This document shows positions 1 through 42,396 of a stretch of 42,396 nucleotides of DNA, piece after piece. Source of the stretch: Clostridia bacterium. Lineage in GTDB: Bacteria > Bacillota > Clostridia > Oscillospirales > CAG-272. The DNA lies in NCBI GenBank assembly GCA_017483305.1, contig JAFULC010000037.1, forward strand, positions 1 through 42,396, read 5' to 3'. Made by a program: the position numbers and the translations under genes. Every line of letters starts with the position of its first letter. Position 1 is the stretch's first letter. The notes under the pieces are model-generated. The model saw only the letters and a program-made list of their open reading frames with translations. It did not search any database and was not told where the DNA came from.

Positions 1-396
1 AATGTGGATGCGATCCACTCCTCGGTGGTTCACGAAAATCTTTCGGTGCTGCTGTCGGGGGATATTCCTCCCAATCCCTCCGAGCTTGTTGTCTCTGATA
101 AAATGAAGGCACTGATAGAGAAGCTCAGAGGCCTTTACGATTACGTGGTCGTTGACCTGCCTCCCGTTAATCTTGTTTCCGATCCTATTATGATGTCCCG
201 CCATCTTGACGGAATGATAGTCATAGTAAGACACGGTTACACAAGACGCAGAGACGTTAACGATGCCGTGCGCAGCCTCAAGCTTGTTAATGCCAAGATA
301 CTTGGATTTGTTTATAACGGAGCGAAGACTGGCAAGAAGCGTTATCGCAAGTCCAATTACTATCATTATTCTTATTATACCTCTAATAAGGACTGA
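1..396 (+). CDS. CpsD/CapB-type tyrosine kinase (BY-kinase), C-terminal part, cut by window start
   Basis: Open from the first base; the true start and the Walker A loop lie outside the window. The visible 131 residues hold the second half of a BY-kinase/MinD-like ATPase: a Walker B-like strand (YDYVVVDLPPV), the DGMIVIVRHG strand and the RRRDVNDAVRSLK helix. It ends in a Tyr-rich tail (RYRKSNYYHYSYYTSNKD), the autophosphorylation cluster typical of these kinases. In the family it works at the cytoplasmic face with a Wzz-like adaptor to control capsule or exopolysaccharide chain length. A CpsB-type phosphatase, the usual antagonist, lies at 2414-3193, so this is the tail of a polysaccharide locus. 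Family call firm; substrate unknown. Confidence 0.85.
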   Translation, partial: NVDAIHSSVVHENLSVLLSGDIPPNPSELVVSDKMKALIEKLRGLYDYVVVDLPPVNLVSDPIMMSRHLDGMIVIVRHGYTRRRDVNDAVRSLKLVNAKILGFVYNGAKTGKKRYRKSNYYHYSYYTSNKD

Positions 397-463
397 TAAC
401 TAACGTTGTTCGAATTTAAATTTGATAAATAAAGCACGATTTTGTGCAGTGAAAGGAACTATC

Positions 464-1309
464 ATGAAAAAGTTTTTTAGCTTATTTTTGACTGTTGCGT
501 TGATTCTCTCCCTTGGCAGTGTCTTGATCCTCGCCGGTGCGGATTTTGTGCCCAGCGCTGAATTTAACGATGCTCCCATAATTCTTACTCCTTCGGTTCC
601 TGCCGAGGATCTTCCCTCTGATTATGATCCCGCTGATGAGATCAAGGCGATCATCACCGATGGAGAAGGCAACAAGACCTACATCCCCGAAAGCGAGCTT
701 GTTGTTATCTCTCTTTCCGAGGCTTATCACATCGTTGACAAGGGTACTTATGACGATAAGGCAATTGCGCTCAGCAACGAGCTTATCGCTGCTTACCAGG
801 GCATTCAGGCTTCCTTGACCGAGGCTGTTACCGGTCTCGAGGATTTCGTAGCCGAGCTTGGCTTTACCGCTCCCGAGATCACCGTAAAGAATATTTTCGA
901 GCTTGGAGACGGTCTTGATCTCTCTGCTGACGGCGCTAAGGTTGACATTATCTTTGGTAACAATATGGACGTTGTTGACGGTGGATTCATCGTTGCTCAC
1001 TACGTTGACGACGCTTGGGTGATCGTTGATGCCGATAAGGTCGTATTTGACGAGAATAACGATATTCACGTTGAGTTTGACTCGCTTTGCCCCGTAGTTT
1101 TCATTGCAGTTGAGGAGACTGCTGAGGAGACCACTGTCGGCAACGTGGAGACTGACGAGACTACCTCGGAGGATGAGACTACTGTTGAAGACGATGTTGA
1201 TCCCAAGCCCTCTAATTCTTGGATCTGGATCGTGATCGTTGTTGCAGTTGTTGCAGCGGCAGGCGTTACCGTATACGTTCTTTACAAGAAGGGTGTATTC
1301 ACAAAGTAA
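464..1309 (+). CDS. Secreted, membrane-anchored surface protein of unknown function
   Basis: I do not recognise the central domain. ATG at 464 is preferred over a TTG at 422 because AAAGGA lies just before it and the protein then begins with a clean signal peptide (MKKFFSLFLTVALILSLGSV). About 190 residues of predicted globular region follow, then an acidic Thr/Glu linker (EETAEETTVGNVETDETT and on), a transmembrane segment (WIWIVIVVAVVAAAGVTVYV) and a short basic end (LYKKGVFTK). The expected topology is outside, tethered by the C-terminus, with no LPXTG motif. Length is 281 aa. It sits between a capsule kinase and an LCP protein, so a role at the envelope is plausible but is inference only. 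Confidence 0.7.
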   Translation: MKKFFSLFLTVALILSLGSVLILAGADFVPSAEFNDAPIILTPSVPAEDLPSDYDPADEIKAIITDGEGNKTYIPESELVVISLSEAYHIVDKGTYDDKAIALSNELIAAYQGIQASLTEAVTGLEDFVAELGFTAPEITVKNIFELGDGLDLSADGAKVDIIFGNNMDVVDGGFIVAHYVDDAWVIVDADKVVFDENNDIHVEFDSLCPVVFIAVEETAEETTVGNVETDETTSEDETTVEDDVDPKPSNSWIWIVIVVAVVAAAGVTVYVLYKKGVFTK

Positions 1310-1327
1310 TTTGAAATAAATATTGAC

Positions 1328-1393
1328 CGCGCGTAAAAAGGCGCGAACAAACGGCAGTTGCCGAAGCGAACAAAAACAGTTTGTTACGCGCTT
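1328..1393 (+). promoter_or_regulatory. Compact three-stem candidate RNA structure in the leader of the LCP gene
   Basis: Three consecutive stems fill the gap between the surface protein and the LCP gene. Stem 1 is CGCGC 1328-1332 with GCGCG 1341-1345. Stem 2 is CGGC 1352-1355 with GCCG 1360-1363. Stem 3 is a longer helix, AAGCG+AACAAA (1364-1374) with TTTGTT (1380-1385) and CGCTT (1389-1393), bulging three bases. The octamer CGAACAAA occurs twice (1344-1351, 1367-1374). I match it to no known riboswitch. There is no T-run, so it is not an obvious terminator. Confidence 0.4.
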
Positions 1394-1446
1394 TGATCCT
1401 ATTGAATAAGCTTTATGGCTTGTATTTTGCGACGGGTGGAGTGTGT

Positions 1447-2439
1447 ATGAAAAGAAAAAGAAGAACTATTCTGCTATTTTCGGTGTTTTTGTTGTGTATT
1501 GCTTTGGTTGCTGCCGTTTTGTTTAACCTTGACCGCATTATGTCGGCGATCAACGGCACTCCCGACGATGGCGCGGGCGATAGGAACGATACTTTGGATA
1601 CGGTTTATATTGACGGCGAGGCGTATAGACCCAAGAGCACTGTTAAGAATTATCTGATAATTGGTATAGACAAGCAGGGAGAGGTCGACAGTAACGGTCA
1701 AGCGCAGGCGGACTTTATTCTGGTTCTTTCCTTTGATAGCTCGGATAACACCTACACTGTAATGCCGATTAACCGTGACACTATGACTGAGATCCTTGTT
1801 TACGACGTGTTCAGCGGAGAGGCTAAGGAGAGTGTTGCGCAGATCGCGCTGTCTCACAATGACGGTACGTATACCGAGATAAGCAACACAAGAAAGTGCA
1901 AGAATACCGCCAAGGCGGTTTCCAATCTGCTCTATGGCGTCGAGTTTAAAAATTATGCTTCTATGACGATGGATGCGGTAGGCATTATCGTTGATTATGT
2001 TGGCGGAGTTGAGGTTTACGTTGAGTATGATATGACGATGGTGGACGAGAGACTTGTTGGCGGACAGACCGTGTTGCTTGACGGCGAGCTTGCTCTCAAG
2101 TTTATCGGTGCCAGAGGCGGAGTTGCCGATGAGACCAACGTTTCCAGAATGGAGCGTCAGATGGCATTCTTCGATGCGTTCATAAAAACTGCGAAGAATG
2201 CGGAGCTTGACGAGGAGAGTTTGCTTAAATGCTTTGAGGACGTTGAGGATTATATAGTTACTAATGCGAATGACGGAATATTAGGCGAGATCTCCGACAA
2301 GCTTGAGAATTATGAAAAAAAGGCGACGGTGAAGATTCCCGGCGAGTCTAAGGTTGGTCAGAAATTCATGGAATTTCACGTTGATGAAGAAGGATTAAAG
2401 GATATAGTTACCGATGTTTTTTACAAAAAAACGAACTGA
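1447..2439 (+). CDS. LytR-CpsA-Psr (LCP) family glycopolymer transferase-like protein
   Basis: LCP proteins attach undecaprenyl-linked polymers (wall teichoic acid, capsule) to peptidoglycan on the outer face of the membrane. The ATG at 1447 follows GGTGGAG; a TTG at 1381 lies inside the upstream stem structure and is not used. The product has 330 aa with an N-terminal signal-anchor (TILLFSVFLLCIALVAAVLF). The LCP fold follows, with the strand YLIIGIDK, the conserved PINRDTM element, a GGVEVYVEYDM strand and the LDGELALKFIGAR...SRMERQ helix. The linker after the anchor is short. It overlaps the next gene by 26 bp, so the two are probably co-translated as part of the polysaccharide operon. Family call good; the polymer handled is unknown. 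Confidence 0.85.
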   Translation: MKRKRRTILLFSVFLLCIALVAAVLFNLDRIMSAINGTPDDGAGDRNDTLDTVYIDGEAYRPKSTVKNYLIIGIDKQGEVDSNGQAQADFILVLSFDSSDNTYTVMPINRDTMTEILVYDVFSGEAKESVAQIALSHNDGTYTEISNTRKCKNTAKAVSNLLYGVEFKNYASMTMDAVGIIVDYVGGVEVYVEYDMTMVDERLVGGQTVLLDGELALKFIGARGGVADETNVSRMERQMAFFDAFIKTAKNAELDEESLLKCFEDVEDYIVTNANDGILGEISDKLENYEKKATVKIPGESKVGQKFMEFHVDEEGLKDIVTDVFYKKTN

Positions 2440-3193
2440 TGGCGAAAGGGATGCTTGTGGATACGCTAATTTAGTCGATATGCATTCGCACGTGCTGCCT
2501 GCGGTTGACGACGGGAGCGAGAGCGTTGAAAGATCGCTTGAGATGCTTCGGTTTTCGTACAGTCAGGGAGTAAGAAAAATAGTTGCCACGCCGCATTTTT
2601 ATCCGCACTCGATGAATCCTGTGAATTTTCTTGAGTGCAGGGAGAGGGCGGTCAAGGCTCTTGCTGAAGCTGTAGCGAAAAAAAAGGCTTTGGGCGAGGA
2701 GCTGCCTGACGTTTATCTTGGCGCGGAGGTTGGTTACTTTGACGGCATTTCAAGAAGCTCGGCGGTGTCTGAGCTTTGCCTTGTTGGCACAAGGATTTTG
2801 CTTATCGAGATGCCGTTTGAGCGTTGGAGCGAGAGCTGTGTTAACGAGCTGATTGCCTTGAAAGCAAAGGGCTTTTGTCCTGTTGTTGCGCATTATGACA
2901 GATATTGGTCATATCAGGAAAGAGGTATTTTGGAGCGCCTGGTTGATGACGGGATCGGAATACAGCTTAATGCGGAAGCTTTTTTGAAATTTGGCACGAA
3001 GCGCAAGGCGCTTGGCTTGGTTTCTGCGGGCTTGGTCGACTTTTTGGGGTCTGATTGTCACAATATGACAAATCGTATGCCTAATTTGTCTGATGCAGTT
3101 GAAATTATCGAAAAGTCGCTTGGCGCAGACTGTGTTGAGCGGTTGATGGAGAGTGTGTCGGCGGAGCTTAAGCGTGCGGATATTATTTGTTGA
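2414..3193 (+). CDS. CpsB/CapC/YwqE-type protein-tyrosine phosphatase (PHP domain)
   Basis: A metal-dependent PHP-fold phosphatase that, in the family, dephosphorylates the Tyr tail of the CpsD kinase and so controls polymer export. The signature MHSHVLPAVDDGS (first metal ligands) lies near residue 23. VATPHFYPH, GAEVGYF, VVAHYDRYW and FLGSDCHN supply the other metal-binding His/Asp residues in the usual order. Length is 259 aa, normal for the family. The ATG at 2414 lies within the end of the LCP gene and has a weak AAAGGA upstream; no later start fits before the His motif except the Met inside it. The usual kinase/phosphatase pair is thus separated here by two envelope genes. Confidence 0.88.
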   Translation: MFFTKKRTDGERDACGYANLVDMHSHVLPAVDDGSESVERSLEMLRFSYSQGVRKIVATPHFYPHSMNPVNFLECRERAVKALAEAVAKKKALGEELPDVYLGAEVGYFDGISRSSAVSELCLVGTRILLIEMPFERWSESCVNELIALKAKGFCPVVAHYDRYWSYQERGILERLVDDGIGIQLNAEAFLKFGTKRKALGLVSAGLVDFLGSDCHNMTNRMPNLSDAVEIIEKSLGADCVERLMESVSAELKRADIIC

Positions 3194-3225
3194 AGTTGTT
3201 GTACTATAGATGATTTGGAGGTCTG

Positions 3226-3681
3226 ATGAAAAAGAGATATTGGCTTTTTGCGATATTTTTGATCATAGTTTGCTTTATTTGGGGCAACTCTGTTCTCTCG
3301 TCGCAGTTGTCCTCCGAAATAAGTATGGCGGTCGGCAAATTTATTGCCTCGATTTTCGGAACGGGGGACAGTACGACAACTGTCGGCGGTCTTTCGGTCA
3401 GAAAAATGGCTCATTTTATAGAGTTTGCGGCATTAGGCGTTGTTGCTTCCTTGCTTTTTAAGCGCTTTTTAAAAAACAAGGGTATATATGTGCTTGTTCT
3501 GTCCTTGTGCGGTGTGTTTGTTGCACTGATGGATGAAACTATACAGATATTCAGCAACAGAGGATCCTCGGTTCGTGACGTGTGGATAGACGTTTTGGGG
3601 TACGCCGCGGGATGCTTCGCCGTTGCGTTAATATGCTTTGTGATTGCGAAAACGAAAAATAAAAAAGAAAATAATGATTGA
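3226..3681 (+). CDS. VanZ family membrane protein
   Basis: A 151-aa protein with about four membrane segments. The VanZ core is clear: RKMAHFIEFAALG before the second helix and DETIQIFSNRGSSVRDVWID in the loop leading into the last helix. GGAGG at 3217-3221 fixes the ATG at 3226. VanZ homologues are found near teicoplanin resistance genes and near cell-envelope loci; their biochemical role is not settled. As last gene of the polysaccharide cluster it may act on the envelope, but resistance should not be inferred from one VanZ domain. Confidence 0.85.
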   Translation: MKKRYWLFAIFLIIVCFIWGNSVLSSQLSSEISMAVGKFIASIFGTGDSTTTVGGLSVRKMAHFIEFAALGVVASLLFKRFLKNKGIYVLVLSLCGVFVALMDETIQIFSNRGSSVRDVWIDVLGYAAGCFAVALICFVIAKTKNKKENND

Positions 3682-3743
3682 TTTTTGTCAAGGCTTTTTT
3701 GTCGGATGCTTGTATTTTTTTGAGCAAAAAGCGCAAAAAGGTC

Positions 3744-3772
3744 TTGACAATTTTATTTGCTTATGATATCAT
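3744..3772 (+). promoter_or_regulatory. Promoter of the purine operon
   Basis: TTGACA at 3744-3749, a 17-base spacer and TATCAT at 3767-3772, in a very A/T-rich stretch just upstream of the ZTP riboswitch. A second TATAAT at 3778-3783 has no -35 at a proper distance. Confidence 0.7.
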
Positions 3773-3803
3773 AATATTATAATATATTAAGGGAAAATAT
3801 GAG

Positions 3804-3875
3804 GATTTCTGCGACTGACGGAATGAGTGGCATAACCACGGTGGAACAGAAATCTATATTGCCGACCGTCTGGGC
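3804..3875 (+). promoter_or_regulatory. ZTP/ZMP (pfl) riboswitch upstream of purE
   Basis: Senses the purine intermediate ZMP/ZTP, which rises when 10-formyl-THF is short. Every element of the pfl motif can be drawn. P1 is GATTTCT 3804-3810 with AGAAATC 3848-3854. The conserved GACTGACGGAA starts at 3813. P2 is GTGG 3827-3830 with CCAC 3836-3839. P3 is GCC 3861-3863 closing with GGC 3873-3875. The pseudoknot is GACGG 3817-3821 with CCGTC 3866-3870. The block GCCGACCGTCTGGGC (3861-3875) is the hallmark of the class. Such riboswitches usually switch on purine or one-carbon genes, which is what follows: purE to fhs. Confidence 0.92.
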
Positions 3876-3912
3876 TCGCTTGTTTCTGTGCAGGGATAAG
3901 TGTGCCTTTTTT
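3873..3912 (+). terminator. Intrinsic terminator that shares bases with riboswitch P3
   Basis: GGC plus CGCTT (3873-3881) can pair with AAGTG plus GCC (3898-3906), with one T-T mismatch and a G-T pair. TTTTTT follows at 3907-3912. The 5' arm reuses GGC 3873-3875, the closing strand of P3. Ligand binding should hold P3 and block the terminator, an ON switch; without ligand, transcription should stop before purE. This reading is inferred from the overlap. Confidence 0.7.
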
Positions 3913-3971
3913 GATTTTTATAAGATCTGTTTTTCTTACTGATAAACTTACAAATACCGGAGGTGTGATCT

Positions 3972-4466
3972 ATGAAAAAAGTTGGTATAGTTATGGGAAG
4001 CGCCAGCGATATGCCTGTCGTAAAAAAGGCGATCGACACGCTTGAGGCGTTTGGTATTCCGTATGAGGTGCACGTTTATTCGGCGCACAGGACTCCTGAT
4101 CAAGCGAGAGATTTTGCGAGAAACGCGAAGGATTGCGGATTCGGTGTTGTGATAGCGGCGGCAGGAATGGCGGCGCATCTTGCGGGTGCGGTTGCGGCTA
4201 ACACCACTCTGCCCGTTATCGGAATCCCTTGTAAGTCTGCAAATCTAGACGGACTTGACGCCCTGCTTGCCACGGTTCAGATGCCCTCGGGTATTCCCGT
4301 TGCTACTGTTGCCGTTGACGGAGCGACAAATGCCGCGATCCTTGCGGCGCAGATACTTGCGCTCTCCGACGAGGAGCTTGCACAAAGACTGGTTGAAAAA
4401 AGAGAGGCGGATGCCAAGGCGGTCCTTGCGAACGACGCGCGCATCGCGGCTGAATACAATAAATAA
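3972..4466 (+). CDS. purE: PurE, N5-carboxyaminoimidazole ribonucleotide mutase
   Basis: Converts N5-CAIR to CAIR in purine synthesis, in the cytoplasm. It has 164 aa with the PurE signatures GSASDMP near the N-terminus, SAHRTPDQ and AAHLAGAVAANTTLPVIGIP, and near the end LATVQMPSGIPVATVAVDGA. The His residues of SAHR and AAHL are those of class I enzymes, which need PurK to make N5-CAIR. No purK lies in this window, so it must be elsewhere or the enzyme must work on AIR and CO2 directly. GGAGGTG ahead of ATG 3972 is a strong ribosome site. First gene after the ZTP riboswitch, so it heads the operon; purF follows after 27 bp. Confidence 0.95.
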   Translation: MKKVGIVMGSASDMPVVKKAIDTLEAFGIPYEVHVYSAHRTPDQARDFARNAKDCGFGVVIAAAGMAAHLAGAVAANTTLPVIGIPCKSANLDGLDALLATVQMPSGIPVATVAVDGATNAAILAAQILALSDEELAQRLVEKREADAKAVLANDARIAAEYNK

Positions 4467-4493
4467 TCGCATTTCAGTTTAAAGGAGTCAGAT

Positions 4494-5918
4494 ATGGGAG
4501 GATTTTTTGGAGTTGCCTCAAGACGCGAGTGCGTCGGAGACGTATTTTTCGGAACCGACTATCATTCGCATCTCGGAACGCGCCGCGGCGGTATTGCGGT
4601 CTACGACAGAGAAATCGGCTTGCAGCGTTCGATACATAATATTGAAAATTCACCGTTCAGAACCAAATTCGAGCACGTTTTCGAGGAGATGCGCGGTACG
4701 AGTGCGATCGGTTGTATAAGCGACAGCGATCCCCAGCCTCTGCTGATCCGCTCGAAGCTTGGAACCTACGCTATATGTATAATCGGAATTATTAATAATG
4801 CCAAAGAGCTTGCGGACACCTTGTTCTCGACGTGCGGAGGTCATTTTAACGCTATGACGGGCGGCGCGGTCAACTCGACCGAGCTTGTTGCGGCGCTTAT
4901 TAATCAAAAGGACAGCTTCACCGAGGGAATCAAATACGTTCAAAACGTAGTCGACGGAAGCGTTTCGCTGCTCATTCTGAAGGATGACGGCAAGGTGATC
5001 GCGGCGCGCGACAGACTTGGAAGATTACCTATACTTATCGGCAAGGACGACGACGGATATGCAGTCACGTTTGAGTCGTTCGCATATCAGAAGCTTGATT
5101 ATGTTGATGAATGCGAGCTTGGTCCCGGCGAGATCGTTGAGATCGGCGCAGACGGAATCGTTCAGCTTTCGCCCCCCGGGGAAAAGATGAGACTGTGCGC
5201 TTTTTTGTGGTCGTATTACGGTTATCCGACGGCAACGTATGCGGGAGTTAACGTTGAGGTAATGAGAAACCGCAACGGTGAAATTATGGCAGAGTCGGAC
5301 AAGAAAAACGGGACTCTTGAAGGTATTGATTACGTCAGCGGAGTGCCCGACTCGGGAACCGCTCATGCCGTAGGATTTGCCAACGTGAGCGGAATTCCGT
5401 TCTCCCGTCCGTTTATAAAATACACGCCTACCTGGCCGCGAAGCTTTATGCCTCCGAGTCAGGCGGACAGAAAAAAGGTTGCGAAGATGAAGCTTGTGCC
5501 CGTTCACGATCTTATTCAGGGCAAAAATCTGCTTTTCGTGGACGACTCGATCGTTCGCGGAACACAGCTTCGCGAGACGGTTGAATTTTTGTATGAAAAC
5601 GGTGCAAAGTCGGTACATATGCGCTCGGCTTGTCCGCCTATTATGTATAGCTGTAAATATTTGAATTTCTCCCGCGCAACCAGCCCGATGGAACTTATCG
5701 CAAGAAGAACTATTATGGAGCTTGAGGGCGAGGAGGGCTTCAAATATATTGAAGAATACAGTGATGCCAACACCGAGCGCGGTAAAAATCTGCGCCGCAG
5801 CATCTGCGAGAAGCTTCGATTTGCTTCGCTTGAGTTTCAGTCCGTTGAGGGCATAGTCAAGGCGATCGGTATTCCCGAGGATCAGCTTTGCACATATTGC
5901 TGGACGGGAAAAGAATAA
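4494..5918 (+). CDS. purF: PurF-like amidophosphoribosyltransferase lacking the glutaminase nucleophile
   Basis: PurF makes 5-phosphoribosylamine from PRPP, the first purine step. The PRPP-binding loop is intact (VDDSIVRGTQLR, residues 349-360), with the CGIPDSG-like VSGVPDSG and KYTPTWPRSF upstream. Four Cys at 235, 387, 466 and 469 (CTYCWTGKE) match the 4Fe-4S ligands of the Bacillus-type enzyme. The N-terminal Ntn-glutaminase half looks dead. The chain begins MGGFFGVAS where active enzymes have Cys-Gly after Met or a propeptide. The HVRYST motif reads GCISDSD, and the HNGNL motif reads IIGIINN. The start is secure: AAAGGAG at 4481-4487, ATG at 4494, and an in-frame stop at 4464-4466 with no Cys codon between. 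It may use free ammonia or a partner glutaminase. From memory, similar Cys-less forms occur in other anaerobes; not checked. Confidence 0.88.
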   Translation: MGGFFGVASRRECVGDVFFGTDYHSHLGTRRGGIAVYDREIGLQRSIHNIENSPFRTKFEHVFEEMRGTSAIGCISDSDPQPLLIRSKLGTYAICIIGIINNAKELADTLFSTCGGHFNAMTGGAVNSTELVAALINQKDSFTEGIKYVQNVVDGSVSLLILKDDGKVIAARDRLGRLPILIGKDDDGYAVTFESFAYQKLDYVDECELGPGEIVEIGADGIVQLSPPGEKMRLCAFLWSYYGYPTATYAGVNVEVMRNRNGEIMAESDKKNGTLEGIDYVSGVPDSGTAHAVGFANVSGIPFSRPFIKYTPTWPRSFMPPSQADRKKVAKMKLVPVHDLIQGKNLLFVDDSIVRGTQLRETVEFLYENGAKSVHMRSACPPIMYSCKYLNFSRATSPMELIARRTIMELEGEEGFKYIEEYSDANTERGKNLRRSICEKLRFASLEFQSVEGIVKAIGIPEDQLCTYCWTGKE

Positions 5919-5948
5919 TCGCATTACGTATGAAAGGTAAGGTTTTTT

Positions 5949-6995
5949 ATGAAGAATTCGAGATCTGAGAGCTACGCTGCGGCGGGCGTTGATATTACCG
6001 CCGGTTACAAGGCGGTCGAGCTGATGAAAAAGCACATCGCTCGTACGAAAAACGAGGGTTGCCTTGACGACGTTGGAGGATTTGGAGGCTGCTTCGGTCT
6101 TCCTATGGGATTAGAGGAGCCTGTGCTTGTTTCGGGCACTGACGGCTGCGGAACTAAGGTGAAGATGGCAATTCTGATGGACAAGCACGATACTATCGGA
6201 ATCGATGCGGTGGCTATGTGCGTAAACGATATTATCTGTTGCGGAGCGAAGCCTCTCTTTTTCCTTGATTATATTGCTTGCGGAAAGAATATTCCCGAGA
6301 AGATCGCCGCTATCGTTGGCGGTGTTGCCGAGGGTTGCGTTCAGTCGGGCGCGGCGCTTATCGGAGGAGAAACTGCCGAGCATCCCGGTCTGATGCCTGT
6401 GGATGATTACGATCTTGCCGGCTTTGCGGTCGGTATAGTTGACAAGAAGAAGATTCTTGACAACAAGAGGATGGCCGAGGGTGATGTTGTGATCGCGCTT
6501 GCATCGAGCGGCGTTCATTCCAACGGATTTTCGCTTTGCCGCAAGGTGTTTGATATTGATAACAATCCAGATTCGCTTTACGCTTCTTGTGAGTCGCTTG
6601 GTGGAAAAAGCATTGCGGAGACCTTGCTCACTCCCACAAGAATATACGTAAAGAGTATACTTGCACTTCTTGAAAAGGTTGACGTTAAGGGCATTTCGCA
6701 CATTACGGGCGGCGGATTTTACGAAAATATTCCGAGAAGTATTCCCGACGGTCTTTGCGCACGCATTAATAAAGCGGACGTGAAGATTTTGCCGATCTTC
6801 GATCTGATAGCAAAGACGGGCAATATTCCCGAGCGCGATATGTTCAACACCTACAATATGGGTGTTGGTATGAGCGTTGTCGTTCCTGCCTCCGAGATCG
6901 AGGCGGCGCTTGAGATCCTTCGTGCGAATGGCGAGGACGCCTACGTGATCGGTGAGATCGTAAAATCTGAAAACGAAAAGATAGAGATAATCTGA
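5949..6995 (+). CDS. purM: PurM, phosphoribosylformylglycinamidine cyclo-ligase (AIR synthetase)
   Basis: Closes the imidazole ring of FGAM to AIR using ATP. The N-terminus reads SYAAAGVDITAGYKAVELMK, a close match to the family start. VSGTDGCGTKVKMA, the acidic stretch VAMCVNDIICCGAKPLFFLDYIA, GGETAEHPG and GISHITGGGFYENIPR follow in order. Length is 348 aa, normal. The reaction follows PurL in the pathway. Only one base separates its stop from the start of the formate/nitrite-type channel gene, so the two are translationally coupled. Confidence 0.96.
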   Translation: MKNSRSESYAAAGVDITAGYKAVELMKKHIARTKNEGCLDDVGGFGGCFGLPMGLEEPVLVSGTDGCGTKVKMAILMDKHDTIGIDAVAMCVNDIICCGAKPLFFLDYIACGKNIPEKIAAIVGGVAEGCVQSGAALIGGETAEHPGLMPVDDYDLAGFAVGIVDKKKILDNKRMAEGDVVIALASSGVHSNGFSLCRKVFDIDNNPDSLYASCESLGGKSIAETLLTPTRIYVKSILALLEKVDVKGISHITGGGFYENIPRSIPDGLCARINKADVKILPIFDLIAKTGNIPERDMFNTYNMGVGMSVVVPASEIEAALEILRANGEDAYVIGEIVKSENEKIEII

Positions 6996-6996
6996 T

Positions 6997-7626
6997 ATGA
7001 AGATATTACAGAAGATCATTAACGGAGCTATGGCCGGCATTATGATCGCCATAGGCGGAAGCGTGTTCCTTGCTTGCTACGGAGACGGATCGGTTCTCGA
7101 CCGTGCTATCGGGGCGTTCTTCTTTGCGGTCGCTCTGCTTTGTATTTGCTACAAGGGATACTCGCTTTACACGGGAAAGATCGGATTCATTCCCGAAAAG
7201 CACGACGGCGATGCCTTTTCGGTGCTTTTGCTTGGACTTTTGGGAAATCTTATCGCAACAGTCGGTCTTGGCCTTGCCGTGAGATACGCTATTCCAAATG
7301 TTTGCTCTGTTGCAGAGGCCATTTGCGCGTCGAAGCTGACACAGTCTTTTGGGCAGACCTTGATTCGCGGAATCTTTTGCGGAATTCTTATGTATTTGGC
7401 GGTGATCATTTATCGCGACAAAAAAACCGTTGTGGGAATTTTGTTCTGCGTGCCCGTGTTTATTCTTGCGGGCTTTGAGCACTCGATCGCGAATATGTTT
7501 TACTTTGCAACGGCGGCAAGCTTTTCGCTTGATACGGTGATATATATTCTTGTTGTCGTGCTTGGAAATACGATCGGCGGTATGCTGTTGCCTCTGCTTG
7601 CTATGGTCAAGCCCAAGCAGGCGTGA
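6997..7626 (+). CDS. Formate/nitrite transporter (FNT) family channel, short form
   Basis: A hydrophobic 209-aa protein with about six membrane helices. The C-terminal half carries FNT hallmarks: LIRGIFCGILMYLAVI, then GFEHSIANMFYFA with the central pore His, then VVVLGNTIGGMLLPLL. FNT proteins pass formate, nitrite or hydrosulfide as pentamers. It is shorter than FocA (about 280 aa), mainly in the N-terminal region and loops. It starts one base after purM and precedes purN. Since fhs closes the same block, formate is the likeliest substrate: imported formate would be activated to 10-formyl-THF for PurN and AICAR formyltransferase. That link is inference; the family call is firm. Confidence 0.85.
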   Translation: MKILQKIINGAMAGIMIAIGGSVFLACYGDGSVLDRAIGAFFFAVALLCICYKGYSLYTGKIGFIPEKHDGDAFSVLLLGLLGNLIATVGLGLAVRYAIPNVCSVAEAICASKLTQSFGQTLIRGIFCGILMYLAVIIYRDKKTVVGILFCVPVFILAGFEHSIANMFYFATAASFSLDTVIYILVVVLGNTIGGMLLPLLAMVKPKQA

Positions 7627-7666
7627 TGATTTTTAGCGATAATTTGATTTTGGAGGGAGAATTGTT

Positions 7667-8302
7667 ATGTCCTTGAAACCGACGAAAATAGCGGTTCTTG
7701 TTTCGGGCGGAGGCACTAATCTTCAGGCGCTTATTGATGCCGAGAGGAGAGGGGAGCTTGGCAACGGCAAAATAACTCTCGTTATCGCGTCCAAGCCCGA
7801 CGTTTACGCGCTCGAAAGAGCGGCAAACGCAAATATTGAAGGCAGAGTGCTTGCCAGACGGAATTTTGATAGTATTGCCGCGTATTCGAGGGCACTTGCA
7901 GACGAAATGCTGGCTGCCAAGATCGATCTTGTCGTGCTTGCGGGATTTCTGACGATATTCGACGAGCAGGTCTACGAGGCATTTCCGAATAGGATCCTGA
8001 ACGTACATCCCGCGCTTATCCCGTCCTTCTGCGGAAAGGGATTTTACGGACTTCACGTTCACGAGGCAGCTCTCGAAAAGGGAGTTAAGGTCTCGGGCGC
8101 TACGGTACATATAGTTACTCCCGAGTGTGATGCGGGACCGATCGTGCTTCAAAGGGCGGTTGAGGTCAAGCAGGATGATACTCCCGAAACGCTTCAGAGA
8201 CGCATTATGGAAGAGGCAGAATGGAAGATACTTCCCGAGGCGGTGAGGCTGTTCTGCGATGACAGAATAAGGGTCGAAAATAATAAAGTTTATATTGATT
8301 AA
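7667..8302 (+). CDS. purN: PurN, phosphoribosylglycinamide formyltransferase
   Basis: Transfers a formyl group from 10-formyl-THF to GAR. It has 211 aa, the standard size for the folate-dependent enzyme. Visible motifs: VLVSGGGTNLQALID at the N-terminus; VLAGFLTIF; the catalytic block NVHPALIPSF (Asn112, His114); and VTPECDAGPIVLQ with Asp155. A TGGAGGGAG ribosome site precedes ATG 7667. It lies 40 bp after the FNT channel and 9 bp before the IMP cyclohydrolase. Its formyl donor would come from Fhs at the end of the block. Confidence 0.95.
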   Translation: MSLKPTKIAVLVSGGGTNLQALIDAERRGELGNGKITLVIASKPDVYALERAANANIEGRVLARRNFDSIAAYSRALADEMLAAKIDLVVLAGFLTIFDEQVYEAFPNRILNVHPALIPSFCGKGFYGLHVHEAALEKGVKVSGATVHIVTPECDAGPIVLQRAVEVKQDDTPETLQRRIMEEAEWKILPEAVRLFCDDRIRVENNKVYID

Positions 8303-8311
8303 GGAGACAAG

Positions 8312-9031
8312 ATGATGAAGATTTCAACGATCAAAGACGAGCTGAATTCTCTGGCGTACCACGGCAGAGGCATTATTATCGGCAAGAGTGCTGATGGTAA
8401 AAAGGCAATTACCGCATACTTTATTATGGGTAGAAGCGTGAACAGTCGCAACCGCGTGTTCGTTGCCGAGGGTGAAAATATGAGAACCAAGGCGTTTGAC
8501 GAATCTAAGATGGTCGATCCGCATCTTATCATCTACTATCCCGTGCGCGTGCTTGGTAACAAGACTATCGTTACCAACGGCGATCAGACCGATACGATCT
8601 ACGATCTTATGGACAAGCAGATGACCTTTGAGCAGGCGCTTCACACACGCGAGTTCGAGGACGACAAGCCCAATTTTACGCCCCGTATTTCGGGTATTAT
8701 TCACCGCGAGGGCGGTGAGATGAACTACGCGATGTCTATTCTCAAGAGCGCGGAGGGTGACGACAGCTCCTGCGAGAGATTTACATACGCTTATTCCAAT
8801 CCCGTGGCAGGCAAGGCAAAGTTCATTCATACTTATAATTGCGACGGGAATCCGTTACCCAGCTTTGAGGGTGAGCCCAAGACGCTTGAGCTTCCCGACG
8901 TAGAGATCGACGAGCTTACCGAGCTTATCTGGACTAATCTTAATGAGGACAATAAGGTTTCGTTGTTCGTTCGTTATATCGATATTGAGAGTGGAGAGAG
9001 TGAAACCAGAATAGTTAATAAGAACGTATGA
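8312..9031 (+). CDS. purO: PurO-like IMP cyclohydrolase
   Basis: Catalyses the last step, ring closure of FAICAR to IMP. It has 239 aa and matches the stand-alone IMP cyclohydrolase family (the archaeal PurO type, also in Clostridia) rather than the N-terminal domain of PurH. Marks are YHGRGIIIGKSADGKKAITA, YFIMGRSVNSRNRVFV, DPHLIIYYPVR and PRISGI. Ring closure and formyl transfer are therefore split between this gene and the AICAR formyltransferase at 9545. Two adjacent ATGs (8312, 8315) both fit the AAGGAG at 8301-8306. It overlaps the next gene by four bases (ATGA). Confidence 0.88.
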   Translation: MMKISTIKDELNSLAYHGRGIIIGKSADGKKAITAYFIMGRSVNSRNRVFVAEGENMRTKAFDESKMVDPHLIIYYPVRVLGNKTIVTNGDQTDTIYDLMDKQMTFEQALHTREFEDDKPNFTPRISGIIHREGGEMNYAMSILKSAEGDDSSCERFTYAYSNPVAGKAKFIHTYNCDGNPLPSFEGEPKTLELPDVEIDELTELIWTNLNEDNKVSLFVRYIDIESGESETRIVNKNV

Positions 9032-9519
9032 AAATCGTAGAACTGGACAAATCCCATAAGGATTCGGTCTTGCCGCTACTGTTTGCTATTATGCACGCCA
9101 ATATGAGCAAAATTGCCCCGACAGGCAATTCCTACGAAGAGGATTTGTCGTTTTGGTTGTCTTGCGTATCACCCGAACTGGAAAAGGAGCCGAGACGGAT
9201 CCTGCTCCTGTATGATGGCGAGGATATCGCAGGATTTTTCCAGTACTTCGTGAACAATGGCTTGTTCATGATGGAGGAGATACAATTTTGTGATGCTTAT
9301 AAGGGATCGGGTGCTTTCCGTGAGCTTTTCGCTTATCTGACGAGCGTAATTCCCGAAAATACCGAGCTTGTAGAGGCTTATGCAAACAAGTCTAATTATA
9401 AATCTATTGGAATTCTCAGGCATCTGGGTCTTGAAATAATAGGAGAGAATAAAAACGGAAAATCTTATCATTTCAGGGGCAGATATGAAAATATTCTCCG
9501 AAAATACGGTGAAAAATGA
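9028..9519 (+). CDS. GNAT-type N-acetyltransferase of unknown substrate
   Basis: 163 aa. The pattern is that of a GCN5-related acetyltransferase: a beta strand with RILLLYDGEDIAGFFQYFV, then FMMEEIQFCDAYKGSGAFRELFAYL, equivalent to the acetyl-CoA binding loop and following helix, then a C-terminal YANKSNYKSIGILRHLGLEIIG, typical of the last part of the fold. The loop KGSG is weaker than the classical Q/RxxGxG/A. It starts in an ATGA overlap with the IMP cyclohydrolase and ends 25 bp before the AICAR formyltransferase, so it is an integral purine-operon member. No known purine step needs an acetyltransferase; protein or small-molecule acetylation are both open. Confidence 0.65.
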   Translation: MKIVELDKSHKDSVLPLLFAIMHANMSKIAPTGNSYEEDLSFWLSCVSPELEKEPRRILLLYDGEDIAGFFQYFVNNGLFMMEEIQFCDAYKGSGAFRELFAYLTSVIPENTELVEAYANKSNYKSIGILRHLGLEIIGENKNGKSYHFRGRYENILRKYGEK

Positions 9520-9544
9520 TTTTTATGAAAGGTAACACAAACTA

Positions 9545-10729
9545 ATGAAAGAATTTGAGCTTAAATACGGTTGTAACCCCAATCAGAAGCCGTCGCGCAT
9601 TTTTATGAAGGATGGCAGCGAGCTGCCGATAAAGGTGCTTAACGGTCGCCCCGGATACATTAATTTTCTTGACGCGTTCAACGCGTGGCAGCTTGTAAAG
9701 GAGCTTAAGGAGGCGCTTGGTCTTCCTGCGGCTACCTCGTTCAAGCACGTATCGCCCACGTCTGCGGCTATCGGTCTGCCCCTTGATCTCGGGCTGAAGA
9801 GAGCCTGCTTTGTTGAGGATATTGAGGGCCTTGACGAATCTCCCTTGGCTTGTGCTTACGTTCGTGCGCGCGGAACCGACCGCTTGTGCTCCTTTGGAGA
9901 CTGGGTCGCGTTGTCTGACGTTTGCGACGTGACTACCGCGAAGCTGATCGCTCGCGAGGTGTCCGACGGAATTATTGCTCCCGGATACGAGCCCGAGGCA
10001 CTCGAGGTACTCAAGGGCAAGAGAAAGGGAAATTACAATATAGTCGAGATCGACCCCGACTACCGCCCTGCGCCCATCGAGACCAAGGACGTTTTCGGCA
10101 TCACGTTCGAGCAGGGAAGAAACGAATTCAAGATCGGTGAGCATTTGCTTGAAAACGTCGTGACTGATAAAAAGGAGCTGCCCGCTCACGCAAAGAGGGA
10201 TCTTATCGTTGCTCTTATTACGCTTAAATATACTCAGTCTAACTCGGTTTGCTATGCCACGAACGGTCAGGCAATCGGTGTTGGCGCGGGTCAGCAGTCG
10301 CGTATTCACTGCACGAGACTTGCGGGTACTAAGGCGGACACCTGGCTGATGCGCCAGCATCCCAAGGTTTTGGATCTGCCCTTCCTGCCCACGATGGGTC
10401 GTCCCGAGCGCGACAACGTGATCGACGGCTACATCAACGGCAACGAGGAGGACGTTTGCGCTGACGGCATCTGGCAGAATTATTTTACCGAGCAGCCTGA
10501 GCCCCTGACCGAGGCCGAAAGACGCGAGTGGCTTGGAGGATTTTCCGAGATCGCGCTCGCATCCGATGCTTTCTTCCCGTTTGCAGACAACGTAAAGCGC
10601 GCTCACGCGTCCGGTGTTCATTATATTGCCGAGCCCGGTGGGTCTATCCGCGACGATCTCGTGATCGAGGAGTGCAACAAGCGCGGAATTGCTATGGCGT
10701 TTACGGGAATGAGACTTTTCCATCACTAA
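9545..10729 (+). CDS. purH: Stand-alone AICAR formyltransferase (PurH C-terminal domain only)
   Basis: Transfers a formyl group from 10-formyl-THF to AICAR, giving FAICAR. The 394-aa chain starts directly at the formyltransferase domain (ELKYGCNPNQKPSRIFM) and has no N-terminal IMP cyclohydrolase domain, unlike bifunctional PurH (about 510 aa). Catalytic SFKHVSP is present, as are NSVCYATNGQAIGVGAGQQS, AFFPFADNVKRAH and the end block HYIAEPGGSIRDD...MAFTGMRLFHH. The missing step is provided by the PurO-like gene upstream. Its substrate AICAR is ZMP, the ligand class of the riboswitch at 3804, so a shortage of formyl-THF would raise ZMP and turn the operon on. Confidence 0.93.
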   Translation: MKEFELKYGCNPNQKPSRIFMKDGSELPIKVLNGRPGYINFLDAFNAWQLVKELKEALGLPAATSFKHVSPTSAAIGLPLDLGLKRACFVEDIEGLDESPLACAYVRARGTDRLCSFGDWVALSDVCDVTTAKLIAREVSDGIIAPGYEPEALEVLKGKRKGNYNIVEIDPDYRPAPIETKDVFGITFEQGRNEFKIGEHLLENVVTDKKELPAHAKRDLIVALITLKYTQSNSVCYATNGQAIGVGAGQQSRIHCTRLAGTKADTWLMRQHPKVLDLPFLPTMGRPERDNVIDGYINGNEEDVCADGIWQNYFTEQPEPLTEAERREWLGGFSEIALASDAFFPFADNVKRAHASGVHYIAEPGGSIRDDLVIEECNKRGIAMAFTGMRLFHH

Positions 10730-10747
10730 GAGACGCTTTGCGCCCCA

Positions 10748-10911
10748 ATGAAATTTGCCGAACGGCAAATGAAATGGCTGCGCCGTGAAATGTTCCTCCG
10801 GAACATGAAATGCGCTGTGGCGCATAAAGATCAAGGCGAATTTCATTTCATGTGCGTAGCACATTTCATGATGTGAAGCATCATTTCGTGTTTGCAAAGC
10901 AAACATTTCAT
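10748..10911. repeat. Array of seven short hairpins joined by 7-nt linkers ATGAAAT, then ATTTCAT
   Basis: Fills the gap between the AICAR formyltransferase and purD. Hairpins: TTTGCC/GGCAAA 10754-10769, GGC/GCC 10776-10784, GTTCC/GGAAC 10792-10804, GCGC/GCGC 10812-10823, GTGC/GCAC 10852-10862, GATG/CATC 10870-10882, GTTTGC/GCAAAC 10890-10904. Linkers are ATGAAAT (10748, 10769, variant GTGAAAT 10785, 10805) in the first half and ATTTCAT (10840, 10845, 10863, variant ATTTCGT 10883, 10905) in the second. The linkers of the two halves are complementary, so the whole block can fold into one large imperfect stem with side hairpins. Stem sequences all differ while linkers are kept. Confidence 0.85.
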
Positions 10912-10932
10912 TTTTCACTGTAGGAGAAACTG

Positions 10933-12201
10933 ATGAAAATAATGGTAGTAGGCGGTGGCGGCAGAGAGCACGCCATCATCAAGAAAATAAAAGAGAATAA
11001 GGACGTCGAAAGGATATATGCGCTCCCCGGAAACGGCGGCATTGCGGCGGATGCCGAGTGTGTGGAGATCGGTGCGAAGGATATTGGCGCGATCGTGGAG
11101 TTTGCGGTTCAAAACGGAATCGATTACGCCGTTGTTGCGCCTGACGATCCGCTTGTTCTCGGTTGCGTTGACGCGCTTGAGGAGAGAGGTGTTCCTTGCT
11201 TTGGTCCGAGAGCAAACGCGGCGATAATCGAGGGTAGCAAGGTCTTTTCGAAGAATCTGATGAAGAAATATGGCATACCGACGGCAGCTTACGAGGTCTT
11301 TGACGATATGGAGGCGGCGCTCTCCTATCTTGAGACCGCTCCGGTCCCCACGGTAATCAAGGCTGACGGACTTGCACTCGGAAAGGGAGTTATAATCGCA
11401 CAGACTCTTGACGAGGCTAAGCAGGCGGTGATCTCGATGATGCAGGACAAGCAGTTCGGATCAAGCGGCGACCACATTGTTATCGAGGAGTTTTTGACGG
11501 GTCCCGAGGTTTCGGTGCTCGCGTTTACAGACGGCAAGACAGTAAAGCCGATGGTCTCGTCGATGGATCACAAGAGAGCGGGCGACGGCGACACGGGTCT
11601 CAATACCGGAGGCATGGGAACGGTTGCGCCCAATCCCTACTACACTGAGGATATTGCAGAGCAGTGTATGGAGACGATCTTCAAGCCGACGGTCAACGCG
11701 ATGAATGCCGAGGGCAGAACGTTCAAGGGATGTCTTTATTTCGGTCTTATGCTTACGCCGAACGGCCCGAAGGTGATCGAATACAACTGCCGCTTCGGAG
11801 ATCCCGAGACGCAGGTGGTTTTGCCTTTGCTTGAAAGCGATCTGCTTACCGTTATGATGGCTACCACGAACGGTAATCTGGAAGAGACCGAGGTCAAGTT
11901 CAGCGAAAAGCACGCTTGTTGTGTAATTATGGCATCCGAGGGATATCCCGTGAGCTACAAAAAGGGCTTTGAGATGGTTATTCCCGAACAGATCGCAGAC
12001 AGCGTTTACGTTGCGGGCGCAAAGTTTGACGGCGGCAAGCTGTTGACTAACGGAGGCCGTGTGCTTGGCGTTACGTCGGTTTGTGACACGCTTCGTGAGG
12101 CGATCACCGAATCCTACGAAAAGGTTGAAAAGATAAGCTTCGGTAATGCATATTACCGTCACGATATAGGTAAAAGAGCGCTTGATGCGCATAAGGCATA
12201 A
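10933..12201 (+). CDS. purD: PurD, phosphoribosylamine-glycine ligase (GAR synthetase)
   Basis: Joins phosphoribosylamine, the PurF product, to glycine with ATP. It has 422 aa with the family start VVGGGGREHAI. VIKADGLALGKGVIIA lies in the ATP-grasp domain, followed by VIEEFLTGPEVSVLAFTDG, MVSSMDHKRAGDGDTG, GGMGTVAPNPY, the metal-binding EYNCRFGDPETQVVLPLL and a C-terminal barrel. AGGAG before ATG 10933 follows the hairpin array directly. The spacing to purL is 14 bp. The hairpin array upstream could alter how much transcript or translation reaches purD and later genes; nothing in the sequence proves this. Confidence 0.96.
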   Translation: MKIMVVGGGGREHAIIKKIKENKDVERIYALPGNGGIAADAECVEIGAKDIGAIVEFAVQNGIDYAVVAPDDPLVLGCVDALEERGVPCFGPRANAAIIEGSKVFSKNLMKKYGIPTAAYEVFDDMEAALSYLETAPVPTVIKADGLALGKGVIIAQTLDEAKQAVISMMQDKQFGSSGDHIVIEEFLTGPEVSVLAFTDGKTVKPMVSSMDHKRAGDGDTGLNTGGMGTVAPNPYYTEDIAEQCMETIFKPTVNAMNAEGRTFKGCLYFGLMLTPNGPKVIEYNCRFGDPETQVVLPLLESDLLTVMMATTNGNLEETEVKFSEKHACCVIMASEGYPVSYKKGFEMVIPEQIADSVYVAGAKFDGGKLLTNGGRVLGVTSVCDTLREAITESYEKVEKISFGNAYYRHDIGKRALDAHKA

Positions 12202-12215
12202 GCCTTGGAGGGACT

Positions 12216-14930
12216 ATGGTATACAGAATATTCGTTGAAAAGAAAAATGAGCTTGCACACGAGGCTGCTTCGCTTTACTCGGAGCTGAAAAATCTGCTTG
12301 GCATTAAAAATCTGACCGGTGTTCGCGTGCTCAATCGCTACGATGCCGAGAATATCTCAGAGGAGCTTTTTGAGCAGGCTATCGGAAGCGTTTTCTCCGA
12401 GCCGCAGCTTGATATTGCGACTTCTTCGCTTGAATGCGGCAACGATGCGGTATTTGCGGTCGAGTATCTGCCCGGTCAGTTTGATCAGCGTGCGGATTCG
12501 GCGGCGCAGTGCATACAGATAATGTCATGCGGCGAAAGACCTACCATTCGTACGGCGAAGGTCTACGTGCTCAGCGGAGAACTGAGTGCGAGCGACATAG
12601 CCGAGATCAAAAAGTACGTTATAAATCCCGTTGAGGCGAGAGAGGCTTGTCTTGATAAGCCCGAAACGCTTGCGCTTGAATATGAGATCCCCACGTCAGT
12701 TGCTACGGTTGAGGGGTTTGTGGATATGGATGACGAGGCGCTTGGCAATATGGTCAAATCGCTTGGTCTTGCTATGGATCTTGACGATATAAGATTCTGC
12801 CGTGATTATTTCAGGGGAGAGAAGAGAAACCCCACTATCACGGAGATTAGAATGATAGATACTTACTGGTCCGATCACTGCCGTCACACCACCTTTTTGA
12901 CTACGATCGACAAGGTGACCTTTGAGGACGAGCTGCTTGAAAAGACCTACAAGCAGTATCTTGCTACTCGTGAAGCGCTTGGCAGAACGAAGCCGCAAAA
13001 TCTTATGGACATTGGTACTATTGCGGCAAAGTATCTTAAAAAGACGGGTCAGCTTCAGAAGCTGGACGAGAGCGAGGAGATCAACGCTTGTACTGTCAAG
13101 ATCAAGGTGACGGTCGACGGAGTAGATGAGGATTGGCTCTTGCTTTTCAAGAACGAGACCCACAACCACCCCACCGAGATCGAGCCCTTCGGCGGCGCGG
13201 CGACCTGCATTGGCGGTGCGATCCGCGACCCGCTTTCGGGACGCTCCTACGTTTACGCGGCGATGCGCGTGACCGGTGCGGCTGATCCTACCGTTCCCGT
13301 TTCAGAGACAATAAAGGGCAAGCTCCCTCAGAGAAAGATCGTACAGACCGCGGCTGCGGGATATTCGTCCTACGGCAACCAGATCGGTCTTGCTACGGGT
13401 ATGGTCGACGAGCTTTATCATCCCGGTTATGCGGCTAAGAGAATGGAGATCGGCGCGGTCATCGCAGCCGCTCCTGCCTGCAACGTCAGACGTGAGTGCC
13501 CTGTCGACGGCGACGTGGTCGTTCTGCTTGGCGGACGTACCGGACGTGACGGCGTTGGCGGTGCTACCGGCTCGTCGAAGGCGCACGATTCTCACTCGGT
13601 CGAGACCTGCGGTGCAGAGGTGCAGAAGGGCAACGCGCCCGAGGAAAGAAAGCTTCAGCGTCTGTTCAGAAACGCGGAGGCTTGCAGAATGATAAAGAGA
13701 TGTAACGACTTCGGTGCGGGCGGCGTTTCGGTTGCGATCGGCGAGCTTGCTGACGGTCTTGACATCGATCTTAACAAGGTCCCCAAGAAATACGAGGGAC
13801 TTGACGGCACAGAGCTTGCGATCTCCGAATCGCAGGAGAGAATGGCTGTCGTTATTGAAAAAGAAAATATTGAGAGATTTATGGCTCTTGCCGACAGTGA
13901 AAACCTTGAGGCGACGGTCGTTGCGCGTGTTACGGAGGAGCCCAGACTTCGCGTTCATTGGAACGGCAAGACGGTTATTGATCTCTCGCGCCAATTCCTT
14001 AATTCCAACGGTGCGGAGAAGCATATTGAGGTCGCTCCCGCAAAGCCCGAGGCTTACGAGGATTATACGAAGGAGCCTGTGGAGGATTTCGTCAGCGGAT
14101 ACAAGGCGCTTGTTGGTGATTTGAACGTTTGCTCAAAGCGCGGTCTTTCCGAGAGATTTGACTCGACTATCGGTGCGGGCACGGTGCTTATGCCCTTTGG
14201 CGGCAAGCATCAGAAAACTCCTATTCAGGCTATGGTTCACAAGGTCTCGGTCGAGCAGAAGCACACCGACACCTGCTCGTTTATGTCCTGGGGATACAAC
14301 CCCTATATTGCGGAGAAATCGCCCTACCACTCGGCGTATCTTGCGGTGGTCGAGAGCCTTGCGAAGCTTATCGCGGCAGGCGCTTCCTACGAGGACGTTT
14401 ACCTGACCTTCCAGGAGTACTTTGAGAAACCCAAGGGAGATAGCAAGCGTTGGGGCAAGCCCTTGGCGGCTTTACTTGGTGCGTTCCGTGCTCAGATCGA
14501 GCTTGGCGTTGCGGCTATCGGCGGTAAGGACTCGATGAGTGGCTCGTTTGAGCAGCTTGACGTTCCTCCCACTCTGGTTTCCTTTGCGGTAACCACGGGC
14601 AAGGTTGACGAGGTTATTACGAACGACGCGAAGGCGGCAGGACACAAGCTTATATGTATTGCGCCCGAGTACGGCGAGGACAATCTGCCCGTTGCGAGCT
14701 CGCAGATAGAGATCTTTAACAAGGTCACGGCTCTTATGAGAGCGGGCAAGGTCTATTCGGCTTATACTCCCACCTTTGGAGGTATTGCCGAGGCGGTATA
14801 CAAGATGTGTATCGGTAACGGACTTGGATTCAGCTTTGACGGAGCTATGTGCAACAGAGCGATATTCAACTACTGCTACGGAGCTTTTCTGCTTGAGGTC
14901 GATTCCGATGCGGAGGGCATGGTTGTCTGA
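12216..14930 (+). CDS. purL: PurL (FGAM synthase), large form, synthase part; ORF ends at an in-frame TGA
   Basis: Large-type PurL turns FGAR, glutamine and ATP into FGAM. This ORF (904 aa) contains the PurS-like N-terminal region, the linker with EIRMIDTYWSDHCRHTTF, and both synthase halves. NETHNHPTEIEPFGGAATC, GRTGRDGVGGATGSSKAH, FGAGGVSVAIGELADGL and AIGGKDSMSGSFEQL are visible. It stops at TGA 14928-14930. The same frame then runs on without another stop to 15911 and encodes the glutaminase domain. Synthase plus continuation gives about 1,230 residues, the size of a full large PurL. A GGAGG site precedes ATG 12216. The cause may be a nonsense mutation, a base error, readthrough or a real split. 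Without its glutaminase the enzyme could at best use free ammonia. Confidence 0.93.
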   Translation: MVYRIFVEKKNELAHEAASLYSELKNLLGIKNLTGVRVLNRYDAENISEELFEQAIGSVFSEPQLDIATSSLECGNDAVFAVEYLPGQFDQRADSAAQCIQIMSCGERPTIRTAKVYVLSGELSASDIAEIKKYVINPVEAREACLDKPETLALEYEIPTSVATVEGFVDMDDEALGNMVKSLGLAMDLDDIRFCRDYFRGEKRNPTITEIRMIDTYWSDHCRHTTFLTTIDKVTFEDELLEKTYKQYLATREALGRTKPQNLMDIGTIAAKYLKKTGQLQKLDESEEINACTVKIKVTVDGVDEDWLLLFKNETHNHPTEIEPFGGAATCIGGAIRDPLSGRSYVYAAMRVTGAADPTVPVSETIKGKLPQRKIVQTAAAGYSSYGNQIGLATGMVDELYHPGYAAKRMEIGAVIAAAPACNVRRECPVDGDVVVLLGGRTGRDGVGGATGSSKAHDSHSVETCGAEVQKGNAPEERKLQRLFRNAEACRMIKRCNDFGAGGVSVAIGELADGLDIDLNKVPKKYEGLDGTELAISESQERMAVVIEKENIERFMALADSENLEATVVARVTEEPRLRVHWNGKTVIDLSRQFLNSNGAEKHIEVAPAKPEAYEDYTKEPVEDFVSGYKALVGDLNVCSKRGLSERFDSTIGAGTVLMPFGGKHQKTPIQAMVHKVSVEQKHTDTCSFMSWGYNPYIAEKSPYHSAYLAVVESLAKLIAAGASYEDVYLTFQEYFEKPKGDSKRWGKPLAALLGAFRAQIELGVAAIGGKDSMSGSFEQLDVPPTLVSFAVTTGKVDEVITNDAKAAGHKLICIAPEYGEDNLPVASSQIEIFNKVTALMRAGKVYSAYTPTFGGIAEAVYKMCIGNGLGFSFDGAMCNRAIFNYCYGAFLLEVDSDAEGMVV

Positions 14931-14948
14931 TATTTCACCGATGACGGC

Positions 14949-15911
14949 GTGATCTCTCGCGGTGATGAAAAGGTCTCCCTTATAGAGCTTGACAAGCTTT
15001 ACGAGGGCAAGCTTGAGGGCGTTTTCCCGACTCTCGAGAAGGACGGAAGCAAGCTTTACGAGAATATAAGCTTCAGCACTGAAAAGAGAGTTGCTCCCGC
15101 CATCAAGGTTGCGAAGCCGAAGGTGCTTATTCCCGTATTCCCCGGCACGAACTGTGAATTTGACTCTGCGAAGGTCATGAGAGACGCGGGTGCTGAGGCG
15201 AAGATATTCGTTATCAACAATCTGACTCAGGACGGCATTCAGAGAAGTGTTGAGAACTTCGCGAAGGAGCTTGAGTCGAGCCAGATGGTCTTTGTGCCCG
15301 GAGGATTCTCGGGCGGTGACGAGCCTGACGGATCGGGTAAGTTTATTATGGCGTTCTTCCGAAACGCGCAGATCAAGGAGGGTATTCATGCTCTGCTTGA
15401 CCGTCGCGACGGCTTGATGTGCGGCGTTTGTAACGGATTCCAGGCGCTGATCAAGCTCGGTCTTGTGCCTTACGGCAGGATCATCGACACCGATGCAAAT
15501 TGCCCGACCTTGACCTTTAACACGATCGGCAGACACCAGTCGAAGCTTGTCAGAACGAGAATTGCCTCCAACAAGTCGCCCTGGCTTGCGGCTACCGAGG
15601 TCGGCGACGTTTATACGGTTGCTATTTCGCACGGTGAGGGTCGCTTCCTTGCCTCCGACGAGCTTGTAAAGCAGCTGATCGCTAACGGTCAGGTCGCTAC
15701 GCAGTACGTTGACCTTGACGGTCAGGCGACAAGCGATATTCGCTATAATCCCAACGATTCGGTCATGGCGATCGAGGGTATTACCTCGCCCGACGGACGC
15801 GTATTCGGTAAGATGGGTCACTCCGAGCGTATCGGTAACGGTCTTTACAAGAACGTGCTCGGCGAGTTTGATATGAAGATGTTTGAAAGCGCGGTTAAGT
15901 ACTTTAAGTGA
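14949..15911 (+). CDS. purL: PurL C-terminal part with the class I glutaminase domain, same frame as the synthase
   Basis: In-frame continuation of purL after the TGA at 14928-14930; coding similarity begins directly after the stop (YFTDDGVISRGDEKVSL). The first possible start is a GTG at 14949 with no ribosome site before it, and the first ATG is far inside the glutaminase fold, so independent translation looks poor. The glutaminase domain is complete: PVFPGTNCEFDSAKVM, FVPGGFSGGDEPDG, the nucleophile Cys of CGVCNGFQAL (codon 15429-15431), and the His-Glu pair in ISHGEGRF. Domain end is MGHSERIGNGLYKN. It could act in trans like a PurQ if made. The intact frame implies the interruption is recent, or that the TGA is read through. 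Confidence 0.9.
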   Translation: MISRGDEKVSLIELDKLYEGKLEGVFPTLEKDGSKLYENISFSTEKRVAPAIKVAKPKVLIPVFPGTNCEFDSAKVMRDAGAEAKIFVINNLTQDGIQRSVENFAKELESSQMVFVPGGFSGGDEPDGSGKFIMAFFRNAQIKEGIHALLDRRDGLMCGVCNGFQALIKLGLVPYGRIIDTDANCPTLTFNTIGRHQSKLVRTRIASNKSPWLAATEVGDVYTVAISHGEGRFLASDELVKQLIANGQVATQYVDLDGQATSDIRYNPNDSVMAIEGITSPDGRVFGKMGHSERIGNGLYKNVLGEFDMKMFESAVKYFK

Positions 15912-15915
15912 GATA

Positions 15916-15945
15916 TGCGGAGCTTTTTTCAAAAAAGGTTCCGCA
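15916..15945. repeat. Hairpin repeat (GGAGCTTTTTT / AAAAAAGGTTCC type) between purL and fhs
   Basis: TGCGGA at 15916-15921 pairs with TCCGCA at 15940-15945, and TTTTTT with AAAAAA, leaving a small internal loop (GC against GGT). The same core and internal loop recur at 27861-27889 with different but still matching outer bases. The flank after it (ACCTCCAAAAACTT) resembles the flank of the hairpin at 33130-33160. The T-run lies in the 5' arm, so it is a poor terminator for the upstream gene. The remaining bases to fhs hold only the AAAGGA ribosome site. Confidence 0.65.
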
Positions 15946-16044
15946 CCTCCAAAAACTTCCCATAGATTTTGATTCTACATGGGTTTGAAATTTGTTGAAT
16001 AATAAGGCTTTTGGGGCTGGTTTCCAAAAGGAAAGGATTTGTAA

Positions 16045-17718
16045 ATGGCATATTTATCTGATATTGAGATAGCGCAGGCTACGAAAATGAGGCATATTCG
16101 CGAGATCGCGGCGGTTGCTGGTGTTGACGAGAAATATCTTGAGCAGTACGGCAATTACAAGGCGAAGGTCGACTATTCGCTTCTTAAGGAGAGCGATCGC
16201 AAGGACGGTAAGCTGATCCTTGTAACCGCTATCACTCCCACTCCTGCGGGCGAGGGAAAGACGACCACGACCATCGGTCTTTCGGACGGTCTTAAGAAGA
16301 TCGGCAAGAACGTAGTAGTTGCGCTTCGTGAGCCCTCCCTGGGTCCCGTTTTCGGAGTTAAGGGCGGCGCGGCAGGCGGCGGATACGCTCAGGTCGTTCC
16401 TATGGAGGATATCAACCTGCACTTCACGGGCGATTTCCACGCGATCGGCGCGGCGAACAATCTGCTCGCGGCTATGCTTGACAACCACATTTACCAGGGC
16501 AACGCTCTGAATATCGATCCCCGTAGAATTACGTGGAGAAGATGTGTTGATATGAATGACCGTCAGCTTCGCTTTGTGACCGACGGTCTTGGCGGACGCG
16601 TGAACGGCGTGCCGAGAGAGGACGGCTACGACATTACCGTTGCTTCGGAAATTATGGCGGTGTTCTGTCTTGCTTCGTCGATCGCCGATCTTAAGGAGAG
16701 ACTTTCGAGGATAGTTGTGGCGTACACTTACGATGAAAAGCCCGTTACGGCGGGCGATCTCAAGGCGGTCGGAGCTATGGCAGCGCTTCTCAAGGACGCG
16801 CTCAAGCCTAATCTCGTGCAGACGCTTGAGGGTACTCCTGCATTCGTACACGGCGGTCCTTTTGCCAATATTGCTCACGGCTGCAACTCGGTAATCGCGA
16901 CCAAGATGGCGATGAGATTAGGTGATTACGCCGTTACCGAGGCAGGCTTTGGCGCAGATCTCGGTGCGGAGAAGTTCCTTGACATCAAGTGCCGTATGGC
17001 AGGCTTGACTCCCTCGGCGGTCGTTGTCGTTGCTACCGTTCGCGCGCTTAAGATGCACGGCGGCTCGCCCAAGACCGAGCTTGGAAGTGAAAATCTCGAG
17101 ACGCTTGAGAAGGGAATTCCCAATCTTCTCCGTCACGTTTCCAATATCAAGAACGTATATAAGCTTCCCTGTGTTGTTGCGGTCAACCGTTTCCCGACCG
17201 ACACCGATGCCGAGATAGAGCTTGTGATTGAAAAGTGCAGGGCACTTGGCGTTAACGTCATGCTTTCGACCGTCTGGGCAGACGGCGGTGCGGGCGGAGT
17301 TGCGCTTGCAGAGGAGGTAGTGAGACTTTGCGAGGAGCCCAATGATTTTAGCTTCAGCTATGCCGATGAGCTTTCTATCGCTGAGAAGATCGAGGCGGTG
17401 ACGAAGCGAGTTTACGGCGGTGTGGGTGTGAACATCACTCCTGCAGCACAGAAGCAGATCGCTCAGCTCGAGGCTCTGGGATATGGCAGATGTCCTATTT
17501 GCGTTGCGAAGACACAGTATTCCTTCTCGGACGATCCGACCAAGCTCGGCGCTCCCGAGGGCTTTACTGTTACTGTGCGAAGCGTCAAGGTTTCGGCGGG
17601 TGCAGGCTTTGTTGTCGTTCTGACCGGTGATATTATGACGATGCCCGGTCTTCCCAAGGTGCCTGCGGCTGAAAGGATCGACGTTGACGACAACGGAACG
17701 ATAAGCGGCTTGTTCTGA
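16045..17718 (+). CDS. fhs: Formate-tetrahydrofolate ligase
   Basis: Makes 10-formyl-THF from formate, THF and ATP. It has 557 aa, normal for the family. The P-loop-like [17 protein letters not shown] lies near residue 70. [35 protein letters not shown], in overlapping parts, and [18 protein letters not shown] and [11 protein letters not shown] follow as in other Fhs enzymes. AAGGAAAGGA precedes ATG 16045. It closes the purine block and is followed by a strong terminator. Together with the FNT channel it gives a local route from formate to the formyl donor of PurN and AICAR formyltransferase. In acetogens the enzyme serves CO2 fixation; the location here argues for purine use. Confidence 0.96.
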
Positions 17719-17734
17719 TCGTTAATTTATTAAT

Positions 17735-17771
17735 AAAAACGCGTTCTTGGTTGTGCGAGGACGCGTTTTTT
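17735..17771 (+). terminator. Terminator after fhs
   Basis: AAAAACGCGT (17735-17744) pairs with ACGCGTTTTT (17761-17770) around a 16-base loop, with a T-run on the 3' side. It ends the purine transcription unit. Confidence 0.85.
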
Positions 17772-17810
17772 GTGTTTGTGTTTGATTTTTACAAAAGAAC
17801 CTTTCGGGTG

Positions 17811-17840
17811 GTTGACAAAAGTGGTCAACTATGATAAAAT
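17811..17840 (+). promoter_or_regulatory. Promoter of the glycoside hydrolase pair with a dyad over the -35
   Basis: TTGACA 17812-17817, a 17-base spacer, and TAAAAT 17835-17840. An inverted repeat GTTGAC-N7-GTCAAC (17811-17829) covers the -35 and part of the spacer, where a bound repressor would block polymerase. No regulator gene lies next to it. GGAGG follows just before ATG 17890. Confidence 0.6.
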
Positions 17841-17889
17841 TAGTTATAGGAATTGCCCTGCTTTTGGGGGCCTTTAAAAGGAGGACGTT

Positions 17890-20871
17890 ATGTTAAATTT
17901 TTATTCGGGCAGCAAGGCTTGGAAGAAGATCACGGCGACTGTTTTGTTGCTATGTATGCTGGTTTGCAGTGCAAGCGCTATGCTTTCGGCTCTTGCGGAG
18001 GAGACCGATGCTACGTACGTTGTACCCGATCATCTTGTCGATCTGGTTGATCCCGATAAGGCGGGATCGTCCTTTGAACGCGGTAATAATGTGATGGCTG
18101 TTGTTTCTGACGGGTCAGTGAAGCTGGATTTCGTAGATTCCGGAAACGGCAAATGCGATGACCCGTACATACATCTCAGATTGCCCTCCAATTCGATCGA
18201 CTGTGAGGAATATCCCTACTTTGCTATGCTCGTCAAGACCAATAAGAGCAACATAAGAGGAGAGCTCCGTTTCAGAACGACCAATACCGGCAACGAGTTC
18301 CCGTGTCTGGCTATAAATTATATTAATAGCGACGGCTGGCAGCTGATCGTTTGCAAGCTTACCGATCTTGGCGCTATTTATTACGCGCCCACTCATACTC
18401 CCTATACCGGAACATATACCGAGATCAGACTCGATATGTTTGACAATACTAGGGGAACAACCTCTGCTGACACCGAATATTACATCCAGGCTTATGCTTT
18501 CTATAAGACTGCCGAGGATGCTGCTACATTTATCAATTTCAAGTCCACCTACGTTCCCGAGGGCGAGGAGACCTTTGAGGTGAACTACGCGGACTTCTGG
18601 CTTGGCGAGGACTTTGAAGATCCCGATAACAGCAAGAGAATGAACTGGCTCAGCTACGGCTTCAGCGGAAGCACCGCTCCCGTTGACCAATATCTGAGCG
18701 AGGGATACGGCGGAATCGTTTCCAACGTAAACTTTAACAAAAATTATCTTAAGGATCCCAACGAGTTTACGATCCTCAAGAGAGTTTACGACTATGCCGC
18801 AGACAAGGGCATGACGCTCTGGATCTACGACGAATATCAGTGGCCCAGCGGAAAGGCTTACGGACTTGTTCTCGATCATCAGGAGGGCAGAGAATGGGAG
18901 TCCACGGGTATTGAGCACATTGTTCTTACCGGTGTTGGCGGAACTGCTTCCTACACGCTCGGCGCTACGTACGGCGACGACGAGCTTGCAGTTATGCAGG
19001 CGGTTCTTATCGATAGCAACGGCAAGGCTAACGTCAACGTCAATAACGGCGCGGTATCGGCATCCGCCTCGGGTGAATGGACTCTTGAAATCTACCTGCT
19101 TCGCTATACGTATCAGGGTGAGGAGGACAGAAATGATTTCAATACTCTCCGTCACGTTGACCTGCTCAATCCAGAGCCTGTAAAATATTTTATCGAGATC
19201 ACCTATCAGCAGTATTACGACCGCCTTGGCGAGTCCTTTAAGAACATCACGGCGTTCTTTACCGACGAGCCTCAGCTTGGTAACAGAGCCGCTGCCGATT
19301 ACGTGGTCTGGACCGGCGGCTTTGCAGAGAGATTCTACGAGACCTACGGTTATCATATCAATATTCCCAGCTTGTTTGCGGGCTCTACCGATTATGACCG
19401 TATGGTAAGAATGAACTATTATCAGCTTGTGGCTGTTATGTTCAAGGAGGCTTATATCGATCAGATCGCCGAATGGTGTGAGGCTCACGGCGTGGCGTCC
19501 TCGGGTCACCTTCTCTTTGAGGAGAACATGAACGACCATATCGAGACCTACGGCGGTAACTTTATGCAGGTCGTTGGCGGAATGACTATTCCCGGCGCGG
19601 ATGCTCTTTGGGTAGATCCTTACAACCTGCTCAGACAGAACCATATAGGAGATTATATGGGTCTGCGTTATGTTGCTTCTGCGGCAAAGAACGCGGGCAA
19701 AAAGGACGTAATGATCGAGTACAACCCCAATGCAGTTGGCTTTCTCGACGGATCTGACGATCCCCTCGGTGTTTCTATCGGAGGTCTTTCTATCACCCGT
19801 CTGTTAGGCACCAATATTTACAACGTTATCAATCCTACCAGAGATTACACTATATCCGAGCTCAACACGCTCAACACCTATATCGGAAGATTGAATACTA
19901 TTCTTGACGAGACTGTTGATGCAAGCAAGCTTGCGGTCTTCTATCCTATCGCTACCGTTCAGGCATATCACAATGCTGACGACGTTCACTCCTCCGAGCA
20001 CGGCAAGGATACGATCGCGGTTGAGCTGAATACGAATTACCAGACCTTCTGTCTCAATCTTCTCCAGAGTCAGTATCTCTTTACAGTGCTTGACGACGAG
20101 AGTATTCGTGCGGCGCAGATCAACGCCGACGGTGAGCTTGTTGTCGGTCTTGGCTCCTATTCTACCGTAATTCTTCCTTACACCGAGTATATTTCGGTTG
20201 AGGCTCTTGAAAAGCTTTCTCAGTTTGAGGATGCCGGCGGCAACGTATTCTTCTACAATGCGGCGCCCTCTCACGGTATGCTTATGGATCAGGAGGATGA
20301 GGTCGCGAGCCTTATGGAAGGCTTTGAGAACGAGGTTATGTACTCCCTCAACGCTCTGATGAAGAAGGTCAGAAACTGCGTTGTTACAAATCTTACCGTA
20401 AGAGTGTCCGGTACTGATACGAACAAGCTTCTTATGGGTGATTTTGAGTCCAAGGACCGCGACGTTACGTTCCTTGTTAACTCGAGCGACGTGAAAATGA
20501 CGGTCAAGTGGGCTTACACCGACGGATACGACGGAACTGCTGTCGTTTACTATCCCGGATCGGGTAACATTGTTACCGTTGATATGTCGGAGGGCGCGGG
20601 CACCGTTATTATTCCTAAGTACGAGGGTGTTCTGATAATGCGCGAGGATGAAAACGTCATAGTTGATATTCCTACCGAGGAGACGACGGAAGAAATTACC
20701 GAAGACATCACTACAGAAAATACCGACGAGACCACCGTTGAGAGCGGTGACAATCAGGGAGCTCCCGCAAAGAAGGGATGCAAGTCCTCCTTCGGCGGTG
20801 CGATGATTGCAGCTATGGCATCTACACTTGTTGGCGCGGCTGTATTTACCAAGCGTCGCAAAAAAGACTAA
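17890..20871 (+). CDS. Secreted, membrane-anchored glycoside hydrolase, GH106-like barrel (family uncertain)
   Basis: 993 aa. A signal peptide (WKKITATVLLLCMLVCSAS, likely cut after SALA) is followed by a beta-rich region (about 45-235) that may bind carbohydrate. A barrel starts near residue 251. Its conserved blocks are EGYGGIVSNVNFNKNYL, GMTLWIYDEYQWPSGKA (Glu315), AFFTDEPQLGNR (Glu460) and HLLFEENMNDH (Glu544/545). A Rossmann-like region with LPYTEYISVEALEKL and a beta domain follow. This order resembles GH106 rhamnosidases and related unassigned families; substrate and catalytic acids are not proven. The C-terminus has a Thr/Glu linker, then KKGCKSSFGG, a membrane segment and KRRKKD, an anchor without LPXTG. 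AAAGGAGG precedes the ATG. The next gene is a paralogue. Confidence 0.7.
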   Translation: MLNFYSGSKAWKKITATVLLLCMLVCSASAMLSALAEETDATYVVPDHLVDLVDPDKAGSSFERGNNVMAVVSDGSVKLDFVDSGNGKCDDPYIHLRLPSNSIDCEEYPYFAMLVKTNKSNIRGELRFRTTNTGNEFPCLAINYINSDGWQLIVCKLTDLGAIYYAPTHTPYTGTYTEIRLDMFDNTRGTTSADTEYYIQAYAFYKTAEDAATFINFKSTYVPEGEETFEVNYADFWLGEDFEDPDNSKRMNWLSYGFSGSTAPVDQYLSEGYGGIVSNVNFNKNYLKDPNEFTILKRVYDYAADKGMTLWIYDEYQWPSGKAYGLVLDHQEGREWESTGIEHIVLTGVGGTASYTLGATYGDDELAVMQAVLIDSNGKANVNVNNGAVSASASGEWTLEIYLLRYTYQGEEDRNDFNTLRHVDLLNPEPVKYFIEITYQQYYDRLGESFKNITAFFTDEPQLGNRAAADYVVWTGGFAERFYETYGYHINIPSLFAGSTDYDRMVRMNYYQLVAVMFKEAYIDQIAEWCEAHGVASSGHLLFEENMNDHIETYGGNFMQVVGGMTIPGADALWVDPYNLLRQNHIGDYMGLRYVASAAKNAGKKDVMIEYNPNAVGFLDGSDDPLGVSIGGLSITRLLGTNIYNVINPTRDYTISELNTLNTYIGRLNTILDETVDASKLAVFYPIATVQAYHNADDVHSSEHGKDTIAVELNTNYQTFCLNLLQSQYLFTVLDDESIRAAQINADGELVVGLGSYSTVILPYTEYISVEALEKLSQFEDAGGNVFFYNAAPSHGMLMDQEDEVASLMEGFENEVMYSLNALMKKVRNCVVTNLTVRVSGTDTNKLLMGDFESKDRDVTFLVNSSDVKMTVKWAYTDGYDGTAVVYYPGSGNIVTVDMSEGAGTVIIPKYEGVLIMREDENVIVDIPTEETTEEITEDITTENTDETTVESGDNQGAPAKKGCKSSFGGAMIAAMASTLVGAAVFTKRRKKD

Positions 20872-20915
20872 AGCAATTTAAAAATTCGCCTATTATGGCG
20901 TATGGTTGAAACGAT

Positions 20916-20950
20916 ATGCCATACCCGACGAACGCCGTCGGGTATGGCAT
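20916..20950. terminator. Perfect 15-bp hairpin between the two hydrolase genes
   Basis: ATGCCATACCCGACG (20916-20930) pairs fully with CGTCGGGTATGGCAT (20936-20950) around a 5-base loop. The 3' side is TGATTTTATAAAA, a weak T-run, so it may end some transcripts after the first gene or protect its 3' end. It contains an ATG that would extend the next ORF, but that start is rejected because it lies in the stem and has no ribosome site. Confidence 0.55.
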
Positions 20951-20996
20951 TGATTTTATAAAAACACAAGAAGGAGAGCGGTTTTTTGTTCCGCGA

Positions 20997-23087
20997 ATGA
21001 CTTTTATGGCTGACAAGAGGTTCTGGCTTGAGGAAAATTTCAAGAAACCCACACTTGATAAGAGAATTTTGTGGGTAAGCTATGGCTTTAACGGCAATAC
21101 CGCGCCTGTGGATTGGTTTTTATCCGAGGGATACGGCGGTATCGTTTCAAACGTAAATTTTAATCAGAATTACCTGAAGGATCCGCATGAATTTGAGATT
21201 CTCAAGAAGATCTACGATTACGCGGCGGACAAGGGTATGGTGCTTTGGATCTACGATGAATATCAGTGGCCGAGCGGACGCGCCTTCGGTCTCGTGCTCG
21301 ACGAGCAGCCTGCTCGCGATTGGGAGGGTACGGGCATCAAGCATATTACGAAAACAGGTAACGGCGGAGTTGCCTCCTATACTCTTGGCGACGAGGACGG
21401 CGTGGATATTGAGATAGATATCAAGCTTGCGGTCTTGCACGACGAGAACGGGGAGCGCCGACTTGAAGTGGGGGAGAATTTCGTATCCGCGGAGGCTATG
21501 GGCGATTGGACGCTTGATATTTACGTGCTTCGATACACCTTTGATAAGGTTGAGGATCGCACGAATTTTGATCTGCTTCGCACGGTCGATCTGCTCAATC
21601 CCGATGCGGTGAAGAAGTTTATTGAGGTTACTCACGAGAGATATAAGCACTATCTCGGCGACTCGTTTAAAAACATCAAGGCTTTCTTTACCGACGAGCC
21701 AAATCTTGGAAACAGAGAAAAGGCGCGCTATGCGGTCTGGTCCAAGGATTTTGACAAGAAATTTTACGAGGAGTACGGATACGAGATAAATATTCCGAGC
21801 ATTTTCTCGGGAGAGAGCGACCTTGACAGAGCGGTCCGTTTGAATTATTATCAGCTCGTTGCCAAGCTTTTTAAGGAGTCGTATATTGATCAGATCTCCG
21901 AGTGGTGCGAGGCTAACGGAGTGGCTTCCTCGGGGCATTTGCTTTTTGAGGAGAATATGAATTATCACGTTGAGACATACGGTGGCAATTTCATGCAGGC
22001 CATCGGAGGAATGACTATACCGGGAGTTGATATACTCTGGATAGATCCCGATCATCTGCTCAGTCAGTGCGATATTGGAAACTATATGGGACTGAGATAC
22101 GTTTCGTCTGCAGCGAAGCACGCCTGCAAGAGCGAGGTTATGATCGAGCTTAATCCCGATGCGGTGAATATTCTTTCACAGTACGACGGCTTTGCGGTTT
22201 CGATCGGCGGATTGTCGATAACGAGGCTTCTCGGCATAAACAACTTTACTATTATCAATCCCCAGCGCAGCTACACGCTTGAGGAGATAAACAAGCTCAA
22301 CGAGTACGCCGGAAGGCTTAACACAGTGCTTGATGAGGTAACAGAGTGCGGAGAGCTTGCCGTTTTCTATCCCGCGGCGACGGCTCAGGCACTTCACTAT
22401 GCCGACGTTCTGCACGCGCAGATCTGGGGTCAGTGCGAGGGCGAGCTTGTTGATATTAATTCCGATTGCGAGAGGATCTGTCTTGATATGCTTCAGCGGC
22501 AGTATATGTATTCTTCTATCGACGAGGAGAGCATTTGCGCGTCTGAGATAGAGGGGGGCAGAATGAAGGTTGGTTTTGGCTCATATTCGACGGTAGTTGT
22601 GCCTTACGCTGAGTATATTTCGGTTGGCGCGCTTGAAAAGCTCGTTGATTTCGCGAAGGCAGGCGGACATATTATATTTGTTGGCAAGACTCCCAAGCAT
22701 GCGCACTCAATTAAGGACGACAAGAGAATTGCAGAGCTTATGGGCGAGCTTGTCGGTCAGGATTACGTCGATGCGAGCGACTCTGAGCGGTTGATGGAGC
22801 TTATCGGTGCATATGTTTCGGTTGAGTTTAAGACCGAGGTCACAAGCGGCGAGACAAAGAGACTTCTTGTAGGTGATTTCAAGAGCGATGAGAGAAAGGT
22901 CTCCTTCTTCGTCAACACGAGCGACAAGGCTATGTCAGTGAAAATCACTCCCGATGACGCGTCTGTCGGATGCGCAAGCGTTTATTATCCTGCATCGGCA
23001 GAGATCAAGACCGCCTTGCTTGCTCCCGATCTTGAGCTTAATATTCCCGCATACGAGGGAGTTATGGTTGTAAGGGGTATTGAGTAA
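20997..23087 (+). CDS. Cytoplasmic paralogue of the upstream glycoside hydrolase
   Basis: 696 aa, closely similar to residues about 245-910 of the preceding protein. It shares EGYGGIVSNVNFNQNYL, GMVLWIYDEYQWPSGRA, AFFTDEPNLGNR, SGHLLFEENMNYH and VVPYAEYISVGALEKL. It lacks a signal peptide, the N-terminal beta region and the C-terminal anchor, so it should act inside the cell on imported oligosaccharide. Start choice is uncertain. AAGGAG lies at 20971-20976, 20 bases from ATG 20997, and a small hairpin (GCGG 20978-20981 with CCGC 20991-20994) sits between and could shorten the distance. ATG 21006 is the alternative. The pair suggests stepwise breakdown of one glycan, outside then inside; inference from topology. 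Confidence 0.7.
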   Translation: MTFMADKRFWLEENFKKPTLDKRILWVSYGFNGNTAPVDWFLSEGYGGIVSNVNFNQNYLKDPHEFEILKKIYDYAADKGMVLWIYDEYQWPSGRAFGLVLDEQPARDWEGTGIKHITKTGNGGVASYTLGDEDGVDIEIDIKLAVLHDENGERRLEVGENFVSAEAMGDWTLDIYVLRYTFDKVEDRTNFDLLRTVDLLNPDAVKKFIEVTHERYKHYLGDSFKNIKAFFTDEPNLGNREKARYAVWSKDFDKKFYEEYGYEINIPSIFSGESDLDRAVRLNYYQLVAKLFKESYIDQISEWCEANGVASSGHLLFEENMNYHVETYGGNFMQAIGGMTIPGVDILWIDPDHLLSQCDIGNYMGLRYVSSAAKHACKSEVMIELNPDAVNILSQYDGFAVSIGGLSITRLLGINNFTIINPQRSYTLEEINKLNEYAGRLNTVLDEVTECGELAVFYPAATAQALHYADVLHAQIWGQCEGELVDINSDCERICLDMLQRQYMYSSIDEESICASEIEGGRMKVGFGSYSTVVVPYAEYISVGALEKLVDFAKAGGHIIFVGKTPKHAHSIKDDKRIAELMGELVGQDYVDASDSERLMELIGAYVSVEFKTEVTSGETKRLLVGDFKSDERKVSFFVNTSDKAMSVKITPDDASVGCASVYYPASAEIKTALLAPDLELNIPAYEGVMVVRGIE

Positions 23088-23112
23088 CTTCGGGCTCGTT
23101 AAATTTTAATGC

Positions 23113-23150
23113 TCGGTCGGTCATGGTGTTCTGTGACCGACCGAATTTTT
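23113..23150 (+). terminator. Terminator after the hydrolase pair
   Basis: TCGGTCGGTCA (23113-23123) pairs with TGACCGACCGA (23134-23144), followed by ATTTTT. A complete 11-bp stem with T-run; it separates the hydrolases from the pyrimidine block. Confidence 0.85.
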
Positions 23151-23241
23151 GAGCTTCTTACCTTATTTTGACCAAAGATTATTTGCGAGGGCAGAGAAAA
23201 CTGTTAAATGTGACATTTTTGATAAAAATGCTTTATTTTGC

Positions 23242-23270
23242 TTGACACTCTAATTTATATATGATATAAT
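23242..23270 (+). promoter_or_regulatory. Consensus promoter of the pyrimidine operon
   Basis: TTGACA 23242-23247, exactly 17 bases, then TATAAT 23265-23270 with TGA just before it (extended -10). This is a near-ideal sigma-A promoter. The leader to pyrC is only about 55 bases and has no PyrR-type attenuator that I can see. Confidence 0.88.
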
Positions 23271-23297
23271 ATTATAAATATGGATATCAATGTTTGA

Positions 23298-23312
23298 TAA
23301 ACGAAACGTTTA
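23298..23312. promoter_or_regulatory. Possible operator: TAAACG-AAA-CGTTTA dyad in the pyrC leader
   Basis: A perfect 6-3-6 inverted repeat roughly 20-35 bases after the expected transcription start and just ahead of the GGAGG ribosome site. The AAACG/CGTTT half-sites resemble LacI-type operators. With such a strong promoter some repression is expected; the binding protein is unknown. Confidence 0.35.
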
Positions 23313-23330
23313 ACGGAACGGAGGATCAAG

Positions 23331-24533
23331 ATGGCTGTTTTTGAGGCTGGTATGCAGGCAAAAATGAAAGATAAGGCGTCCTTGGTTAACTGTTTTTTCT
23401 CCGCTGAGGGCTTTTCGTCGTTCAATTCTTCGGAATATACTGTTTTTCCCGGCTTTTGTGATGTGCACGTGCATTTTCGCGAGCCGGGATTTTCTTATAA
23501 GGAAACCATCGCTACGGGCTCTATGGCGGCGGCAAGAGGCGGCTACACCGACGTTTGCACGATGCCGAATCTCGATCCCGTGCCCGATTCTCCCGAGCAT
23601 TTGAAGCGACAGCTCGATATAATCGAGAGAGATGCGGTTATAGGAGTTCATCCTTACGGCTCGATAACGGTTGGACAGAAGGGTGAGCGGTTGGCTGATC
23701 TTGAGGGTATGGCGCAGGATGTTATCGCGTTTTCGGATGACGGACGCGGGGTGCAGGACGGCGGTATGATGAAGGAGGCTATGCAAAGAGCCCGTGCGCT
23801 TGGAAAGATGATCGTAGCGCACTGCGAGGTCAACGAGCTTTTGCGCGGCGGCTATATACACGACGGAGAATATGCGCGCTTGCACGGACACCGAGGCATT
23901 TGCTCGGAGAGCGAGTGGAGGCAGATCGAGAGAGATCTTAAGCTTGCCGACGAGGTTGGGTGCGCTTATCACGTTTGTCACATCTCGACCAAGGAGAGTG
24001 TCGAGGTCATCCGAGAGGCGAAGAGGTCGGGTGTTGACGTGACCTGTGAGACCGGTCCGCATTATCTGATCCTCAACGATATGGATCTTCGCGAGGAGGG
24101 TCGGTTTAAGATGAATCCGCCCTTGCGGAGCGAGGCGGACAGGCTTGCGCTTATCGAGGGAATTGTGGACGGCACGGTTGATATGATCGCGACCGATCAC
24201 GCACCCCATTCTGCCGAGGAAAAGGGCAGGGGGCTTGAAAAGAGCGCTTTCGGAATCGTTGGCATTGAGACGGCGTTCCCTCTGATGTACACTTACATGG
24301 TGAAAAACGGTGTGATCTCGCTTGAGAAGCTTATTGAGCTTTTGGTATACAACCCGAGAGAAAGATTCGGTCTGCCGATCGGAGACGGTCTTTCTGTGTG
24401 GAGACTTGATGAGGAATTTACGGTCGATCCTGCGGAGTTTATATCGAAGGGCAAGGCGACGCCGTTTGAGGGCGCAAGACTGTTTGGTAAATGCTACGGC
24501 ACTTTTTATAATGGAAGGGCGTATAAGTTTTAA
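23331..24533 (+). CDS. pyrC: PyrC, dihydroorotase
   Basis: Cyclises carbamoyl-aspartate to dihydroorotate with a metal centre. It has 400 aa with class I type motifs: PGFCDVHVHFREPG (first His pair), AARGGYTDVCTMPN, VIAFSDDGRGVQ, MIVAHCEVNEL, YHVCHISTKESVE, KMNPPLR and MIATDHAPHSAEEK (catalytic Asp and His). The N-terminal strand region is slightly shorter than usual for class I (about 425 aa). GGAGG immediately before ATG 23331 sets the start. First gene after the consensus promoter, so it heads the pyrimidine block; a gap with a hairpin repeat separates it from carB. Confidence 0.94.
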   Translation: MAVFEAGMQAKMKDKASLVNCFFSAEGFSSFNSSEYTVFPGFCDVHVHFREPGFSYKETIATGSMAAARGGYTDVCTMPNLDPVPDSPEHLKRQLDIIERDAVIGVHPYGSITVGQKGERLADLEGMAQDVIAFSDDGRGVQDGGMMKEAMQRARALGKMIVAHCEVNELLRGGYIHDGEYARLHGHRGICSESEWRQIERDLKLADEVGCAYHVCHISTKESVEVIREAKRSGVDVTCETGPHYLILNDMDLREEGRFKMNPPLRSEADRLALIEGIVDGTVDMIATDHAPHSAEEKGRGLEKSAFGIVGIETAFPLMYTYMVKNGVISLEKLIELLVYNPRERFGLPIGDGLSVWRLDEEFTVDPAEFISKGKATPFEGARLFGKCYGTFYNGRAYKF

Positions 24534-24591
24534 GCCATTTGCAGTTATGAAATGGGGGAATTTGAGAACTATCCTTGTGAAAGTTCTTTTG

Positions 24592-24617
24592 CCTACTTTT
24601 CTTTCAAGAAAAGTAGG
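24592..24617. repeat. Hairpin repeat CCTACTTTTCTT / AAGAAAAGTAGG before carB
   Basis: A perfect 12-base inverted repeat (24592-24603 with 24606-24617). The preceding TGTGAAAGTTCTTTTGC is nearly the same as the segment repeated three times at 33208-33450, so this is a further member of that dispersed family. No T-run follows, which argues against a terminator. Confidence 0.7.
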
Positions 24618-24635
24618 GGGAAATCGAATAATATA

Positions 24636-24662
24636 GTCACTTGTTGCAGATGATCAAGTGAC
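24636..24662 (+). promoter_or_regulatory. Hairpin just before the carB ribosome site
   Basis: GTCACTTG (24636-24643) pairs with CAAGTGAC (24655-24662) around an 11-base loop (TTGCAGATGAT). It ends 5 bases before GGAG 24668-24671. It could affect carB translation. It does not match the PyrR binding loop I know. Confidence 0.4.
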
Positions 24663-24677
24663 GGAATGGAGATAAAT

Positions 24678-27600
24678 ATGGCAAAGAGAACAGATTTGAA
24701 GAAGATTTTGATCATTGGTTCGGGACCTATCGTTATCGGTCAGGCGGCAGAGTTTGACTATGCGGGCACACAGGCTTGTCTTGCGCTCAAGGAGGAGGGA
24801 TATGAGGTAGTCCTCGTCAACTCCAACCCTGCGACTATTATGACCGATACGACTATTGCGGACAAGGTATATATGGAGCCCTTGACGCTTGAATATATTG
24901 CGAAGATCCTTCGTTATGAAAGACCTGACGCTATCGTTCCCGGAATCGGTGGACAGACCGGACTTAATCTTGCTATGCAGCTTGAGAAGAAGGGTATTCT
25001 TAAGGAGTGTCACACCGAGCTTCTCGGTACTTCGAGCGAGAGCATTGAGAGAGCCGAGGACAGAGAGCTGTTCAAGGAGCTTTGCCAGTCGATCGGTGAG
25101 CCTACTATTCCTTCTGAAATCACTTACGATCTTGAAGAAGCGAAGGCAGCGGCGGCAAGGATCGGATATCCCGTCGTTCTCCGTCCCGCGTTTACTCTCG
25201 GCGGCACGGGTGGCGGATTTGCTTACAACGAGGAGGAGCTTGTGGAGATCGGTCTCAACGCGTTCAAGCTTTCGCCCGTTCATCAGGTGCTTATCGAGAA
25301 GAGCGTGAAGGGATATAAGGAGATCGAATTTGAGGTCATGCGCGACTCGAATGATCACGCTATAACCATCTGTGGCATGGAAAATATCGACCCCGTTGGC
25401 GTTCATACCGGTGACTCGCTTGTCGTTGCGCCTATTATGACTCTTTCCGAGCACGACAAGAAGATGCTCAACGATTCGGCGATCAAGATCATTCGCGAGC
25501 TGAAGATCGAGGGAGGCTGCAACGTACAGTTTGCGCTTAATCCCAATTCGAGCGAATATTATCTGATCGAGGTCAATCCTCGCGTTTCGCGTTCCTCTGC
25601 GCTTGCTTCAAAGGCGAGCGGTTATCCTATCGCGCGTGTGACTGCAAAGATCGCGGTCGGTATGGCGCTTGAGGATATCAAGATCGCGAACACTAACGCG
25701 GCGTTTGAGCCCGAGCTTGATTACGTTATCGCAAAGCTGCCCAGATTCCCCTTTGATAAGTTCACCGCAGCGTCCAACACGCTCGGCACACAGATGAAGG
25801 CAACGGGTGAGATCATGGGTATCGGCTCTAATCTTGAGGAGTGCTTGCTCAAGGGTATTCGCTCGCTTGAGACCGGTGTTCATCACCTTTATCATCACAA
25901 GTTTGACGGTATGGAGAGCGAGGCTCTCAAGGCGTATATTGCGGAATTCCGAGACGACAACATTTTTGCTATTGCGGAGCTCTTCCGCCGCGGCGTGAGC
26001 GTTGACGAGATCCACGGAATTACGAAGATCACGGCTTACTTCCTTGAGGCGATGAAGAACATCGTCGATATGGAGAAGGTGCTTGAGGGCAAGGCGTTCG
26101 ATCTTGAGACGCTTAAGGCGGCGAAGAAAATGGGCTTTGGTGATAAGTATATCGCAAAGCTTTGGGGTTGCTCTGAGCTTGACGTTTTCAATATCAGACG
26201 TGACAACAAGCTTTTCCCCGTATTCCGTATGGTTGACACCTGCCACACCGGCGCGTACATTCCTTATTTCTACTCCTCCTACACGGGAGAAAATGCTTCG
26301 GTTCTTACGAACAAGAAGAAGATCGTGGTTCTCGGTGCAGGTCCTATCCGAATCGGTCAGGGCGTTGAGTTTGACTATTCCACCGTTCACGCGGTTACTA
26401 CTATTAAAAATTCGGGATATGAGGCGATCATCATCAACAATAATCCCGAGACGGTTTCTACCGACTACACCACGGCAGATAAGCTCTACTTTGAGCCTCT
26501 GACTCCCGAGGACGTTATGAATATTATCGAGTTTGAGAAGCCTGAGGGCGTTATCGCTTCTCTTGGCGGTCAGACCGCTATCAATCTCGCGCAGCCGCTT
26601 CACGATCTCGGCGTTAAGATAATCGGTACGGATTGCGCCGCTATCGACAGAGCGGAGAACAGAGACGCCTTTGAAAAGCTGCTTAAGGAGCTTGGTATTC
26701 CTCAGCCCGAGGGTCGCGCTGTGACCAAGATCGAGGACGGCGTTGCCGCTGCGGCAAAGGTCGGATATCCCGTGCTTGTTCGCCCCTCCTTCGTGCTTGG
26801 CGGCCGTGCTATGCAGATCGTTGCCAACGAGGAGCAGCTTCGCCACTACCTCAAGACCGCGGTTGAGATCGATGAGGACAAGCCCGTTCTCGTTGACAAG
26901 TATATCAGCGGTAAGGAGGTTGAGGTCGACGCTATCTGCGACGGTCAGGACGTATTCGTGCCCGGTATTATGGAGCTGGTTGAGAGGACCGGCGTTCACT
27001 CGGGTGACTCTATAAGCGTTTATCCCGCGTTCTCAATCTCTGACAAGGTTAAGGGAACTATTCTTCAGTATGCGAAAAAGCTCGGCAAGGGAATCGGTAT
27101 CGTCGGTCTTTACAACATTCAGTTTATCGTTGACAAGAATGACGAGGTGTTTATCATCGAGGTAAATCCCCGTTCGTCGAGAACCGTGCCCTTCCTCTCC
27201 AAGTCCACGGGTTATTCGCTTGCGGACATTGCGACAGAGTGTATTCTCGGCAAGTCGCTCAAGGAGCAGGGAATCTTCTGCCTCTACCCCGAGGAGAAGA
27301 ACCGTTGGTACGTTAAGGTGCCTGTATTCTCCTTCAATAAGCTTCGCGGTCTTGACGCGTATCTTTCGCCCGAGATGAAGTCGACGGGTGAGGCGATCGG
27401 ATACGACGACAAGTTCTACAGAGCGCTCTACAAGGCTTTGCAGGCTTCCGGAATGCATTTGCAGAACTACGGAACTGTGTTTGCTACCATTGCGGACTGC
27501 GACAAGGAGGAGGCTCTGCCTCTTATCCGCCGCTTCTACAATCTCGGCTTCAACATCGAGGCGACGAGCGGAACGGCAAAGTTCTTAAAAGAAAACGGAA

Positions 27601-27851
27601 TTCGCACCCACGTTCTCAAGAAGATCTCGGACGGCTCAGAGGAGATCGCCGAGTCGATCCGCCAGGGACACATCGCGTACGTTATCAACACGAGCGATCC
27701 TTCCTCGTCTGGTGTTACACGTGATGGATTTGAGATCAGAAAATACGCGACCGAGAACAACGTAACTATGTTTACCTCTCTTGATACGGTCAAGGTTCTG
27801 CTCGACGTGCTTGAGGAGACTACGCTGACGATCTCGACGATAGACGCTTAA
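24678..27851 (+). CDS. carB: CarB, carbamoyl-phosphate synthase large subunit
   Basis: Makes carbamoyl phosphate from bicarbonate, ammonia and two ATP. It has 1057 aa, the usual size. The first ATP-grasp half starts with IIGSGPIVIGQAAEFDYAGT and has LRPAFTLGGTGGGFAYNEEE and IEVNPRVSRSSALASKASGYP. The second half repeats these as VLGAGPIRIGQGVEFDYS, RPSFVLGGRAMQIV and IIEVNPRSSRTVPFLSKSTG. The C-terminal allosteric domain is present (FATIADCDKEEALP, TSGTAKFLKENGI). GGAG at 24668-24671 selects ATG 24678 over an ATG at 24666. The glutaminase subunit CarA, normally adjacent, is absent from this window; ammonia must come from a distant CarA or be used directly. Confidence 0.96.
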   Translation: MAKRTDLKKILIIGSGPIVIGQAAEFDYAGTQACLALKEEGYEVVLVNSNPATIMTDTTIADKVYMEPLTLEYIAKILRYERPDAIVPGIGGQTGLNLAMQLEKKGILKECHTELLGTSSESIERAEDRELFKELCQSIGEPTIPSEITYDLEEAKAAAARIGYPVVLRPAFTLGGTGGGFAYNEEELVEIGLNAFKLSPVHQVLIEKSVKGYKEIEFEVMRDSNDHAITICGMENIDPVGVHTGDSLVVAPIMTLSEHDKKMLNDSAIKIIRELKIEGGCNVQFALNPNSSEYYLIEVNPRVSRSSALASKASGYPIARVTAKIAVGMALEDIKIANTNAAFEPELDYVIAKLPRFPFDKFTAASNTLGTQMKATGEIMGIGSNLEECLLKGIRSLETGVHHLYHHKFDGMESEALKAYIAEFRDDNIFAIAELFRRGVSVDEIHGITKITAYFLEAMKNIVDMEKVLEGKAFDLETLKAAKKMGFGDKYIAKLWGCSELDVFNIRRDNKLFPVFRMVDTCHTGAYIPYFYSSYTGENASVLTNKKKIVVLGAGPIRIGQGVEFDYSTVHAVTTIKNSGYEAIIINNNPETVSTDYTTADKLYFEPLTPEDVMNIIEFEKPEGVIASLGGQTAINLAQPLHDLGVKIIGTDCAAIDRAENRDAFEKLLKELGIPQPEGRAVTKIEDGVAAAAKVGYPVLVRPSFVLGGRAMQIVANEEQLRHYLKTAVEIDEDKPVLVDKYISGKEVEVDAICDGQDVFVPGIMELVERTGVHSGDSISVYPAFSISDKVKGTILQYAKKLGKGIGIVGLYNIQFIVDKNDEVFIIEVNPRSSRTVPFLSKSTGYSLADIATECILGKSLKEQGIFCLYPEEKNRWYVKVPVFSFNKLRGLDAYLSPEMKSTGEAIGYDDKFYRALYKALQASGMHLQNYGTVFATIADCDKEEALPLIRRFYNLGFNIEATSGTAKFLKENGIRTHVLKKISDGSEEIAESIRQGHIAYVINTSDPSSSGVTRDGFEIRKYATENNVTMFTSLDTVKVLLDVLEETTLTISTIDA

Positions 27852-27860
27852 GGATGCGTT

Positions 27861-27889
27861 CGGGGAGCTTTTTGAAAAAAGGTTCCCCG
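27861..27889. repeat. Hairpin repeat of the GGAGCTTTTT / AAAAAGGTTCC type between carB and pyrK
   Basis: CGGGGA (27861-27866) pairs with TCCCCG (27884-27889) and TTTTT with AAAAA. The internal loop GC against GGT is the same as in the element at 15916-15945. Outer bases differ yet still pair, a sign of conserved structure. No ORF lies in the gap; AAGGAAAG before pyrK is the only other signal. Confidence 0.65.
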
Positions 27890-27965
27890 AGCCCCGCAAA
27901 TGCTTTCAATATGTACGGGTCAAGGCTTCGAGAGCTTTTATCCCGTAAGGAAAGAAGAAACAAAT

Positions 27966-28703
27966 ATGAAACAATCGATTTTTACTATAAAGGAAAACGT
28001 GGCTTTGACAAGCAACGTGTACAGGATGCTGCTTGAGGGCGACACGAGCGCGGTGACGAATTGCGGTCAGTTTGTCAATATCAAGCTTGACGGCTTGTTC
28101 TTGCGCAGGCCTATCTCGGTTTGCGACTGCGAGGACGGTATTCTGACCCTTATTTACAAGGTCGTCGGAAAGGGAACCGAGCTTATGAGCTCTATGGGCG
28201 CAGGCGAGAAGCTTGACGTGCTCACGGGACTTGGAAACGGCTATGACACAAGTCTTTCGGGCAACAGTCCGCTCCTGCTTGGTGGCGGCGTTGGAGTGCC
28301 CCCGATGTATATGCTTTGCAAGAAGCTTATTGCAGAGGGCAAGCAGGTATCGGTCATTCTCGGATTTAACACCAAGGATGAGATCTTTTACGAGGACGAG
28401 TTCAGGGCGCTTGGCGCAAAGGTGACGGTCACGACCGTTGACGGCTCGTACGGAGTCAAGGGGTTTGTTACCGACGTGATGAAGGAGTCTGATTATTCTT
28501 ACTTCTACACCTGCGGCCCCGAGCCTATGCTTAAGGCGGTTTACAGAACCAGCGTTACCGAGGGACAGTTCAGCTTCGAGGAGAGAATGGGCTGTGGATT
28601 CGGCGCTTGCATGGGTTGCTCGTGCAAGACTATTACGGGATACAAGCGTATTTGCAAGGAAGGTCCCGTTATGAAGAAGGAGGAGATATTATGGGAAAGC
28701 TAA
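27966..28703 (+). CDS. pyrK: PyrK, dihydroorotate dehydrogenase electron-transfer subunit
   Basis: Passes electrons from PyrD (1B) to NAD+ through FAD and a 2Fe-2S cluster. It has 245 aa. FAD-binding FLRRPISVCDCEDG and LIYKVVGKGTELM lie in the N-terminal half. The NAD-binding LLGGGVGVPPMYMLCKKL and TCGPEPMLKAV are next. The cluster motif is CGFGACMGCSCKTITGYKRIC. The ATG at 27966 follows AAGGAAAG; an upstream ATG at 27900 lies in the hairpin gap. The 3' end overlaps pyrD by 13 bases, so the two subunits are translated together. Confidence 0.95.
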   Translation: MKQSIFTIKENVALTSNVYRMLLEGDTSAVTNCGQFVNIKLDGLFLRRPISVCDCEDGILTLIYKVVGKGTELMSSMGAGEKLDVLTGLGNGYDTSLSGNSPLLLGGGVGVPPMYMLCKKLIAEGKQVSVILGFNTKDEIFYEDEFRALGAKVTVTTVDGSYGVKGFVTDVMKESDYSYFYTCGPEPMLKAVYRTSVTEGQFSFEERMGCGFGACMGCSCKTITGYKRICKEGPVMKKEEILWES

Positions 28704-29596
28704 GTGTTGATCTTTGTGGGCTTGAGCTTGACAATCCCGTTATTCCTGCCTCGGGTACCTTTGGATTTGGATATGAGTTCGCAGAGCTTTACGATATAAA
28801 TATGCTGGGCACGTTCTCTTTTAAGGGGACGACCAAGGAGGCGAGGTTCGGCAATCCCACGCCTCGAATTGCCGAGACTCCTAACGGAATGATAAACGCG
28901 GTGGGACTTCAGAACCCCGGCGTTGAAAGGGTCATTTCCGAGGAGCTGCCGAAGCTTGCCAAGTGCTTTGACAAAAAGGTAATGGCTAACGTTTCGGGAT
29001 TTTCGGTTGAGGAGTACGTTTACACCTGCGAAAAGCTTGATAAGTGCCCACAGGTCGGATGGATCGAGGTCAATATCAGCTGTCCTAACGTACACGGCGG
29101 CGGTATGGCGTTCGGTACTACTCCCGAGGGAGCGGCAGAGGTGACACGTGCGGTCAAGGCGGTCACAACGAAGCCTATCATCATCAAGCTCTCGCCCAAC
29201 GTTACCGATATCGTTGCTATCGCAAAGGCTTGCGAGGCGGCAGGTGCTGACGGCATCAGCCTTATAAACACCCTGCTTGGCATGAGGATAGATATTCGCA
29301 CCAGAAAGCCTGTTATCGCTAACAAAATGGGCGGTTTTTCGGGAAGCGCAATCTTCCCCGTGGCAGTAAGAATGGTTTATCAGGTCTCGCACGCGGTCAG
29401 CATCCCTGTTGTTGGAATGGGCGGTGTTTCGAGCGCGGAGGACGTTATCGAGATGCTGATGGCGGGAGCTGTTGCCGTTGAGGTCGGCGCGGCGAATCTC
29501 GTCGATCCTTACGCTTGTAAAAATATCATTGAGGATCTCCCGAGGGTGATGGAGAAATATCGCATAGAGTCGCTCAGAGATCTGAAAATACAGTGA
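28691..29596 (+). CDS. pyrD: PyrD, dihydroorotate dehydrogenase class 1B catalytic subunit
   Basis: Oxidises dihydroorotate to orotate with FMN, paired with PyrK. The real start is ATG 28691, after GGAGGA and within the end of pyrK; an earlier start at 28607 would only add residues from the pyrK overlap. It has 301 aa, normal for class 1B. Motifs are NPVIPASGTFGFG, FSFKGTTKEARFGNPTPR, GLQNPGVE, the catalytic Cys loop VNISCPNVHGGGMAFG, IIKLSPNVTD and the FMN-phosphate loop VVGMGGVSSAEDVIEMLMAG. A GH2-type gene follows after 33 bp instead of another pyr gene. Confidence 0.95.
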   Translation: MGKLSVDLCGLELDNPVIPASGTFGFGYEFAELYDINMLGTFSFKGTTKEARFGNPTPRIAETPNGMINAVGLQNPGVERVISEELPKLAKCFDKKVMANVSGFSVEEYVYTCEKLDKCPQVGWIEVNISCPNVHGGGMAFGTTPEGAAEVTRAVKAVTTKPIIIKLSPNVTDIVAIAKACEAAGADGISLINTLLGMRIDIRTRKPVIANKMGGFSGSAIFPVAVRMVYQVSHAVSIPVVGMGGVSSAEDVIEMLMAGAVAVEVGAANLVDPYACKNIIEDLPRVMEKYRIESLRDLKIQ

Positions 29597-29629
29597 CGTT
29601 GTTTTTCGTCGCATCGCAGGAGGTCGTAT

Positions 29630-32374
29630 ATGATTTACAGAAGCTTTTCGCTCTGCGGAGCGTGGAGAATGGATTATTGCGAGGAAAAATACGAGTCGGA
29701 CACTCTCCCGAGCTTTGAGGGCGCCTTTATTGAAAACGCGGTGCCCGGATATTGGGAGGATATGACCGAGAGCTTTGAAAAAGCTCCGTTTTTTCACAGC
29801 TTGAAGATAAATCCGGAATACAGTCACCAGCAGTATCCTATCGTGGGCACTGCACCCGATATGCTGCTTCCGAATATTGCCGGCAATTTCTTTTACAAAC
29901 GCTCGTTTGTCTGCGAGAAAATTGATTCTCCGTCCTGCTTACACTTCGGTGGAGTTCAGAGCTCGGCTTCGGTTTGGCTCAACGGAATCTTTTTGGGCAG
30001 ACACGAGGGGTACAGCACGCCGTTTGATATCGATATACCCGACGGGATGCTGGTCGACGGCGAGAACACGGTGGTTTTGTCGGTCAGCAATCACAGACTC
30101 GAGGGCTTTGACGGTCAGCCCGTTTCGGGAATTACGTCGCGCGCGGCGAGCGAATACAGCGGCGGAATTATCGGTGATATTGAGCTGAGAGTGTACAGTT
30201 GCCCTTTGCGTGACGTGGCGATTCTTGTTTCAGAGGATTGCAGAACGGTGGAGTGCAGGGTCGAGTCGGTCGGAGAGGCTGAATTTGCTTGGTCTGTGCT
30301 TGACGGGGACAAAGTGCTCAAAAGCGGAGAAGCGGCCGGTGATTTTTGCTTTGACAGTGAGGATCTTGAGCTTTGGAGTCCCGAAAGCCCGAAACTGTAC
30401 GTGCTTAAGATAGTATGCGGAGATTCGGTGCTTGAAAGAAGCTTCGGTGTCCGCCGTCTGATTGCTGACGGTCCGCATTTCCGTCTTAACGGTCAACCCT
30501 ACTATCTGCGCGGCATATGTGAGCATTGCTATTATCCGCTGACGGTGTATCCCGTGCAGGACGTTGACTTCTACCGTGAGGTGATAGGTAAGCTCAAGGA
30601 GCTTGGTTTCAATTTCATTCGTTTTCATACTCATATTCCGCCAAAGGAATATATGCAGGCTGCGGACGAGCTTGGAATGGTGCTTCACGTTGAGAGCCCG
30701 AACAACACAAGTCTTGACGAGTGGAAGGATATCGTTACCTTCTGCCGCAGGCACACCTCGGTGGTGATATATTGCTGTGGCAACGAGCTTCAGCTTTACG
30801 ACGATTTTCTTGAGCATATTCATCTGTGTGCCGACGAGGTGCACGGAAGGACAGATTCGCTCTTTTCACCGATGAGCGCTCTGCGCGGTCTTGAGTATAA
30901 TTTCGAGGCAGAGCCCGAGCTTATGAGCGAGGTCGTGCTCGAGCCGATGAGACACAATCCTCGGCGCTTTAAGATCACGGATGAATTCAGCGATATGTAC
31001 AGCAGCTATTCGCTTGCTCACTTCAGCTATGCCTCGACCGATGCCAAGGTCAAGGACGTTAGTGAATGGAGCTATATATACAATAACAAGCCTCGTGTTA
31101 CTCACGAGATCTGTATAGACGGCACTTATACCGATCTGTCGGTCAGAGAGAGATACAAAAACACGAGAATTGGCAAGACAGATATGTTCGACTCGATCGA
31201 AAGGCATCTGGCGGACAAGGGCGTTCTTGATAAAGCGCCGTTGTACTTCAGAAATTCGTGCGAATGGCAAAGACGCGTTCGCAAATATTGCTTTGAGGCG
31301 ACGAGAAGATGCGAAAATATGGCGGGATACGACTTTTTGGGTCCTATCGACACTCATTGGCACACGTTTGGCTACGACGTGGGTATGATGAACGAGTTTT
31401 ACGAGCTCAAGCCCGGTGAAAGCGTGCAGAACGTGCTCAGATACAACTCGCCCACGGTATTGCTCAACGATCTTGAGAGAAGAACGAATTTCTTCTCGGG
31501 TGAGCGCTTGTGCTGCGGCATTTATGCCTCATGCTACGGCTTTGAGCAGATCAGCGGAGCGGTGCTTGATATAAAGCTTGTTTCGGGAGAGAAGCTGATC
31601 CGACACGACACGGCGACAGTCGATCTTGTCGGGGGAACGCTGCCGAATCTTTATGATCTTGACATAGAGCTGCCAGAGGTCGACAAGCCCTGCGAGCTGA
31701 AGCTTTATGCTACGCTTATAGGCGGCGAGCTTTCGGTTGAGAACGAATGGGAGCTTTATTTATTCCCGAGAATCACTGCGGTCGAGCCCGAGGGACTTAC
31801 GGTTTCGGGTGGTATGAGCGAGGAAGAACTGATCTCACGCCTTAAGGATGGAGAGGATGTTGTTATATTCGGAGCGGCGCCATTTGTAAGTTTGCCGACC
31901 TCGTTTAAGATAGCGCTTGCGGGAAGAACTTCGGGCAATCTTGCTACGGTCATTTACGACCATCCGATATTGCGCAAAATGCCGCACGAGAGCTTCTGCT
32001 CGTGGCAGTTCAACTCGCTTCTCGAGAAGGGACGGGCGATCTGCTTTGAGTCTGATGCGGTGCCCTTTGATCCGATCGTGGAGGTCGTTTCGACTCATAA
32101 AAACGTGATCCGTCAGTCCGCACTGTTTGAATTCCGTGCAATTGCGGGCAGGCTGATCGTTTGCGGATTTAATTTCAGTGAAAACGATCCTGCGGCGGTC
32201 TGGCTTAAGAACGAGATCATAAAATACGCGCTAAGCGGTGATTTTGCACCGAAGCAGGCTATCGGCGAGGACGAAATGCGCGCTCTTATTCACGGGAAGG
32301 TTTCTGTGGGGGTTGGCAACACGAATTTCGCGCTCAATCTCAACGACAAGACCGCTATAAGAAAGAAAAAATAA
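29630..32374 (+). CDS. GH2-family-like glycoside hydrolase inside the pyrimidine operon
   Basis: 914 aa, no signal peptide, so cytoplasmic. An N-terminal jelly-roll sugar-binding domain (SLCGAWRMDY, FFYKRSFVCE, ASVWLNGIFLGRHEGYSTPF) is followed by an Ig-like domain and a TIM barrel from FRLNGQPYYLRGICEH. The expected acid/base is Glu386 in VVIYCCGNEL, matching the GH2 Asn-Glu motif; Glu493 in THEICIDG is a candidate nucleophile. The C-terminal third is not recognised. Activity could be beta-galactosidase, glucuronidase, mannosidase or other. AGGAGGT before ATG 29630 is one of the strongest ribosome sites here. The short gaps to pyrD (33 bp) and pyrF (24 bp) make it co-transcribed with pyrimidine genes, for no evident metabolic reason. 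Confidence 0.78.
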   Translation: MIYRSFSLCGAWRMDYCEEKYESDTLPSFEGAFIENAVPGYWEDMTESFEKAPFFHSLKINPEYSHQQYPIVGTAPDMLLPNIAGNFFYKRSFVCEKIDSPSCLHFGGVQSSASVWLNGIFLGRHEGYSTPFDIDIPDGMLVDGENTVVLSVSNHRLEGFDGQPVSGITSRAASEYSGGIIGDIELRVYSCPLRDVAILVSEDCRTVECRVESVGEAEFAWSVLDGDKVLKSGEAAGDFCFDSEDLELWSPESPKLYVLKIVCGDSVLERSFGVRRLIADGPHFRLNGQPYYLRGICEHCYYPLTVYPVQDVDFYREVIGKLKELGFNFIRFHTHIPPKEYMQAADELGMVLHVESPNNTSLDEWKDIVTFCRRHTSVVIYCCGNELQLYDDFLEHIHLCADEVHGRTDSLFSPMSALRGLEYNFEAEPELMSEVVLEPMRHNPRRFKITDEFSDMYSSYSLAHFSYASTDAKVKDVSEWSYIYNNKPRVTHEICIDGTYTDLSVRERYKNTRIGKTDMFDSIERHLADKGVLDKAPLYFRNSCEWQRRVRKYCFEATRRCENMAGYDFLGPIDTHWHTFGYDVGMMNEFYELKPGESVQNVLRYNSPTVLLNDLERRTNFFSGERLCCGIYASCYGFEQISGAVLDIKLVSGEKLIRHDTATVDLVGGTLPNLYDLDIELPEVDKPCELKLYATLIGGELSVENEWELYLFPRITAVEPEGLTVSGGMSEEELISRLKDGEDVVIFGAAPFVSLPTSFKIALAGRTSGNLATVIYDHPILRKMPHESFCSWQFNSLLEKGRAICFESDAVPFDPIVEVVSTHKNVIRQSALFEFRAIAGRLIVCGFNFSENDPAAVWLKNEIIKYALSGDFAPKQAIGEDEMRALIHGKVSVGVGNTNFALNLNDKTAIRKKK

Positions 32375-32398
32375 TAATTTACATATGAGGAGAGAAAA

Positions 32399-33097
32399 AT
32401 GGGAAAGGACGTAATTATTGCCTGCGATTTTGATAGCGCAGAGAAAACATTTGCATTCCTTGACAGGTTTACCGGCAAAAAGCCCTTTGTCAAGATAGGT
32501 ATGGAGCTTTACTATGCGGAGGGTCCTTCGATAGTTCGTGAGATCAAAAAGAGAGGGCACAAGATATTTCTTGATCTCAAGCTTCACGATATTCCCAATA
32601 CGGTCAAGAAGGCTATGGCGGTTTTGTCGCGTCTTGACGTTGATATGACTAACCTTCACGCCGCAGGAACAAAGAGAATGATGGAGGCGGCTATTGAGGG
32701 CTTGACTCGTCCCGACGGCACTCGCCCGATGCTTATCGCGGTCACTCAGCTTACCAGCACCGATCAGGAGAGCATGGAGAACGATCTGCTTATCCACGAG
32801 CCTATCGATAAGGTCGTTATGCACTATGCGCACAACGCGAAGCTTGCGGGTCTTGACGGCGTTGTTTGCTCGCCGCTTGAGGCAGGCAAGGTTCACGACG
32901 TTTGCGGCGAGGGATTTGTTACCGTTACCCCTGGCGTGCGCTTTGCCGACGGTGATATTGGCGATCAGAAGAGAGTTATGACTCCCGCCGAGGCAAAGAA
33001 GATCGGCTCGGATTATATTGTGGTTGGCAGACCGATCACTGCTGCGGCTGATCCTGTTGCGGCGTACGAGCGCTGTGTTGCGGAATTTGTTGATTAA
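32399..33097 (+). CDS. pyrF: PyrF, orotidine 5'-phosphate decarboxylase
   Basis: Last step to UMP. It has 232 aa with [17 protein letters not shown] at the N-terminus. [12 protein letters not shown] comes next, then the catalytic charge network in [17 protein letters not shown] (Lys-Asp-x-Lys-x-x-Asp), [22 protein letters not shown] and [22 protein letters not shown] before ATG 32399 fits. It is the short form related to the Bacillus enzyme, not the long form near 280 aa. A 390-bp gap filled with repeats separates it from pyrE. Confidence 0.95.
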
Positions 33098-33107
33098 GGG
33101 GGATGCG

Positions 33108-33160
33108 CAAGGGCTTTGCCCTTGACCCACCAAGGAACTTTTTGGGAAAAAGTTCCTTGG
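33108..33160. repeat. Two back-to-back hairpins after pyrF
   Basis: CAAGGGC 33108-33114 pairs with GCCCTTG 33118-33124 (loop TTT). CCAAGGAACTTTTT 33130-33143 pairs perfectly with AAAAAGTTCCTTGG 33147-33160 (loop GGG). The T-run sits in the 5' arm, as in the elements at 15916 and 27861. It may damp readthrough from pyrF but lacks the T-run of a classic terminator. Confidence 0.7.
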
Positions 33161-33207
33161 ATCTTCAAAAACCTTTGATAATGGGTTTTGGTGGATAGGG
33201 AACAGGT

Positions 33208-33450
33208 CTCTGTCAATAAATAATCTGTGTGTGAAGTTCTTTTGCTTCTTTTCTGTAGCAGCAAAGGATACTAATGGAATTATGGGTGGGGAGTAAAACT
33301 CTGTCAATCAATAACCCATGTGTGAAGTTCTTTTGCTTCTTTTCTGTAGAAGCGATGGGTACTAATGGAATTATGGGTAGAGAGCATGACTCTGTCAATC
33401 AATAATTCATGTGTGAAGTTCTTTTGCTTCTTTTCTTACAAGAAAAGAAG
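33208..33450 (+). repeat. Tandem 91-bp repeat, three copies, third ending in a hairpin
   Basis: CTCTGTCAAT recurs at 33208, 33299 and 33390, an exact 91-base period. Shared inner blocks include TGTGTGAAGTTCTTTTGCTTC-type segments and ACTAATGGAATTATGGGT. The third copy diverges after about 40 bases into a perfect hairpin, CTTCTTTTCTT 33427-33437 with AAGAAAAGAAG 33440-33450. This end matches the single copy before carB (24592-24617). With the hairpins at 33108-33160 it accounts for nearly all of the 390-bp gap between pyrF and pyrE; no ORF is credible there. Confidence 0.85.
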
Positions 33451-33487
33451 AGAAAATCGTTGCATAAACTAACTAAGGAGTGTTATA

Positions 33488-34144
33488 ATGGAAGGCTACA
33501 AGAGAGAATTTATACAGTTTTTAGAGGGCGCGGGAGTGCTGAAGTTTGGTGACTTTACTGCCAAGAGTGGAAGAAAAATTCCTTACTTTGTTAATGCGGG
33601 AATGATCAAGACGGGAGAGGATATTGCGAAGCTTGGCGAATTTTATGCGAGAGCATACTTTGAGAAGCTTGGCAAGAGAAGCGCGGTGCTTTACGGTCCT
33701 GCGTACAAGGGGATTTCGTTGGCGGTCTCTGCGGCGGTCGCACTTTCGAAGAACGGACTCAACGTGCCCTTCTTCTTTAACCGTAAGGAAGTCAAGGATC
33801 ACGGCGAGGGCGGTGTTTTCGTAGGCTACGTGCCAAAAGCAGGCGAGGAGATCGTTATTATTGAGGACGTTATTACTGCGGGCACTGCTATACGCGAGAG
33901 CATGGAGATCCTCTCTCACCTTGACGGCGTTAAGGTTGCGGCGACATTTATTATGGTTGACCGCAAGGAAAAGGGTCAGAGTGAAAAGGGCGCTATGCAG
34001 GAGATCGAGGAGCAGTTTGGTTTCCCTGTATATTCCGTTGTCGACGTTTACGATATTATTGAGTATCTTGAAGAGGACGAGAAGAACGCGGAGAACGTGC
34101 AGAGAATAAGGAACTATCTTGCCGTTAACGGCGCAAAGGCATAA
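33488..34144 (+). CDS. pyrE: PyrE, orotate phosphoribosyltransferase
   Basis: Adds PRPP to orotate to give OMP. It has 218 aa. The substrate region FTAKSGRKIPYFVNAG and LYGPAYKGISLA are followed by FFFNRKEVKDHGEGG and the PRPP loop IVIIEDVITAGTAIRES, with Glu-Asp and Thr-Ala-Gly-Thr in place. AAGGAG ahead of ATG 33488 comes straight after the 91-bp repeat array, so pyrE may be expressed differently from pyrF, but no consensus promoter was found between them. pyrB follows after 21 bp. Confidence 0.95.
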   Translation: MEGYKREFIQFLEGAGVLKFGDFTAKSGRKIPYFVNAGMIKTGEDIAKLGEFYARAYFEKLGKRSAVLYGPAYKGISLAVSAAVALSKNGLNVPFFFNRKEVKDHGEGGVFVGYVPKAGEEIVIIEDVITAGTAIRESMEILSHLDGVKVAATFIMVDRKEKGQSEKGAMQEIEEQFGFPVYSVVDVYDIIEYLEEDEKNAENVQRIRNYLAVNGAKA

Positions 34145-34165
34145 TTTGTCAAAGAAAGGTGAAGT

Positions 34166-35248
34166 ATGAAACATCTTATTGATATTCAGGAGTTGTCGGT
34201 GGTCGAGCTTGCAGAGATGATCGCGACGGCAGAGGATATTATAGCTAACCCCAAAAAATATGCGGAGGCTTGCCGAGGCAAAAAGCTTGCGACGCTCTTT
34301 TTTGAGCCGTCTACCAGAACCCGTCTTTCCTTTGAGGCGGCGATGTATGAGCTTGGCGGAAACGTGCTTTCGGTCTCGAGTGCAAATTCCTCGTCTGCGG
34401 CAAAGGGCGAAAGCGTTGCCGACACGGCGAAGACAGTCTCCTGCTACGCGGATATTATTGCTATGCGCCATCCCAAAGAGGGTGCGCCGCTCGTGGCTTC
34501 GATGAATGCTTCTATTCCCGTTATCAATGCGGGAGACGGCGGTCATAATCATCCCACGCAGACGCTTGCCGATCTATTGACTATCTGGAGAGAGAAGAGA
34601 AGATTTGACGATCTGACTATCGGTCTTTGCGGCGACCTTAAATTCGGTCGAACCGTGCACTCGCTGATCAGCGCGATGTCGAGATATTCGGGTGTCAGAT
34701 TCGTGCTTATCTCCCCCGAGGAGCTGAAGCTCCCGAGCTACGTCAGGGAGGAGTTCATTGAGTCGAAGGGTATCGAGTACAAGCAGACGACCGATCTTGT
34801 CGAGGTTATGCCCGAGCTTGACATTCTTTACATGACGAGAGTGCAGAGAGAGCGTTTTTCGAGCGAGGAGGAGTATCAGAGGCTCAAGGACAGTTATATT
34901 CTGACTCCCGACAAGCTTGAGACGGCGAAGGCGGATCTGTCAATTTTGCACCCGCTGCCCCGAGTTAACGAGATCTCGGTCGCCATCGACGGCGATCCCA
35001 GAGCCTGCTATTTTAAGCAGGTGCTCAACGGCAAGTATATGCGAATGGCTTTGATCCTGAAGCTTTTGGCGGAGAAGGACAGTGAGAGCGGGGTTTGTGA
35101 CAAGGGTGAGTGCGTTATTGATTCTATTCGGTGTCAAAATCCTCGCTGTATCACGTCGGTTGAGCAGGAGCTGCCTCACGTTTTCAAGTTGACCGATAAG
35201 GAGCAGGGCGTTTACCGCTGCATTTACTGCGAGAGCAAGGCTAAATAA
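34166..35248 (+). CDS. pyrB: PyrB, aspartate carbamoyltransferase, fused to the zinc domain of PyrI
   Basis: Makes carbamoyl-aspartate, the committed pyrimidine step. Residues 1 to about 305 are the catalytic chain: [16 protein letters not shown] (carbamoyl-phosphate site), [36 protein letters not shown] and [11 protein letters not shown]. The last 45 residues form a PyrI-type zinc domain with Cys323, 328, 352 and 355. The spacing Cys-x4-Cys-x23-Cys-x2-Cys is the same as in E. coli PyrI. The N-terminal nucleotide-binding domain of PyrI is missing and no separate pyrI is present. In PyrI the zinc domain contacts the catalytic chains, so here it may stabilise assembly without ATP/CTP control. 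AAAGGTGA precedes ATG 34166; last pyr gene. Confidence 0.93.
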
Positions 35249-35327
35249 AGCAATTATTTCAGGCAAATACTTTTAGTATGTTAGTTTTCCATAAGACAAC
35301 CAAAAATAAATTTACGGAGGTTTTGAT

Positions 35328-36128
35328 ATGAGTTTTCTGAAAAACAAAACAGCAATTATTACGGGCGCGGGATTCGCGACGCTTTCTGACGGCAGATGTG
35401 GCTCTATCGGTTACGGTATTGCGACCGCTTACGCCAAGGAGGGTGCAAATCTGGTCATCACAGGAAGAAACCTTGCAAAGCTTGAAAAAGCGAAGGAGGA
35501 GCTTGAGAAAAATTACGGCGTTCGCGTTCTTGCTATCGCCGCAGACATTTCTGCCGGAAAGGACAACGAGGCTGTTGCTAAGGGCGTTGCCGAAGCGGCA
35601 ATTCGCGAGTTCGGCAGAATTGACGTACTGATAAATAACGCGCAGGCCTCGGCGTCGGGCGTTACTATTCAGGATCACACAACCGAGCAGTTTGATCTTG
35701 CGATGTATTCGGGTCTTTACGCGACGTTTTACTATATGAAGGCTTGCTATCCCTATCTTAAGGAGACCAAGGGAAGCATAGTTAACTTTGCTTCGGGCGC
35801 GGGCTTGTTTGGAAACTACGGTCAGTGCTCTTATGCCGCGGCGAAGGAGGGAATTCGCGGTCTTTCACGCGTTGCGGCCACTGAATGGGCACGGGACGGC
35901 ATCAACACCAACGTGGTTTGTCCTCTTGCCTGGACCGCTCAGCTTGAAAATTTTGAGAAGGCTTATCCCGAGGCGTTCAAGGCTAACGTGAAGATGCCTC
36001 CCGCAGGGCATTTCGGAGATCCCGAGACCGAGATCGGCCGTGTTTGCGTTCAGCTCGCTTCTCCCGATTTTAAGTATCTTAACGGAGAAACGCTCACGCT
36101 TGAGGGCGGAATGGGACTCAGACCTTGA
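35328..36128 (+). CDS. Short-chain dehydrogenase/reductase (SDR), unknown substrate
   Basis: 266 aa with the classical SDR plan. The nucleotide-binding start is ITGAG followed by an unusual insertion before GSIGYGIATAYAKEGA, so the TGxxxGxG motif is stretched by about ten residues. ADIS and INNAQAS (NNAG variant) follow. The catalytic residues are Ser156 (NFASG), Tyr169 and Lys173 (YAAAK). The end, YLNGETLTLEGGMGLRP, is the usual SDR finish. GGAGG at 35316-35320 fixes the start. It lies 79 bp after pyrB and could be read from the pyrimidine transcript; nothing suggests a pyrimidine role. Substrates of similar proteins include sugars, hydroxyacyl chains and steroids. Confidence 0.82.
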   Translation: MSFLKNKTAIITGAGFATLSDGRCGSIGYGIATAYAKEGANLVITGRNLAKLEKAKEELEKNYGVRVLAIAADISAGKDNEAVAKGVAEAAIREFGRIDVLINNAQASASGVTIQDHTTEQFDLAMYSGLYATFYYMKACYPYLKETKGSIVNFASGAGLFGNYGQCSYAAAKEGIRGLSRVAATEWARDGINTNVVCPLAWTAQLENFEKAYPEAFKANVKMPPAGHFGDPETEIGRVCVQLASPDFKYLNGETLTLEGGMGLRP

Positions 36129-36143
36129 TCTGATATAAGCACG

Positions 36144-36176
36144 AAAAACGACACCGAATCTTCGGTGTCGTTTTTT
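36144..36176. terminator. Terminator between converging SDR and choloylglycine-hydrolase genes
   Basis: CGACACCGAA 36149-36158 pairs with TTCGGTGTCG 36161-36170, flanked by AAAAA on the left and TTTTTT on the right. The symmetry makes it usable on both strands, which suits the two converging genes. Confidence 0.88.
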
Positions 36177-36188
36177 GTGTTTGCGGCT

Positions 36189-37082
36189 TTAATTCAGAAA
36201 ATCTATACACTCGCCTTGCGTCATAGGGAAGGATTTGGGTGTTGAGCCGTTGAGGTCAGCGTTTTTCATTTTGACACCGCGCAGCCTTCGGCAGGAGTAG
36301 GTGGTGAAATAATAGGTCAGGTCTTCAGTATCCATGCAGGCGGTATATTCGGTGCGAAGCTTTCTTTCATCTGCCTGAAAGAGCCCTGCGGGCTGATTGA
36401 CGGTGCTCATGATGTGGAAAAAGCGAGATATCGACTCTGCTTTGTCGGCTGAGGAGGCGGTGTGGTCTTTGGCGTTTATTGCTCTGACGAAGCGAGAGCT
36501 TGAGGAGAGATCGCCGAGCATAGGTCTGCCGCGCTCCTCGAAAATATAGCATTGGGTTGGGAATTCGGGGGCGTTGGTGAGAACTCCGTAGGGGTTGTCG
36601 AAGATTTTGAGCCCATCTTTAGTCGATTCGACGGTGAAGGAGCTTGTTTTGTCTCCCACGAGCCAATGGAGAGGGCTTGCCGGCAGGTCACGTGAGAAGC
36701 TTTCGGGGGTTATATTGGCGTTCTTGAGGGCTTTTTTTGCTTCACTTGCGCTATCGAAGCTACAGAGCAGCCACGGTATGAGCTCGAAGGATGCGAGGTT
36801 TATCGCGTCGGCTTTTTTGTCGTGATAGGCGGCAAGCTCGGGAAAGCGAAGGGCGGCTACACAAAGTCCGTGCTCATTTATGGCGTCATAGTAGAGGGGA
36901 TTGTTGTCGACAACAAGCGCCGTGCCGATGATGGCGGGGTGCTTGGCTATCTCGCCTTCGTGCAGGAAGCGGAAGGGAAATTGACGTGGGGTTATGACGA
37001 CATTTTCGCCGCGCGAGCCTTCAACGTCGAGCGTTCTGCCGAAAAGGTGGATTTTTGAGGTGTCGTTTATTGCGGTACACAT
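36189..37082 (-). CDS. Choloylglycine hydrolase family protein (bile salt hydrolase/penicillin V acylase-like)
   Basis: An Ntn-hydrolase of linear amides such as conjugated bile salts. It has 297 aa, a little shorter than typical (315-330). Cys2 after Met is the nucleophile. Arg16 and Asp19 (FGRTLD), Asn69 (AINEHGL), Asn170 (YGVLTNAPEF) and Arg197 (SSRFVRA) match the catalytic set of the family. There is no signal peptide. The reverse-strand ribosome site AAAGGAAG precedes ATG 37082. It runs divergently from the MerR-like gene and may share its control region. Whether it acts on bile salts, N-acyl amides or penicillin V cannot be told from sequence; bile salts would fit a gut host. Confidence 0.85.
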   Translation of the reverse strand: MCTAINDTSKIHLFGRTLDVEGSRGENVVITPRQFPFRFLHEGEIAKHPAIIGTALVVDNNPLYYDAINEHGLCVAALRFPELAAYHDKKADAINLASFELIPWLLCSFDSASEAKKALKNANITPESFSRDLPASPLHWLVGDKTSSFTVESTKDGLKIFDNPYGVLTNAPEFPTQCYIFEERGRPMLGDLSSSSRFVRAINAKDHTASSADKAESISRFFHIMSTVNQPAGLFQADERKLRTEYTACMDTEDLTYYFTTYSCRRLRGVKMKNADLNGSTPKSFPMTQGECIDFLN

Positions 37083-37251
37083 ATTTCTTCCTTTGCTTTT
37101 TTAGTTATTGTGCTCGGGTTTTGGATTTGTTATACGGCAATGAAAAATGCTTATGGTCTTGTAAATTTTTGGTGATAGGCTTTTTTCTATTGTTTTGACG
37201 GTGAAAAAATGGTATAATTGCGGTATGATAAAAATTTTTTTGGTAAATCTC

Positions 37252-37282
37252 TTGACTTTTACCTTACGTAAAAAGATATAAT
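37252..37282 (+). promoter_or_regulatory. MerR-type promoter with 19-base spacer and central dyad
   Basis: TTGACT 37252-37257 and TATAAT 37277-37282 are 19 bases apart, the over-long spacing that MerR-family activators correct by twisting DNA. Inside the spacer is TTTTAC-N5-GTAAAA (37257-37273), a fitting operator. The next gene has a MerR DNA-binding domain, so self-control is likely. Another TATAAT at 37213-37218 with TTGTTT 37190-37195 could be a second promoter. Confidence 0.65.
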
Positions 37283-37304
37283 CTTTGAAAAAGGAGGTAC
37301 TTTG

Positions 37305-38798
37305 ATGAAGATCAAAGCTGTTTGTGATAAAACGGGACTCACCGACAGAACGATACGCTATTACATTGAGGAGGGGCTGATATCCCCTTCGTTTACCGAA
37401 AATTATCTCGGGAGAAAATCCTTTGATTTTTCCGATGACGATATATCCGAGCTTTGCGATATTTCCGTGCTCAGAAATTTTGATTTTTCGATTGAGGAGA
37501 TAAGGCAGCTTCTTCGCTCCCCCGAAAGCAGTCTTGACATAATCAAGGCGGTCAAGGAGAGAGTTGGAGGCGAGCTTCTTATGAATCAAAAAAAGCTCTC
37601 CGCGCTCTCATCGTTGGACGACCAGACGGTATACACCGTCTCAGAGCTTGCAAGGGAGCTTTTAAGACCCGATGAGATCACTCCGACGAAGGATGAGCCC
37701 GAGGCTAATATCTGGCGCAGGGCTGCTTTGATGATAAAGGAGGGAGGACTCTTTCTTGCCGTCTGGCTTCCGATCGTTATAAGCGCCTGTATTATTTTGA
37801 TTGAATTTATCATATATGATCATCCGATAGCTGCTCCGATTTTTCTCGTTGTTTCCTTGATTTCGACTCTGCCGTCGATCTTGAGTATATTCTCGTCCAG
37901 GATAAGGCTTTTCAGGAACAAGGCGGCGTCAAGGGCTCTGTTCTTCGTTTGTCTTGCCTGCATACCGATAAGCGTTTTTTCATCGCTGTCGGCGGTATAC
38001 GAGTGCGAGCATAGCTGGGTCACGATCGCCGTGGAGGCCGAGGTGAGCTGCGCGCAGGAGGGGCGGATAGTCAAGCAGTGTGACGTTTGCCGTGACGTAG
38101 TGGTTGAGATGCAGGGGAAATTGCCTCATACCGTCGTCATCGACCGTGAGGTTGAGGCGAGCTGCAGCTCTGAGGGCTTGAGCGTGGGCGAGCATTGCTC
38201 GGTCTGTCAAACGGTGCTTGTCAAGCAAGAGGTGATACCGAAGAAGGATCACGCTTACGTTAAAAGCTACGTTGAGCCGACCTGCGACAAGGAGGGATAC
38301 GTTCTTTTGACCTGCGCTTGTGGATATAGCTGCAAGGACACCGTCATACCTGCGACCGAGAGGCACGATTTCAAGAAGAACGGGAATTATGGATATATTT
38401 GCTCATATTGCTCTCTTGAGGTCTGCGAGCACGGATATGCCAGCAGATTAAATTGGGGACCGATAAGATATTATATCACGGGAAGGGCCGACAGTGTCAA
38501 TGAGCAAGAAAGAACGCTTGTGATATATGGCAGCGGGGAAATGCCCGAGCCCTCGTATCCGTCGTTTCATCCCTGGCGCACCAGTATCTACGTTGAGGAG
38601 ATAAAAACGGTGGTTATATGCGAGGGGGTTACATCGATCGCATCGGGAGCGTTCTCGGGCAGCATGGAAGGGGATGATTTCTTTGGAAATCCCTTTCACT
38701 CTGTGGAAAGCTTTATTATAAAAGGCACAACACTGACTGTAGATCCCGACAGTCCCGATATCAGCGGTATCGAATGTGAAATTACATACGAGCGATAG
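37305..38798 (+). CDS. Transmembrane MerR-type regulator with external Cys repeats and BspA-like end
   Basis: 497 aa. Residues 1-70 are a MerR winged helix (VCDKTGLTDRTIRYYIEEGLI, then LRNFDFSIEEIRQLL). A short coiled region precedes three membrane helices at about 149-170, 177-198 and 211-231. The loop between helices 2 and 3 is basic (RIRLFRNKAASR), so by the positive-inside rule the C-terminus is outside. From 236 there are three to four repeats of about 45 residues with His, Cys-x-x-x-Gly and paired Cys (SCAQEG..CDVC, SCSSEG..CSVC, TCDKEG..CACG, CSYC). The last 100 residues resemble BspA-type leucine-rich repeats (TLVIYGSGEM, VVICEGVTSIASGAF). ATG 37305 follows AAAGGAGG. It looks like a one-component sensor carrying signals from outside to DNA; I know no described protein of this layout. 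Confidence 0.75.
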   Translation: MKIKAVCDKTGLTDRTIRYYIEEGLISPSFTENYLGRKSFDFSDDDISELCDISVLRNFDFSIEEIRQLLRSPESSLDIIKAVKERVGGELLMNQKKLSALSSLDDQTVYTVSELARELLRPDEITPTKDEPEANIWRRAALMIKEGGLFLAVWLPIVISACIILIEFIIYDHPIAAPIFLVVSLISTLPSILSIFSSRIRLFRNKAASRALFFVCLACIPISVFSSLSAVYECEHSWVTIAVEAEVSCAQEGRIVKQCDVCRDVVVEMQGKLPHTVVIDREVEASCSSEGLSVGEHCSVCQTVLVKQEVIPKKDHAYVKSYVEPTCDKEGYVLLTCACGYSCKDTVIPATERHDFKKNGNYGYICSYCSLEVCEHGYASRLNWGPIRYYITGRADSVNEQERTLVIYGSGEMPEPSYPSFHPWRTSIYVEEIKTVVICEGVTSIASGAFSGSMEGDDFFGNPFHSVESFIIKGTTLTVDPDSPDISGIECEITYER

Positions 38799-38841
38799 GT
38801 CTTAAAAAGTATCTTCAAAAACAAAGAAAGGCAATTTATCT

Positions 38842-40140
38842 ATGAAAAAGCTTACGTTGATCGTTACGATCTCAATTTTGTCACTTTTTATGCTTTTTAC
38901 ATCCTGCGGAAATGCCGACAATCAGGATGGAAATAATGAAAATAACAGCTCTGAAACGACTCTTGAGGGCGACGTCACCACCGACACTCACGTGCATAAG
39001 TACGGAGAGTGGGTCACGGTGAGTGAGCCTACCTGTAAGGAGAGCGGCACGAAGGAGCGCACCTGCTCTTGCGGAAGCAAGGAGACCGAGGACATACCCA
39101 CCGTTGCGCACAAATACGTGAACAACGTTTGCAGCATGTGCAAGCAGAGCAATCCTGACGCATTTGTTCCCGATTATTCCGAGGGCGAGGCTAACGTTGT
39201 CGGAGGTGATAGCGGACTTTCCCGTTACGTGTCGCAGGGTAGCTATCTCTATTTTTCTGCGAGCGGTAATACTATAGACAAGATGAAGATCAATAAATCC
39301 GGCGTTCAGACTGTGTATCAGGTGTCGGCGGGTCGGATAATGAACATAAACGTTTTGGGAGATTGGGTATATTTTTATTGCGAGGGCTCTACGGTCGGAA
39401 AATCCTACATTGCGAGAGTCAGGACAGATGGCTCTGGCTTTGAAAAGATAGTCAGCTCGGTCGCCGTTTGGGAAATGATCGTGGCGAAGGATACGGTATA
39501 TTATACAACCTTCCCCACTGACGGAGAATACAAGGATTTTGCCAAGGACGTTATGCCGCTGTATTGCGTGTCGGTCAACGGCGGAACGCCCAAGCAGATC
39601 CACGATGGTGCGGTTGGTGAATTGGTTGCTGACGATAAGTTCATATATTTTATTCACGATAATGAGGACGGAGATCCGAGTATCAGAAGAATCAAGCACG
39701 GTAACACGAGCAGCGACGTTTTGGTTGAAAACAAAGAAATTTACAATCTTGCGATTGAGGGCTCTAAGCTGTATTTCTTCGAGCATAACAAGTATGATGA
39801 TATTTATTCGTTAGCCTCTGTTGCGACGAACGGCGGAGGATATACTGTATTCGGCAAGGTGATGCAATATTCGGATTCAATGTGCGTTGTTGGCAACAAG
39901 GTTTATTATCTGGGCGGATTGTACCGTGAAAACGAGTTTTTGGAAAGCGCAGGGCTTGTTGAATACAACGTTTCGACGAAGACTGACAGAATAGCGAGGG
40001 AGGACTACGAGCTTATAGATTTTCAGTCTGCGGGAAATCTTTTGATTTTTGAAAATTACGACTACGAAGCCGAAAGGCTTGACTCGTTGACGATCTATTT
40101 TACTGACAAGAACGTCGTTAAAACATTGAAGATATCGTAA
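38842..40140 (+). CDS. Lipoprotein with one Cys repeat and a DUF5050-like beta-propeller
   Basis: 432 aa. A lipoprotein signal (LSLFMLFTSC, lipidated Cys22) is followed by a Ser/Thr/Asn linker. Next comes a His/Cys repeat (HKYGEWVTVSEPTC...CSCG...VCSMC) of the same type as in the MerR-like protein just upstream. The rest (about 110-432) shows six or so repeated beta strands (LYFSASGNTIDKMK, VYFYCEG, VYYTTFP, IYFIHDN, LYFFEHN, VYYLGGL) as in DUF5050/LRP-like propellers. It starts 43 bp after the regulator with GAAAGG before the ATG, so they are co-transcribed. The shared repeat hints that the two proteins contact each other outside the membrane; that is inference. Confidence 0.75.
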   Translation: MKKLTLIVTISILSLFMLFTSCGNADNQDGNNENNSSETTLEGDVTTDTHVHKYGEWVTVSEPTCKESGTKERTCSCGSKETEDIPTVAHKYVNNVCSMCKQSNPDAFVPDYSEGEANVVGGDSGLSRYVSQGSYLYFSASGNTIDKMKINKSGVQTVYQVSAGRIMNINVLGDWVYFYCEGSTVGKSYIARVRTDGSGFEKIVSSVAVWEMIVAKDTVYYTTFPTDGEYKDFAKDVMPLYCVSVNGGTPKQIHDGAVGELVADDKFIYFIHDNEDGDPSIRRIKHGNTSSDVLVENKEIYNLAIEGSKLYFFEHNKYDDIYSLASVATNGGGYTVFGKVMQYSDSMCVVGNKVYYLGGLYRENEFLESAGLVEYNVSTKTDRIAREDYELIDFQSAGNLLIFENYDYEAERLDSLTIYFTDKNVVKTLKIS

Positions 40141-40156
40141 AAGAGAAGAGGACATC

Positions 40157-40606
40157 ATGGCATACCAATATCCTTATGATTACGAAGAAAAAGAGTACAA
40201 GGCTCCCAAGCTGCCAACAGACAGAAAAATGTGGAAGTTTATGGTGTTTAGTATTTTGACTCTTGGCTTTTACAGCTTCGCGTTCTTTATTCCACTTTCG
40301 TTTGATCTCGACAAAATCGCGCCCAAAAGAGACGGTTCGAGAACGATGAATTATATTTTCGCATACATTCTAGCCTATTTTACCTTTACAATCGTCCTCG
40401 ACATATGGATGTATCAGATCACACAGCGTATAGAGGAGGCGCTCAATGAGCGCAATATCAATTATGACTTTGGAATCAGGGATTTCTGGGCGTGGTATTT
40501 CTTCGGGTCCTTTATTCTTGTCGGGCAGTTCGTCTTTTTCCATAAGCTTTGCAAGGCTATGAACTTTCTTTGCGAGGATTATAATATTGCTCAGGAGGCA
40601 AAATAA
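40157..40606 (+). CDS. DUF4234-like small membrane protein
   Basis: 149 aa with about three membrane segments. A Tyr/Lys-rich cytosolic start (YQYPYDYEEKEYKAPK) is followed by MWKFMVFSILTLGFYSFAFF, DLDKIAPKRDGSRTMNY and a pair of later helices, with LCKAMNFLCEDYN near the end. The pattern of an ILTLGFY helix followed by a charged DLDKIAP loop fits DUF4234 proteins, which have no known role. It lies 16 bp after the lipoprotein gene and probably completes the same operon. The name is from pattern memory, so moderate confidence. Confidence 0.6.
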   Translation: MAYQYPYDYEEKEYKAPKLPTDRKMWKFMVFSILTLGFYSFAFFIPLSFDLDKIAPKRDGSRTMNYIFAYILAYFTFTIVLDIWMYQITQRIEEALNERNINYDFGIRDFWAWYFFGSFILVGQFVFFHKLCKAMNFLCEDYNIAQEAK

Positions 40607-40629
40607 ATATAGCTATCAGGCAACTTATA

Positions 40630-40658
40630 TTGACACTTTTGTATTTTTGTGGTATACT
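40630..40658 (+). promoter_or_regulatory. Promoter upstream of the 77-aa ORF
   Basis: TTGACA 40630-40635, 17 bases, TATACT 40653-40658: a near-consensus promoter opening a new transcription unit after the DUF4234-like gene. Confidence 0.75.
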
Positions 40659-40745
40659 GAAGGTGACAAGGCACACGGTTGAGTTTAAAGCAATATTGCC
40701 TAACGACTCAGCAAATTTTATCGAAACGCCGAGTTGTAATTTGAT

Positions 40746-40979
40746 ATGATCCTATTTGTTGAATCCGTATACGGCGACACAATGCTTCATGGAAATCGAT
40801 TTGAAGGCAAAGAATTGCGTCAGGCAGTGAAGCAACTGCTTAATGTAGTCAGTGAGGAGGAATTTGTTAGTGCGTTTTGCATGCGATATCAATATTCCGT
40901 TGTTCCTTACGATCCGAATGCAAAAGCTGACTATGTAATCGATTTAGATACTCATTGGGTATATAAGCCAATATATTGA
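40746..40979 (+). CDS. Small hypothetical protein, 77 aa
   Basis: I do not recognise it. The sequence is balanced and soluble-looking (MLHGNRFEGKELRQAVKQLL, EEEFVSAFCMRYQYSV, VIDLDTHWVYKPIY) with an expected helix in the middle. No good ribosome site precedes ATG 40746, which weakens the call. The strong promoter at 40630 and the absence of any other ORF between it and the next lipoprotein support a real gene or a leader transcript. It could also be a remnant of a larger gene. Confidence 0.4.
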   Translation: MILFVESVYGDTMLHGNRFEGKELRQAVKQLLNVVSEEEFVSAFCMRYQYSVVPYDPNAKADYVIDLDTHWVYKPIY

Positions 40980-41029
40980 CAATAACATTTACACCACGGC
41001 ATAAACAGTTTTTGAAAGGACGGCACTCT

Positions 41030-41452
41030 ATGAATAAGACCATCAAAAAATTTCTTATAACCCTTGTAATCTGTTGCTTCTGCATATCCTTGCTCGCGTC
41101 GTGCAGCGGAGGGATCGATACGGATGAAGCAAAGGTGTTAGTCAAGGATTTCCTTGCCGCAATTGCTACGGAGGACTATGAGAAAGCCGAAACGCTCCTG
41201 CATCCCGAGCTCGATATCGATCTGAAGGATTCTTTTGGGAAGATTGAAAATGCAAAAAATATCGATTTTCAACAAGGCGTAATCATAGAAAGATATACAG
41301 GCTTTAATTATACTTATTACAGCACGTCGATCGGCGGATCAAGCTACGAGATGACAATGCAGGCCAAGGTTGGAAACACCTCGGTGGAAATTGTGGTTGC
41401 CGTTGTCAAGAATGACAACGGATATGGGATTTATTCATTAACTGTCTACTGA
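41030..41452 (+). CDS. Small lipoprotein, NTF2/DUF4878-like
   Basis: 140 aa. ATG 41030 after GAAAGGA is preferred over 40976 because the protein then starts with a lipoprotein signal (FLITLVICCFCISLLASC, Cys25). The mature part begins with TDEAKVLVKDFLAAIATEDY and EKAETLLHPE, the helix pattern of NTF2-like DUF4878 domains, followed by beta strands ending VVKNDNGYGIYSLTVY. Such proteins are common surface lipoproteins with unknown ligands. It probably shares the promoter at 40630 and is closed by a strong terminator. Confidence 0.7.
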   Translation: MNKTIKKFLITLVICCFCISLLASCSGGIDTDEAKVLVKDFLAAIATEDYEKAETLLHPELDIDLKDSFGKIENAKNIDFQQGVIIERYTGFNYTYYSTSIGGSSYEMTMQAKVGNTSVEIVVAVVKNDNGYGIYSLTVY

Positions 41453-41455
41453 TTT

Positions 41456-41489
41456 ACAAAAGAGGCACCCGCTCGGGTGCCTCTTTTGT
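41456..41489 (+). terminator. Strong terminator after the small lipoprotein
   Basis: ACAAAAGAGGCACCC (41456-41470) pairs perfectly with GGGTGCCTCTTTTGT (41475-41489) around GCTC. A 15-bp stem ending in CTTTTGT. Confidence 0.9.
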
Positions 41490-41494
41490 GTGAC

Positions 41495-41620
41495 GTGTGG
41501 CCGATTTAGATGCAAAACCGTGTGTAGCTGATTTAGATGCAAGATGGTTTTGCAGAGGGTAGACTAATCCCTTGGTGATGATGGGAGTTAAAAGGTTCCG
41601 CGATCTACCGGACTTTTAAC
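41495..41620. repeat. Direct repeat pair plus a bulged hairpin between converging genes
   Basis: GTGTGGCCGATTTAGATGCAA (one base past 20 is avoided here: core CCGATTTAGATGCAA ends at 41515) and its near copy ending at 41542 (core CTGATTTAGATGCAA) are 27 bases apart. A hairpin follows: GTTAAAAG 41587-41594 and TCCG 41597-41600 pair with CGGA 41609-41612 and CTTTTAAC 41613-41620. I see no gene in 41490-41646. Confidence 0.5.
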
Positions 41621-41646
41621 GCTATGCTTGCAACGAAGCCTATGTA

Positions 41647-42387
41647 TTATTCATTAACGGTTTTATCTGCGACGATCTTACATCTGTCGCACTTGTAGTC
41701 AAATAAATCATCTTCGTTTTGCTTCCAATCGTTTCCGCAAATCGGGCATTTAGACGGTTGTTTTCCATAGAATCGGTATAGATAATAATATACCGGCTTT
41801 TTCAATTCGCTTTCGAGTTTTCTGCAAACAGATAGTCCTTTTTGATTTAGACGGCTACTCATGTTTGAGAGCATTTTATGCGCACTGATTTCTCCAATGC
41901 CGGTTACATAGAATAGTTTGTCATATGCGGCATAATTGGTCTCCCAAGATGTTAACTCTGTAACAGTTTCTACTGATAGGGTTGGCAGTAAATAATAAGG
42001 AATATTGCCTCTGCAATGTCCGCAACAAACAGGAGACATATCTCGCAAATGCGGATGAATACACAAAACATAGTGTTCTGCATCTTTTCCTGTTGCAACG
42101 TCATCGCTGTATGTAAAATCATCTCCAACGTATTTCTTTTCAATTGGTTTTGTCAAATGAGGTGAAAGCCGTTGTAATGCTTCTTTTGTGTATATGTCAT
42201 AATATTTTTCGTCGAGAGAATCCTCGTACGGGACAGTCACTCTTACGATTCGCATATTATCTGTGCCCGAAATGTTTATCGTCTCAAATATTATTTGGTT
42301 GTTTCCTGACAAAGAACAAAGATAATCTGTTATCAAATAATCTTCGAACTCCGGTTTTAGGTAGAAAAACAAATCATAAACGAACAT
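41647..42387 (-). CDS. Zn-ribbon protein, possibly DUF2310 family
   Basis: 246 aa, on the reverse strand with a GGTGGAG ribosome site just before ATG 42387. The C-terminus is a zinc ribbon: CPICGNDWKQNED followed by YKCDRCKIV (two CxxC pairs). A further Cys cluster, PVCCGHCRGNIPYYLLP, lies near the middle. The start MFVYDLFFYL and the overall plan recall DUF2310 proteins, described as Zn-ribbon, possibly nucleic-acid binding; this is from memory and not certain. There is no membrane segment. Its base composition is more A/T-rich than the nucleotide operons, so it may be a more recent arrival. Neighbours give no hint of function. Confidence 0.6.
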   Translation of the reverse strand: MFVYDLFFYLKPEFEDYLITDYLCSLSGNNQIIFETINISGTDNMRIVRVTVPYEDSLDEKYYDIYTKEALQRLSPHLTKPIEKKYVGDDFTYSDDVATGKDAEHYVLCIHPHLRDMSPVCCGHCRGNIPYYLLPTLSVETVTELTSWETNYAAYDKLFYVTGIGEISAHKMLSNMSSRLNQKGLSVCRKLESELKKPVYYYLYRFYGKQPSKCPICGNDWKQNEDDLFDYKCDRCKIVADKTVNE

Positions 42388-42396
42388 TACTCCACC

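Follow-up and report, generated by a model that had tools for sequence, protein, structure and literature searches.

A candidate transmembrane MerR receptor and its operator in gut Clostridia

MerR regulators are textbook soluble switches: they twist a promoter whose spacer is over-long, and they dimerise via an antiparallel coiled coil; envelope-stress regulons are exemplified by those of sigma-W and CssRS in Bacillus. Passages of PMC1526738 describe MerR regulators as recognisable by a palindrome in a 19–20-bp spacer, to which they bind, and the abstract of PMC11049809 likewise has MerR regulators binding palindromes in 19–20-bp spacers. Membrane-bound transcription regulators have been surveyed as a class, and more than a hundred types of DNA-binding domain are reported among them in the main text of PMC10269533, in which MerR is not named and whose tables could list it. 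No membrane MerR of the kind described below was found in the open-licence literature searched, in part by titles and the opening lines of abstracts. Here we describe a three-gene stretch (positions 37305–40606, forward strand) within 42,396 nucleotides of Clostridia DNA (the window), encoding a 497-aa receptor, a 432-aa lipoprotein and a 149-aa DUF4234 protein. Architecture, predicted topology, gene pairing, operator and the co-occurrence of operator and receptor were computed, and from these we consider it likely that the first gene encodes an autoregulated transmembrane one-component MerR receptor with surface proteins as its output. The initial annotation had termed this module undescribed: transmembrane regulators as such are known (main text of PMC10269533), and the term holds for the MerR form, a MerR version with a His/Cys–BspA ectodomain being apparently new within the open-licence literature searched.

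The receptor and its family

The receptor gene runs from an ATG to position 38798 (37305–38798, forward strand; a TTG at 37302 is an alternative possible start). Residues 1–72 (37305–37520) match Pfam MerR_1 with E 1.4e-13 and 51.2 bits against a cut-off of 21.6, and the AlphaFold2 model (mean pLDDT 86.3, pTM 0.44, linker 124–133 below 50) comprises a MerR-like HTH, a long helix at 73–102 (37521–37610), membrane helices at 136–170, 178–195 and 206–228, and beta strands almost throughout beyond residue 228. Foldseek matched the N-terminal part to MerR proteins including CadR (6jni) and gave no convincing match for the outer part. The long helix lies at the place of the coiled coil of MerR dimers, through which the receptor would dimerise. 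Hydropathy also predicts three membrane helices within residues 136–228 (37710–37988); as read from the sequence, basic residues mark the loop joining helices 2 and 3 (SSRIRLFRNKAASR) but not the one joining helices 1 and 2 (YDHPIAAP). This charge difference between inner and outer loop predicts that the His/Cys modules lie outside the cell, and across the family loop 2 is mostly richer in K/R than loop 1, under a simple hydropathy rule that assigns four helices to a few of the proteins. Sequence and model place outer His/Cys beta modules at about residues 229–375 (37989–38429, boundary approximate), followed by a cap at about residues 376–497 (38430–38795). Pfam, AlphaFold2 and sequence reading thus bear out what the initial annotation had proposed for the chain, namely a MerR domain, three predicted helices, a basic inner loop and His/Cys modules, predicted to be external. 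Its BspA-like end stands in part: we take the cap motif to be BspA-like, and LRR_5 matches in relatives are a further basis, but a Pfam scan of the window protein found no LRR match.

With a predicted DNA-binding domain and a transmembrane region in one protein, the receptor falls under the transmembrane transcription regulators as the main text of PMC10269533 defines them. An N-terminal HTH together with a palindrome inside a 19–20-bp promoter spacer places it in the MerR family. It reaches no equivalog cut-off in NCBIfam, where the best match is CueR (37.7 bits, 147.4 needed), and is not assigned by NCBIfam to the metal-sensing MerR proteins (CueR, ZntR, CadR and MerR equivalogs). Two more MerR_1 genes are present in the window genome, giving three in all: one (C60) is soluble-looking and the other (C48, L001) encodes, by sequence reading, a hydrophobic hairpin and a zinc-ribbon-like end, which weakens for this genome the earlier premise that MerR proteins are normally soluble.

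Some match was found in 72 of 98 related genomes, mostly to His/Cys modules alone; long relatives occur in G023 (51%) and G011 (41%), with longer forms in G013 and G048. A scan using the MerR-plus-membrane part, which gathered loci by protein patterns and not by promoter, gave 51 loci, from which six distant MerR matches (L098–L103) were dropped before counting; the other 45 (L053–L097) and the window make up the 46 receptors counted below, and as these loci are related the counts are not independent. The join of MerR and membrane parts recurs in 44 of the 45 related loci, the exception (L092) having no predicted helix. This rules out a chance fusion in the window receptor and also an assembly error uniting separate genes, an objection that the initial annotation had itself raised. 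By ectodomain, with class labels assigned by hand, the 46 receptors divide into 11 three-helix His/Cys forms, two one-helix LRR forms (L064, L065), 31 with an unrelated ectodomain of about 165 aa (class b; no Pfam match in the five proteins scanned) and two with no ectodomain (L092, L097), left out of both classes. In the tree, the 13 His/Cys–LRR receptors, the window included, group together with support of 100/99, and the LRR form is nested among them (99/88); membrane and outer parts thus appear to have been exchanged while the MerR head stayed constant, as one would expect for a receptor. The ectodomain dN/dS is 0.14 for L057/L058 and 0.10 for one class-b pair.

Promoter, operator and candidate regulon

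Upstream of the receptor gene, a pattern scan and comparison with relatives identify a candidate MerR-type promoter/operator (37252–37282, forward strand), consisting of a −35 element TTGACT (37252–37257), a 19-bp spacer (37258–37276) and a −10 element TATAAT (37277–37282), with the dyad TTTTACCTTACGTAAAA inside it (37257–37273); a ribosome-binding site AGGAGG, read from the sequence, follows at 37292–37297. The pattern has one match in the window and none in 100 shuffles. The dyad TTTTAC-N5-GTAAAA, or a close variant, lies in a 19-bp promoter spacer before 44 of the 46 receptor genes, and in these 44 promoters TTGAC and TA...T flank a dyad-bearing spacer of exactly 19 bp, in most cases 51–56 nt before the start. 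The operator is missing before L081 and L087; the latter is the second copy of a tandem pair of which the first copy has the operator. Some distant membrane MerR proteins have similar promoters.

The operator was then scanned, at up to one mismatch, in the 17 best of the 47 genomes with a receptor match, that is, those with the closest receptors. These gave 44 matches against 0 for a reversed control. Six of them begin TTGACATTGAC, the other type, as found before a soluble-looking MerR gene (L003), and 38 are of the receptor type, with 16 before receptors and 22 elsewhere (nine in G013, nine in G245, two in G023 and two in G048). Promoters with 19-bp spacers also stand before other MerR genes, in some cases with a similar sequence (L040, L043), and the related type TTGACATTGAC recurs, so that another MerR could be imagined to bind the operator, with the membrane protein merely sitting behind it. 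We regard this as very improbable: the receptor-type operator is present in 15 of the 17 receptor genomes (10 of 10 His/Cys–LRR, 5 of 7 class b) versus none of 24 receptor-free genomes, and the remaining two MerR_1 genes of the window genome have different upstream sequences. The 24 receptor-free genomes, drawn from 348 with no match, are drafts, of which 17 reach 90% completeness or more with contamination of 5% or less; their three pattern matches all begin TTGACATTGAC, and two of the 24 genomes, G206 and G276, belong to the genus of the species having 10 sites each. Of the two receptor genomes with no site at one mismatch, G391 has one at two mismatches and G383 has none in the stretch read.

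The window genome holds no second copy of the receptor-type operator, and the regulon there is therefore one operon. Likewise, the seven class-b genomes scanned contain no receptor-type site besides the receptor's own, and in these the class-b receptor seems to control only itself. With genes called by a simple ORF rule, the first gene after the 22 non-receptor sites is a lipoprotein in nine (eight by rule, L202 by eye), versus 40 of 516 neighbourhood genes, and the nine further sites in each of G013 and G245 mostly precede envelope genes. Operator-linked genes include those for BspA lipoproteins with His/Cys modules (C36, C59 and, by similarity, C16), trypsin-like protease lipoproteins with His/Cys modules (G013 C14, G245 C4, G048 C67), a GH20 lipoprotein (C24), small zinc-ribbon membrane proteins (C41 and C6, the latter with a DUF4234 protein as third gene), a YcxB-like protein and an anchored 191-aa protein with weak likeness to the class-b ectodomain (hhalign probability 22.9%, E 0.0009). 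The sites at C53 and C9, each with one mismatch, lead to DUF1836, an SPFH protein and a protein resembling NfeD that falls below the Pfam cut-off. DUF1836, which heads one target run, also scores above the cut-off for MerR_1 and might itself bind the operator. One G245 site precedes a relative of the window DUF4234 gene that is interrupted by a single in-frame stop; in G013 the copy is intact, and its similar promoter has a spacer of 18 bp. No gene was found close to the G023 site at C40. For eight of the nine sites in G013 a counterpart exists in G245 (aligned DNA or the same first gene), which is weak support because the species are close. Of the matches to one His/Cys module, 7 of 7 in G013 and 4 of 6 in G245 belong to the receptor gene or to genes linked to the operator. 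Taken by its genes, the wider set in relatives would resemble an envelope-stress or surface-remodelling regulon, the protease and SPFH targets giving a hint of envelope stress.

The neighbouring lipoprotein and its His/Cys module

The second gene (38842–40140, forward strand) encodes a lipoprotein with a lipobox Cys22, a His/Cys module at about residues 50–100 and a seven-bladed propeller (DUF5050), the model of which (pLDDT 81.1) matches the solved seven-bladed propeller 3s25 with TM 0.76 over the target. The third (40157–40606, forward strand; 149 aa) is a DUF4234 membrane protein with Pfam E 3.6e-13, so that both genes are what the initial annotation had taken them for. The intergenic gaps are 43 nt (receptor to lipoprotein) and 16 nt (lipoprotein to DUF4234), and a promoter/terminator scan, with sites at roughly the shuffled frequency (9 promoter-like vs 8.2 shuffled, 6 terminator-like vs 3.8), found no clear start or stop site between the genes. 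A short terminator-like stem lies at 38859–38871, just within the lipoprotein gene. Of 41 genomes, eight contain a close DUF4234 relative: in four it is near the receptor (window, G013, G245, G383), in two it is on another contig and in two there is no receptor; DUF4234 is not a fixed operon member. As to the surroundings, a plasmid origin was rejected (no match in a plasmid collection), as was a defence system (one PADLOC model matched only weakly, over 26 residues within the HTH) and a link to the divergent bile-salt-hydrolase-family gene, which was not seen among the two upstream genes of the other 12 His/Cys–LRR receptors (starts read).

A lipoprotein gene lies directly downstream, on the same strand and 15–171 nt away, in 12 of the 13 His/Cys–LRR receptors (11 called by the lipobox rule, L053 by eye), against a background of 18 of 192 neighbour genes. 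In class b this holds for 0 of 30, a count that leaves out L096, which runs off its contig, and includes L061 and L086, where fewer than 400 nt remain after the gene and a neighbour may have escaped the count. In 395 family genomes, full-length His/Cys-propeller lipoproteins are encoded at seven places, spread over six genomes; all seven share a gene run with a receptor of this kind, six directly behind it and the seventh (G180) one gene further; the other matches in the 395 genomes cover mostly the first ~115 residues and, in a few, the propeller part alone. The co-occurrence that the initial annotation had suggested checking is thus found in 12 of 13 loci and for seven of seven full-length lipoproteins.

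This near-strict pairing is consistent with a co-component sensor, in which the lipoprotein would be an obligatory part of the receptor that binds the signal, as VtrC is for VtrA, and the operon position would reflect a complex and not regulation alone. The arrangement here, a membrane transcription factor and an adjacent gene for an exported partner, has a precedent in PMC9214523, the lipoprotein model being a seven-bladed propeller and not a VtrC-like lipocalin fold. The exception to the pairing, L075, bears on the same point: this receptor itself carries an ectodomain like the L073 lipoprotein (89% over 937 residues), which may be a natural fusion, but may also be a chimeric assembly because 685 nt are DNA-identical to L073 while the receptor parts are 60% alike. 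A receptor ectodomain has its own lipoprotein as best match in L064 and L073, but not in the other 10 of 12 loci, and the window ectodomain scores 30 bits with its own lipoprotein and 32 with that of L055. Partner type is variable (propeller, BspA LRR, unassigned), and the same operator stands before unlinked His/Cys lipoproteins, which fits an output better. We therefore consider the co-component sensor possible but doubtful. The same scores do not bear out the shared repeat as a contact surface between the two proteins, as the initial annotation had it; of its proposal that sensing outside is passed directly to DNA, a membrane MerR with an outer part that could act on DNA and the lipoprotein partner in 12 of 13 loci are supported, and the repeat as a pair-specific contact is not.

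The His and Cys positions are conserved in the lipoprotein module, and metal sensing is common in MerR proteins (a passage of PMC1526738 included), so that the modules might bind metal (zinc) or form disulphides outside the cell, the receptor being a metal-sensing MerR with its sensor moved outside, or a redox sensor. Modules of the His/Cys type match many open frames in related genomes, a spread that fits a structural part instead, though only two other places in the window genome; L064 and L065 have mostly LRR and other repeats outside, yet keep operator and partner, and no metal transporter was recognised among the subset of target genes read. A metal or redox sensor is, in our judgement, unlikely.

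Proposed mechanism and comparison with known systems

We return to the autoregulated receptor, for which we infer binding, direction of regulation, dimerisation and signal. The cytosolic MerR domain, presumably as a dimer, would sit on the dyad within the over-long 19-bp spacer; the ectodomain would meet a signal outside the cell, the three helices would relay a change of shape to the MerR domain, and this would untwist the promoter as soluble MerR proteins do. Receptor, His/Cys-propeller lipoprotein and DUF4234 protein would then be produced together, and in some relatives the same operator would serve a wider envelope set including trypsin-like protease lipoproteins. Because of the operator data, the lipoprotein looks like an output under regulation, whether or not it is a ligand too, and it may feed back on the receptor. 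A broader proposal, which we offer only tentatively and think more apt to be wrong than right, is that gut Clostridia possess MerR receptors with branch-swapped ectodomains whose induced surface proteins mirror the receptor module, sensor and output sharing one outside ligand or partner in a trans-membrane feedback loop. His/Cys and LRR modules are seen on both sides, and the anchored protein under the same operator is weakly like the ectodomain of the sister class. A membrane MerR family with a candidate operator, and a candidate regulon in two species, would make it testable how a signal becomes promoter distortion across a membrane, and supplies a regulator and candidate functions for surface lipoproteins of uncultured gut bacteria.

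With the soluble MerR proteins CueR, CadR, BmrR and MtaN, some of them autoregulated, the receptor shares the HTH, the long helix and the dyad in an over-long spacer, whereas membrane helices and an ectodomain replace the soluble effector domain. The targets in relatives resemble the sigma-W and CssRS regulons in that trypsin-like proteases, small membrane proteins and an SPFH protein are among them; unlike in those regulons, control would be by a one-component MerR with few targets and, in the window species, its own operon only. In ToxR/ToxS and VtrA/VtrC, as described in PMC9214523, a membrane transcription factor is encoded beside the gene for an exported partner, as it is here, the partner here being a lipoprotein with a propeller or LRR in a putative complex, versus a lipocalin-like protein in the co-component systems. 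CadC, ToxR and TcpP (main text of PMC10269533) likewise unite a cytosolic DNA-binding domain, a membrane region and an outside part in one chain; in contrast to these, the present receptor has a MerR output domain with a 19-bp-spacer operator in place of a ToxR-type HTH, three helices, and His/Cys and BspA modules outside.

Genes around the receptor-type operator

In the window, the receptor-type operator, a candidate dyad within the 19-bp promoter spacer ahead of the transmembrane MerR receptor gene, lies about 170 nt from the start of a divergently oriented gene of the bile-salt-hydrolase/penicillin-amidase family (36189-37082, minus strand; CBAH match, E 9.7e-69). No gene of this family was seen beside the other 12 His/Cys-LRR receptors, for each of which the starts of two upstream genes were read. 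In the seven scanned genomes of class b, the sister group with another ectodomain (G037, G334, G165, G383, G319, G391 and G300), the scan either located the operator in front of the receptor gene itself or did not detect it. The class-b ectodomain is weakly resembled by a membrane-anchored protein of 191 amino acids that is preceded by a receptor-type operator at two loci (L058, 2737-3309, and L209, 5348-5920).

Atypical receptor loci

At L075 (7001-10498), the receptor bears the ectodomain of a lipoprotein like that of the His/Cys-LRR locus L073, and this arrangement may be either a natural fusion or a chimeric assembly. Locus L056 carries an early frameshift within the MerR head (around 6969-7010), attributable to either decay or sequencing error, with promoter and lipoprotein genes that appear intact nonetheless.

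Related promoters and other membrane MerRs

A related 19-bp-spaced promoter, beginning TTGACATTGAC, lies at L003 (1435-1465), in front of a MerR that reads as having no obvious membrane helices; this promoter type recurs in genomes G300, G334, G319, G011, G383, G206, G276 and G018. Promoters with 19-bp spacing also precede the MerR genes of L040, L041, L043 and L044, whose products of about 300 amino acids have two to four predicted helices each. Contig C48 of the window's own genome (L001, 1492-2220) likely encodes another membrane MerR, judging from the HTH, hydrophobic hairpin and zinc-ribbon-like end read in its sequence. At L048 (4506-6825), three membrane MerR genes of about 250 codons each form a tandem array, flanked on both sides by genes for probably secreted proteins.
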